64,000 nucleotides of DNA from Populus alba (lineage: Eukaryota > Streptophyta > Magnoliopsida > Malpighiales > Salicaceae): positions 4,675,157 through 4,739,156 of the forward strand of contig NC_133301.1 of assembly GCF_005239225.2 (NCBI RefSeq), given 5' to 3'. A program made the position numbers and the translations under genes. Shown piece by piece: positions 1 to 64,000 of the stretch. Every line of letters begins with the position of its first letter. The first letter of the stretch is position 1. The notes beneath the pieces are model-generated. The model ran no database searches and was not told where the DNA came from. It saw only the letters and a program-made list of their open reading frames with translations.

Positions 1-780
1 ATAATCTTTTCAATTTTGTTTGAATATTCAGTTTATAGAAAAAATAATTATTTTTTTTATTTTTAGAGAATCATCAATTATAAATATCATTGAAGTTGTG
101 AGAAATTAAAAATTTTATTTAAAGTAGTCTCATTGTAATAAGTAATATGTAATCTATTAGATTTCTTGAAAAACATTTTATTGTAATAGGTGACCTCATT
201 GGTTGTAAGAAATTTAAAGATTTCTTGAAAATGATCTTATTGTAATGAATGATCTTCTAGTGGTGAGAAATTTAAAGATTTCTAAAAAGTGATTTTATTG
301 CAATGAGTAACCTACTTGATAATGAGAAATTTAGAGATTTTTTTAAAAATAGTCTTGTTGTAATAAATGATCTACTCCGAAAGTGAGAAAGTAAGAAATT
401 TCTCGAAAATGCTTTCATTATAATAGATGACCTACTCGATGATGAGAAAGTTAGATATTTCTTGAAAATGATCTTATTGTAATTGATAACCTACCTAATG
501 AGAAAAAAGACATAAATTTCTAAAAAAATAACTTTAATGTAATGGATGACTTACCTGGCGGTGAAAAGCAATGGATGACCTACCTAGTTGTGAGAAATTC
601 AGAAATTTCTTGAAAATAGTCTTATTGTAATGGGTGAGAAACCTAGTTGTGAGAAATTCAGAGATTTCTTAAAAATTATCTCATCGTAATAGATAACCTA
701 CTCAATGGTGAGAAATTTAGAGATTTCTTGAAAATAATTTTTCAAAAGTGTTTTGAAATATAGTTATTCAAAAATAAAGT
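1..780. repeat. Degenerate 59-60-bp satellite array
   Basis: About ten to eleven diverged tandem copies. Each copy contains a block like GAGAAATTTAGAGATTTCTTG, then an ATTGTAAT block, then a TGACCTACC-like block. The ATTGTAAT block recurs near 133, 181, 240, 298, 357, 419, 478, 538, 626 and 687, giving a period of about 58-62 bp with one or two irregular copies. The array probably continues left of the window. No gene is seen in it. A related array lies at the other end of the window (63250-63740). Confidence 0.8.
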
Positions 781-3749
781 GTCTTATCTTCTAGGCTAAA
801 AAGGATTAACTATTGATCACAGGTTACCCATACCTTTGAAGTTGGACTTTTGGATATCACACCAAATGAGCAGTATCCTTGCCAAATCTTTGACAACTTA
901 AAATTTGTTAGAGCTTTTTTGGATTTCATTGAGGATTTTTTTTTCCCTTCGCAATTCCTGTGCAAAACTTTGTATAATGCTTTGAATTTTATGCTTGTAT
1001 CTTTACCTGATTTGAAAAATAAACCCTTCTTTTTTCTTCGCAACCTCACTCTTGTTTTAAGGTTTGTAATTTCTAAGATGAGTTTTATTTGTTGCTTGAC
1101 ACTTCAACCCACTTCTTGCTTGTGTGATTAATGTGTGACTATTTTTTTATTTTTTTTATCATGCAGCCTAAGTTTCTTCCTTCTTGGGTTTGCTACATGA
1201 AGCTTTGCTTGGGTGGTCATTCATTGAGAAGTGACAAATTCTCTTAACCATGATATTACTCCCAAGGCAAATGGTGCCCTTAATTGTGATATTTTTGCAC
1301 CTTTGTCCACTTATTATTTATTTTGATAGAAAAGCAGTATTCCATTACTCTCACTTTCTAAGAAGTTTATTAAATTATCTATTGTCAATGACTGTTTTAA
1401 ATTTCCCTCAATTGATCTCACTATGTGCATCCTTTCAGCATTTAATTAAAATGCTCTCATATGATAACATATTTCTTAGGTACCATTGTCATTTCTCAAA
1501 GGGTAAACCAACACTTAACCATGAAGATACCCTCCATATGTGGCATTAATTTCAATTGCTAATAGTATTCACCATATCATCCACTGTCATAAATTGTTTT
1601 TTAGCAACATTGCCCTCAATTGATCAAGTTGTGCTCATTATTTTGACTATTATTAAGAGGCACTTATCATTGTCAGATATCACTCATGGCTTTGATGAAT
1701 TTTGCTAAACTATCATTTGATTATTGTTATCATAATGGGTTTATCTAAGCTGATTTACCCTCAACTAGCTTAGTTGTGATTGTCTTTCTAAAAACCATGA
1801 GTACATGCATGATCAATTATTTTTTTTTGTGAACTTTAAAAAGTTAGTTAATGAATATTTTTCAAGAAATCATTTTTCATCTTTTAAGACCACTTATAAG
1901 TTTTAATGATTATACATTTGTATGTCCTATGGTTGGCATGAAATCACTAAGATGTAAATTGAAAAGTATCTATTTGGTCGAGACCCCAAGACATGTTTTT
2001 TAACACTAAGATGCAATTTTAAAGATATTTTGATGATGATTGACAAGAAATAGGCTGATAAAAAAGTGTTAGATAAAAATTGAGTTATTTATGGCTCAAA
2101 TGAATTTCTTGTATTTTAAAAATAAAAATTTATCTGATGTAAATATAAAAAATTTTGTTTTGAATTTCTTATAATTCCCCGGGGGTTAATCTTTATATAT
2201 ATAGGAAAATGGTGATTTGCTCTCTTATGCAAGTGATATTAAAATGAATGAAGGTACATGATAATGTGACTTTCTATCTTTTGGGTTTCAATGCAAAAAG
2301 GCTTGAGTGAAAGCTAAGTTTTTGTTTGAGAAAAATTAATTTTATTTTTAGGACTCCTTTTATCAACATAAATAATAATAAGTAACTTGTTCGCGATGTC
2401 ATGATTCTTGTGGAAAAAATTCTTATATTTTGATAACACTATTTATTAGTTTAGGTCACTTATTTGCTTAATTAGAAAAGACTTTTTAAAGGCATAAAAT
2501 GCAGGTTATGACTCTTGGCTATGAAAGAAATGGATTTTTAGGCTCAAAGAGTGTTTCAACGTTCTAAAGACTTATGATCACTACCATTTGCTTGATTCAT
2601 TATGTCTTTCAATCTTATTTTCTTTCATAGTATTACTTTGATTTGTCTTTTTTAATTGCTTTGATGGGCCATCCTTATTTTATTTTGACATTGACTTGGT
2701 CATTTTTGTTTTTTATTTGAGCATGCCCTGTATCATTTGAGTTTTTTTTTTCCTCAACTCTTAAATTTCTATTTGCCTCCAATATGAGATATGATTCTAG
2801 TTAGAATCAACTCTTAATCTTTGTATTTGTTTTTTGCCCCCAAGGTATTTATGAAGAAAAACTTATTTAGGTTTAAAAAGGGATTATAAGGGATATATTT
2901 TAAGAATATAAAATGAATAAAAAGATGGCATTTCATCATTTCAGGCACAAGTAATTAGAACCAATAAATCTTTCCTTGTCCAGTATAATGGTTTAGATTT
3001 ATAAATAACTATGTTTTAGAGTCTATAACTACCAAATCCACTACATACCATTATACATACATGTAAAACATGAATGAAGAGACATTGTGTGAGGGTAATT
3101 ATATATTTTCATTTTATGTCTTTTCATTAAAAATTGTGAGGTCACCTCATAATGAGAATTGCTTTGATGATTCATTTGCCACCCTACAAAAAAGATGTTT
3201 ACACACTGTTTTGAGTAAACATTGAATTATTTCTGAAATCAAAAGGTGAATTTATTTTTTCAAGATTATTTTGGTAAAGGGTTTTTCACAAAACTAGTTT
3301 GGTCATATTGTTTTGAACAAATCCATGAGATCACTTACGAGGTTTAATTTTTTAAGTCTAAAAAAACTTTCCCCTTAGCATCTTGCATGGCGCACCTTGA
3401 TGTTCGACCATTTTTTTCATTATATTTATTCAATTATGGATATATAAAATATCAAGCTATCACTTTCACACAAAAAATATCTTGATTTAAAAACAACAAA
3501 TAGACATAAAAAAGACATATTCCATTAAAAAGATGTGATGCAATCCACAAAACAAAATGTAGAATAACAAAGTTTTATAATAAAAGGATTGAGAAATGAC
3601 AAACTTTTTTTGGGTAAGATTCCCCAGCAACATTTGTATCTTTTTAGTATTCACCAACCATTTTTTACGCTGAAGATGATATGGTGACAATGTAGTAGAT
3701 ACCATTATCATTCATAAATTTGACTTGTTACATTTTACTCTAATTTTAG
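781..3749. other. AT-rich intergenic DNA, no gene seen
   Basis: Only short reading frames (under 100 residues) without recognisable domains occur here. The stretch lies between a satellite and a decayed gypsy gag, so it may be further decayed retroelement sequence, but I see no clear LTR ends, primer site or protein motif. Confidence 0.5.
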
Positions 3750-4760
3750 GCCATTTTCATTTTCATCTTTTTTCGTGACTCTAAAGCTCATGGTTGAACC
3801 TATGATATTTCTTACTTTGATAGTTTGTTCAATATTTTCAGACACAATCACTAGGTCAATAAAGTGTTGGGTTGCACTTAAAGTTGGGTATCTTGAAAGT
3901 GTTGGTAAACGAGCTAACCCTCATTTTCTAATGGTGGAGGATTCACTTGAGCAGCTACTTCATACCACCTCTTAGTGTACTCCCGGATAAATTCCCTAAC
4001 ACCTATCTTCATATCTTGTAGGCTCATTCTACGAGATGCAATACCCAAGTTGAATTTATACTGCTTGACAAAGACATTCACCAGGTTTGTTATCCAACCA
4101 TATATACCACTTAGAGCACCAACACCTCGGCTTTCCTAAAAGAAATGGATCAGAAGCTTCTCGTCATGGACGATTTTTGCCATCTTATTATAGTACACTT
4201 TTAGATGAGTCATTAAGCATTGTGTACAGATGTATTTAGCAAATTCTAGCACTTTTAACTTTTTAGGGACTACTATGTTCAAAACCAAGCATATTTCAAT
4301 GGCTTTTACTAGATCATACAGATTGATTCCTTTAATTGCCCTCAAAATCTCTTCAATAGCAGACAACTTATTAAAATCCTCTTCTTCTATAACCTTTGCC
4401 TTCTTGGTTTCAACAACTAGGTTTATAAATGGTGTTGGTAGAGAAAGTGGAAAAGAAGTGGTGACTTAGGCCTCTAATGTGGTGCTAATGGCCACAAAAC
4501 GCTTGTGGGATGAAGGTGAAAGGAGTTGCTTGCATAGAAGCAGGTTGAGCGGTAATTACAGGCTGAGCTTAAATTCCTTTTCCAGGTCTAGATCTCAAGA
4601 TTTGTTCAAGTAAACTGGTGGGCTTAATAATATCACCTTTCATGGTTTTCATCTGCCTTTGTTAGGCATCCAACTGTGCCTTTTCTTTGTTCTTTATGAG
4701 TTTAAATTCAAGGATGAATTTTGTATAACAAGGGAGTGTTGTAAAAGCAATATTCTTGGC
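3750..4760 (-). pseudogene. Decayed Ty3/gypsy retrotransposon gag
   Basis: Minus-strand translation, read through stops and frame changes, follows plant gypsy (Tat/Ogre-like) gag order. It shows a coiled linker (about 4470-4330: EEDFNKLSAIEEILRAIKG), then ICLVLNIVVPKKLKVLEF (about 4310-4255), then a LLIHFF block (about 4155-4140). Downstream come FVKQYKFNLGIASRRMSLQ, IREYTKRWYEVAAQVNPP and FIDLVIVSENIEQ blocks (about 4080-3800). Stops interrupt the frame at several places, so it is not functional. No pol domain was recognised downstream. Assignment to gypsy gag is by motif recall; the exact lineage is uncertain. Confidence 0.7.
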
Positions 4761-5856
4761 TCATCATACTTAAGCACAAATTTAAGCTCAAACCCAACCT
4801 AAACTAAACTATGTATTTAAAGAGAAGGTTACCAAAAAAATTGCTTTTCCTCTTCACTTTTTTTTTCTCCCTTACCATAAATTTCTCCTAAAATACCAAA
4901 GATTTTAGTTTTAAGCTTAAATTATAGTTCAAGAAGGTTGAAGAAGCAAGTAAGTATCTCTCTCTACTATTATTTTTTATCAAGACATTAATTATGGAAG
5001 GGTTAAAGAATAGTTTAGGGTTTTATTCTGATGTGATGATAGAATAATTTAAGAGTTTCAATTAAAGTTTAGGGTGCTAATTCTGGCTTAAAATGAACTA
5101 ATTAAGGACTATAATTATGAGTTTTTTTAAAAACATATTGATTGTTGGGGAATTAATAATTTTGAAGACTAGTAAATCAAGATTCTAGAAATCTAGATCA
5201 ACTGATTGATCAATTGGTCTGAATCAGACGACCAGTTGGCTTGTGATGGCGTTCGATTGATTAACCCAACAATAAGGGTTAATCGAGCATGTTAGGTTTA
5301 ATCAATTTAGGTTATGTTTAGAATCGATCGGATGAATCAGTTTGGCTTTATAATTATGTTTTTGTCTTTAAGTTTAAAGTTTTAATCTTTTATGTTATTC
5401 TTGCTTTGATTAGTTTTTAAGTGTTTTTCATATCCATTATAGGTTATGCTGAAGTTCCTTATAATGATCTTCAGTAGTCTCCAGTTCTGTATATATTTTT
5501 ATGATATTTTTGTTTTTCAAGTGAGTGAGATAATTTTTAATATGCATGTAATATAAATAAATTATATATGTTGAATATATGATGAGTACAAATGACCTTC
5601 TTGAATATCTATATATGTTGATTTATTTCCAAATACTCATCAATTTCTTGAATATGTATTCGTATTATGCTAAATTAAATGCTATTCGATATGACATTCA
5701 GTTGCTTTGATAATTGTGTGAATACCTGTTATGTCTTGATATTGAACCTGTCAGAAACTCCATACTAACGGAGAGTAATTAGTCTTTGTGCACATCGTAT
5801 TTGTAAACCTAGGGATGAGAGAGGCACCAAGTTGTGGCGACTTATCCTCCCATAAT

Positions 5857-5935
5857 GGTCACCTTTGGGTGTTTTCTGGTCATCTTCGGGTTTTTTCTGG
5901 TCATCTTCGGGTGTTGTCTAGTCAGATTTGAGTGT
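5857..5935. repeat. Short tandem repeat, about 25 bp x 3
   Basis: Three consecutive imperfect copies of TGGTCATCTTCGGGTGTTTTC, followed by a more diverged fourth (TAGTCAGATTTGAGTGTCATT). Confidence 0.75.
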
Positions 5936-6003
5936 CATTTGATCTCTTACATATGAATAACATTATCATATGATATTATGCTTAAAGTGTACACGACGCG
6001 CGC

Positions 6004-6032
6004 CGCACACACACACACACATATATATATAT
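6004..6032. repeat. Compound (CA)n(TA)n microsatellite
   Basis: A run of CA repeats passes directly into TA repeats, just after a GC-rich ACGACGCGCGCC stretch. Confidence 0.9.
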
Positions 6033-6419
6033 AATAGAAGTTAAGAACCTAAAATAATATTAAAATGGAAGGGGTGAGTTCAATCAACTAAGTGAGGGAA
6101 ATAACATTTAATATACTCATCTTTCCATTTGAGTACCTTTTAAGTGAAAAAAAAAAAACGTAAAGGCAATATAGCTAAAACTGCTTAAAGATTACAATGA
6201 ATATTTAGGGCATAGAACACATCATATAAAAGTGGGTTGAGCCCAATGCACATCCTTAAGCAATATGTGTCCAATTGTAAAATCGTAAGGAATTTTTAAA
6301 ATACATTAAAAAAAAATTAATGCTTCAAATAAAAATTCATACATAATTTAAATAACCTTTCATTAGCTAATAATTAACAAACTTAAAACAAATAATCTGT
6401 TGGTGTGTCATGTAAACTA

Positions 6420-7735
6420 AAATCAGCTTCATTACCTTCATCTTCCTCATTATTCCTCAAACATTCATCAATATCATTAGCATCAAGAGAATAGTTTCAC
6501 TACTAGTACCAACACCAATATTATGAGCATTAGTGTTATTACTAGTACCAACACCAATATCATCAATTTGAATCTCCAAAACATCTTCAGTACCATGACT
6601 CTCCATTTCAACATCATTAGGAATTTCTTCTTCATCACTTTCATCTTCATTACCATTTTTTCTTCATATTGCACTGTTAATAGCACCAAGCAAATCAATG
6701 TTTGAATATTCTTCTCCCTCGGTTATCCAATCATCATCAGATGAAAGATCATCTTCTACACCAAAATCATCAGCTTGCTTTTTTACTTGATTATTATTCA
6801 ATTTCAGATTGCATATTACAAATACCAAGTCATTTATTTTTCTCAGGTGCAAATGATTTCTTCGTTTTATATAAACCTAAATAAACAATTCAAATTTATA
6901 AGATTTTTATCAAATATTTCAACATTTAAAAAAAAAAAAAACTCACCATTTTCAAATGCACTCCAGTTACGCTCACATCTAGATGAAGTACAAGTAAGTT
7001 TAGAACTCGAATTGCAAACCTTTGTAATTCTTGACATTCATCCCTATAAGAATCCCTCCATTTAGCTAGAGTTTTTTTTTTTTTATCTCTTTGCTGTCTT
7101 GGCAACCTCAATGCCAAACAACCATTTTGCATCCTTGAATGATTCAAATTGCAAGTCAATTTTGCACCTTTCACTTACATTATACACCATCATTTCTAAG
7201 TATTGATATAATTCAATTTTAATATTGGCATTAACCTTAAAATTGAGATTATAATGATAATAAGGATTTAAAATAATAAGCTGTTGCATGTAAGGTTCTG
7301 TGGAGTTGAAGTTTCCATCTTGCATCAACAATATTCCATATAGGTGTGTGTGTGTGTGTGTGTGTGTAAACAATAAAAATATCATTACACTCTAGGAATA
7401 TCTCAATTGAAAGTATCTCTAAAGACATTCATATTAATAGATGACAACATTTGAAATAAAAATTAGAAAGATATATACATTTTCTTCACAGAACCAAAAT
7501 TCACTTGTATCTTCTCTTTTGCTTCATCCATTGCTTTATATATAAAACTCATAACTGGTTTCTCATCAGAATCAACTAATCGAAGAACTTTAATTAGAGG
7601 ATACATTGCCTTAATACATATAGTAACATCATGCCAAAACCTACTGTCCAAAACACAATTTTGAATTTGTTTCCCTTCTTCTATCCTTGCAAATCTACAT
7701 GAACTCCACTGTTTGGAAGTAAACACAGTCATCAA
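6420..7735 (-). pseudogene. Decayed hAT-family transposase (DUF659/dimerisation region)
   Basis: Minus-strand blocks match the order of plant hAT transposases. The first (7735-7480) contains SRFWHDVTICIKAMYPLIKV and LRLVDSDEKPVMSFIYKAMD, typical of the catalytic region before the insertion domain. The next (7230-7083) has a NVSERCKIDLQFESFKDA..WLFGIEVA block. Then comes QELQRFAIRVLNL (about 7050-7010), the start of the C-terminal dimerisation domain. Finally a KINDLVFVICNLKL block (about 6840-6800) leads into an acidic tail (6780-6480). Frames shift between blocks and stops interrupt them, so this is a relic. No terminal inverted repeats were located for it. Confidence 0.75.
7341..7367. repeat. 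(GT)n microsatellite
   Basis: Uninterrupted GT repeat of about 13 units inside the hAT transposase relic. Confidence 0.9.
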
Positions 7736-7849
7736 CTACATTTTATGATCATTCAAACATCCTAAAGTCAAATATACAGTAGCAAACCGAGTGGCAGCAG
7801 GTGATGTGAGCATACATAAACAATAAAAAAGTCGGTATATGTTTGTACC

Positions 7850-8690
7850 TTATTCAACTAGAGCAATCTTGAGCAAAGTGACCCATGTTTGCACAGTTAT
7901 AGAAGTAGACCTTAGTTATGTTTTTCTTTCCACGCTTGCCTATATGGTGCCTGGTTACTCTTCCAACTCTTGGTGTCAAATTTTGCAACATCACCTTTAA
8001 AGTCCTTTATATTTAGGCCTGAATGTCCTACACTGTCTAGCTTGGGTTGCTAAAACTATATTACAATTCACCTTTTTGTGCTTCGTCCCAAGTTATAGAT
8101 GTTGCCCAATATCATTAACGGTCTAAATACCCTCATTACAACATTAGCACTATCTTCGTTGGGCCTAAAAGGGTTCAAGTAAGGACCTAATAATAGCTTG
8201 AACTTGTTATTCATCAGTGAGATTATTACCAGCTACTTACAACTCTCAGATCATAACAAACATCACCCTAAAGTGTTTCACCATAGAATGCTTTGGGTCC
8301 ATTATTTATTGGTTAAATTAGTGTTAGGGCTCACAACCTGTTGCTGTCATGCCATCAAATTTTACCATAAGTTGGTCCATATTTCTTTAGCATTCTAATT
8401 AATCTCAAACTTTTTAATTATGTCATCCTACATGCATCTCAATATAGAAAAACAAGCAATCCTATTCTTATCCAAATCTCATAGGCTTGCATATCACATC
8501 GATGTTAGGCAGGAGTCCCTTCTTTTCAGTAGGTTCATGTTATTGGTCAAGATCTTAAATACCTCTTTCTCATCTTAATATGCTCTGAATTTTCCTATAA
8601 AAAATGTCATACTTATTTCCATTAAGTTTCTCATCTTAAGTCAATTCAAATACCAAATTCTTGGAGGCTATTTTCTACCTTCATTACACA
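7850..8690 (-). pseudogene. Decayed Ty1/copia gag with zinc knuckle
   Basis: The minus strand shows a UBN2-like gag in broken frames. An LTDE.QVQAIIRSL block lies near 8210-8165, preceded by an interrupted linker region. A CCHC-type zinc knuckle reading YNCANMGHFAQDCS lies at about 7905-7865; its first cysteine pair is altered. Multiple in-frame stops show it is dead. No protease, integrase or reverse transcriptase of this element was recognised nearby. The relic abuts the hAT relic on the left. Confidence 0.6.
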
Positions 8691-9596
8691 ATTTGAATTA
8701 GACAATAAAATTTTTCATACATTTTCAAATTTCACATAGGAAGCTAGTAATCATCTCCTAATATGTAAGTTAGAATATTATATCTAAATTGATCAAGATT
8801 AACATTTTAGGATTACTCTCTTCATCCACAATGTTACATGCATCACGTACATTAATTTTGAGTTTCTTATGGACTCCATTGGCATTTGGCACTCAAATTA
8901 AAAATAAGTCTCATTCTAGAGTGATATAATTTGTGCTAAATTTTATACCGGGTCAAGCAAATAAAATATGAAACATGAATAATAAATATAGCCACTCAAA
9001 TTAAAGAGCATAATTATTTATGAAATTACGATGAGAATTATTAAGGTGTAGCATGTCAGAAATTTCAATTCACACAATTTTTTTTGTTATGTGTTATAAC
9101 TATTGTACGTACCAAAAAAAAAAACTGACTCCCTGTAATTTAAACAGGTGATTATTTATTATATTTATATGCATGGTCACATGCCACCAGTTTTCCAACA
9201 AATTAAAATTGAAGACTAAAAGAATTTATATTTACAAGGAACATTTTGTGAACTAACATTATACAAGGCTTGTCCTCATAATATATTTACTGGTGATGTA
9301 CTAGGACTACAAGGGGACAGAATGTACCAGAGCATTTCTTGAGAAAAAGAAGTGGCAGCTCACATCACAGGACCAGTATTGAAGCCACTCTTTTAGAAAA
9401 TATTTTTAAAAGAGTGTTTTGTCTTGGAATTGGTTTGGATTTTATTTGTGGAACACCTTTCTCTTATCATTTTTTCATCCATGAATGGAAAGGCTACCCA
9501 AAAGCCTGATCAGTGTCCTAATTCCTCCCAACACTCACACTCACTAAGAATAAAATTTAATAAAATTATTGATTTAGTGAAAAATTGGCCATGAAT
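8691..9596. other. AT-rich intergenic DNA, no gene seen
   Basis: No protein motif or repeat structure recognised between the copia relic and the assembly gap. Confidence 0.5.
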
Positions 9597-10096
9597 NNNN
9601 NNNNNNNNNNNNNNNNNNNNNNNNNNNNNNNNNNNNNNNNNNNNNNNNNNNNNNNNNNNNNNNNNNNNNNNNNNNNNNNNNNNNNNNNNNNNNNNNNNNN
9701 NNNNNNNNNNNNNNNNNNNNNNNNNNNNNNNNNNNNNNNNNNNNNNNNNNNNNNNNNNNNNNNNNNNNNNNNNNNNNNNNNNNNNNNNNNNNNNNNNNNN
9801 NNNNNNNNNNNNNNNNNNNNNNNNNNNNNNNNNNNNNNNNNNNNNNNNNNNNNNNNNNNNNNNNNNNNNNNNNNNNNNNNNNNNNNNNNNNNNNNNNNNN
9901 NNNNNNNNNNNNNNNNNNNNNNNNNNNNNNNNNNNNNNNNNNNNNNNNNNNNNNNNNNNNNNNNNNNNNNNNNNNNNNNNNNNNNNNNNNNNNNNNNNNN
10001 NNNNNNNNNNNNNNNNNNNNNNNNNNNNNNNNNNNNNNNNNNNNNNNNNNNNNNNNNNNNNNNNNNNNNNNNNNNNNNNNNNNNNNNNNNNNNNNN
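9597..10096. other. Assembly gap of 500 N
   Basis: Exactly 500 undetermined bases, probably a placeholder length for a gap of unknown size. Reading frames spanning it are meaningless. Confidence 0.99.
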
Positions 10097-10859
10097 CCAA
10101 GCATCAATCATAGGCTTTTATTTAGGATTTTTGAAAACCAGATTCCACAAACACAAAGGCACTTCCATTGCCGATGTTAACGTGCGAGCAACCTTTGTAA
10201 ACCTTGAAATTTCATTTGTTCATATTTGAAATTAATTATTAAAAAACTTATCCATTGTCGTTTATTTTTTTATTGTGCTTGAAAAGAAAACAAACTTACA
10301 TGTTGTGATTCGGCTTCCACTAAGTAATATATTTCCTAGTGTATATATCCTACTCAGAAAAGACACCCTTTTTATGAGTCGCTCTTGCACTCGACAAACT
10401 TGCATCGAGAAAGGGTGCCTGTTTCTGAAGTGCCTAAGTCATGGTCGACACTTAACGGCTCATTGGTCATCGTATTTACTCTTTAATGATCTTCTCTTCA
10501 CCATCTAGACAAATTTGATATTAAAAAAAACTAATAACATTATCACTATATCCTATTTTTTTCAAAAAAAAACAAAAACAAAGAAATGACAACACCTCCT
10601 CTATATGGGAGGACTACTTAAAAATTTATTACTTTGCAAATACGCATCAATAAATAAAGCCACATAAACCAGTTAATTTTATTAATGACTAATATTTAAT
10701 TTATTTATTTTGTGTGATTTTGACATCAATTTGAGAGTGTATTGGCTAAATAAATATCATGCAAGTATGGACTGTTTTACAAAGATGATGACCCTTAAGA
10801 CGTAAGAATAAGAAGAAGTAGAATTTAAGGGTGAGAGGTGAGTTGTTTTAAATTGTATT
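10097..10859. other. Intergenic DNA, no gene seen
   Basis: AT-rich sequence between the gap and a retroelement relic. No supported coding region. Confidence 0.5.
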
Positions 10860-11960
10860 ATTTCAGCACTAATATCAAGGAAAATGTTGAGGAAAGGATG
10901 TGATGCCTACTTGGCTTATGTTATCAACACTGGAAAAAAAAATTATGGAGTTATCGAAAATTCCAATATCTTTTCAAATGAACTACTAAGACTACCTTTG
11001 AAGAGAAAAGTAGAATTTCCTATAGATGTATTGCCAAGGACAATACCCATTTCTTAGACTTCCTATAGAATAGCTCCAATGGATTTGAACGAGTTAAAGA
11101 TTCAATTGCAAGAATTAATTGATAAAAGGTTTATACGGCCTAGTATTTCTCATTGAGGAGCTCTAATCTTATTTTAAAGAAGAAAGATGAGACCTTGCAA
11201 CTTTGGATAGACTATAGATAACTAAATCAAGTGATGGTAAAGAATAGGTATTCTTTTCCATGGATAGATGATGTATTCGATTAGATGAAAAGGGGAAATA
11301 AATATTTTCAAATATTTGATTTGAGGATGGGATATTATCAATTGAGAATAAAGGATGATGATGTTTTTAAAGACTACTTTATAGAACATAATGATGTTTA
11401 TGGATTTTAATGAATTGAGTTTTTTCAACCATACGTGAAGCAAAGTTTGTGGTGGTCTTTATCAATACTTCGAGTTTTTAGTAATGTTTTTTTGGTTCTA
11501 AACTAATGGCCCAATGATGTTTATGGATTTAATGAATTGAGTTTTTCAACCATACGTGAACAAAGTTTGTGGTGGTCTTTATCAATGACATCTTAGTATA
11601 TTCTAGAGATCAAAAAGAGTATGAGCAACACCTCATGATACTAAGGAATTTTTGATTAGTTGTATGCAAAATTGAGGTAAATGTGAATTTTGGTTGGATA
11701 AAAATAATATTTTTAGGATATTTGATATCCAATAAAGGAACAAGTATGGATTCCTAAAAAAAGAGGAGTTATGTTGAATGGGAACAATCTACCAATATGA
11801 TGGAAATTCATAGTTTTCTTGGGCTAGCTAGATACTATTCAAAATTCATAGGGGGTTTTTATTAATAACTACATTAATGTCCTCATTTGACCTAAAATGA
11901 GTGAAATTTGTATAGGATGAAGAATGTGAAGCAAAAAATATGGATCATAGCAAGAAAACT
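10860..11960 (+). pseudogene. Decayed Ty3/gypsy reverse transcriptase
   Basis: Plus-strand translation through stops gives the gypsy reverse transcriptase order. It starts with a [20 protein letters not shown] block (about 11079-11138), then WIDYR.LNQVMVKNRY (about 11203-11250). A FDLRMGYYQLRIKDDDV block (about 11312-11366) follows, then the catalytic region reading FINDILVYSR (about 11577-11610). Next is EYEQHLMILRNF (about 11620-11655) and a FLGYLISNKGTSMD-like block (about 11710-11750). The usual aspartate pair of the catalytic motif is Asn-Asp here, and stops and frameshifts are frequent, so it is inactive. Confidence 0.8.
11393..11587. repeat. About 70-bp direct duplication inside the gypsy relic
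   Basis: The segment starting ATGTTTATGGATTTTAATG (about 11395-11466) recurs as ATGTTTATGGATTTAATGAA (about 11518-11586), with small indels and about 50 bp between. Both copies cover the region just before the catalytic motif. Confidence 0.85.
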
Positions 11961-12929
11961 CTGTGAAGTAAAAGAGTTCCTCCAGTAAAAATATGTGAAG
12001 AAATTCACAAATAAAAAAAAAGACTAGGGAGAAGGAGTTGGAAATGATGAATAAGCACTAAAGCTTGTTTCAAATGTAGGTATGAAAATAAATTTTAGGG
12101 ATAAAATTTATATAAAGAGGATAGAATGTAAATTATCGGCCAGAAAAATTTCAAACTTTTCATGTTTAAAATATAGAAATATTTTAAATAAAACAATAAT
12201 ATTGCATATAAGAAGGATATAAGATGAATGAAAATAGGCAATTTAAAAAATTTACTCGGCGTGTTCATCTAAACGGATTAATCGAGAGCCTGTATATGAA
12301 AATTAAAAACCATGATTCAAATCTTTGAATTATATAACGGAATTTTTTCTTATACATATAGGTTGGAATAAAGTTACCATTAAATTAAAAAAAAAAAAAA
12401 AAAGGGGGGGATCCATGGAACACATGAATATAAGAATGAGGGTATTTTTGGAAATGGAGCAAAAATCTCTTATTGCTCTCCTTGAAAACAATCGGCCAGC
12501 GTACAGGAAGAAAGAAGGAAGTTTTGAGTTCCATTCTCCTCTTTCTATCTTCCTTTTCATTTGAATGAAGAGCCCAGACAGTCAGCGATTGGGTTTCATT
12601 CCTTGTTTTCTATAAAATCAAGCGTGTGAGATAGCTTTTAGGAGTTGAAAAGTGAAGAAGTAGGTGAGAGAAGTAAGAGAAAGTGAAGGAGGAAAGAGAA
12701 TCGAAAGAGAAACTTGCTAGGAAAGTGCTACTAGTTTTTATGATAAGGAAAGATGAAAGAGATGTGGAGAAGAGAAGAAGGCTCAGGAACCGTCCCTGAG
12801 TTATGGAGCATTTGCCACATATTCAGCAGCCAACAACTCGCTTTTACGACAAACAGCCATGAGAAAGTTGACAAAATGGAAAAAAAAAAAAATTGAAAAA
12901 AAACAATAGTATGGTTTGAAAACATGATT

Positions 12930-13085
12930 ATATATGTGTTTTTTAAAAAAAATTAATTTTTTATATATATTTAATTGTTTTTGATTTATTATTTTTAAAA
13001 ATAATTTTTAAAAAATAAAAAATAAAAAAAATATTATTTTAATATAAAAAAATATTTTAAAAAATAACCACAGTTATATTCTAAA
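12930..13085 (+). repeat. AT-rich dispersed repeat, copy 1
   Basis: Contains the recurring pattern of TTTTTAAAAATAAAAAA followed by ATATTATTTTAATAT and a tail ending ACCACAGTTATATT. Similar copies lie at about 21655-21850 (opposite orientation), 47665-47865 and 49838-50028. The layout resembles a non-autonomous element known to me as common in poplar; the ends could not be fixed. Confidence 0.5.
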
Positions 13086-13853
13086 TAAATTGTCAACAAA
13101 ACGAGGGCAACACCTCGTAAGCCATTTCAGAAGGAGCAGACCAAAAAAGCCTCAACCAAAGGAGGCGAATCGAATAAATAAAGCAAAGATTTGCGCGCGA
13201 AAGGGTTTAAGGAATGAGGCCACACTGCTCTGAAAGAAAATAACAAAACAATGATTTTACATCTGCTCCTACTTCTCTTTTTTTTTGAATATTTTTTTAA
13301 ATGTCAATCAGTTTTTAATTTACTTTAATATTAATATTTATCAAAAAATTATTTTAATCATGATTTATATTATTTTTTTAATATATGCTCTCAAGTAAAG
13401 TCAACCCACACTACTTAATACTTAATTTTTATCGAACAAATAAAAATAGTAAAAATTAAACCTTATGACACGAAATTATGATATTTTATAAAAGAATCAT
13501 CCCAATATAAAAGTTTAAACATTTAAATTAGATCAGAATAAAATATCTTGATATGATTTATGTCATCCCATTTAATTTAATTTAATATTAATATTTATAA
13601 AAGAATTATCTAAAAATTTTAAAATATAATTTATATTATTTTTCTAAAATATTCTCTCGAGTGAAAATCAACTCGCGCTATTTGATGTTTATTTTTATCA
13701 AATAAATAAATATTATAAGATTAGAATTCATAACTGTAGGGTTATCAAAACTTTGATATCTTATTAAATATATAATTAATATCATTTATATAATTTAAGA
13801 TAATATCAATTTCAAATCTAACTTATATTTCTCACTAAGAAAATTGGCATTTA

Positions 13854-13861
13854 CTTCCACC
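13854..13861. repeat. 8-bp target-site duplication, left copy
   Basis: CTTCCACC directly left of the element end CATAGTTTTAAAACCCG. The same eight bases follow the right end at 14818-14825. Confidence 0.9.
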
Positions 13862-14039
13862 CATAGTTTTAAAACCCGACCCGGTCATCAACCCGGTCGA
13901 GTGATCGGGTCACGGGTCAGATGGGTGACCCGGGTTAAACCCGGGTCAACCCAAAAAAAAGAGTTACAATTAAACAAAACTAACACACATCACCATTAAC
14001 TATTTTAAAAAAACCCTAACAAACCGAAATTTATTAAGA

Positions 14040-14315
14040 ATTTAACTTCTCGGTCTTGCAGCTCAGTCACCTCCACTAGAACCTTCAGCAGCCAGGGTGC
14101 TCGACTTCTAACATCTTAAGAATAGTAGCCACCATTATTGGTGATTGTTACGTCTCCGATATCATCTACAAGCATCTTGTCAAGACCAACAAGACACGAG
14201 TTGAGGATTTAAACGATATTGGCGACTGCTTGACAGGCCACCACATTTTGAGTGCGAACGTCCTGGCTGGACTATCTGTCGCCGAGAATATCAGGTGTCT
14301 GTGCGGCGACTGCCA
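14040..14315 (-). pseudogene. Captured CCT1 (TCP-1 alpha) 5' coding fragment
   Basis: The minus strand starts with an ATG (14315-14313) and reads MAVAAQTPDILGDR, a stop, SSQDVRTQNVVACQAVANIV, another stop, then VGLDKMLVDDIGDVTITNNG (around 14205-14140). A shifted frame continues with ATILKMLEVEHPG, and KVLVEVTELQDREV closes the match near 14045. This matches the N-terminal ATP-binding region of chaperonin subunit alpha (CCT1), which folds actin and tubulin as part of the TRiC complex. Internal stops and two frame changes make it non-coding. Upstream sequence (about 14316-14342) includes an AAACCCTA telo-box of the kind found in 5' leaders of housekeeping plant genes, so part of the leader may have been captured as well. 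Confidence 0.85.
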
Positions 14316-14338
14316 TTTTTAGTGGAAGAAATGAAACC

Positions 14339-14450
14339 CTAGATCGGATCTGTTAGTGACTTGAGGGAAAAGGAGAGAGAGTGACAAGTGACTTCTAGAT
14401 CGGATCTGTTAGTGACTTGAGGGAAAAGGAGAGAGAGTGACGAGTGACTT
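14339..14450. repeat. 56-bp tandem duplication
   Basis: CTAGATCGGATCTGTTAGTG starts at 14339 and again at 14395. The two 56-bp copies differ by one base near their ends (CAAGTG against CGAGTG). The duplication lies inside the hAT element between the two captured gene fragments. Confidence 0.95.
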
Positions 14451-14531
14451 CTAGCAAGTGAAGAACCACGAAGTTCTCTGTTCTGCCATTCTTCTATAAA
14501 AAGGAAAGGAAAAATATATAAACCCTAACAG

Positions 14532-14640
14532 ACTGCGGCGCAGAGGATGATGGAGAAGATGGGGTGGAAGGAAGGGCAAGGATTGGGGAAACAGGAGCAA
14601 GTGATTAAGACCCATTGATTGTGAAGAAGACTAACAGGAA
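14532..14640 (+). pseudogene. Captured G-patch fragment (SPF45/DRT111-like)
   Basis: The plus strand reads TAAQRMMEKMGWKEGQGLGK then QEQVIKTH before a stop. A frame-shifted PLIVKKTNRK follows. The glycine pattern (GW..GQGLG) is the G-patch signature, and AAQRMM..MGWKEGQGLGKQEQ is close to the plant splicing factor SPF45/DRT111 (RBM17 family). The fragment covers one domain only, has a frameshift, and runs straight into the element's CCGGGT-rich end. An AAACCCTAA motif lies just upstream (about 14520-14528). Confidence 0.8.
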
Positions 14641-14817
14641 AAAAAGTGACCGGGTCTCACCCGGGTTTGACCGGGTGGACCGGGTCCCGGGTCGACCCGG
14701 CGGGTCGACCGGGTTTCCCCGGGCCAATTCCCAAGCGGGTTTTTGCCTCCACCCGGACCGGTCCCAGGTCCGGGTCCCGGGTCAACCCGCCGGGCTGGTC
14801 CGGGTTTTAAAACTATG

Positions 14818-14825
14818 CTTCCACC
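14818..14825. repeat. 8-bp target-site duplication, right copy
   Basis: CTTCCACC directly right of the element end, identical to 13854-13861. Confidence 0.9.
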
Positions 14826-16750
14826 AACAACGGAAGAATTGCATAATAGTACTCATTTACCTGCACATATTCCAAAAAAAAGATGAAGCAGCATAAATAT
14901 ACCATTTCCAAGCAGGATTTCTCTTTATTTTTCTCTAAGAAAAGATCGAGAAGTCGGTGAATCAATTCCTGAATCAAACAGGCAAATCTACGAAGAAAAT
15001 CAAATCAGAAAATGGACTGAATTTCAAAACACACCCAAAAATAGAATTTTACATTTTAATATCAAGACAACTAGCTAATCAAGGGGTAAAAATAATCAAC
15101 ACCCCCCTCTCTTTCAGTTGCATCACCATGCTCCTCCTCTTTAGTAAAAGACTAGTTAGATCTATACCGCGAGTCAACTTTTTATTTTAATAAAAAGTAT
15201 TACAAAAAATTTAAAATTCAAGAATGTTAGGTCCGGTTATAATGCCATAACCAATAATAATTTATAATAATATTTAATTTATTTGTCCAAATTCTTATAT
15301 TTTTTTAATCTTTTAAAAAAAATGATGGTTTTCTTCAATAGTAATAATAATATTTTTAAAATTTAATAATAATAATAATTATTATTATTATTATTATTAT
15401 TATTTTCAGCCATAATTTGGATGTCATGCATATAAAAACAATATGTTTACAAGTATTTGACATAGTAAAGGATGTGAAAGAAAAAACAAATAATAATATG
15501 AAAGCTAGAATGGATATATCTTTCTTTTATCACCGTAAGAATATGGAGTTGATTTATGATGAGTTACGGGTCGCAAAAACTCAAAACCAGTTTTATCTTA
15601 TACAAGAATACACAGTTACTTGTCTACAAATGGTTTAGAGTCTATTTATTCTTGATGGACTATAATACTCATGAAACTAAAGTTGTTTAAAGCAAAAATA
15701 AACACAATTGTAATAACCAAATAAAAAAAACTCAAGGTTCATTGTCTGTCCCTTTGTTCCAAAAATAGTAACCAAAAGCTACTTAAAATACTCACAAAAC
15801 TAAGAGTTGTTTAAGTTAAAATGATACAATTGTGATAACCGAATAAAAAAAATGGAGGTAGAGAACTATGTAAGTATTGATGTATTATTGGGGTTAGAGA
15901 TTTGTCATGCTAACTCAAATTAACTAGGATTAATTTTTTTTAGGTTTTTTTTTTAATCTAATTTCATCTTTTTATATTTAATGAATTGAGAATTGAGTTA
16001 TATTATTTGTCCCCTTTTAGAAGAAAAAAATTTCAGATTATATTAATCACTTTTTTAAAATTTGGATCTATATATTATTATTGTTTTTGTATCGTTTAGT
16101 TAAAATAAAACCAATTTATTTTATGCATTTACTACACCTAGACATCATTTTAATACACACACACAACATAGTGCAAGTCAAACCTAGTCTAGATTATTAA
16201 TCGAAAGAAGAAAGAAACAAGATTACTTCATTGGAGACATAATGCAATCCATTGTAAAAAACAAAGCATAAGCTTGGCAATTTACAGTCTCATCACCTTA
16301 GATCGTGCTTGATTTATAATCTAAGATTTTAGCATCAGCCATGGAGTAGCAAAGGGTCTGAAGTATCTAAACCAGGAGAGGACATTTGGCTTCAAAAAAG
16401 TCTCACAGCAAAGCAAAGGTATCAAAACTGGCAGTGAATTCGAATTAATTTCATTTGAAATGAGATTCGGCAGCCAAAAAAGTAATATTTGTATTTCATG
16501 CATTCTCTTGTCGATTTAGATTAAAACTGTTGCATAATATACACAGGAGACAATGATTGGTTAAAAACCAAGTCGTGGATGGTTGGGAATTTCAACATAG
16601 CACTCTTGAAAGAAGCTGAAATGCAGAGGCTTTATAGAGATGGTGATCACAAAGCATCCCAAAGTCCAGTGTGGTGTATACAAGCCTGTAGTTGATTCGT
16701 TTGGTAAATATGCTTCATTAATTCTCACTTATATTTGTGAACATGAAACC
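14826..16750. other. Intergenic DNA and probable 3' UTR of the next gene
   Basis: No coding region supported. It contains an AAT/ATT microsatellite (15364-15405). The last several hundred bases are probably the 3' UTR and terminator region of the minus-strand gene that ends at 16751; no poly(A) signal was chosen. Confidence 0.5.
15364..15405. repeat. (AAT)n(ATT)n palindromic microsatellite
   Basis: AAT repeats switch to ATT repeats at the centre, so the tract can fold back on itself. Confidence 0.9.
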
Positions 16751-19700
16751 TTAGGTTCTGCTGCAACCGAGTTTGAACCTGCTGACCTTCATTCTTCCGT
16801 CCAAAGCAAGCGCCAACACATCATATTCCTCCACATACCAGAGTTCAGAAACAACTGCCTGAATGATGTTCATGAGAGAATGCCATCATATGTCCGAGGA
16901 AAGACGAGGGGAAAGAAAAGGCTTACGTATGCCAACATACCTCAAATCCACGGATTTTATCGTTTAGTCTGGCAACAAGCTCATGGAAAAATCGGAGTTC
17001 GTCTGAAGGCTCCTGGGTGGGACAATAATCAACAAAAGAAAGTAAAAAAGGGTATAAGCAAGCAACTGATCGTCTATATGATGAGATGATTGGTTGAATG
17101 GGAACATTAGAAAACATATCTTCTCTAGACATATGCACAAAAGAGGGAGGGCATACTTGAGCCTCCAAGTGATGACCACAAACGAAACAGAAGGACCGGA
17201 ATCTTGAAAGAAAGCATTTCATGTAAATTGTTGAAATAGAGGATCGCCGGCAAAAAAAAGAACTTTATTATAATGTCCATAGTGGCATGACAAACATTTC
17301 ATTCCATAGGCTTCTTAAAGGGCAGAAAAGGAGAACAAGACGTATGATTTTCAGGTTGATTATGGTTCCATTATTTGAAATTAGTGACCACGGGCAGAAG
17401 CTGAAGTAAGCAATTGAACAAGACAAAATCATCAGATAATTAATATAATACCATGGGAGGAGATTTAGGATGACCCAAAAGCCTTGCAAATGATGTGTGT
17501 AGAATAGCATCATCATACTGCACAACAAATGACTGCGAATTAGTATTAAAAGTCAAGCACATGGCCAAGACTGCCATGTGTACCACCACCAGACAATATG
17601 AATAAGAAATCCAATAGTCCAAAAGTTAATTAGAAATTCACATGGTTCTTACGAGTTGCTTCTTTGGGGCATGTGGAAGTGCAGTTTTCAGTTTAGCCCG
17701 AATGGTTAAGGGATCTGTTCCAGAGATCACCTACAAAAAGTAACAAAGCAGTGCTGTGAATTATTATAGTTTTCTACTTGCGAATTCTTCAGAATGATTT
17801 TTCATGTTTCTTTATAAAGATGAAATTTAAGAAACGCTTCAAACAAATAATGGGGCTTAAAATACAGTGATTCACCTATCTGATTGATCTACCAAAAAAA
17901 GACACCAACTAATACAACAGCAATAATAAGCACAAACCATCAACTCACAAAGGCTTGAACTTGAACAGCAGAAAAGGCTCTGTGAAGGACGAAAAAGAGT
18001 GAAGGCCACCAGGTTATCCAGACCAAAGAACAAAAGACTTTTAAATCATTTTTCTAACTCTAAAGCAGGAAAGGAAAAAAGAAAGGAATTGTACTAGCAA
18101 TAATGAAAAAAAAAATATCTACAGTTCCTTTCATTTTGAAGGTTTTTTTATTAGAAATATCTGCTTTTTAGGTTCAGAAACATCAAAAGCCAACCCTCAG
18201 CATTTTGTATGTTGGGCAGGATCCACCATTTTGAATGTGATGACAACTTCCATGCCAACATAGAATCTCTTCAGCACTGTTTAAGAACAGAAAAGGGGCC
18301 ATTCCAAGAGGCTTGGATATCAATCACCATTGTAATGAGAAGCATAGGAACAAGCTACTTCTTAGGTGGCCGAAAGTAAGGTCAGAATGACAAAATTTGA
18401 AAAATAAATATACACATTGATTAAGGCCCAAAATGCTCCAATTCATCTAGGAGGAGAAACAAGAAAGTCACTGAAAGCAACCTGCCAGCATCCCAGAAGC
18501 ACGCCAGTTGAAGTCAAAACCACTCTATCCAAGACAATTTTTAAGGGGCAGAGGGTGTCTGCAACAGCTTTGACAGCATTTACTTCAGCTTCGATCTGAC
18601 AAAACAAAAGAGGATTCAAGACATAAGTATTGTGGAAGGAAGTGAAAAGACACAGAATAGTTCTAGAGATGATTTACCTCATCTTCAGTGGCAGGAACAG
18701 GTTCAATATGATGTGAGGCATGAAACATGCTAGAATGGTATACGCTAGAGTTCTGAAACCAAACTGCTAACCAAAGCACATGTGAGGATTTAACGAGATA
18801 ACAATTCAACTAGAAGATAACAATACAAAAATATGGAAATGCCAAATGAGGCTGTTTTCATGCGAATGTAAATACCGATACAATTGATGACATTAACATA
18901 TGAATTGGCAGGCCAAATAATTTCATACCTTTATCAAAGTATGAACTAAATGTACTCTTTACATTGTCCCTGTACCAAGCAGAGCATAAATATATGATTT
19001 TAGGCATTGATCAAAGTAGGAAAAATGGAAATGTACACAAATGCAGAAGGTAAGACAGAAAATGTACCAAGAATCACAAATTTGTAAAATATGAACATTA
19101 TATCAATGTAAAAATCAATTTTGTAAGAAATATTGAGCATGCATTCAAAAAAAGAAATCAAAATGGCACGTGTTAGTCTAATGAAAAGATATTATTAAAA
19201 GATTACAATAAACAGCACCCCACCCCACTAAAAGAAAATAGAAAAACCAAAAAAAAAAAAACAATGGTTTCTCTTGCAAACCATGTTGTTCAGTTTGTTC
19301 AATCAGACTTCGTTTTGGATATTTTCATTGTAACATGTTCCATTATGTAGTTTTACACTGATCAGTTATTAAATGGACCTACAAAGACTAGGTTTATATC
19401 CCAGCAGCAGCCATTGTTATGCCAACACCAATAAAAGCAATTCATTACCAGAAGTGAATGTCGAAGGGAAATGATGAATAAAACTCTCTAGAAATTTTGC
19501 TGAACCCAACAAAAATGTTCAGCCACATGTCATACTTTAAGAAGAATTAGGACTGGGCAACTAATTAGTTTTAGCCACGGTCAGGAAACACAATTTAACT
19601 AGCTTAGACACTAGCTTTAGCTGATATGGTAAGCTTATCAAATCACTTTTTTTCTTAAGGTTGTAAAGGCCGACTAGCTCATAGATGCAGGGCCTTACAG

Positions 19701-21055
19701 GACAATAAATGGATTGTAGGTTTTCGAAACAACAAGAAGCAATTGCCTTGTCGCAAACAAATATGTATTGCCCAAAATCCATTAATGGAGCGCACATGTA
19801 ATGCCATCTCCATGTGGCGTCTCTTTTTTTTTTTTTTTCCTCTTAGTTAAATAGCTTTAAGAACATAGCCTTGGTGGTCAAGATCCTGCATTTCCTAAAA
19901 TTGTATGTTTTATTAGCAAAAAAATCCAGAGACAAGTGCGCACTTCATCTGAAATGAAAAGACAATCTCCACCACAAGGTGCATTTCTTCCCTTAGAGGA
20001 AATCTAATTCAGGGAGTATTAAGCAAGCTAATCACGAGGGATAAGAACATGATATCTAATCAGATTCTTAGCACAGAAAACATCAAGTGGATTGTATGCT
20101 TTCATCTGGCTTAGAGAAGAAAAACTCAGATGAAATTGAATAAACTCATCTTGTTATATTATATTTTACATAGTTGATACGTAAGGGCAAGTTTGTTAAA
20201 AGGACTCTGAAAACAGTGTCAAGAGTCTAAGATTACAACACAGGAGCAAATGTTTCATTTAGGTCCAAAAGGGATATATTTTTGCTAACATATGAGATTC
20301 CCACTCATGTTTTATTTACTGGTGGCTAAAACATATTCGTTTTGCTGCCAATTTTATGGCCTAAGGTTTACAATATGTCTAAAATAACAATCTGCTGATC
20401 TTAGGAATAACAATAAATCAAAACAAAAAGGCATGAGAAACAAAAGTAAATGCTCACGAGATGGGCACTGAGTATTCTGGGCTAAGATACAAAACATTAG
20501 CCCGGACAGGAGGGTTTGCAGCCTGTACACAGAAGGAAAGCCATTATTAACTTTTTCAAAATGATGGATATAGGAACTAAAACTTTGAACAAGTTATGAC
20601 TCAATTCACCCACAAGTTACCTTGAGCACAGGTGTTACAGATCCATCCTTAAGGATGAAAATATCCGAGAGCAACAGTGATTGAGAAGTTTCGCCATGTT
20701 TGAGGAAAGCTGCTCCACGCTCATCCAAATCCCTTTCCATTTTATCATACAACCTTGACCGCTGCTCCGAATATTTATCTAATGCATGTATTTTTGAAAG
20801 TTAATGTCAGCCTTTATTCTATAGCATACATCAATGAGTTTTTTCCCCTGTCTAGACAATCACAACACAAAGAGAGAGAGAAAAGAAAGAAGAAGAAGAC
20901 ATAAACTTTGCAAAACTGAGAAGTCAGTCTTCATAAAAGAAATGATGATATGCATTAATTGTGTTCGACTATTTCTCACCTACCAAAAAGACCAAATTGA
21001 AGTAAGAGAGAATGTCACCTGAAGACGAAGAAGAAGAGGAATTTTGGAGAGCCAT
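16751..21055 (-). CDS. Putative 2H-phosphoesterase-like protein (RNA ligase/CPDase family)
   Basis: Ten exons, high to low coordinate: 21055-21019, 20778-20621, 20522-20458, 18969-18929, 18763-18678, 18595-18482, 17730-17653, 17517-17452, 17012-16941, 16858-16751. All introns are GT-AG and all phases close, giving 274 residues and a TAA stop. The protein starts MALQN plus a serine run. It has a YHSSMFHAS segment at about residues 109-117 and ILHTSFARLL at about 198-207. Two H-x-S/T motifs 85-90 residues apart fit the 2H phosphoesterase fold, which acts on 2',3'-cyclic phosphates or related RNA ends. I recall a similar plant family annotated as RNA ligase/cyclic nucleotide phosphodiesterase. 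The function is inferred from motifs; substrate and location are unknown. No targeting signal or membrane segment is seen. Intron 3 is long (about 1.5 kb). Confidence 0.85.
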
Positions 21056-23099
21056 ATGGAAGAAAAAGATGTAGAAGAAATGCAAATACACCAAAATTAA
21101 AATCACAGTTTTGGAATGGCTCCACCAATTCCCAACACCAACTGCAAATGCCCTTGCCATCTCCAACAAAAAAAAAGCTAATGAGTTCATAATATTAATA
21201 TCCCATCTGCAACTCACATACTCTTACTCTGATGTCAAAATTCAAATCCCCTTCCTTTTTCTTATCACAATTTACAGTAACCGAACTCAACAATAGTTAA
21301 AAAAACAATTGAGATTTCCATTAGAGACCGAGACATCAAAAAACCCACCACTCAAAAGCTTCAAAACTTGAAGCACAATTCGTAAGCCTTACCTTGTACA
21401 ACCCAGCCAGACAACAAACAACCTCCAATTTTATTGGATGAAGTGCTTGTGAATTCAACTTTTAGTTTGATCTCTTATAATTCTGTCCTGGATGTTTTAT
21501 TTATTGCGTTTAATTACAATTCCCCCTGTAGGTTTCAATGTGGTCCTCAAAGTTATTCTTGTAGTAACAATTCAAATTAGGTTGGGCTCACAAGAACGAG
21601 CGTTGTTTTTGTATGATGAATTTTTTTCAGTGAAGTAATTCCTGCTTTAGATTGTGATGATTATTATTTTTTAAAATATTTTTTATTTAAAAATATATTA
21701 AAATAATAAAAATTTATTTTTTTATTTTAAAAAATTTATTTTTTCATTAGCATGTCAAAAAATTAAAAAAATTTAATTTAAAAAAACACTTTAAAAATAT
21801 AAAAATAAACAAATTATTATTATTATTATTATTAAAAGCTATTTGTATTGTGTAACTCAAAACTTGACAAGCCTCCATGTAAAATTACAAGTTTTCCAAG
21901 GTGAATTCTACCATGTGACTAGAGTTGAAATAACCATTTTTATCAAATATTTGGTATACTAAATTTTTAGTTATTTTATATAAGTATAGCACACAATTTC
22001 AACAATAATTGAATACCAAAATCAATTAGGTCAAATTAGATAGGTTTATATTGAATTATCTTAGGTTTAAATTAGGGTAAGCCAATAAAACATTGTATTT
22101 AAAATATACTAATCTTTTGTTTGGTATCAATTTTATTTATTTGGATTCTTGAAATTTGTTTAACAATTCAAACAAATTATTAAGTTCTTAGATGATTTTG
22201 GTATTATCATGAATGATATTGTTTTTTTTTTTTAAGAAAATCACAGTTTACATCCAAGATCAAAGTAATTTTTAAAGTTATATAACACTATACATACTCA
22301 CAACAAAGTAATTTAATGTATTTATAAGATTGCCATTATGTTTTTAAATAATAACTTAAATGCCCTTGTATGTCCAAATTATATAATTACAAAAATGATC
22401 TCTTGAACCCTACCCCTCTCTTCGGCCTTTATAGCTACATCTTCTCCCTTTTTCTCTAATATTGGCTACCATTATCCAGCAAAATCGGCCTATATCTAAT
22501 ATTTGATGATCTTTTCACCTAATTTTATTTATACCTTTTTTGGAAACTTAGTTTTGATTTAAGAACTTGAGTAAATTGCTAAACATACAAATCAACACAC
22601 ACTCATAAAGCAAAACCCATTAACAAAAAACCTAAAACTTAAAGGGAAGTTACTATGTAATAAGATACAAAATAGTATTTATTGTAATAATATAAAAATT
22701 AAATTGCCCATGGCCTAGTAAGCCTTTGAATTAGGCATTGAAGGCAAAATAGTCTTTTCATCATGATATAATTATCTTTAACAACTTATCCAAGGTTATG
22801 TTAGTAATTTTGATTTTTTATGTACAATGACATTATTAATTTAACCCTAAAAAAAATTGGATGCCTTTCAATCAGGGATGTTATGGTCTTTTTATTTTTT
22901 TTAAATAGTAAAATTACTATGTATCCTTTAAAGATAAAATCAATATAATTCTCTCTTAAAGTTTTTTTTTCCCTTTTACATTGGTTTTATTGTTAATGTA
23001 AAGGTTGCTCAAGGACATTATTGTATTTAATCATATAATAAATATTATTACACTTACATTTCATTTTTCATTTCAATACTCATGAGCTCATGCATAACT
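21056..23099. other. Upstream region of the preceding gene, then intergenic
   Basis: The part next to 21055 should hold the 5' leader and promoter of the minus-strand gene; no TATA box was fixed with confidence. Beyond about 21500 the sequence is AT-rich with an AT-rich dispersed repeat (21655-21850). No gene is supported. Confidence 0.5.
21655..21850 (-). repeat. AT-rich dispersed repeat, copy 2
   Basis: Contains TATTTAAAAATATATTAAAA, a CATTAGCATGTCAAAAAATT block and an AAACACTTTAAAAATA block. It is the reverse-orientation relative of the copies near 12930, 47665 and 49838. An ATT microsatellite ends it (about 21817-21833). Confidence 0.5.
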
Positions 23100-24770
23100 A
23101 TCACCTAGATAATGACCTAGCTAGATGTGCTCTAAAAATGAATCTTATGAAGGTTTTTGACACAATCATTTGGCATTTCATCCTCATAAGAGTCATGGCT
23201 ATTGGCATTTTGGATCATTAGAGATGTAAGCAAAACTCTATCACCCATATCTGTTTTGCTGATAATCTTATGGTATTCTGTAATGCTAATATGAACTCGA
23301 TAGGAATTTTATAAAGACCTTTGGATGTCTTTGTTGGGCTTTCTAAATTAGCTTCTAGCTAGGATAAGAGTTTTATCTACTTATTAAGGGTGGATGGGGA
23401 CCTAAAACTGCTTTTTAGGATCATCTAGGGTTTAGATTAGGAGTTTTACTAGTTAAATATCTTGGTGTCCCTCTTATCAAAATCATATTAACTCGCAGTG
23501 ATTATATGCCTCTAGTGGAGCAACATGATCTCCAAAATCAAGCTTTGGACATCAACATCCCTTACTTATGTTGGTTGTCTTAAGCTCAAAACTGTTCTTT
23601 TCTTTATTCAGGTATACTAGTCTACTATGTTCAACTTACCTTGCTTTATTGTTAGAAGGATTGAGAGTATTCTAATTGCCTTCCTTTAGAAAGGTTCCTC
23701 TTTTACCCACTCAAAGGCTAAGGTTATATGGGTCTCAGTTTGTTACCCTCTAGAGGGGTGGGGATTGGGGATTAAGAGGGTCAAGACTTGAAACATGACA
23801 ACTATTCTAAAAAATATATAAAGACTCCTTTCAAATAGCTCCTTGGTACTGGCATAAAAAGTTTATAGCAACTTGTTTTGAAGAAGATCCTTTTGGCATA
23901 TTAGACTTATCTCAACCACTTCATGGTCTTAAGTGAAGATTCTACTCAGTAAAGACTAATCTAAGGGGAGCTTGTTTCTTGAATTGGCAACAATTTAAGT
24001 ACATCTTTATAGTTGGACTGTTGGTTTCCATATGGGAGATGGTTCTATGATCTTCTACTATTAAAGATGTTATCTTCTATAGGATTGACTTGGAACGCGA
24101 AGGTGTTAGATATTATTTTAAATGGAGTTTGGGCTTTTCCCACAGGTCATTAGGATCTTTAGCCTTTTTGGAACTCAATTCATTTTTATCCATATATTAA
24201 TATTTCAAATCACTATGTCTGGAAGGGTGATCTATTAGGAAGGTTTACTATCGACTTTGTTTGGGAGGTTCTAAGAGATTTTAAACCCACAGACTCTATG
24301 CATCATCTCTTCTAGTTTCTAGGTCATATCCTGAAATATTCTTTTATATTATGGCTTGCTTTTTTAGGTCGACTTCATACTTTAGACAAACTTCATACAT
24401 GTCATATTATCAACTCTTCAGTATGTATCTTTGTAGGTCGCATGTTGAGACACCCGATTATTTGTTTTTTCAATGCCCTTTCTCCGCTGTGTTTTAAGAG
24501 GATAGAATGAGCATGACTTTTATAGGCTTCCCTACTATAACATAATGACCTTTGATTCAATGAGTTCATACACACTTTCAAAAGAAAAGGGATTTCACTC
24601 ATCTACTTGCTCGATTAGTTTTCTCAGTCACAATTTACTTTATCTAGTATGAGAGGAACAACCGAGTCTTTCATCAAAATTATAAAACTCACCATGATGT
24701 TAGTAAGGAGATTTTTTAGCTCATCCGGTCTAGATTGACTGAGCTTACACCACGATATCAAATCCCAACT
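23100..24770 (+). pseudogene. Decayed LINE (L1-like) reverse transcriptase and zf-RVT
   Basis: Plus-strand translation through stops gives CALKMNLMKVFDTIIWHF (about 23130-23180). It is followed by the catalytic box reading CFADNLMVFC (about 23252-23281), where functional elements have FADD. Then come LGVPLIK (about 23465) and GLSLLPSRGVGIGD (about 23730-23775). Near 24445-24490, HVETPDYLFFQCPFS matches the zf-RVT domain at the C-terminal side of plant LINE open reading frames. Order and spacing fit one element, but stops are frequent and the catalytic aspartate is lost. No poly-A tail or target duplication was located. Confidence 0.8.
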
Positions 24771-27700
24771 GTTTTCAAATCCATATGATGCCTTCTAGTA
24801 TCTTGTGGTACCACCCGCTCATGGTGTCCTTCAAGCTCCAATTCACATTTCTACTCTTTTGCATAATTGGTTAACTGGTTTTAGGCTCTTCTAGAATTCA
24901 ATTAACCATTTTGTGGGGGTTTTTATTACTAGATTTCTACTTGAACAACCGGTCAACCAATTCTAGGGTTTCTATAAACTAGTCGACTGGATAACTAATT
25001 GTTGTTCAGACAGTCTAGGTCATGGACCTTTTGATTTTTTTCTTTGGTTTGTTTTATACCTTTTACTTGAGGTTTATTGACTCTAGGTAATAAGTTTTTT
25101 AACTTCTTTGGGTATGCCCAAGAATACTTTTATAAAAAAAAGTATTGAAATCAAGCTTATGCATGTTATGTATAAAGGTTGTAACCACACTAATGTGTAA
25201 GTGTAAATTTATATAAATGTACTAGTAGATTAAATAAATGGATGGGGAATTGGAGACTATCTTTATAAAAAATATTGCCCCTAAATTTCATTTAAATAAA
25301 AATTGAAAAGATAATAATTGCATTGAAAAGTTTGGGGTGTTAAATCTTTGATAATTAAACTTCATGATTGTATTTAGTGTGTTTTCCAACACGATTACTT
25401 TGGTATGATAACTAGGTCAGAGATTTTATAACTTGACCTGGGTGGGTTTGGATCAAGTTTTTCTAATTATATTTTTTTTTCCTAATTTTCATCCTTCGAC
25501 ATTTTATATGCTAGAAATTAAGCTTCAACTTTTTGCATTTCATTTTTCTTTTTATATGGTTATCACATTCTTATTTGATTTATTAAAAATTGATCTTCTG
25601 ACTTTTTTTACGCTTTTGTTTCTATGAGATTATCTCAATCTTGTACATATATGATCGCGAAGTTTGAAAGTTAATCTAAATTAAATGGTGTCCTTTTTTT
25701 TCTTAATTTTTTTTTTTTAGTTTTGTCTTTCAACATTAGATTGTTTAATAATCTGGATGAGTTTAGGTTAGTTTTTTTTTACCATGTTTTGTTGTTAATT
25801 TTTTTTTAATTTATTTATTGTCATTTTTTATTCATATTATTTAAATTACTAATCAAACCAATGACACAAGTCTCATATTTGTTTCCTACACATTCTATTT
25901 TTACATTAAAAAAACAATTGATCGGCCCATAATGGAGTGCAAGCCACAAATCTAGTTAGTCTTTAGGCATGGTGTGGGGTTCATTTCTCCTTATAGTTTG
26001 GGACTATAAAAGGAGGCTATAGAATATTGCTATTAAACCCCGCGCGATGAATCAACCTTAAAACTTCTTGGTTTGACTCTTTGTCGAGCACTAGTTTATA
26101 ATTAAATTGTATGAGAGTTGTTTTTCAAAATGACCCAATCAATTTAGTAGATTCAAAGATAACATAGATAATTGGAAAAAAAAAAAAAAACTTTGGCCTT
26201 AAAATAAAATTCAAGATAATATTTGTTTTAATATTTCATACAGTGACATATTGGATCCAAAGCAAACCCAATCTATATTTTTCATAATTTTTAGAGGGAA
26301 AAACAATATTCATTCAAATCCTTTCAAGAAGAACCATTAACAAAAAGATCCTCGTTTTTTATGTTCAGATTTTGGCAAGCTAACAACTACATTGTTTTCT
26401 AGCGATTTTCTCTCCTCTTTCTCGCTTAGAAACTAATAAATAAATGAAATAAACTTTTAAATCAAAATATAAATTATCGTTAATGTGGGATTAACAATAA
26501 TTTTCTTCGTATTTTATATTTTAGTTCAATATTTTTAACTATTGTATGTTTACTATAATTTCAATACCAATATTTTTTAATTAGGCTATAGAAAGGGCTT
26601 GATTGAAAAAATATAGTTAAAATTTTAAAAATAAAAATAAAAAAAATAAAAAAATAACAACTTATAGGTGGATGGTTCACTATTCATTTGAACTATATAT
26701 ATATAGTATTTGTGTGTGAGATCAAGGACGATCCAAATTTAAGGATTTTTTTTATTACGATACAATATATGGGGCATTTGACCAGACATTATGTATGCAA
26801 AAACTTGACTCCTACACATTCTAAATGTCGTGTACCGTTATTGACCACTAATTTTTCAATGTAATTTTTTTAAAAAAAAGTTTTCAACCAAGTTCAATTA
26901 ATTTTCACTAATTTTTTTATTTTTTTGTTTATTGTATTTTATTTTGTGTGATAAGATAGGTGAATAAAAATAAAAATAATTAAAAGATAATTAAAATAAT
27001 TTAGGGGTGAAATAAGATGAAAGAAAGAAAAATCGAATTAGGTACTAAAAATAATAATGTAAATGAGGATAAGAAAAATAAAAAGAAGAATCAAACAAAT
27101 TGGAAAGAGATACTGCACATACACCCCCCCAAGCCTAGCCGACTATTAAAAACCTGGCAAAAAGAAGACAATAGTCCCTTCCACTTGGTATCATCGAATT
27201 TTAATCAAAGCAATCCACGAAAACATAGCTCCAGCCACCCACGATCATAACCCAGCGTTTCCACAACTGCCAAGCACCACCCACACAGCAGCAGCAGCAG
27301 TCCCTGGTCGCCTTTAGAAACAACCACCTTTCCTCGCCCCAATCTCATTGGCCAGGTGGAGATGATGTACATCGCCGGTGTAGGCAACAAGAAGGAGAAG
27401 AGGAGCAATCGATTTGCTAGCCCATGCACCGTCTTACATCACCGATGCATGCAATAACATCAGTGTTACACAACTAATTAGATTCTAAATTTGTTTTCTA
27501 AAAATTACAAGTTTGAATTTTATAAACCTCAAAGCTACTAGAAGTTTATATAATTTTTAACTGTAAAATCCATAAAAATAATCGAGATACACATAAACTA
27601 GCTCAAACACTTATATTAATAATAATAAAAAAATAACAACCCTCGATCCAGCTGCTCTCCATGCCTATAGCCCATGCGCTGCCATCATTTCCACTCGTTA

Positions 27701-27908
27701 TATATCTGCTTCAATGGCTCAACTCCTGAAGGTACATTTTGAACATCGATGTTTAATTTACTTATTATTAAAATAATTTATAACATGTGTTTGTTTTGAT
27801 TTGTGAATGTATATTTCTTGTATGTCATTATTTTTTTCAAAAAGTAAGTTCAATAGCAGGCTCAATGAGTCTCGTCCACATAGGACCAACATGGGACGTG
27901 CTTTTCAA

Positions 27909-27952
<44 letters not shown>

Positions 27953-30339
27953 GATTCAGGAAATATAAATAAATAAATTTAAAACTACACAAAATTATAA
28001 GGTTGGAAGACTCCTAGCTCACGATGTTACCCTGACTATGGAACCAACAATAAATAACTTACCAATAAATAACTTGCAACTAAGCTAAAAACAAATGAGG
28101 ACAATTAAAGACATGTGGAAAATAAATTTAGAAAAAAATACATAGTTAAGATAAACTCTTTTAAAAAATGATGCAATAAATATTATTTTTATTTTTATTT
28201 AGACATAACCAACCATTTACTTAAATCTATGAAATTAATGCATATTTTAGAAATTTATCTCTTTAAAAAACTAGATGACAACTTTATTTTTTTATATATT
28301 TCTTTGATTTTCAATGGTCTTGATGTCAATCTTGTGATCACATAGTCATGTAATTCACAACAAAGATGATAATTTCTCCAAGAAAACTGAATAATCAGGT
28401 TTAATTGAATCTTGACTTAGAGTTAACCAGTAACTAAAAACTAGAGGTATTGGATTATTGCAAATGATGTCAAAAGATCAATTATACCTTGATATGTCGG
28501 ATATACTCTTCGTCACAGCAAAAAAAAAAAAGAAGTTTGCTCAAGCAAAATTGAATTTTATTAATTTCTAAAGGCTGCTCCAAACTTGCAGCAAAACAAA
28601 ACATAACATAGTTTAGGATAATAACAATAATGATCTCATATTGGGTTGCAAACCAATGGGTCTTAACTCAAACTCAGTTAAGCACAAGTCTAATGCTTAA
28701 AACAAGCATAAATATTGATTTTGGGCCAAAACAAACCCAATATAGATAAAAGCCATAAAACTAAAATATAACCGTACCAAATATTAATTAAAACAATAAA
28801 TAAACCTTAAAAAATATTCAAATTAATACAAGTTATCAAAACAACCCCAAAATTATATCTCCTTGCATTGGATCCCTTGTAATTTATTCTCAAACTTGTA
28901 GAAGAAAGAGTGTCCCTTTGTTCCATACATTAATTCTCTTTTCTTGCTTTAAAGATGTTGTCTTAAATGCTAAAGTTTCTTTCCTTTTCCAACTACTATA
29001 AAAAAAAAATAAGAAAGAAAATGGTTAAAATATCTTATTTAAATAGCCTCTCATAATCTCTCTATTTAATAAAAAAAATCTTGTAAAATAATAAATAAAT
29101 AAAAAAAACAACAAAATAGTCCAAAGTTGCCTTGCCACCACCTACTTTCCATAATGAGTATAGGATTTTTACAAACTATGGATAATAGTTTCTTCAATAC
29201 ATGTCTCTTTGTTTAACATGAAATTCTTGTAGAATATGTAAGCTTGTATCTACAGCACATGTTTTTAAGAGCATTAAAAAATCCTTGTATTGACTGGAAT
29301 CCATAATATACAAGAAAATAATGTTTCTCTAATTATCGTATATCCCTAATAGATTTTAGTTTTGAATTCAAACACGTCATTATTTCTCGTTCGAATGAAT
29401 TATTAGGCCTACAAAATATTGATAGGAAGGTATTGATATCTATTTTTTTTATCCCAATTAGAATCTTAGCAAAATTCATTAGTAGCTCTAGATTTAGTCC
29501 AAAAAATAGATGAAAGTCCATAAAAATAAATTTGACAAGACTCTTTCAATTAATTCGAGTCTCTGAAATAATTCCTTACCAAACTCCGATTACTTTGAAA
29601 TTTTAACCCAATATAGTGCAATATATATATAAACACTTGTAAAGCTTTTATTTTGATCTCTCAGTCAAATTAAAAATTATGTTTAATAGTATAAAATTAG
29701 ATTAAAAAAAAAATTACGGTGAAATCTAAATCTCATCATGCTTATAAGATCTCATTTTTTATATATAGCCATATTAAATGATTCAATGTCTAAAATTATG
29801 TAGGGGAGCCTCTATTTACCGCACTATTTTTCTAATGGCGCACTCCTTGCAGACAGAATAATCCAAATGCCATGTTGATTATTGAAATTATATGGAGAGA
29901 ACTATTTTGCTCCTGCTTATATTTGATTATAGTATTTTTTTATTATTATTTTTTTTTTCATCTTTAACTACTTGGTAAGTGAATCGAAATCCTAAATAAT
30001 GAAGCTTCATTGACACTCGTATGTTTTTTCCACCCCCTCCCTTACAACAACCACCATGTTGTTGTTAGTTTGGAATTTTTAAAATGTTAAGATTTCTAAA
30101 GATTTTTTTAATACGAGAACAAGAACATTTAAGAATGTATTTGATCATTTCCCCCACTACACAACGGGTTAGATCAATTTTTTTTGCACATAAAAAAAAT
30201 ATTCAAGTGTTTTTAATGTGTTCTTTAACAAAAAAATATTAAACTAAATAAGGATTGATCTAATGTGACATGATCGACTTTATAGGTACAAAAACAACCT
30301 GGAAAAACGGATAAAAAATATAGTCTAACTAAAAAAAAA
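24771..30339. other. Long AT-rich intergenic stretch, no gene seen
   Basis: Nothing coding is supported over about 5.6 kb. A GC-richer patch at 27125-27440 has CAG repeats (about 27283-27301) and reading frames on both strands, but no domain or splice structure. Other segments (such as 28500-28950) look like unique or decayed repeat sequence I cannot name. Confidence 0.5.
27910..27951. repeat. (AAT)n microsatellite
   Basis: About 14 uninterrupted trinucleotide units. Confidence 0.9.
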
Positions 30340-32910
30340 TATTAGGACGATATCTTTTAAAAAATATTAAAATGATAACATATTAAATTGACTTCGATCA
30401 ACGCAGTTTAACCTTTCAAATTCATTATCAAAGTCATGAGACCCGTATAACCTAAGTCATTAGACCCTTATAACCCTATAAAAAAAATATGAAAAAAAAT
30501 ATTAAACATAATTCTCAATCAATTCAATGTTGAAATATGAAATTAAAAATAAAATTCAACTAAACAATGAGTTGATTCAACTCTAGTTAACCTGTTAAGC
30601 CTAGATCATGAGACCAGGATAACCCTATAGAAAATAAATTATAAAGCTCAATTCTCAATCAACTTAATGTTAAAGGAACAAAATAGAAAAAAAAACAATT
30701 AAAATAAAGGACAAAAAAACCATCTGAGTCAACCGAACAAAACCATGATCTACATCATGGGACTATAATAATCTCATAGAATGCAAAATCAAAAAAAAAT
30801 TTAAGCATAATTCCTAACCAACCCAATATTAAAAAATGAAATTGAAAAAAATAATTCAACTAAAAAAAGATTAAAAAAAAAAAACATACCGTGATCTGGA
30901 TCATGGGACTATAATAATCTCATAGAATGCAAATCCAAAAACATTTTTAAGCATAATTCCTAACCAACCCAATATTAAAGAATGAAATTGAAAAAAAAAA
31001 AAACATGAGTCAACTAGCCTAACTCGCAATCTGGACGCTAACACTGTGATAACCCTATATAAATTAAATAAAAAAAATATAAAGAAATATTCCCAATTAA
31101 CCAAATATTAAAAGATTAAATTGGAAATAAAATAAAAAAATACAAAAAAAAAAAACCAAGTCAACTTGGGTTAACCTGTCAAACTCAGATTAAGAGATCA
31201 AATGACTTCATAGAAAGTAAATCAAAAATAAATTTATAAAGTCCAATTCTTAATCAACCAAATATTGAATGATGAAATGAATAGAAAAAAAAACTTAATT
31301 AAAAAGGGACAAAAAAAACTCAAGTAAACTTGGTTAACCTAAAAAGCTCACCATCTAAGTTATGAGACGATGATAAACTCATAGAAAAACAATCTAATAA
31401 ACAATTATGAAGCCTAATTTTCAGTAAATCTTATATTAAAGGATGAAGTTGAGAAAAAAAAATTAATTAAAAAAAAGACAAAATAACCTGAGTTAACACG
31501 GCTAACTTGCAAAATTAGCGACCCGACAATGATAACTCCATATAAATCAAATCAAAACAAAACAAATTATGATGTGCAATACTCAATAAACTGAATGTTG
31601 AAAGAATGAAATTAAAATAGAAGCTAAGTTTCAAATTAAAAAAAAAAAAGTTTAAAAAGCATTAATATTTTACTTTTCATTGTCACAGTGAAATGCCAAA
31701 GCCTTTTTATATATACTAGATAAGTGACTCACACTATGTTGTGGGCCAGACTAAATCTCTCCTAGCATAATGCCTTAGCATTTCACTATAGCAAGATGTT
31801 AAGGCGATGTCTATGTTTTAAAAAAAATCAAGAAAAATATGATATTCATGTAATTGATTCTATTGTGTTTTGTATGTTTGGTTAATCTAATAATATGATT
31901 ACAAAAAAAAAAAAGACATCAATAACAAATAAAGCAAAAAAAAAAAAAAACTAACAATGATTTAAAGAAAAAAATGCTTGTTAATACCATGGAAATATAT
32001 CTTTTGAATATTCCTAAAAGTTCACAATAATCTTATTTATTAAAAAAACAAAAATTAAACGAGAATAAGATGATCACTTAAAAAGCAAAATGAAAAGAGA
32101 ATAGATCTCAATTCTTAGCAAATAAAATTTCGACCAAGGAAATTGAAATAAAAAATTACAAAAGAAAAAAAAGACCAGAGTTTATCTGAGCCAATAAGCT
32201 AAATCTGCGACCTAGTTATGAAACTAAGATAATTTCATGGAAAGCAAATCAAATCAAATAATAAAGCTTAATTCTCAAATGAACTAGGTGAATAAAACAA
32301 TAAAAGCTGTAAAAAAGCAACATAAAAAAGACCTGAGTCAACCTTAGTATACCCATTGAATCCATAATCTGAGGCATGAGATCAGGATTAATCTATAGAA
32401 AGAGAAGTGAAAATAATAATGAATACAAATCCCCAACCTACACAATGCTAAAGGATAAAATTGAAAAAAAAATCAATTTTAAAAAAGGATTTAAAAAAAA
32501 ACCGAATCCAACCTGGTCTATCCCTTGAACCCGTGGCATTGGTCATAAGGTCGGATTAAACCATGAAAGTCAAACCTAAAAAATCATAAAGGCAAATCCC
32601 GATCAACCAAATAGTGAGAGGTAAAATTGAAAAAAATAAAACAACAAAAAAATGATAAAAAATAAAATAAAATTAAAAAGAATGAGGATCAAAATTAATC
32701 AAAATTAACAAATGAACATTTTTTTCTGAATTTTTGCATGGATAACATGTTTTTCAAGGATGGAAAGAGAGAAAAGAGTGTTGTGACGCTTTGAACGTCT
32801 CCATGAAATGTGATGTTCAGCCGCCTAGAGGTGCTATATGCACTGCCTGAAGAGCGTCGGGCATCTCCCACTTGCTTGTGCATCCACTTTACGCAGCAAC
32901 TTTTCATTTA
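30340..32910. repeat. Degenerate array of 140-175-bp units
   Basis: Units repeat the order: ATCATGAGACC-like block, GGATAACCC / ATAATCTCATAGAA block, CAATTCTCAACCAACCCAAT block, GAAATTGAAAAAAA block, GAGTCAACC..GTTAACC block. Starts are recognisable near 30435, 30605, 30745, 30893, 31027, 31180, 31352, 31512, 32212, 32360 and 32530. The units at about 30740-31000 are nearly identical neighbours. Between 31690 and 32130 the array is interrupted. The right end (32755-32905) is GC-richer, with GACGCTTTGAACGTC and GCCGCCTAGAGGTGC segments. I recall this kind of repeat from poplar; no coding content is seen. Confidence 0.75.
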
Positions 32911-33617
32911 AAATAATATTATATTTTTGTTAAAAAGCTTGAATACCCTTGCCAATTACATAAAACATAAATGAAATGATGAAAACACCCTTCACCTTCA
33001 CCTTAACTTTAAGAAATTTTAACTTCAAGGTAATTTTAATATCATATTATGCCAAAAAAACAAAATTAAAATACCTTAAATGCATTTTTAGCTTTTAAAG
33101 CTAGTTTAGTAATTTTACATACTAGATGCCTTGTGAACTTTGAATTGACAATTCAATACTATAAAAAGACTATTTTACCACTCAAACCAAGTTGTAAGTT
33201 GTGTTGTCAAGGACAAAGTGGTAATTTTAGTCCTCGGCAAATCCAATGAGTTTTAGTTTTTTTTTTAAAAAAATTAATTAATAAATCCTTTTATCCCTTG
33301 GTTTTGTGGCTTTTTGTGGAGTCTGTAAGAGAATTGAAGTCCATAAGAAACTGAAAATAAAAGGGAGGATGTTAGATTTAGATTTGAACCAATGGAGTTC
33401 CTGTATAATATCCTACATATTTGGTTTCCCGTATAATTGCCAAGCTAAATAAGAGATTTCCAGGCTCAGTAAGAGATTTATCCTACGCTTACAGCACCAC
33501 CTCTAGCTGTTAGTCACCACTTTCCTCCTAGTTGCTCTGTTCCAAATGAGAAACAGAAACTCACCATCTTGCTTCCCCAAAATTAGAGAGTGGTAATCTA
33601 TACCACAGCTGCAAGAT
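32911..33617. other. Intergenic and probable 3' UTR of DCL3
   Basis: No coding region. The part nearest 33617 is expected to be the 3' untranslated region of the minus-strand DCL3 gene. Confidence 0.5.
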
Positions 33618-36600
33618 TTATTTTGATCCATCAATGATGAGCTGTCCCCGTTTTTCAAGCTCATTAAGCATTGCAAGTGCCGCAGAGTCATATGAGGTCT
33701 TCTTATCAGCACTGGCCTCTCCCGCACATTCAACGACGCCATACGACGGTATGTTCATGATGATTTTTGATACATAACTGTTAAATCCCTTCCTTTTATC
33801 AGGGCCCTCGCCAAATTCAATTGCAGTTCTGCGGGAACAAGTCAATTAGAACGACAAATATGCAGGAAAGAAAAAATTTAGCATTGAAAACTAATGATCT
33901 TTGTATATAAACGAGAATTTGGGTGACCAAAAAAAAAGCTTGTAGGGTTGGCAAACCTGGATTTCGTTTCTGTTGTGTCAAATGTAGGCATTGTCCATTG
34001 AACTTTCTTACAGAGATCATAAAGACTAGTACGAGGTCCTCCTTTCTTCTTGTTAATCGACTCAATAACTGCAAAAGGGGGTGATTTAGCGAGATATTCC
34101 ACAATATTTGAGGGTACGATTGAATTCATCAGAAAGCAGAAGACTACTCATTTAACAATGAAAAATCAAGATATAACTGCAGGCACCAACCAGCACACTA
34201 ATTTTCTTGCAAGAACCAAAAAACTACCTCCTCAGTCCCATGACATGCGTTTATTATATTAATAAACTCTTCAATTCATTCCTGGTGCAGAAGATGGGCT
34301 AGCAACAGTTTTAAGGAAAATCGAGACAGTAAGATAATATAAGATATGTGCTAAGCATTGGACTTGATCAGAAAGGAGCTGAGATAGTGTGTGCCCTTGA
34401 GCAGCATATATAAAATAAACTGTTCCTTCTCTGAATCACATTTAGAATCAAATAGGAAGCCAAATCATTTGATGATGGATACCTGGGGGACCATGACTAG
34501 GACTGATGGCAGGGGAACAATCTGCATTTGAATCTCCAGGCACTTGGTTTTCTATTTTCTGCTTTTTTGGCTTTGTTTTTCCAGAAAAATCTTCATTTTC
34601 TAAGAAGCCAGGGGAACTTGAATCAACAACAGGGTCAGTGTCCTGTTTCCTCCTCTTTGAACCTCCACGTGAGTATACGATGCCTCTTTTCTGTTTACAT
34701 GAGCATACAAGGGTTAAAATAGAGTTTACAAGAATTTGATTTTTTGAAGCCTTGAAAGACATTCAAATAATTAATCACTGTATGTTTCAAAGACAGAAAA
34801 GCATCAAAGTCACACAAATATCTTAAAATGCTATTATTTCTTCATTGATTTTAATTTACAAAAAAACAGCAAGAATTAGAATGCTGAAAAAGCTTTCACG
34901 TCCATGAATTTTCCTGGATAAATATCATCTTTAGTTTGCTTATTCTAGAAACCTGCTGTTGGATTTGCTAGCCAAACAACCACCAGAACGACTTTTTAAG
35001 TACAGAATGGATGTTTCAGCAGTATGACCATTAGCCAAGAAATCTTACAACAATAGTGATAGTTACTAGAAAAAGAACTAGAGAAACAAAACAGCTCTGG
35101 GTTTTATTATCGTGGGATCCAGCAAGTGGTAAAATATGAAAACATACAGGCATGATTGCAATTCCCAGAATTACAAACCTGGAGCTTCTTCAACAAACAA
35201 GAAGCTGCTTTTCCTTTAGCTGCTTTCCTGTTTTTCTCATACCCCTCTCCAGACAAGAGCTCGTTGTCCAGCTGTACCCAAAGCTGGGCGTGAACCATCT
35301 CAGCTTTCTTGGTACATTTCTCTTTTACAAAAACTCCTATAGAGTCACATAATTCAACAAGTTCACGCAGTGGAGGCAGCTCAAGTTTCTCAGGGGTTAC
35401 AATTGGAGATAACAAGGGCTTGAATATTCTCCACACACCATCGAGATTGAACTTTGTATCAATTAATAATGCCCCTGCAATGCTTTCAATCAGGTCTCCA
35501 AGAGCCTGTAGGAAACGATCAGAACAATTTGTCATTAATAAATAGGATTGCAGAACAGGAAACCACCACAAGAAGTTTAGATATGTAAAAAGCACCATAA
35601 TCAGAGCTTCAAAGGATTAGTTGCTGCTAACCTTTGAAGATAGCAATATAATTTGCTATAATTGAGGAAAACATAAAGAAAATAAGAGATTGAGTGGGTC
35701 AGCCTAGGAACTTACCTTGGGAGCCTTTGGGCCTTGATCAGATTCATGAAAAGAATTCACATATTCTCTTATTTGACTTTGAAGGAGTGTAGAACAATGA
35801 AGAAGATGGGTATATAGGTTTTGTTTCACGGCAACTTGAGCAAAGTTATCATTGTTAACAGAAGCTGAGCGCAAGTCAGTCAGCTCGCCAGGATCAACAT
35901 CTGTGTGGCTCTGATAGAGATGCCATGTTATAAGCAAGTCCAATACAGAATCACCAAGAAATTCAAGCCTCTGTCGAAAATCCAAAAGAAATATATCAAA
36001 CACCAGTCCCGTTAAGATTATTGCAAACAGTTACAGGAAATAAAGAGTCTTGTGCACTTAAATCTCGTCATCAAATACATTTAGTGAGTAAGCATTTCTG
36101 TATTAACATTATAAAATGAAAAAAAAAAAAAAAGCATTGAGATCATTCATGTATGTTACAAAAATCTGTTTAAAAATTGCTCGGATAAAATTACTGTACC
36201 TTGAGATTTCAAATTTTTATATTTTTCCAAATTGGTTTCGCTGCTGAGCAACCAGAATAAGGAAAATATACTTAAATTAAAAAAAAAGGTGTCAATTAAA
36301 ATAACCCCCTTGAACAATATAGGCACCACCCAAAAGTTTGAAAAATCTTACCAAATCACCTCCAATTTTAAGAAACTACTACAGAACAGAAACCTCCTTT
36401 TATAACAAAAATACCCTTCATGGGCTAAAATTATCCCCTTTGACAGCAAGGGAATTTGTAATGATTTCTTAAACATAGAAAGGGTTTTTGTCAAATCCTC
36501 AAACTTTTAGATGTCATTTGTAATTTCAAGGGCTATTGGAGTTTACCCTAAAAAAAAAAGGAAAGGAAAAATATGATAAAAATTTCATTACCTGGTAACA

Positions 36601-39600
36601 GTATGTAACACCCTGTTCTTGCATAGATGCATGAGTCATGGCCTCCTGCAAGACAAACTTGACACCGAAGGCATACCCAAGCTTTGACTCTAGACTCTTA
36701 ATCTCATCTTCTTTAGGGATATAAGATCGTAGAGATGCACTCGTAATTGCTTCGCTTATTAGTGAAGGATCAAGTTCAGCATTAATGCCAAACCACTTCA
36801 TCACATGAATTGCAGCAATCAATCCACCACTGACATAGTATGCCCCTATGACAGATTCAACACAATCTGATATGGTTTTGGAAACCATCCATCGGTGACC
36901 TGAATCACAAGGTTTTCCAACCTTAACAATTGCACTTTCGGTTTGGAACTTACGATCCAATGGTACTTCTAAAGTATCAACCCCACATTTGCAAGGAACT
37001 GGAGTACGTACAGAGTTCTGTCCAGGAGCAGTCCAACGACGGGGATTAAATGGACTGTCTAGTATATAACCCTGGCATGTAAGAAATGCAGAACATTTTG
37101 TTTCAGACACCTATTGCAAACGAACTATTCAAAACACTTAATGATTTAAAATATCGTGGCTAGGATAAAATTTGTGGAAGATTATTCAGTTTCATATCAA
37201 TCCATGTGCCTGAACTATTAATTCTGGTAAAATTGAGTGACAAAAAAAGGTGATGATCAGAATATACGTGTAAATATGAAGTAGAAGGTATACTAGCATG
37301 TATGATGATCAAAACATACATGTGTGCATATGAAGTAGAAGGTTTACTATTTAGACTTGTCCAGATTCAAATACCACATTTCAGCCATTTCATGGAAATA
37401 CAAGTGCAAATACAAGTGCAGAACATTTGATAACTACAATCACAGCAATGTGAAACACTTCAATTCAAGTCTCAAAACAATCAGGGAGAGCATACTTCAA
37501 TGGACAAAGAAACACTAACAAATTCTATCCCAAAAGAAAATTAACATTGGGTTCAATTGTAAAATCTTCTGGAATTCGTTTCTGCAAACGCAGAACATCA
37601 GCAAAGTTATTAAACAATACCTGAAAAACAAAAAAAAACAAAAACACAAAGGAAGAGGAAAAACCACATGCGCTCAGAAAACACAATTTTTTATGGAAAA
37701 TGATACTTCTTAAAGATAGAACTAGAAGCCACAAATATCATAATCAAATACCTGTACTTTACAATCTGTTCCCAATTTATGTAGGGTTGAATTACAAACA
37801 GTCCCTGAGCGCCATGAAGATAACTGGCCTTCATGTTTATTGGGATATTTTAAAAATAGGTGGCAGCTGACAGCATACTTTAGAACAGAGTCCCCTAGCA
37901 ACTCCAGTCGCTCCATCGAAAAACTTTCACAGCATCTAAGCGTTGTTATCGCTTCCAGAATCTAATGATCAAAGCAGGTGACCACATTAACTTAAAGGTG
38001 AATAATTCATTAAAAATACAAAAAAATGAAGAGCAATTTAATGGGACAAGACCAATGAGCTTGGGATGTAAAAATCAGGAGCATGACAATCAATCACTTG
38101 TCTAAGTTGACTGGCCAACATCAGGCACTCAAGACGGTGCATCAAAGATGGCATCAGATAAATTGATTTTACAACACTGATAAGAACATCAATCTTGATC
38201 AAAAGCTCTGGTGGCATATGCACATGTTGCTGCTGTTTTCTGCCTACCATGCCATCTTTTGAATTACCTGATCATTTAATAGGACATGTAACAAATCAGA
38301 TAACAGAACAGGGAACTCATTGCTAAATTCAACAGCATAGCCTGATTCAGAAGACAATGTAGTAGCTTATAATGTCAATTGCAATAGCTTTTATAATTGA
38401 GAGAAGTTGATGCATATTGGTGAATTTCCCAATTCTTCAAATCTGGTTTACACTTTGTCAATAATCTTAGCATAGGATTAACTTCAAGATAATAGAATTG
38501 AAGTGCCAGATAATCAGACTGAGACTGAGTTGCCCAACAGAAAACAATTCCACCTCATAACAGATCTCAAGCACACAAACTAACAAACCTTCATCATTAA
38601 AGTTTACAAGATGATTGTGTGGGTTATGGCTTTGCTTTAACCGCAACAGAGGCTGTCCTGGATGCATCAGCACAATTCCGTACCTGAGAGCAGCTGATGT
38701 TAGGTATGGAAACTGTAGATGATAACGAGGAGAAATGAACATAAGACCCTCAGCTGGACCCACCAACCTTTTGTTGAAGTACTCTGTGTATGTTGAAAAC
38801 TCTGTCACATTATCAGCATTTCCCTCAAAAGCACTCTCCGCAGATGAATCGTTCACGACTTTAACAATGGAGTAGATTCTTCCCGTGTGGATTGCCAATA
38901 CCACCATATTGTTAATGTTCTCTACGTTGACTAAAGCATTAGCAAAATGGATTAAATTTGTACCATTGCATTCTACGGTGGATGACTGAACATTATCAGG
39001 TAATGTATTTCCTCCACCACTGCAAGACCGAGCAGTCAAAAAGGAGTTCTTCAAGTATTCTACCACAGATGAGCAAGCTTCAATTCCTTTCCAATCTATT
39101 TTCCACCGATCATTACTGGAAATGCTCCATGGCTCTAGTGGTAGAAGCAGATACATGTTTGAGGGGCTCCACAGTGATGTTTCTTTCTGAAGTAAGAACT
39201 CCCTAGATGATTTAGATCCAGTAAACAACTTTCCAAACAAGCCATTGAAAAAGAATTCTTGAAACAGTTTTGCTTTCGTCATCTAATAAAAATATAAAAA
39301 ACAGATACAGCATTCAGGAAATAACTAATCCAAGATAAAAAGAAATATTACTGAGATAATGAGCACGCAACATGTTAATACCTGTGCAGCATCCAAGTGA
39401 ACTACTCCACATGAAGAAATAGAAGACTTGACGATCTTTGCAACCAAATAAAGATCCAACTCAATGTTTCCCACATCATCATCGAGCTTTGACTCAATGA
39501 GAAGAATAAATCCAGAATAGATCTCACTGACAATGGAGCAAGAGAAGTCAAACTTGTATGCATGAAAAGTGGCTCCATCAAGTTTCTCTCCCCAACTTCC

Positions 39601-42600
39601 GGATAATGCATGAATGCAAGTTGTCCCGTGCAATTCCTTCCTTTTTGTAGTTCCTGAATAGGCAAGAGTGGAACAGAGAGAGAAACAATGAGTTATTACA
39701 TACAAGGAGAGAAACACCGCTACACCTTCCAGGATTGATACAGCAATCCAAACACATTCATGTGAAACTATTAGTGTATCCACCCATCAAGGTTTTGCCA
39801 ACTTTGCTAAATAGCAAAAGCAAATGCATTATAATGTTTGTCCTTACATGAACCATACTGATGTCTTGACAATTTCATTTTATTTTTTTTCATTATTGCT
39901 TCCGAGCATTCTTAATGATGATATCACACACATGCAGTGGAATTGCTCTATACTTTAGTAGTGGCCACCTGATATCAACAAAGCATGGTAGTTGGCAACT
40001 ACAGATGAAGGAATGTGTATGGATTACCTAATAAGTAGGCTAATTTAGTCAAGTCATACATTATCTATGCTTTTTCATAGATTCTTTAATAGTAAAAAAA
40101 AAAGAGATGACCCAACTAAAAATCCTAGCAGGTTCAACTCTTACTAATGACCCAGAAAGAAAGGATGGTGCAGCTTGGCCAATGAGCTAATAGAGTTTCT
40201 TATAGGAATATTCAATATGAATTTTATTATAATAAACATATACCTGCACCTGCAGATGTTGACTTGCTTTTAACAACAGCAATTTCTGAAGGCTCTTCAA
40301 CTGATGGCAGAAGATGATCATCCAAAGCACCCATTTGATGCAATTTCTTACAAGCTTCCAAGCATACAAGCTGCTTTGCTAATTGTTGACTCCTACATGT
40401 TGGACCAACTAATGTTTGAAAAGCTGCATTAGGAGGTAGCTTCATTGCACAGCGGCAAGACTGTTCAAAAACTTCAAACTGAAAAGTTGGCTTTGGTGTG
40501 TAGTACCTAAATTGTAAAGGAAACCAATTAAAAGTTAAGCTTCTATACTGTATACTTAACCCAAATAAATGGACAGGGAAATATTTAAATACCTGTCGCC
40601 AGGGAGGTGTTGACAATATCGATGTATGAGGCTAACACTAGAGTCTGCAGTTACTGATGCTCCTGTCACATCCACCACATAAGCCTTTGCTGCTTCTGAA
40701 GCACATGCTTTCAGATTCCATACATTAGGATCTCTATTTATAGCTGTATCTGTCATTGACCACTCGCTTCTAATGATTTCAAATAGCTGATCCCGTTGTT
40801 TGGTGTTTCCCCTGCAAGTATATGCACAGTTATACTATGTTTACTGATAACATATACATGAAAACAATCATGAGCCAAGCATGTTTATGACGCAAGAGCT
40901 TTAACTAGGGATTCTATCACAACTGTAATGATCTACACGATCAAAATATCAAACACACAAAAACAAAGATGAAGGCCCCATTCTATTTGCAACACTACAG
41001 CTGCTTTTTGGGCCAGAAAGCATATCAAAGATGCTTCTGTGTGACTGCAGTCTAAATGGATGAAGAGGCATCACCTTTCAAGCATGGTGATAAAGTTGGA
41101 ATTATTTTGTCGAGCTCGTCCCCGAGACTGGACATAACTGCGGACTGTCTTAGGCAGATCAAAACGTATTACACAGGAGCAGTTTGGCACATGAATTCCC
41201 TCCTCCACCACATCAGTGGCAAATAATAGATTGACCTGCATAAAGTTACCCGTGTGTTATCGCATTTTCAACTTCCTGCGAACAATTCATAATACTGAAG
41301 AACATATACCTTCCCAGAGCGAAATGATTCCAAGGTCTCCATTTGCATTTTTGGGGCCAGTGCATCAGCTGATGCATTAGTTCCAGTCAAATATGAAACA
41401 GTGAAATGTGCTAAAACCTCAACTTTCTTCATAAATCTTTCAACCACTTTTGCTGTAATAATTCTTTCAACAAAAATGAGGCACAATACTTCCCTAGCTT
41501 CTCTGCAACCACAAAAGGATAGTAAATCAACTTGGATACAAAATTAAAATTAAAAGATAAGCAAATATTTCTATTACCCAAATGATAGAAAAAGTTGGAG
41601 AAGTTCATGTAGTTTGGGGGATATGTAGCCAAAACCCAATGCTGCTGAACAGTCAAACCCATGATCCAAAGAGAAATTATCACCTGAGTTAAGAGAAGGA
41701 ATAATGTCGGTAATAAGCATCATACTCAAAGCACAATCAAAATACATACTACTGTCTCCAAAATGGCAATATCGCAAGGAAAAACATCAGGCCGACAAAA
41801 TATTCACTGGCACTGTGCTACAGAGACAGTATCTTTATGCACTATGAATGAATTGCTTGCTCATGAACAACAGAATACGTAAGAAATAACTGGAAAATAA
41901 TAATTGTGGGAGCGAGATGGGAAGAGTTGATGAAATAGAATCTAGGAGAGATACTACATTGTTTGAACCTAAATTATACTCTCTTTCAACTTAAGTAGTA
42001 AACTACTGTGCACCAGATGAAGCTAGGTGCAAGAGGTAAGCTTTGTTTTGTCCAAACCATTGATTCGCATAAGGGATGGGCTAGCTCTATCTGTACCCAT
42101 CCTGTGCTCTATAAGGCCGTCGGTTCCTTGGCAGCACCTTGACATGCATTACAAGAGAATTTAAATACTCCTCAATCCACAGGTATGGGACTTTTACCTG
42201 TTTATCCAGATGCAGTGCCCTTTATAGTTATAACTTATCACTCTCTCTTTCCCCTCAGCTATTCACACACACAGACTGCCTTATGCAAGCTCAATTTTGG
42301 TTGCTGATGCTATATAGGAGTAAATTGCAGCAGGATCAGTCATGTTTAATTTACAATTCTCAAGTAACTACTTGAATCACAAGTGGCATCATCCAATCCT
42401 TCATGCATCCTGATAGGAGGTTGATGCATCATTAATCTTCACTAATTACTCCAATAGTTAAAGCTCATATTATTGGTCACCCAATCAAAGCAGTCCTCCT
42501 CCATGCAGTCTCATTGCCATGAACCCAAACAAAGCCAAAAGATGCACGTGTTTAACAGATTCCAAATACTCCCAACAAATCATAACAAAAAAAAAAAAAA

Positions 42601-45600
42601 GCATTCAAAGCCAGATAATTCCATAAATAAATGGCAGCTACAAACCCATTATGGGATTAACTGTGAGAAACCTTATCATAAACAAGAACAAACAGCACAG
42701 TTTTCAAGAAATGCAAAGGCTTTTTTTTTCCTTCAGCAGGAGAGACAAAGGTGTCAACATATAAATATTGAATAATGCTAAATGAGGTAAGAGAACAATG
42801 TCAACCACTGCAAGTGATTTATCAACAACCATGTATATAAATACAAGACAAAGGAACAAAAAAAAGTTTCCATTAGATTTGAGCACACCTAATTTACAGC
42901 AAGTATGCAATTAGCTGAAAAGCATTTTTTTACAACTTCTTAGGAAAGAAAAAAGTATAAAAGACACTATTATCATACCATGCAGCAAAGATTCACCAAT
43001 TATATGTAACACATCCTCAAGGAAATATCTACACTGCAAAGAAATTTCTTGATATAATTTGCATTCACCAGTGGGGTTACCAGCATTCTCTAGACAAACC
43101 TTGATGGCCTATATGAAAGAAAAAAAAGTGAGAAATAATAAACTGCAATCACAAGAGAAGACAGCTGCAAAATAAAAATCCCTGTTCCCTTTATCTTTAT
43201 AAAAGCCATGTGAGTTACATTTGGGGGTGATGGAGGATAAGAATCACCCTAGTGATATACCCTTGGGGATAATCCCACCATCCCCCTGCCCCTGTTATAT
43301 ATTTTTCAATTTCTCTAACTCTTTTTTTACCCTCAAAGAACACACCTAAACAATGTTTAATTCTCTCTCTTCTCACTAACAATATCTCAATCTTTTTTTC
43401 CCTAAAAAATGTACCCTTCCATTTATCAACACACCAAGTATGTTTAAAAATCTAATTTTACACCCTTAACAATCATTCTTGTAATAATTACTCATGAAAA
43501 ATTTCACCTAAATTTTCCAACCATGTGCCAAATAAACCCTTAGAGGAAAACAAAGAAAATGAGGTATTCTCTTTGTTCCAAAGTGTCTTTTTTTTATTAT
43601 AGGCACATTAAGAATGCCTAAAAATATTGCGTCCCCTCAGTTATTCCATATCAACTTAAGAAATTTCTAATCTAAGTATGCTTTTCAAGAGTTGGAAAAT
43701 TGATCAACTAAGGGTAGAATAGAATAAAATATACATTTCTTTTGACTTTCTTATGGTAACTTTAGACAAACCCAAAATGAAAGAACGCTATTTGGGATGG
43801 AGGGAGTAGTATTCATGAACACATTTTATGAAAAACACGAGTATAGCCTATAGCTACTGCATTTCACATAATAGAAAGAATACAGAGTGACAGCAGAAGA
43901 ACATAGGGCGTGAGCGTTACATCTCAGCATTTAATCCATTTTCTCCTTAGTTTTTAATTACTGTGATTCTAGGCAATTCAAAATCTTTGCGTGGTCCTTG
44001 GACAACTGCTTTCTCGTTGCTTTAAGCTTATCATCCATATCTTTGTAACAACTTTGTGTTGAGCCTTGCAAAGCTAACATTGTAGCATCAAACTATCCGC
44101 TCAAAAAAAAACATATTAGTATAAACACCAATAAACCACTCATTCCACAAATCTCAAAGCTAGAAATTTCTTTGTAAGTGCCACCTCCACCACATCATTT
44201 GATATGTGTGCACAAGAAAAGAATACCTTGGACCATGAAGCTTCAATCTTATCTTTCAGCTCTGCATAGGAACACCATGCTTTGTCATAAAATCTACATG
44301 ATTCTTTTGCAGAGGGAACATAGACATGCACCTCTGCCCTGTCTTCAATAGTATAAATCTGCAGTAAAACACATAGAAGAAATTAGGGAGGAGAAGCGAA
44401 AAAAAGAAATACCACATAAGGGAGGGAGGGAGAGAATTGGGGGGGGGGGGGGTTGCAGTGAAAAAAAGGGGAAAGACCAAGAAGAAAGATAGCATAGAAG
44501 CAGACTTTATAACCAATTTCTCAGGACTTCGCACTTGCTAAAACAGCAGCATCCCAAAACAATAGGGATGAGATTCTTATATAAGCAATAAATCTAGACA
44601 AATTAGAAAATAAAATAAGAAGCATGCATATCCCCAGACAAAAATGAAATAAGACAAACTAATGCCAGTCTATCTCAGTTGTGCTTCCGTGGCTTGGCAT
44701 CACAACTTCGAGATAAGGAATAAGAATTAAGTTTGACTGCATGACCATCATAGGAAAAAAAATAAAATTAAAAGTACCTGAGAATTCAATACACTCTCAA
44801 GTTCTGCTAGTTGATCCTCACAGTCCATGGCGGACAAGACACCTAATGAAAAAATTTTAAAAATTATATAAGAAATGCATGCAATAGGTTTATGATTGGA
44901 CTGAATCTAGAAATCAAAAGATGAAAATAAGCAAGCAGCATACAAGCAAACACAAAGAAAAGGTTTTTAAGAAGAAGAACATGATCAGAGGAAGAAGCAA
45001 GTTTTGTAAATAATAAATGGCTACAAACGGTAAGGGGTAAACACATACCAAATATTCTCTTCATGAGTATTGACTGTTTACGTAATTCAGCTAATTTGAA
45101 AAATACAACATCTGTCTCCAGTTAACACACCTATAAAACTGAACTTCTAATTAAGAATACCTCTCTGCTAATTGCATTTGGGCCAACAAGTGTGAAGACT
45201 ATTCTTTTCCATGGAAAAATAAAACAGATATACGAAAAATCAACTGCCATCAAGGCAGACCAGAGAAAGAAAGGAAGTTTGAGTTGCAAACTAATCAATG
45301 ATGGTGCCATCTTGTCCTGGTGACATTTGAAAGTATCAAGTGTCAATGAGGGGGGCAGGGGGCAAATAAGGTCGTAATGTCAAATAAAAGATCTAAATAA
45401 ATTTATGCACTCAAACAGTTACTAAATTTCAAACCCTCCATAATGCCACAACAAGTTCTCTTACCTTTTCTAACTACAGGAGATGCTGTCATTCCAAAAA
45501 CCTTTGGCTTATTCTCCATTTTGTGATAGAAATCCTTCACCAAACAATCATAACTATCAAAATTAATTTTACTCTAACATTAAGAAGAGGAATCGTGACT

Positions 45601-47070
45601 ATAGAAAAGATCAAATGAAAAAAACAACAAAATTTGTAGCAAAGAATAGGATATCAACCTTCATGATTTTCTTATAAGGATGGTTACCGGTGGAACGATG
45701 ACACTCGTCAAGTATTAACAAGGATACCATTTTTAGATTCAAAAAAGCCTTTCTTAAGGCATCCAAGAGGATCTGGGGTGTCATAACCAACACCTACAAA
45801 GTAAGAAGAAAGGACATGCATTAATGAAGCTCTACCAGCAGCAAACCAAGATTATAACATATTTGAACACAGGTGATAACCCAAAGAATATTGTCTCTTT
45901 CATAAGTAAAGCCATCTATGTTCCTCTAATACCGCTAGTTTAATCTCTAACTGTATAAATATAAGAATGAAATCCAAAGTACAATTAACTTTTGCATAAA
46001 TGAAAACTCAATCTAGCAAAAAATTGCAGGACCAAAGAACTACAGATAAAGATGGTCACAGCATAACTGACATTAGAAAAATGAGAGATATTTGTTTCTT
46101 CTTGGTTTTATTAAATGCTGTAGTGCATAAACCAAGACCATTAAAACAAGTAGCCCAAAAAGGAAATTGTTAGAATATACATAATATATGGAAACAGATA
46201 TATTCAATCTACAGAAAAATTCCTACTCACATCGTGCTCATCAATTTCCTTCTCCCAGGACTTCAGAGACCACTCATCTATTCCCTTAGCTCCATAGTAC
46301 TCTCCCACTCTGAAATTTGTTTGAGATTTAATGACTTCATATTGCTGCAAGCACAAAACCCACTTAATTTCAACTTGTGAATCAATAGATCAGCCAGATT
46401 GTATATACAGAAAAGAAGAGAGGGGAAATAACTATAAAACAGCACTGGAAAAAAAAAAAAAAAAAAACCCTTTTTATATTGAGAAAAACATGCGTTAGCA
46501 TATTAACATTTACAGAGAATTCACTTATTAAGGAGAAAAGGAGAGATTGATTTATTAAAAAGAACAACATGCCTGATTAACAAGATGAACTGTTGGGGCT
46601 AAGAAAAGAATCAATCTCTTAACACCACTGTAAAAGACAGCTTGACCAATCTGTTTAATTAACATAACAGCAATCATTGTCTTTCCAGCTCCTGTTTCCA
46701 GCACAGCAATTGTATTCCTCTTAACAGCCACCTCAAAAACCTTTGACTGATACCTACAGTCACCAAAACATGCATAACCAAAACCACATTGTAAGGGGGG
46801 GAAACCATGAAATTTTTCTTCAAGAAAATCTGAGTAATTACAGAAAAATTCAAACCATCAAAGAAAGAAAGGAACTTTGACAAACCCTCTTGGATAAAAC
46901 TCCTTATGATTACTAAGAACAGAAGCTAGTCCTTGTGGGGTGGTGTCATTTTGATCAGTAATACAATTGGAAGTATCTATAGCAAGACAGCTCGAAGAGC
47001 TGTTGTTGTTGACCATCATGTCACCAAAGCTTCTCTTGAGCGAATCACGGTCTGGCATTGCAGTATCCAT
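33618..47070 (-). CDS. DCL3: Dicer-like 3 (24-nt siRNA-producing endoribonuclease)
   Basis: Twenty-five exons: 47070-46886, 46753-46573, 46344-46231, 45793-45659, 45534-45465, 44842-44778, 44358-44227, 44092-43962, 43108-42979, 41683-41578, 41502-41310, 41235-41075, 40811-40593, 40506-40244, 39653-39382, 39282-38768, 38683-38589, 38267-38053, 37961-37752, 37071-36592, 35970-35716, 35505-35179, 34690-34483, 34068-33957, 33828-33618. About 1660 residues. Helicase: ETGAGKT (81-87), DECH (189-192), QSRGRAR (exon 12). DUF283: exons 13-14. PAZ: exons 15-17. RNase IIIa: [13 protein letters not shown] (exon 19) and [11 protein letters not shown] (exon 20). RNase IIIb: [12 protein letters not shown] and [14 protein letters not shown]. 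dsRBDs: exons 22 and 24-25. The PAZ-side KRKELHGTT and KKGGPR tail blocks fit DCL3 better than DCL2 or DCL4. DCL3 cuts Pol IV/RDR2 dsRNA in the nucleus for RNA-directed DNA methylation. Odd points: intron 2 is GC-AG; exons 8 and 9 do not join in frame, and a linker of about ten residues is missing. Confidence 0.9.
36287..36549. mobile_element. MITE-like insertion in DCL3 intron 20
   Basis: The left end reads AGGTGTCAATTAAAATAACC followed by CCCTTGAAC. The reverse complement of the right end reads AGGGTAAACTCCAATAGCCC followed by TTGAA. These align as imperfect inverted repeats of about 25-28 bp. Both flanks are A-runs, so a target duplication of about 9 bp (Mutator-like) is possible but cannot be proven. 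No coding content. Confidence 0.55.
37252..37348. repeat. About 45-bp direct repeat in DCL3 intron 19
   Basis: GATGATCAGAATATACGTGT... (37252-37294) recurs as GATGATCAAAACATACATGT... (37304-37348). Both copies contain TATGAAGTAGAAGGT. Confidence 0.8.
43567..43806. mobile_element. Stowaway-like MITE in DCL3 intron 8
   Basis: The right end, read on the minus strand, is CTCCCTCCATCCCAAATAGC, a classic Stowaway (Tc1/mariner) terminus. The left end, TTCTCTTTGTTCCAAAGTGT, is a diverged match. TA dinucleotides flank both ends (43565-43566 and 43807-43808), as expected for Stowaway. Length is about 240 bp and there is no coding content. It lies in the intron between exons 8 and 9, where the DCL3 reading frame does not close. 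Confidence 0.8.
44441..44454. repeat. Poly-G tract in DCL3 intron 7 (plus strand)
   Basis: An uninterrupted G run of about 14 within intron 6 to 7 space, next to purine-rich sequence; a C-tract in the transcript. Prone to sequencing length error, and another such run is at about 47585-47596. Confidence 0.85.
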
Positions 47071-47660
47071 AATTGACAAATAATAGTATCAATTAACTCT
47101 AGTAATAAACAAAAGAAAGAAAGAAAGAAGGGTGGTGTGCAATTATCGTGATCGAAGATTTTTAATGGAGAAATCATGAAAATAAAAGAGAGGGACCAGA
47201 AATTATAAACACAATGAGCGTGAAAGCCCTAATAAAACCCAGAGAGAAAGAAACAAAGGGAACTTTTTGCTAGCCTAGTTTAGTGATTCTTCAAGAATTT
47301 TGACAATTTTATTTATTTAAGATTAAAAGAAAAAACAGGGAATCCACTGAAATCCTTTTGTGTTAATGGGAAAAACTAATATACTCTGTCTGTCTCAGTC
47401 CGTCTGTGAATGTGTGTGATATACAGATTACAGAGAGTGAAAGAGAATTATGAGATAAAAATTAAATAAAGGTCACGAGTCAGGACTAGATTTTAGGGAT
47501 TTATTCTTTTAGGGTTAAGAGTGTCTTTTCAATGTTATCTTGTTGGACTCTGAAGACTGCGAGCGTGTGTGTGCGTACGTTCGGAGGGGGGGGGGGACGA
47601 CAAGAGGTTTGGAGGGTTCTGTGGCCAGTGAAGAACACGAACCAATGAGGATGATTATGG
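47071..47660 (-). promoter_or_regulatory. Presumed DCL3 5' leader and promoter region
   Basis: Lies directly upstream of the DCL3 ATG (47070). The leader-like part is purine-rich on the plus strand (GAAAGAAAGAAAGAAG near 47114). A GAGAGTGAAAGAGAA stretch lies near 47432, and a G-run at about 47585-47596. No TATA box or start site could be fixed, so the extent is a guess from position. Confidence 0.35.
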
Positions 47661-47664
47661 GATT

Positions 47665-47865
47665 TATTGTGTTTTAAAAAAAAATTTAAAAATATTTTTT
47701 TATTTATTTTAAAATAATATATTTTTAGTATTTTTAGATCATTTTGATGCGTAAATTTTAAAAATAATTTTTTAAAAATAAAAAAATATATTATTTTGAT
47801 ATATTTCGAAATAAAAAATACTTTTAAAAAACAATCACTACTATATTTTTATACAGACTTTATTT
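47665..47865 (+). repeat. AT-rich dispersed repeat, copy 3
   Basis: Contains AAAATATTTTTTTATTTATT, a GATCATTTTGATGCG block, AAAAATATATTATTTTGATA and an ending ACAATCACTACTATATTTT. Related to the copies near 12930, 21655 and 49838. Confidence 0.55.
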
Positions 47866-48049
47866 ACTTGTAGATACAGTAGAAGGGGTGTTTGTCAAAG
47901 TTTGAGTTTTAATTATTAAAATAATATTTTTTTATTTTAAAAATTTTATTTCTAATATGAATATATGATTCAAAAATATAAAAAACAATTATAATCTTTT
48001 AAAAAAAATAACCGAGCTTTATTGGAATAGTAGATCAAAGCATACACAT

Positions 48050-49015
48050 TGTAGATGATCACTAGATGTCATACTCGCGCAATGCCGCGGGCTTGTATGT
48101 TTGTGCGTTGTTGCGGGTTCGTGAAAAAAAAATTATATGAAAAAAAATGTTGTAATCCATGATATTTTTAAGGAAAAAACTACAAAATTAAATTCTTAAT
48201 TAGATTAATATTTAAAAAAATAAAATGAACAAAGAAAATTTTAGAAAAAATCATAACAAACAAAACGAAAAAAAAAAAAAAAACAATGCAGGGAAATACT
48301 GTAACAATCTATAGTGTTTCATGAGAAAATCTACAGTTGTAATTCTCATTCAGCTCAATATTAAAAAATGATAAAATCGATAAAGACAATTTTGAAAAAA
48401 ATCATAACAAAAAAAAATGTGGGGAAACACTGTAGCAATTCACAGTGTTTTAAAGAAAAAACTACGAAACTAAATTCTCAACCAGCTCAATATGAAAAAA
48501 AATAAAATCGACAAAGACAATTCTTAAAAAAAAGACAAAACAAAAATCATTAAAAAAATGAAAAAAAAAAAAAAAAAAAAAAACCATATGGGAAAAACAC
48601 TGTAGCAATTCATAGTGTTTTAAAGAAAAAAAAAAACTACAAAGCTAAATTTTCAACCAACTCCATATTAAAAAAATAAAATAAAAAAAAATTCTAAAAA
48701 AAACACAAAAAAAAAAAGAAGAAGAAGAAAATTATGGAAAAAAAAAAAGTAAACACAAAAAAAAAAATAGAAAACAAACATATAGGGAAAGTTAAAACTG
48801 AATTCTCAACCAACTTAATATTAAAAAAAAAATTGACAAAGATAATTTTGAAAAAAAAACATGTAAAGAAACACTGTAACAAAACAAAAACCATATGAGA
48901 AAATATTGTAACAATCTATAGTGTTTTAAAGAAAAAAACTACGAAGCAAAATCAATAAAGACTATTTTGACGGAAAAAAAAGAAGAAGAAAAAAAAGCCA
49001 TGTAGGGATAAGGAA
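48050..49015. repeat. Degenerate satellite array, 130-170-bp units
   Basis: Units contain ACTGTAGCAATTCACAGTGT followed by TTTAAAGAAAAAACTACRAA, then AATTCTCAACCAGCTCAATA and AAATCGACAAAGACAATT. Copies of the CTGTAGCAAT..AGTGTTTT block start near 48299, 48431, 48600 and 48907; a diverged one is near 48145. The left edge (48060-48122) is GC-richer, with ACTCGCGCAATGCCGCGGGC. The array starts about 1 kb upstream of the DCL3 start codon. No coding content. Confidence 0.75.
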
Positions 49016-50519
49016 ATTTCTTTATTTTTACAATAGAAAATCTCACTTTTCTCCTTTGTTTTTTCTTTTCCAAAACATGTGTGTACATTCTCTTTAAGGT
49101 AAACTTTCTCATTTAATTGGTTTCTAAATGAACTTTCTCAATACCATGAGGCTTGATCCAGTTAGAGCTTATGTTTAACTAGAACTCAAGGATTAAATGA
49201 TAAATTTTCATTTTAAAGCCCATGATTCCATGAATTTATTTCTTTCAATATATATTATAAATAAATAAAAAGAGAATAAAATACAAATATTTAAAATAAA
49301 CTAGAATAAAATTAAAAATAAGAGTAGGCAAAAATCATATAAAAATCAAACACATCATTAATTTATGTGTCAAACAAGATTAAATATCTTTTTTTAAGGG
49401 ACCTTACATATAATTATTTTAAGAAGTTATTAAAAGTTTGAACCTAATAGTCAAGAAAAAGGATATGTTTCCTCAACTTGAGTTAGAAAACGAAATGATT
49501 GTTATAAAAAAAAATTTAAATTGCAATTTCTTGTCTTTAGAATCATGATTTATCTTACAAAAAATTGATTTTCAATTTAACTACTGTATTTGCATAAACA
49601 ATGCATCAAATTCATGAGTGGTAGAATTTGCCCTAAAGTTAGGGTATACAAAATATATTTTTTCACAATAATAACAACAACAACAATAATAATGATGATG
49701 ATGATTATGATGTTTGTATTGAGACGTTCGATATAACTTGATGTAAGCAAATAAATATATGCCTTTAGGGGTGGGGAGGAGGATTTGGTCGGCAGGGTAT
49801 GGTTTGACAATGCTTTGATCCTGTTTGTTTTTGTCATTTAAAAATATTTTTAAAAAAATTTAGATTTTATTTATTTTTTATTTTAAATTACTTTTTTATA
49901 TATTTTTTCATATTATTTTGATGTGCTAATTTTTTTTAAAAATTAAAAAATATATTATTTTAATGTATTTTCAAATAAAAAAACACTTTAAAGCATAATT
50001 ATAACTATATTTTCAAACACAAATATTTCAAGTGGATAGTTGTTGGTTGAGATTATCTTGATTTGTTTAAGAAGTTGGAGTTTACCCTTTAAGTTATGAT
50101 GAAATATCAATTAATGATAGCCTTTTCTTTCAAATGGCTTAGAGGAATAGGTTTTGATTCATTTTGATCTTTCAAATTTGGTTACAAATCTGTTTGCAAC
50201 ATGTTTGATAAAAATCATCTTTGTTACTGGTTTGGATGTCACATGTTTAGTAGTCTTTATTTTTAATTTGATGATAAAGCTATAATAATTAGTACAAATG
50301 ATCTTAATATAATAAAAATCCTGTAAATAATCCAAATTTTATTGTTGATTGTTTTTAGTGTGCATAAAAGAGGAAGTAAAATATTATACATCTTATAAAT
50401 TATGGGTATAATTATATGTAAAAAAAATTGAAGCAAAATGAAAAATGACCTAAGACACCAAATACAATCAACCTAGTATGTTGACCCATGCTCTTTAGTG
50501 GGTTAGTAATATTTTTTTT
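49016..50519. other. AT-rich intergenic DNA, no gene seen
   Basis: No supported coding region. Holds a trinucleotide-rich patch (about 49666-49712) and an AT-rich dispersed repeat (49838-50028). Confidence 0.5.
49838..50028 (+). repeat. AT-rich dispersed repeat, copy 4
   Basis: Contains TTATTTTGATGTGCTAATTT, AAAAAATATATTATTTTAATG and AAAACACTTTAAAGCATAATT, ending ATTTTCAAACAC. Closest to copy 3 (47665-47865). Confidence 0.55.
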
Positions 50520-50539
50520 TTTTGAAATGTAAAACAAAT

Positions 50540-51250
50540 ATGAAGAGTATAGAGTCTTTATTCCGGTAACCAACCTAGACTCAAATGCTATTAGATCTAG
50601 AGAGCAAGATAATTGGGTCTGACGAGCAAGGCAATTGGGTCCCAAATGCTATTGGGTCTAGTTGCCTAGTTGGATCCAAGAAGCTTTAAGTCTGGGAAGA
50701 ATGTCAGACCTAATATCATTGGGTAGGGTTGCCTAGCCAAACTCATTAGTCTTGGATTTAACCACGGGGCGAGACCCAATATCCTTAGGTCTGGCAGGCA
50801 AGGCTATTAGGTCTGCTAGGCCACCAAACACAAGGCTATTGGTTTGGCTAAGCCACCAAACTCAATTGTCTTACCTACCACACCTAAATGTTAGTGGGTT
50901 TGGCTAGGTAGCCAGACCTAGAAGTATTTTTTGACTAAAAAATAGCAAAAACAATGCTCTCTATTGTTATATTATCGTCCATAGTGCAAACATTGTATAT
51001 CTACATTGTGGTTCATAGTGTAAATACTATGTATACAGTACCTGCAAAATGTTTTTACTTGGATTTGGCTGCAAGGTAAACCTAACAGCATTTTTTTATT
51101 AAAAAATAGAAAAAATAACGTCCTTTGGTGCTACGGTATCATTCATAATACAAAAAACATTCTATGTTTACAATGTAGTCCATAGTGCAATGAATTTATA
51201 TTCATAATACTTGCACAATATTTTTCTTAAAACACCTTTTAAAATATAGT
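50540..51250. repeat. Degenerate repeats with GGGTCTGGCTAGG-type and TCCATAGTGCAAA-type units
   Basis: From 50570 to 50935, short units such as ATTGGGTCT, TTGCCTAG and CAGACC recur with changes. From 50940 to 51210 a longer unit appears twice: TAAAAAATAG(C)AAAAA, ..TCCATAGTGCAAACA.., ..ACATTGTGGTTCATAGTG (about 50937-51060 and 51095-51215). No coding content. Confidence 0.55.
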
Positions 51251-51626
51251 ATAATGTGTTTTCTAATTTGTAATTAAATTAATAAAAAAACAAGAAGAAA
51301 ATATGTACAAAGGGAATTTTTATTGTTGCAAAATTAGTTAATATATAATTTTCAAATAATATTAACATGAGTCATATATTTCTTTAAGAAAATTAAAACA
51401 AATAAATAATCAAATCCATCAAAATTAATTTTAGCCCAAATATAAAGATGTTCATGAATCTCTTTAGAGCTATTAGATAGAGTTTGGTTATTATTTTAGA
51501 ACAAAATAAAAATAAAAATAATAAAGATAAAAATGTATTTGGTCAAAAAATACAGAAACATGAAATAAATATGTCGCTCAAATAATTTTAGAGTGAATTT
51601 TTATATTTTTAAATATGAAATATATT

Positions 51627-52246
51627 GAGCCCGTTTGGCTCTGCGGCTGCGTTTTATTTAAAACGCAGTGCGCAACCGTTTGGTTAAGGAAAAAATTCAT
51701 TTACTGTTCATTGGGCCCCACTTAATTTCTGCGTTAAAAAACGCAGGAAAAGAGAAGCAACAATTTCATGCTTTTTTTTCACTTGCCTGTTCACGGGACC
51801 CTTTTTTTTTTTAAGTGTGTTATTTTTTTAAAAAAAAAAAAACTAGTTTAAAGTGAATTTTATACCTGATAATATTTTATTCAATCAACGGTGTTTTTTG
51901 TTGAATGTATTTCGTACGTAATGAAATTATAAATGGTTTCATGGAATAATAAAAAATATTTTATATAAAGTATGATTTATTTCATGATATAATAGCAATA
52001 ATTAAATCCACAATATTTAAATTAAAAATCATCAGTATTAATATATATTTTTAAAATTATTTTATAACCTCAATTTTAAAAGCACTCTTAACTAAACACA
52101 TTAAACTACTTTTTCTTCAACTTCAATTTCAACCACAGTTTTAACCAAACACCTATTTTTTCAAACCAACCCAACTAAAAGTACTTTTTATAAAACATTT
52201 TTTTTAAACCACAACCACAACAGCTACCGCAATACCAAACACACTC
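51627..52246. mobile_element. MITE with GTTTGG..TGCGG termini
   Basis: The left end reads GAGCCCGTTTGGCTCTGCGG. The reverse complement of the right end reads GAGTGTGTTTGGTATTGCGG. These align as imperfect inverted repeats, followed by AT-rich interior. No target duplication could be confirmed at these borders, so the class (hAT-like is my guess) is uncertain. No coding content. Confidence 0.6.
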
Positions 52247-52271
52247 AGAAGACATGTCTCCACAAACAATA

Positions 52272-52411
52272 TTTTTTATTTTTTTTTATCTCTAAAATAT
52301 CTTTTTAAAAAACTTTTAATTCCAAACTTGTGAAACTAAGTATTTTTTATTTTTTATCTCTAAAATACCTTTTTAAAAAAACTTTTAATTCCAAACTTGT
52401 GAAACTAAGAC
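52272..52411. repeat. About 70-bp tandem duplication
   Basis: TTTTTTATCTCTAAAATATC ... AACTTGTGAAACTAAG (about 52283-52342) is repeated almost exactly at about 52353-52411. Confidence 0.85.
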
Positions 52412-54479
52412 ATATAATGATAAAAATATTATTATAATAGTTTTTACAACCCAATTTAAGTGTTAGGCTCAAGACATGGCCCAAGTTACTGGTCAAGAAT
52501 GTCAACCTCATGTTTTTTTTTTTTTAAGGATTAAAACAACTTTGTTTTGACCAAAAATATGTTAAAAAAAAAAACCTAACAAGTTTTTGACTCAGGTGTT
52601 AATCGGGTCATGAGTCGACCTGAATTTTTACCAGGTAAAACCAAGTTAATCCTTACTTGATTGAAAGAAAAAAAAAAAAAACTTGGATTGGTCAAGGCCC
52701 TGGATTGTCTAAGTTCTATGGCAACTTGTCATGTCTATCCGAGTTTTATAACTAGAGTTATTATAGAATTATTAATTTTAACATTCAATACAAATTCAAA
52801 TAGAAAAAAAAATCTAATTTTTTTTTTAAAAATATATAAGTTTGATAATAATATATATTACTAATAAAATAAACTTTTTATATTTTATTTTGTATTATCC
52901 TTTATCAACCAAACAAAATACAGAAACATGCACTCTATCTTATACATCATTACTAAACATTATTTTATCTCCATCTTCGTTTTATATTCTATCTTGTATT
53001 CTTTATTTTCATTTTTGTATCCCTTCTATACGAGAATAATAATCAAAAACTATCTTGCTTTCCCCATTAACAAGACTGTCCGGGGGCTGCCCTAGGCTCG
53101 CTTTAAGGGAGACATGCTGCCATGGCCTCCCCAAAATTTTTGAAAAGTGAGATTTCATCCTTATATTGCAGGCTCCTTTACTTTCATCCTTGTAATTATA
53201 GTTCTTTCAATTAGGCTCCTCTAAAAAGCTTGAGATTCTTATTTAAACCACAGGCACATACACGCGCACGCGCGCATATATATATATATATATATAGGTT
53301 AAAGAAAATCAAAGTTTAATCCAAATCATTTTAAAGGGTATTTGGTACAGGAATGTTTGAGATTCTTTGAAGAAAGTCATTTGAGATTTCAAAGCCAAAA
53401 CATCCCAAATCTCAGGGGATCTCATAGTCCTAAGATTTTAGATTGCTTGCAAACCTACATATAAATTCAATTCTCCTATATATAATAAAATGAGGGGAAT
53501 TTGATTTTATATTTTTATAAGTTAAATACACTTTTAAAATGCACTTTTTATATATATGTATGTATGTATATATGTATGTATTAACTCTTTTTTTTTTTTT
53601 TTTTTTGCTGTCTCTCGTACTTGCCTATCTACATTACATCTTAGATGTAAAGAGGAAATATCTTAATTTGTTTTTATATTATGAAAGTAAATTTGAAATT
53701 TTCCTTGTATATCTAATTATACTAATTTAATTTTTTTTTTTTCTGTACAAAATAATAGAAAAAGTAACATGATATATATTTGACACAAAAAACGCTCCCG
53801 CTAAGAAGCTTATATATGTTACTAATGCTTTGAGTTTATTGGAGACCGTGCACGGCCACAGTTCCACTTCGTCTTCCAAGCTCCAACAGGAAAGAATTTT
53901 ACAGTGTTACTGTGCTACAGCTCAATTTCAGAAGCGCAATCCATTTGGAAAGCTGGTTCATGCAGTGACTGTCACCAGCAGACCAAACAGTTTTAACGTC
54001 ACCACAACTGAAACCCCTTTCACCCATTTTAACCGATAATCAGTACTAATCTATCCCAGATTATAATCCAAAATTTTGCAGCCATCACACATTAGTCATA
54101 CTTGACGAATTGCACTATCATGTAATTCAATTCTATCAGTTACATCTGGGAAAAAAAAAAAACTGTGACAGAAAAATAAGTTACAAAATTAACAAAATGC
54201 AACGAGCTGCAAAAGTTCGGCTCATGTAGGTTCCCTGATCGCTACCAAAACGTAATTCTGCTGTCAACCTGTTAACACCTTAATGATACACTTCTGCTCC
54301 CTTTCTTTACCTTTTCCCTAACTTCACATTTTTTCTCTTTTTTTATTTTTTCAGGCTTTCAACTACTTTCTCTTCAATATCTTCCATATACAGATACAAG
54401 AATGATTTGATGACTATGGCTTGGGTTTTGCATTGTGTCAAAAAACTCCTATACCTCATCATGCTGCTGTGACGCTGGT
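52412..54479. other. Intergenic DNA and probable 3' UTR of the CID7-like gene
   Basis: AT-rich sequence with a CACGCG/(AT)n microsatellite and a TATG repeat. A small unique segment (53800-54060) has an open frame of 69 codons without recognisable features. The bases nearest 54479 are expected to be the 3' untranslated region of the minus-strand gene. Confidence 0.5.
53262..53297. repeat. (CG/CA) then (AT)n microsatellite
   Basis: ACACGCGCACGCGCGC runs into about ten AT units; alternating purine-pyrimidine throughout. Confidence 0.85.
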
Positions 54480-57400
54480 TCAGTACATCACTACTCGAAG
54501 CAGCCCTGGCTGTGGTTCAGTGTAGTCAAGGCCCTCTTCTTCGAGCAGGTACCGCTGTACAGCAACTGGAAGTCTTGCGGGAGTGCGAGCACCCCTAGTG
54601 TGATGGCCTGTTCCAACACATATATAAACCTGCAAACGCTGATCTGCTGCCCGTGCTGTGCTCCTCAGAATACTCAACTCGTGCTTTAGCACATGAATGG
54701 CTTCAGTTACATGCAGCCCATGAAGGTCTATCATTCGTTCATGCCCTCTCCCAGTTCCCTGCATCTCTAGACTAGCTGGATTCCTGGAAAAAAGTTCAGG
54801 CAGAGAGTCAGAGAGAACAAAAACCAACTATTAGCTTACCAAAAAAAAAAACCTCCAAGGTCTCAGAATTAGGGAACACAAAAACGAGAATTTCTAGTCA
54901 TGGCTCTTCACAGCAGACATTGCTGATGCTGCTTGAAAAAACAGGTCCCCACAACCAAGAATGCAATCAAGGAAGAAATGGAAAATGGAGGGCAAAATGA
55001 TTTTAGAAAATGAAATGATCTAAACAGACAAGCACAACATCATTTACTTGGAGGAATTAAAAAAAAGAGGAGGAGAAAAGCATTTGTTGGACATGAGGCA
55101 TCAGCATGTCACAGCTAATGCTAAAGCAGATGATCAGAAGAGGGAAAGGGGGAAGAAAGGAAAAACCTATCCTCCATTGATCCCAACACATCAACTTGTC
55201 ATGGCGGAAACACACAGCAACAAGAATTGACAAACCTCTGGCGATAAATGGATTCTTGAGCTTTTCCATGAGCTTCCTTCATATGCATATTGTGCAGTTG
55301 TCCTTTGGCACTCAATTCCTTCGCCAGAGCCTTATTTCCAATGAGGTAAGCTTGGCGTGCCTGTTGTAAGATGAAAACCATTACAGCTTTATGATTTGAT
55401 TTTTTTTTTTAATATTATGCTGGCATATGACAAAAAAATCAAATAATGAATAAAGATTGGAGCATTGCACATTCTTGGTCTCTGTGGTCAGCATGCATCA
55501 AATTTGCTGCATAATAATCTAGTAAAATATCCACTGCAGCAGTACATTAGCAAAATATTTAGAAGCAAATCTATCAGCAACACGTGCTTACCCAGCATGT
55601 TTTAGGCTGATAGCATGCATGCTTGCCCGTGCAACTTGATTTGTTCTCGATCCTAGGCATGCATGTACAACTGTAGCTTGTTCTAGATTCTGTTATTTAA
55701 TTTTCACCTTAGGATCAACCAATAGCTTACTGTTCAACTTGGAATTCAGTTGAGTTTAATTTCAATCCCACTTGAGACTTAAGAGGAGGACATGGTGGGT
55801 TTGGAGGTCATCTAGGTGGCTTGAATAAATTATAATCCTGATTTCTGCACTATAAAGGGCAATCACCAGTCCATATACCTCCTTATGAGTTATGATGACC
55901 CATACATCTTTCTCAAGCCAATTTTGATCATGGTTTGATCATGAAACACCTTGATGGTCAGAACAAGAAAAGTTTAAACAGTGTAATAGCAAACAAATCT
56001 TGAGGATATACCTGTTCAAGGTATACATTCCTTAAACGTGCATGATCACGAGCTTCTTCCCGCATCTCAGAATACATGCTTGCTGCCATCTCAACAATGT
56101 TAATGGAAATATACACAGGAAGGGCATTCCCTCATTAAAAAGGTTCATAAACTAAGTAATTGTGTTGACCAAGGAATATTACCCACTGCTTCTCCAGTTT
56201 CAAGCCAGACAGGAGCTGCTTGACCTGACCCACGACTTTGCGACCTATCTGCATAAATGCCTCTCCCATGACCACCACTATAAGCACTAGCCAAAACATG
56301 GGAACTTCTGCTTGAGCCAACAGTTGAATCAGCAGAACCATTTCTGTCATGGTTCCACAAACTAGAATCTTGAGAAGCCAATTTCCTGACAGCTGATGCA
56401 AAATCCCCAGCACCTCTAGATGAAAAGGAAGCACCAGACTTGAATACAAGCATGTTGTCTTTGTTAGAAGATCGATAAGGAATGCCAGCTTGCTGAAGAT
56501 CATCTCCAGCATATTTTGAAGGACCATTCTGATTATCTGGCACGGTAAGTGCTGGAAAGTCCAGTGCACTGAGATTGGGAGCAGGAGCTGACAAAGTCTT
56601 CGAGTTCGTAGTCTGATTGAAACCACCATCAACTTGGAGCTACAAATAGAAGACAACATGTAACATAACAGCTAAATATACAAAGCAAGGCAAAGGTGCA
56701 TACACCAAAAAATGCAACTCTGATCTGCAGAATCATTCACAAATGGGATGAGGGGTTTTAGCTACTTCATGGAATATAAGAAAATATGTTATCCTTGAGG
56801 TCAAGGACTGGAGCTCCTACCAAACCACATTTACACAACTATTGCAATGGATATTGCACATTAACAAAAGAAACCTCAGATCATCAATAGGAGGAAAAGA
56901 CCAAAACAAATGGACTAACCCCCTGTTACCAGGCAGAGTGTCTTAACAATTTGAGGTTACACATAAGCTATAGTCCCATTGGGTCACCAAAAACTCTCAG
57001 GGGAGCAAACTCTTCCCTGCCAAAACAAGGCATAAGAGGCATTGGTCACCAAAGTTAGCATCCAACCAAATAGCAGAGGCACTGCATCTCCACAAAATTC
57101 TTGGATGGGCAGCAAAAGGACTGTTTCCACTGTATTTATTCCAATAAATAAAAGTTGTGGGAAATATGGACAGTTTGGATTGAAAATTTCAAGAGAATTA
57201 ATGGAAATACAGAAACGAAATAAAAATATATCTTGCAGTTAAGCAAAGCACGTGCAGGCACATCCTTTTGACAATGCATTAAGATAATACATCTTTGTAA
57301 AAGCATTGGCAAAATGTGATCCGGCCAAATTAAATGTGATTGGAGACGAGAAAAAAGGAGTTCACCTCTAACTGAGTGAGCATCTCAATAGTGAGACTTA

Positions 57401-58163
57401 AGTCACAGGCATTTGCAAAATAAACTTCCGCCAGGCTTTCAGCAGCAAACCCAGGGAATTGTGAAGCCAAAAACTCCAAAGGGTTTATTTCAGTATCATC
57501 CACTATTGCATGCTCACCTAATATTTCACTTCTGAACCCATGGCTAGAATTTCCATTGTATGGATGTACCTCCCTACCATTGCTAAGAAGTTGATCACTA
57601 TTAGCAATTTGCTTTTCCCAGGGCTTAGTTGGCAAGTTCAAAAAACTTGCTGAAGTAGGATCTTCCCCATATGAAGCAACAGCATATCTCATATTTTCAC
57701 TGAAGTTGCTACCATTGATATGATGTGGTGACGGTTCCTGCTGCTCAGTCAAGACATATCCACTTCTGGAGGAGGCATGGAATCTCGGCACTTCACTGCT
57801 GTCATGTAAAGACAGGCCTGCTAAAGAGAGCCCTCCAAGTCCCTGAGACTCATCTTCACTCATGACCTTAAAATCAGGGGTGATATCATCTGGGAGCTGG
57901 TGGCGCCAGAATTGATGGGCCTCGTCATCAGAAGCATTAGAAATAGATGATTCTGATCGATCAAGAACTGATTTCCCTACAGTTCCAGAAGTAGCGAGTT
58001 TTGTTGCAGCATCTGTCGTGTTTGAGGTACTTCCAGATGGAGAAGTGGATAATCTGAGGGAAAAGGGAACAAACTCTGCAGCATTTGGGTTCAAGGTTGT
58101 TGCCTTGTTTGGAAGACTAAGCTTTGTATCGTTGGTTAAAGAACCTTTCTTGGATAAGTTCAT
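54480..58163 (-). CDS. CID7: CID7-like PABP-interacting protein (PAM2, CUE, DUF1771, Smr)
   Basis: Five coding exons: 58163-57366, 56639-56183, 56082-56012, 55360-55236, 54783-54480. All introns are GT-AG and phases close to 584 residues with a TGA stop. Domains: PAM2 motif TTLNPNAAEFVPFSLR (about residues 23-38), which binds the MLLE domain of poly(A)-binding protein; a CUE-like ubiquitin-binding region with NPLEFLASQFPGF (about 227-266); DUF1771 with MYSEMREEARDHARLRNVY (about 421-485); and a C-terminal Smr domain with MIDLHGLHVTEA (from about 501) and ICVGTGHH. This order is that of Arabidopsis CID7 / PABP-interacting protein 7. Smr domains are often nucleases or RNA-binding; the plant role in mRNA handling is inferred. 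The start was chosen because MNLSKKGS aligns with family starts and follows a leader splice acceptor (58170). Confidence 0.92.
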
Positions 58164-58170
58164 TTCTTTA

Positions 58171-58974
58171 CTAAAATGGAAAGAAAGAAAAAAGAAAAGG
58201 AAGTCTACATGCATAAAAAGAGACTGATACAAAGAATAACCCTCCTGAGTTGCAGTAGGCTTTATCCAAAACCTGTAAAACATTTTCATTTAATTATACT
58301 TATCAGTCAAACATACAAAAAGAAGTACAAATCCCATGACACACCCACATGCATACAATCCAGTCCTGGCCACAGCTGACCTCAACAACCCCTGCCTGAA
58401 AAGGATACCAAGATCTCCAACAGGCATATCTCAATTGAAAATTATCCTAAATGAAGCAACTTTAGCATACCCATTTTCAGTATTCAGCTTTTACAATTAC
58501 ACTAAATATATAGTGTAAATAGAGCAGATATTTCACTACAATATTCAAATCATTTTCTCCCCAGTTGAAGCTCAATTGAATGCTCTGAAACATCAACGAA
58601 TCAGCACAAAATGCATACCGTGTGAATAAAAAACAAATATTTTCAGTAAAACAGCGAGTCAATTGTACAAAATAGGACCCAGTAGTACAAAACAACTCTT
58701 CAAAACCCATAATTGATTAAATAGTAGGTTACAGCTCATAAAACACAAACAATTTACCTCAATTTAAACCCAAAAACATACAAAGAATAATTAAATCAAA
58801 ACCCCATAAAGTTATTTTCACAAAAAACGAATAACAGCAACAGTTACAAATCAATCACCAAAACCTACACAGTCAATCCTTAAAGATCTCGAACACTAAA
58901 TAACTAAAACCTAAAGAAGAAGAAAGATCTATTGTAAGAGTCAAAGACAAAGAGAAGCATACAAATATATATAC
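58171..58974 (-). other. Predicted intron in the 5' leader of the CID7-like gene
   Basis: On the minus strand a donor GCAAAG/GTATAT lies at 58975/58974 and an acceptor TTTTAG/TAAAG at 58171/58170, seven bases before the ATG. If used alone, this is one 804-bp leader intron. Another leader exon inside it cannot be excluded. Confidence 0.6.
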
Positions 58975-59002
58975 CTTTGCGAATCAAATCAAATGGATCC
59001 AT
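58975..59002 (-). other. Start of a predicted upstream ORF in the CID7-like leader
   Basis: An ATG at 59002 reads MDPFDLIRK up to the donor. If spliced to 58170, the frame continues V-K-K and stops at TGA. That stop overlaps the main start codon as ATGA. The upstream peptide would be 12 residues. This depends on the predicted leader intron and on transcription starting upstream of 59002. Confidence 0.5.
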
Positions 59003-59207
59003 TAGAAAAACAGAAGATAAGATCCGATGATGATAAGAGAATTAATTATAGCTATTTCAGAAATTTTGGTGGTTTTTCTTTTTATTTTTTCGCCCTTTCT
59101 TTCTCTCCTGTTATCGTGTCTATCTATTCTACAAAGAATTTATCTTCCGGCTCCCCTTCTCCCTCTATTCTTTTTATTCTCTATCTCAGTTGTTATTTTT
59201 ATTTTTA

Positions 59208-59243
<36 letters not shown>

Positions 59244-59258
59244 ATAGAATAAAGATAG

Positions 59259-59307
<49 letters not shown>

Positions 59308-59480
59308 GTAGCAAAGACAGCAAAGAACCACAACCACGTAAATAATTATAAAAAACCCTTCGCCACTCGATTTGACCTTCCTATCTCTATCTCTCTCTCT
59401 CTCTATCCATTCTTCTCTTGCTGAGTTATTGAGTACTGACCCTTTGATTTATTTATTATTTCTAATAAATTAATTATTAG
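59003..59480 (-). promoter_or_regulatory. Presumed promoter/leader of the CID7-like gene, microsatellite-rich
   Basis: Contains an (ATT)n tract (about 59210-59238), an (AT)n tract (about 59261-59297) and a (CT)n tract (about 59386-59405, GA on the coding strand). The position upstream of the leader exon suggests promoter and transcription start, but no start site can be assigned. The AT tract could act as or mask a TATA region. Confidence 0.4.
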
Positions 59481-59759
59481 TTTGGGATTGGGATTGGGAT
59501 TGGGAAAAGTTTAGCACTAGCCCTTTTTTTGGACAAGTTATTGTTACTCCTAATTTTCTCAATTCGCCCGCAAATAAATTATTTACGTGGTTTAAATGTT
59601 TGTTAATAATTGATACTCGAAGATTCAGAATTTCAGGTGTTATTTGATTTAATGTAGCCTTTTTTTTTTCAAACTATGCTACCTAGTATTTTGTAATTTA
59701 AAAGTGGTATATTTTTTTTTTTATCTTTCTTTATTTAGTGAATGTAGTAATAAATATGT
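59481..59759. other. Intergenic DNA, nothing recognised
   Basis: AT-rich. A GGGATT triple repeat (about 59483-59502) is the only visible structure. Confidence 0.5.
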
Positions 59760-62700
59760 TGTTACTCAATTTTGGACCCCAAGGGCTAGAGACGATGTAT
59801 ACCCGTTTTGAACCGAGTGTAGCTCATGTTTGTTGGAAAAATTGATAAAAAAAGAAAAAGAAATATTTTTTTTCAAAACCCTGTTTGAGCTGTTTTCTGC
59901 TCTCTTTATCCTTCCTCTTTGCTATCAAAATCATCAGGTTTCTTAGATTGACTAGAATGCTAAATTCATTCATTCGTTATCTTGTTTTTGAGGTTGAATA
60001 AATCCTTCAGAATTTGCACTAAAAAATGGTTCTGCTGTTGTCGCAATTTTTTATTCCAACTTATGCTCTGATTTTGACTCAGTTTCATACGATATCTAAC
60101 CATCCTAGGTATATTCTGTCACTCATTACATGTTCTCAGCATTATCAGATCAAACACCTTTTTGACCAACTAGATTACTGTCAGTTTCTGTTATGTAAAA
60201 AGATTTTATCTCACTTTGACTCCTTCATCAAAGTTGTAGTCCTAGACGCGTAGATGAATTTGAGCTTTTGAATCACTTGATTCCTATATCAGAGGCTCAA
60301 GATGTTCCCGTTTGAATATCTAGCGTGAAGGTAGAGAATTCTGCCACGAGAAGGATATTGACCCGAGTCTGCACTAAAAAAACTCTATTTTTGGCCTAAT
60401 TTTTGTTCTTAGTTCATACTCTCAGTCATATCAGGATTCTCGGCATTCATCAGTTTTTGAGTTAGATCCGGAGATCCCTTTTGACCAACCAAATTACTGC
60501 TAGATTCTGTTCTATAAAAGGATTTTATCTCACTCCGACTCCTTCATCAAAGTTGTAGTCCTATACACGTAGATGAATTTGGGCTTTTGAATCACTTGAT
60601 TTCGATATTAGAAGTTCAAGATATTTCCATTTGAATATCCAACGTGAAGGCAGAAATTCTGCCACGGGAAGGATATAGCCTAAGTTTGCGAGACTGATTC
60701 GAAGGATTTTTTTTGGACCAAGGACTGAATCGAAAAGTGCTAAAATGAGTATTTTAATTAAAGAAGGATATTGGAAGCTAGAGAGGGAGCTAGATCATCA
60801 TAAATGACGGGATTTCTACCACACCGAATGAGGAAAATCACGTTTTTGTGCAGCTATAATTCATAGGAGACAGCAGCCTTTGACAGCTGCAAAATGCCAT
60901 AAAGAGAATAACCTCACCATCATTTAATGGTTGGGATTTTATCCCTAACATAGATGGTTGGGATGATGTGTTAATGTTGGAAAGAAATCACTAGAATCAG
61001 CACATAATCAATAAGAATATTGTAGTTTCCTCATTTGTATTATTTGGCTGCAAATCAGCTAGGATTTGCATCCTAGATTAATGCATTGAATCTTTCCTAA
61101 TAAGAGTTGTGTATAGACTATATATACTATGCCTCTGCTGACCTAAAAAAGGAAGGAAGACGGCAACAAAAAAAGAGCACAAAAAAAAAGAGAAAACGAA
61201 GAGAAAAGAGCAGGAAAAACAGCCAAAGACAAAAGAGAAAAATGCAAGAGAGGCAGGGAGTAAAAACGTAGAGAACAGAAGAAGTTTATGTTCGTTACTG
61301 TGAAAAGAAAAGGAGAGCAAAAGGAGAGCAGAAAAAAGAGAGGAAAAAAAGAAAACAAGGGAGAAAAGACGGAAAAAAAGAGAAGGGAAGCTAGGCAGAA
61401 ACAGAAATGAGAGGAACGAAAAGAAAAAAGAAAGCAGAACACTACTGTTAAAAGTAAAAAAATAAAACAGAGGCAGGGGCGTGAACTCAACCAGCATAGC
61501 ACGTTTTCATCGCTGTCTCCCTTGTCATCTTGAGAGAAAGCATCAGCAAAAGGAGAGAAAACGAACAGAGAAGGAAAGCAACCATTGGCTGAGCACAGAA
61601 GCTTCAACACCAGTTGTCTTCGTTTGTCTCAGCGCTAGCTTTTAAGAAAAGGAAAGAAGAACAGAGAAGAAGGGAAAGAGAAGAGAATAAAACAAGGAGA
61701 AGAAAGGAGAAAAGAGGCAAGCAACAAAGGAGAACGCCAGACGAACGCAGACAACGGAGGGCTAAAAAAAAAAGGCATCGCCAGCAGACTAGGTAAGTTC
61801 TTTTATTCCCAGCTTTTGCATGCATTCTTGCATTTGTTACTATTCAAGTGAAATTTAATTCACTTGAACAGTAATCGGGTAAGGCATGTGTTTTTTTTTT
61901 TTTGTATTGTAAACATAGAAATCTAGTATTTCGAATACCTGATTTTCGACGAAATGTGATAAATATAAATATATATCAAAAAATATTTTCTTATGTGTTG
62001 CATACGACCAATACCCTAACATGTTTTAAATGTTTTTTTTATATATAAAAAAATATTGGAAGTTTTAAAAAGGTGTTTTCGCATGGATTTCGTAAACACA
62101 ACAAAAAAAATTATTTTCTTGCATTTTTTGATTTTACAACATGTTTGTAAAACTCCAAAGGGTATTGGCCAATATTCCAAAAAATATAAAAATCCTATTT
62201 TGAGGGAAATTCATCTATTATTCACTGCTAATGTTTAGATAAAGAAATCCTTAAAGGACGAATATCCAAAATATTATTGGGAGTAATAAATCCGCACACA
62301 TCCTTGAAAAAAAACCTTGATTATAATCGAGGACATTTCAATTTATTTGTTTTTGCTCCACGATTTACGAGCCGTGAGAGTATAAAATACTAAAAAATAT
62401 AGGTTTTTTTTAGCGCCCTAAATTTCTAAATTTTTTGTCCCTCCTCCTTACGATTTACGAGTCGCAAACTCTTGAAATACTAAAGGAAAAATGAGCTTTC
62501 GAAGCACATGGAATCTCCTTGGATTTCTATCCTATTAAATTTTATTTGAATCAAACCTAGGAAAACTGATGGGATTAGAAAACACTAACACCATAGCAAT
62601 TATAGAGCAAACCAAACACCAAGCAGCTTACCTTAGGTAAGGCGTACTAAGGGTGCTAATATCTTCCCTTTACGCAACCAGTCCCTTGCCTTAGAATCTC

Positions 62701-62835
62701 TGAAAGACCAGTTAGGGTTCCTAGTGACCAAAATACTAGGTGGCGACTCCTTTTTAAAAAAAAAAAAAAACAAAACCTGAAATTCAATCGATTGGTCGCC
62801 ACGACGCCACGCTCTGCCACGAGGGTGCGACAAAA
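59760..62835 (+). mobile_element. Probable decayed LTR-retroelement segment
   Basis: Supporting signs on the plus strand: a TATA-like stretch with downstream GC-richer sequence (ACTATATATACTATGCC at about 61118-61134), a long purine-rich stretch (61140-61790), and a region at 62625-62755 that I recall from plant gypsy (Tat/Ogre-type) leaders. That region reads GGTAAGGCGTACTAAGGGTG, then AGTTAGGGTTCCTAGTGACC, then TAGGTGGCGACTCC; TGGCGACTCC might be a tRNA-Arg primer site. An ACGAGGGTGCGACA block (about 62819-62832) follows. No gag or pol is visible and no LTR borders were fixed, so the limits are approximate. Confidence 0.5.
60020..60690 (+). repeat. Tandem duplication of about 330-350 bp
   Basis: A unit ending TTTATCTCACTTTGACTCCT, then AGTTGTAGTCCTAGACGCGTAGATGAATTT and GAATTCTGCCACGAGAAGG (about 60020-60375), recurs at about 60370-60690. 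The second copy has TTTATCTCACTCCGACTCCT and AATTCTGCCACGGGAAGG. The copies differ at many scattered positions. Confidence 0.85.
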
Positions 62836-63249
62836 TAAATAGCTCAAATTATATCACATATCAGGTTAAATTTTTTTAAATATAAAAAGATGTCCAAGCG
62901 ATGATAATCTAGGTTAATTTGACTAACTTGCGACTCATTATATAAGATTGGAATAACTCTGTAGAAAAAAAAATTGCATTGAAAAAGTATTTTTTTAGAG
63001 TTTTGGTATTTTTTTTGGAATTTCTTTAAATAAAAAAGAAGTAAACATTGAGTTATGATATTGCCTCCCACTTTACAATACTTACATTATAAAGTCTTAT
63101 AAAAGACTTTATAAAGTAAGTTTGTAAAGAAAAGAAAATTGTGTGAAAATCTTCCTCAATTGGGAGAGAAATCCATTAAAGAGTTTTGATATTAACAAAT
63201 CAAATGATGGTTATCTTTGTAGATGTTTCAAAACTCAATTATTTTGAAA
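62836..63249. other. AT-rich DNA, no gene seen
   Basis: A small palindromic patch (ATAAAGTCTTATAAAAGACTTTAT, about 63090-63114) is the only structure seen; no coding content. Confidence 0.5.
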
Positions 63250-63740
63250 AATCAAGGGTTTTATGTCTTTAAGAAAATGGTATTGTTATTCGGGCGACCT
63301 ACCCATTATGTGAAAAAAAAAAAAACTAGGACTTTTCATGAATGGTTAGTGATCGTGTGACCTCTTTATGGTTTATGATCAGGTAATCTGACTGTGATTT
63401 GAAAAATACCAAGGATTTCTCACAAATAGTTTGTATTCAGGTGACCTTCTAGTTGTTTGTGATTAGGTAACCTAGCCATTGTGTGAAAAATATCTAGAAT
63501 TTTTCACTAATAATCTATGTTCAGGTGACTTGCTCTTGGTGAGAAAAATACCTAGGATTTTTCATGAATAACATATGTTCAGGTCACCTACATGCGATGT
63601 GAAAAATATCTATAATTTTTCATGAATGATCTGTGTTCAAGTGATATGCCTATAGTTTATGATCGAATAACCTACCCGTGGTCTATGATAAGGTGACCTG
63701 CCTTTGGCTTATGATCGAGTAACCGTCCCATAGATTGAAA
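63250..63740. repeat. Degenerate satellite of 58-60-bp units, related to 1-780
   Basis: Units read GTGAAAAATACCTAGGATTT, then TTCATGAATGATCTATGTTC, then AGGTGACCTACC. Starts are near 63312, 63399, 63481, 63539 and 63600, then shorter TTATGATCGAGTAACC units follow. The order AAAT / GATTT / GAA.GATCT / TGACCTACC matches the left-end array in the same orientation. Confidence 0.7.
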
Positions 63741-64000
63741 AATACAAAAATTCTTTCAACCTGGTCATTTTACAGACTGACGAGCTTAAAGAAAACTTAT
63801 TTGAAAAATAGATCAGCTCGAGGAAAATTTTGCAATCTTGACTTTTTATAGAGTGTTCATCTCAAATATCTAGTCAATTTAAAGAGTGACAAACTCAAAG
63901 AAACCCCTTTCATAGAGAGATCAACTCAAAGAAAATTTTGAAATTTTAACTTTTTATAGAGCGATAATCTCGAAGATCTAGTCATTTTAGAGAGTGATGA
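63741..64000. repeat. Second tandem-like repeat at the window end
   Basis: Units such as GATCARCTCRAGGAAAATTTT, TTGACTTTTTATAGAGTG and ATCTAGTCATTTTAGAGAGTG occur twice or more between 63750 and 64000, with a spacing of about 125 bp. Continues out of the window. Confidence 0.6.

What the first reader, a model, noticed from the sequence alone, without database searches (positions are those of the whole stretch)
13862..14817. A hAT-type non-autonomous element carrying pieces of two unrelated host genes
The sequence shows a perfect 8-bp target duplication, 17 identical terminal bases, and two internal pieces. One reads as the N-terminus of chaperonin subunit CCT1 on the minus strand, from its ATG; the other as an SPF45/DRT111-type G-patch on the plus strand. 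Gene-fragment capture is well known for Pack-MULEs and Helitrons; a compact hAT-class element with two captured fragments is less commonly described. If transcribed, the CCT1 piece on the antisense strand could give small RNAs against a real CCT1 gene. Functional effect is inference.
Basis: partly seen in the sequence, partly recalled or inferred. Interest (0 to 1): 0.85.

Follow-up and report, generated by a model that had tools for sequence, protein, structure and literature searches.

The report
Jumping gene carrying spliced gene pieces
A small plant jumping gene carries pieces of two ordinary genes, and one piece lacks its introns exactly as a messenger RNA does, which suggests that this cut-and-paste element picked up a copy made from RNA.

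Summary
Window 13862-14817 is a 956-bp non-autonomous hAT element: 17-bp perfect inverted ends, a perfect 8-bp target duplication, an antisense CCT1 5' piece and a sense G-patch piece. Copies on C19 and C6 carry the same cargo, each with its own perfect 8-bp duplication. Of 38 fetched loci sharing the right end (those two included), 33 gave paired ends with an 8-bp duplication. One, L032, carries hAT transposase domains.

All three are missing, at the splice junctions, from all three element copies. The piece is therefore RNA-derived.

Pack-hAT elements are known. The plant hAT captures I read about keep introns; one fungal hAT carries spliced histone H3. The G-patch donor, and whether other members' gene pieces are spliced, could not be tested, because the genome search answered 1 of 47 requests; one relative (L023) appears to keep introns. 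Verdict: a real Pack-hAT, a new variant of a known kind.

The parts
13854..13861 (.). left 8-bp target duplication CTTCCACC
   Evidence: sequence
13862..13878 (+). left 17-bp terminal inverted repeat
13862..13960 (+). left end shared across the family (about 100 bp)
13961..14043 (.). unassigned stretch, shared with the C19 and C6 copies
14044..14082 (-). CCT1 exon 4, first part
14083..14175 (-). CCT1 exon 3
14176..14243 (-). CCT1 exon 2
14244..14316 (-). CCT1 exon 1 coding part, from the ATG
14317..14512 (-). CCT1 sequence upstream of the ATG (5' leader), with one extra 56-bp unit
14339..14450 (.). 56-bp tandem duplication (2.1 copies by TRF), single in the C19 and C6 copies
14532..14638 (+). 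G-patch piece (SPF45/DRT111-type by recall), with a one-base deletion relative to the C6 copy
14639..14817 (+). right end shared across the family (about 180 bp)
14801..14817 (-). right 17-bp terminal inverted repeat
14818..14825 (.). right 8-bp target duplication CTTCCACC
   Evidence: sequence

Best explanation
This is a Pack-hAT: a non-autonomous hAT element whose ends would be recognised by a transposase of relatives such as L032, and whose middle has been replaced by host sequence. Its CCT1 cargo is RNA-derived: 5' leader plus exons 1 to mid exon 4, joined at the splice junctions (shown). Most likely a reverse-transcribed CCT1 copy was joined in as filler while a break or gap inside the element was being repaired, beside a G-patch fragment in the opposite orientation (inferred). 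The loaded element then transposed as a unit to at least three places (shown by three different target duplications), and the cargo of the window copy has decayed. It makes no CCT1 protein; antisense small RNA against CCT1 is possible but untested. The confidence is for an RNA-derived Pack-hAT cargo; for filler capture rather than uptake of a chromosomal retrocopy I would give about 0.5.
For: Ends and duplication. Three copies with the same cargo and different perfect 8-bp duplications. 33 of 38 fetched loci with paired ends and duplication, 26 of 38 perfect. Ends matched by most of 33 other members, interiors mostly by 0-2. Transposase domains in L032. Donor introns of 101, 219 and 112 nt, GT-AG; the C19 copy aligns to the joined donor exons in one 409-nt piece at 96.1%, and to the unspliced gene only in pieces; the C6 copy crosses all three joins in two pieces. 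In the one genome search answered, no intron-free CCT1 copy outside the three elements was listed.
Against: The G-patch donor was never located, so whether that piece is spliced is unknown. The captured piece reaches about 150 nt upstream of the CCT1 ATG and includes a TATA-like TTTTATAG; if that is the real promoter, the usual mRNA would not contain it. Relative L023 appears to keep introns in its pyrophosphatase fragment, so the family also takes up genomic DNA. One search scored 40 of 663 candidates, so an intron-free CCT1 copy elsewhere is not excluded. No poly(A) tail is present, the piece ending inside exon 4.
Confidence: 0.8

Rival explanations
1. A retrocopy of CCT1 was first inserted in a chromosome by a retrotransposon's reverse transcriptase; two hAT elements then landed on either side of it (or one element copied it), and the whole was mobilised as a unit, the tandem-insertion model of Pack-TYPE capture.
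For: Spliced cargo. The tandem-insertion model is argued for Pack-TYPE elements, with similar hAT examples mentioned (PMC8903248 section 9).
Against: The piece holds the 5' end of the mRNA only, without a 3' end or tail.
Confidence: 0.4
2. The element captured genomic CCT1 DNA with introns, which were lost afterwards by deletion.
For: Genomic capture is the usual case in the plant hATs I read about (PMC3260210; PMC2528002) and appears to hold for relative L023.
Against: Three removals, each exactly at GT-AG borders and shared by all three copies.
Confidence: 0.02
3. The cargo acts: antisense CCT1 RNA from the element yields small RNAs that damp the C2 CCT1 gene.
For: Antisense orientation within the element and 96% identity over exon-scale stretches.
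Against: No transcription or small-RNA data; no reading frame of 130 aa or more lies in the element; the cargo is decaying.
Confidence: 0.1

Closest known systems
Pack-hAT / Pack-TYPE elements of maize and rice (PMC8903248; abstract, sections 8 and 9 and passages seen)
   Same: hAT ends, 8-bp duplication, captured gene fragments; a two-gene capture is described there for a Pack-PIF subgroup
   Different: spliced cargo is not mentioned in the parts I saw
Maize Ds2 and Ds-l4 elements with gene fragments (PMC3260210; passages and section 19 seen)
   Same: non-autonomous hAT, Ds-l4 with a modal length of about 1 kb, filler DNA matched to genes in some cases
   Different: introns are kept in the cases described; [quoted passage not shown]
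Grapevine hAT family Hatvine-6 (PMC2528002; passages and section 10 seen)
   Same: shared ends with interiors that are often unique and often match genic sequence
   Different: interiors described as matching introns and exons; those elements share a transposase sequence
Pseudocercospora fijiensis hAT with histone H3 (PMC6710886; passages seen)
   Same: spliced cargo with exon-exon junctions; the authors infer capture of a transcript or retrocopy
   Different: a fungus, a single captured gene, elements of about 9.5 kb with a hAT domain

Membership tests
hAT superfamily | short terminal inverted repeats and 8-bp target duplication | tested here: met
   33 of 38 fetched loci with duplication at 0-2 mismatches, 26 of 38 perfect
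hAT superfamily | hAT transposase in a relative with the same ends | tested here: met
   L032: zf-BED, DUF659, Dimer_Tnp_hAT in separate reading frames
hAT superfamily | mobilisation by that transposase | not testable with these tools
   needs an excision assay
Pack-TYPE (Pack-hAT) | captured host gene fragment with an identified donor outside the element | tested here: met
   CCT1 gene on C2, L009
Pack-TYPE (Pack-hAT) | donor locus of the second fragment | tested here: inconclusive
   G-patch domain match only; donor searches not answered (and later)
Pack-TYPE (Pack-hAT) | no transposase of its own | tested here: met
   956 bp, no reading frame of 130 aa or more in it; interior is CCT1, G-patch and two short unassigned stretches
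retrocopy (processed pseudogene) | introns removed at splice junctions | tested here: met
   three donor introns absent in the window, C19 and C6 copies
retrocopy (processed pseudogene) | 3' end with poly(A) tail | tested here: not met
   the piece ends inside exon 4 and runs into an unassigned stretch

The most novel reading that the evidence does not exclude
A plant hAT family that repeatedly takes up reverse-transcribed mRNA: besides CCT1, members carry an unbroken eL34 reading frame covering the whole Pfam profile (L047), a 218-aa Ribosomal_L1 frame (L038) and a CDK11-like kinase frame (L021). One cut-and-paste family would then link RNA-based copying with DNA-based spreading of housekeeping genes.
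Probability: 0.35. Interest if true: 0.75.

Novelty: new variant of a known kind. Interest (0 to 1): 0.58.

Why it matters
How cut-and-paste elements acquire gene fragments is unsettled, and for the plant hATs in the papers I saw the evidence points to genomic DNA (PMC3260210). A family with shared ends, varied interiors and at least one spliced cargo makes the question testable: score introns in every cargo against its donor. A study of metazoan Pack-TIRs discarded intronless captures to control for retroduplicates (PMC8277862, passages), so such cases may be under-counted.

Tried and rejected
Considered and rejected: chance ends (0.24 expected at up to 3 mismatches, and the duplication is exact); later loss of introns by deletion (see rivals); an Rfam element (no match at gathering score); tRNA genes (none). 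The single-strand fold of the element is stronger than its 20 shuffles (z -7.37); inverted ends alone could explain this, and I drew nothing from it.

NCBIfam on four interior frames gave only distant kinase matches for one and nothing for three. A local comparison of the interiors with the window and all fetched flanks found no donor other than the C2 CCT1 gene. Of 38 loci, L031, L037, L040, L044 and L046 gave no paired ends within the fetched stretch. The end search accepted only pairs with a duplication at 0-2 mismatches, so those counts are conditional on that rule.

The Pfam scan of interiors covered 26 of 33 bounded loci. Left out: L010 and L011 (the window's own cargo), L014, L034, L036 and L039 (near-copies of members scanned) and L022 (short). 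Weak matches at E 0.0037-0.0091 and a LisH match below its cut-off in L026 were not counted.

An earlier count said 18 of 19 relatives have ends and duplication; one search shows 19 of 19. Its exon coordinates were refined.

Full report
What is there. The window lies at G000:C18:4675157-4739156 in a 416-Mb genome of 96 contigs. Its size and gene content suggest a poplar-like plant (inference; no call names it). At 13862-14817 sits a 956-bp element with 17-bp perfect inverted ends and the 8-bp duplication CTTCCACC. Its interior holds a CCT1 piece on the minus strand and a G-patch piece on the plus strand. The label SPF45/DRT111 for the second is from recall; the best PDB match is SUGP1.

Other copies. 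One search found a near-identical copy on C19 (L010:2027-2927, 901 bp, duplication CTTTGAAT) and a longer, diverged copy on C6 (L011:2039-3561, 1523 bp, duplication GTTGCATC); boundaries and duplications are. Window and C19 differ at 21 of 892 aligned positions, window and C6 at 73 of 894 (some of these positions come from a short stretch aligned out of step, as one search shows). The window copy has a second 56-bp unit and several one-base insertions not seen in the other two. The C6 copy keeps a longer, in-frame 66-residue G-patch piece, much of which the other two lack, and carries about 440 bp of other DNA in place of about 12 bases in CCT1 exon 2. The cargo was therefore in place before the copies separated, and the loaded element moved at least to these three sites.

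The family. In one search the right end matched at 38 other loci, a lower bound because 40 of 663 candidates were scored; I fetched all 38 (L010-L047). Paired ends with an 8-bp duplication at 0-2 mismatches were found in 19 of 19 and 14 of 19, together 33 of 38, with 26 of 38 perfect. Comparing the window element and these 33, ends of about 100 bp on the left and 180-190 bp on the right are matched by most other members, while the middle of most members is matched by none to two others. Six-frame Pfam scans of 26 of the 33 interiors and scans of single frames assign cellular domains to seven of the 26: a CDK11-like kinase (L021; CDK11B is also the best PDB match), MORN repeats (L019), pyrophosphatase (L023, where the single frame tested falls below the Pfam cut-off while the read-through frame set gave 7e-17), Dabb (L028), eL34 (L047), Ribosomal_L1 (L038) and PPR (L033). 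A Peptidase_S41 match was not assigned to a member. L032 (3852 bp) has the same ends and carries zf-BED, DUF659 and Dimer_Tnp_hAT domains; L031 is a near-copy of it, 98.9% over 2589 bp. So the family is hAT by anatomy and by transposase.

The CCT1 piece is spliced. The donor gene is on C2 (L009). Its exons 1-4 are separated by introns at L009 2730-2830, 2896-3114 and 3205-3316 (101, 219 and 112 nt), each GT...AG. The element runs from about 150 nt 5' of the ATG through exons 1, 2 and 3 into exon 4 with none of this intron sequence. The C19 copy aligns to the joined exons in one stretch of 409 nt at 96.1%; the window copy does so in two overlapping pieces because of its 56-bp duplication; the C6 copy does so in two pieces on either side of its insert, and these pieces cross all three joins. 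Against the gene itself all three copies align only in exon-bounded pieces. Three exact removals are not plausible as random deletions; the sequence passed through RNA.

How it most likely arose. Shown: shared ends, differing middles, a spliced cargo, three separate insertions. Inferred: repair of a break or gap inside the element used a reverse transcript as filler, beside a G-patch fragment in the opposite orientation. The insert in the C6 copy, organelle-like by eye and not tested, looks like another filler event. A point against a simple mRNA is the TATA-like TTTTATAG inside the captured leader, which fits only if transcription can start further upstream.

How general it is. L023 shows pyrophosphatase coding stretches separated by non-coding sequence with GT...AG borders, read by eye, so genomic capture appears to occur in this family too. 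L021 (181 aa), L038 (218 aa) and L047 (eL34, whole profile) have unbroken frames, which is what spliced cargo would look like, but their donors were not seen because the genome search did not answer again. This is a lead, not a result.

Against the literature. Pack-TYPE elements of hAT type are described in maize and rice, with two captured gene fragments in a Pack-PIF subgroup (PMC8903248). [quoted passage not shown] Grapevine Hatvine-6 has often-unique interiors matching genic introns and exons (PMC2528002). A fungal hAT carries spliced histone H3 (PMC6710886), so spliced capture by a hAT has a precedent outside plants. Ten paper searches listed no plant hAT with spliced cargo that I recognised from titles and abstract openings; I opened only the five papers named in this report, in part, and the library lacks most subscription journals.

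Verdict. Novelty: new variant of a known kind. A small-RNA effect remains speculation.

Noticed in passing
L047:4029-4448 (-): A relative with the same ends carries an unbroken ribosomal protein eL34 frame covering the whole Pfam profile (E 3e-36); donor introns not checked.
   Followed up: partly
L011:about 2418-2860: The C6 copy has about 440 bp of other DNA, organelle-like by eye, in place of about 12 bases of CCT1 exon 2.
   Followed up: no
L031 and L032: Two relatives with transposase sequence are 98.9% identical over 2589 bp, which suggests recent activity; L032 also seems to contain a PPR fragment (by eye).
   Followed up: partly
L023:2150-2760: A pyrophosphatase fragment that appears to keep two introns, so the family seems to take up genomic DNA too.
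   Followed up: partly
window 14090-14230: The window copy differs from C19 and C6 here mainly by one-base insertions; assembly error or real decay.
   Followed up: no
window 35107-37110: RNase III/Dicer-like reading frames on the minus strand (recognised by eye, not tested).
   Followed up: no
window about 9574-10111: A stretch whose translations read X, so its bases appear withheld as N.
   Followed up: no
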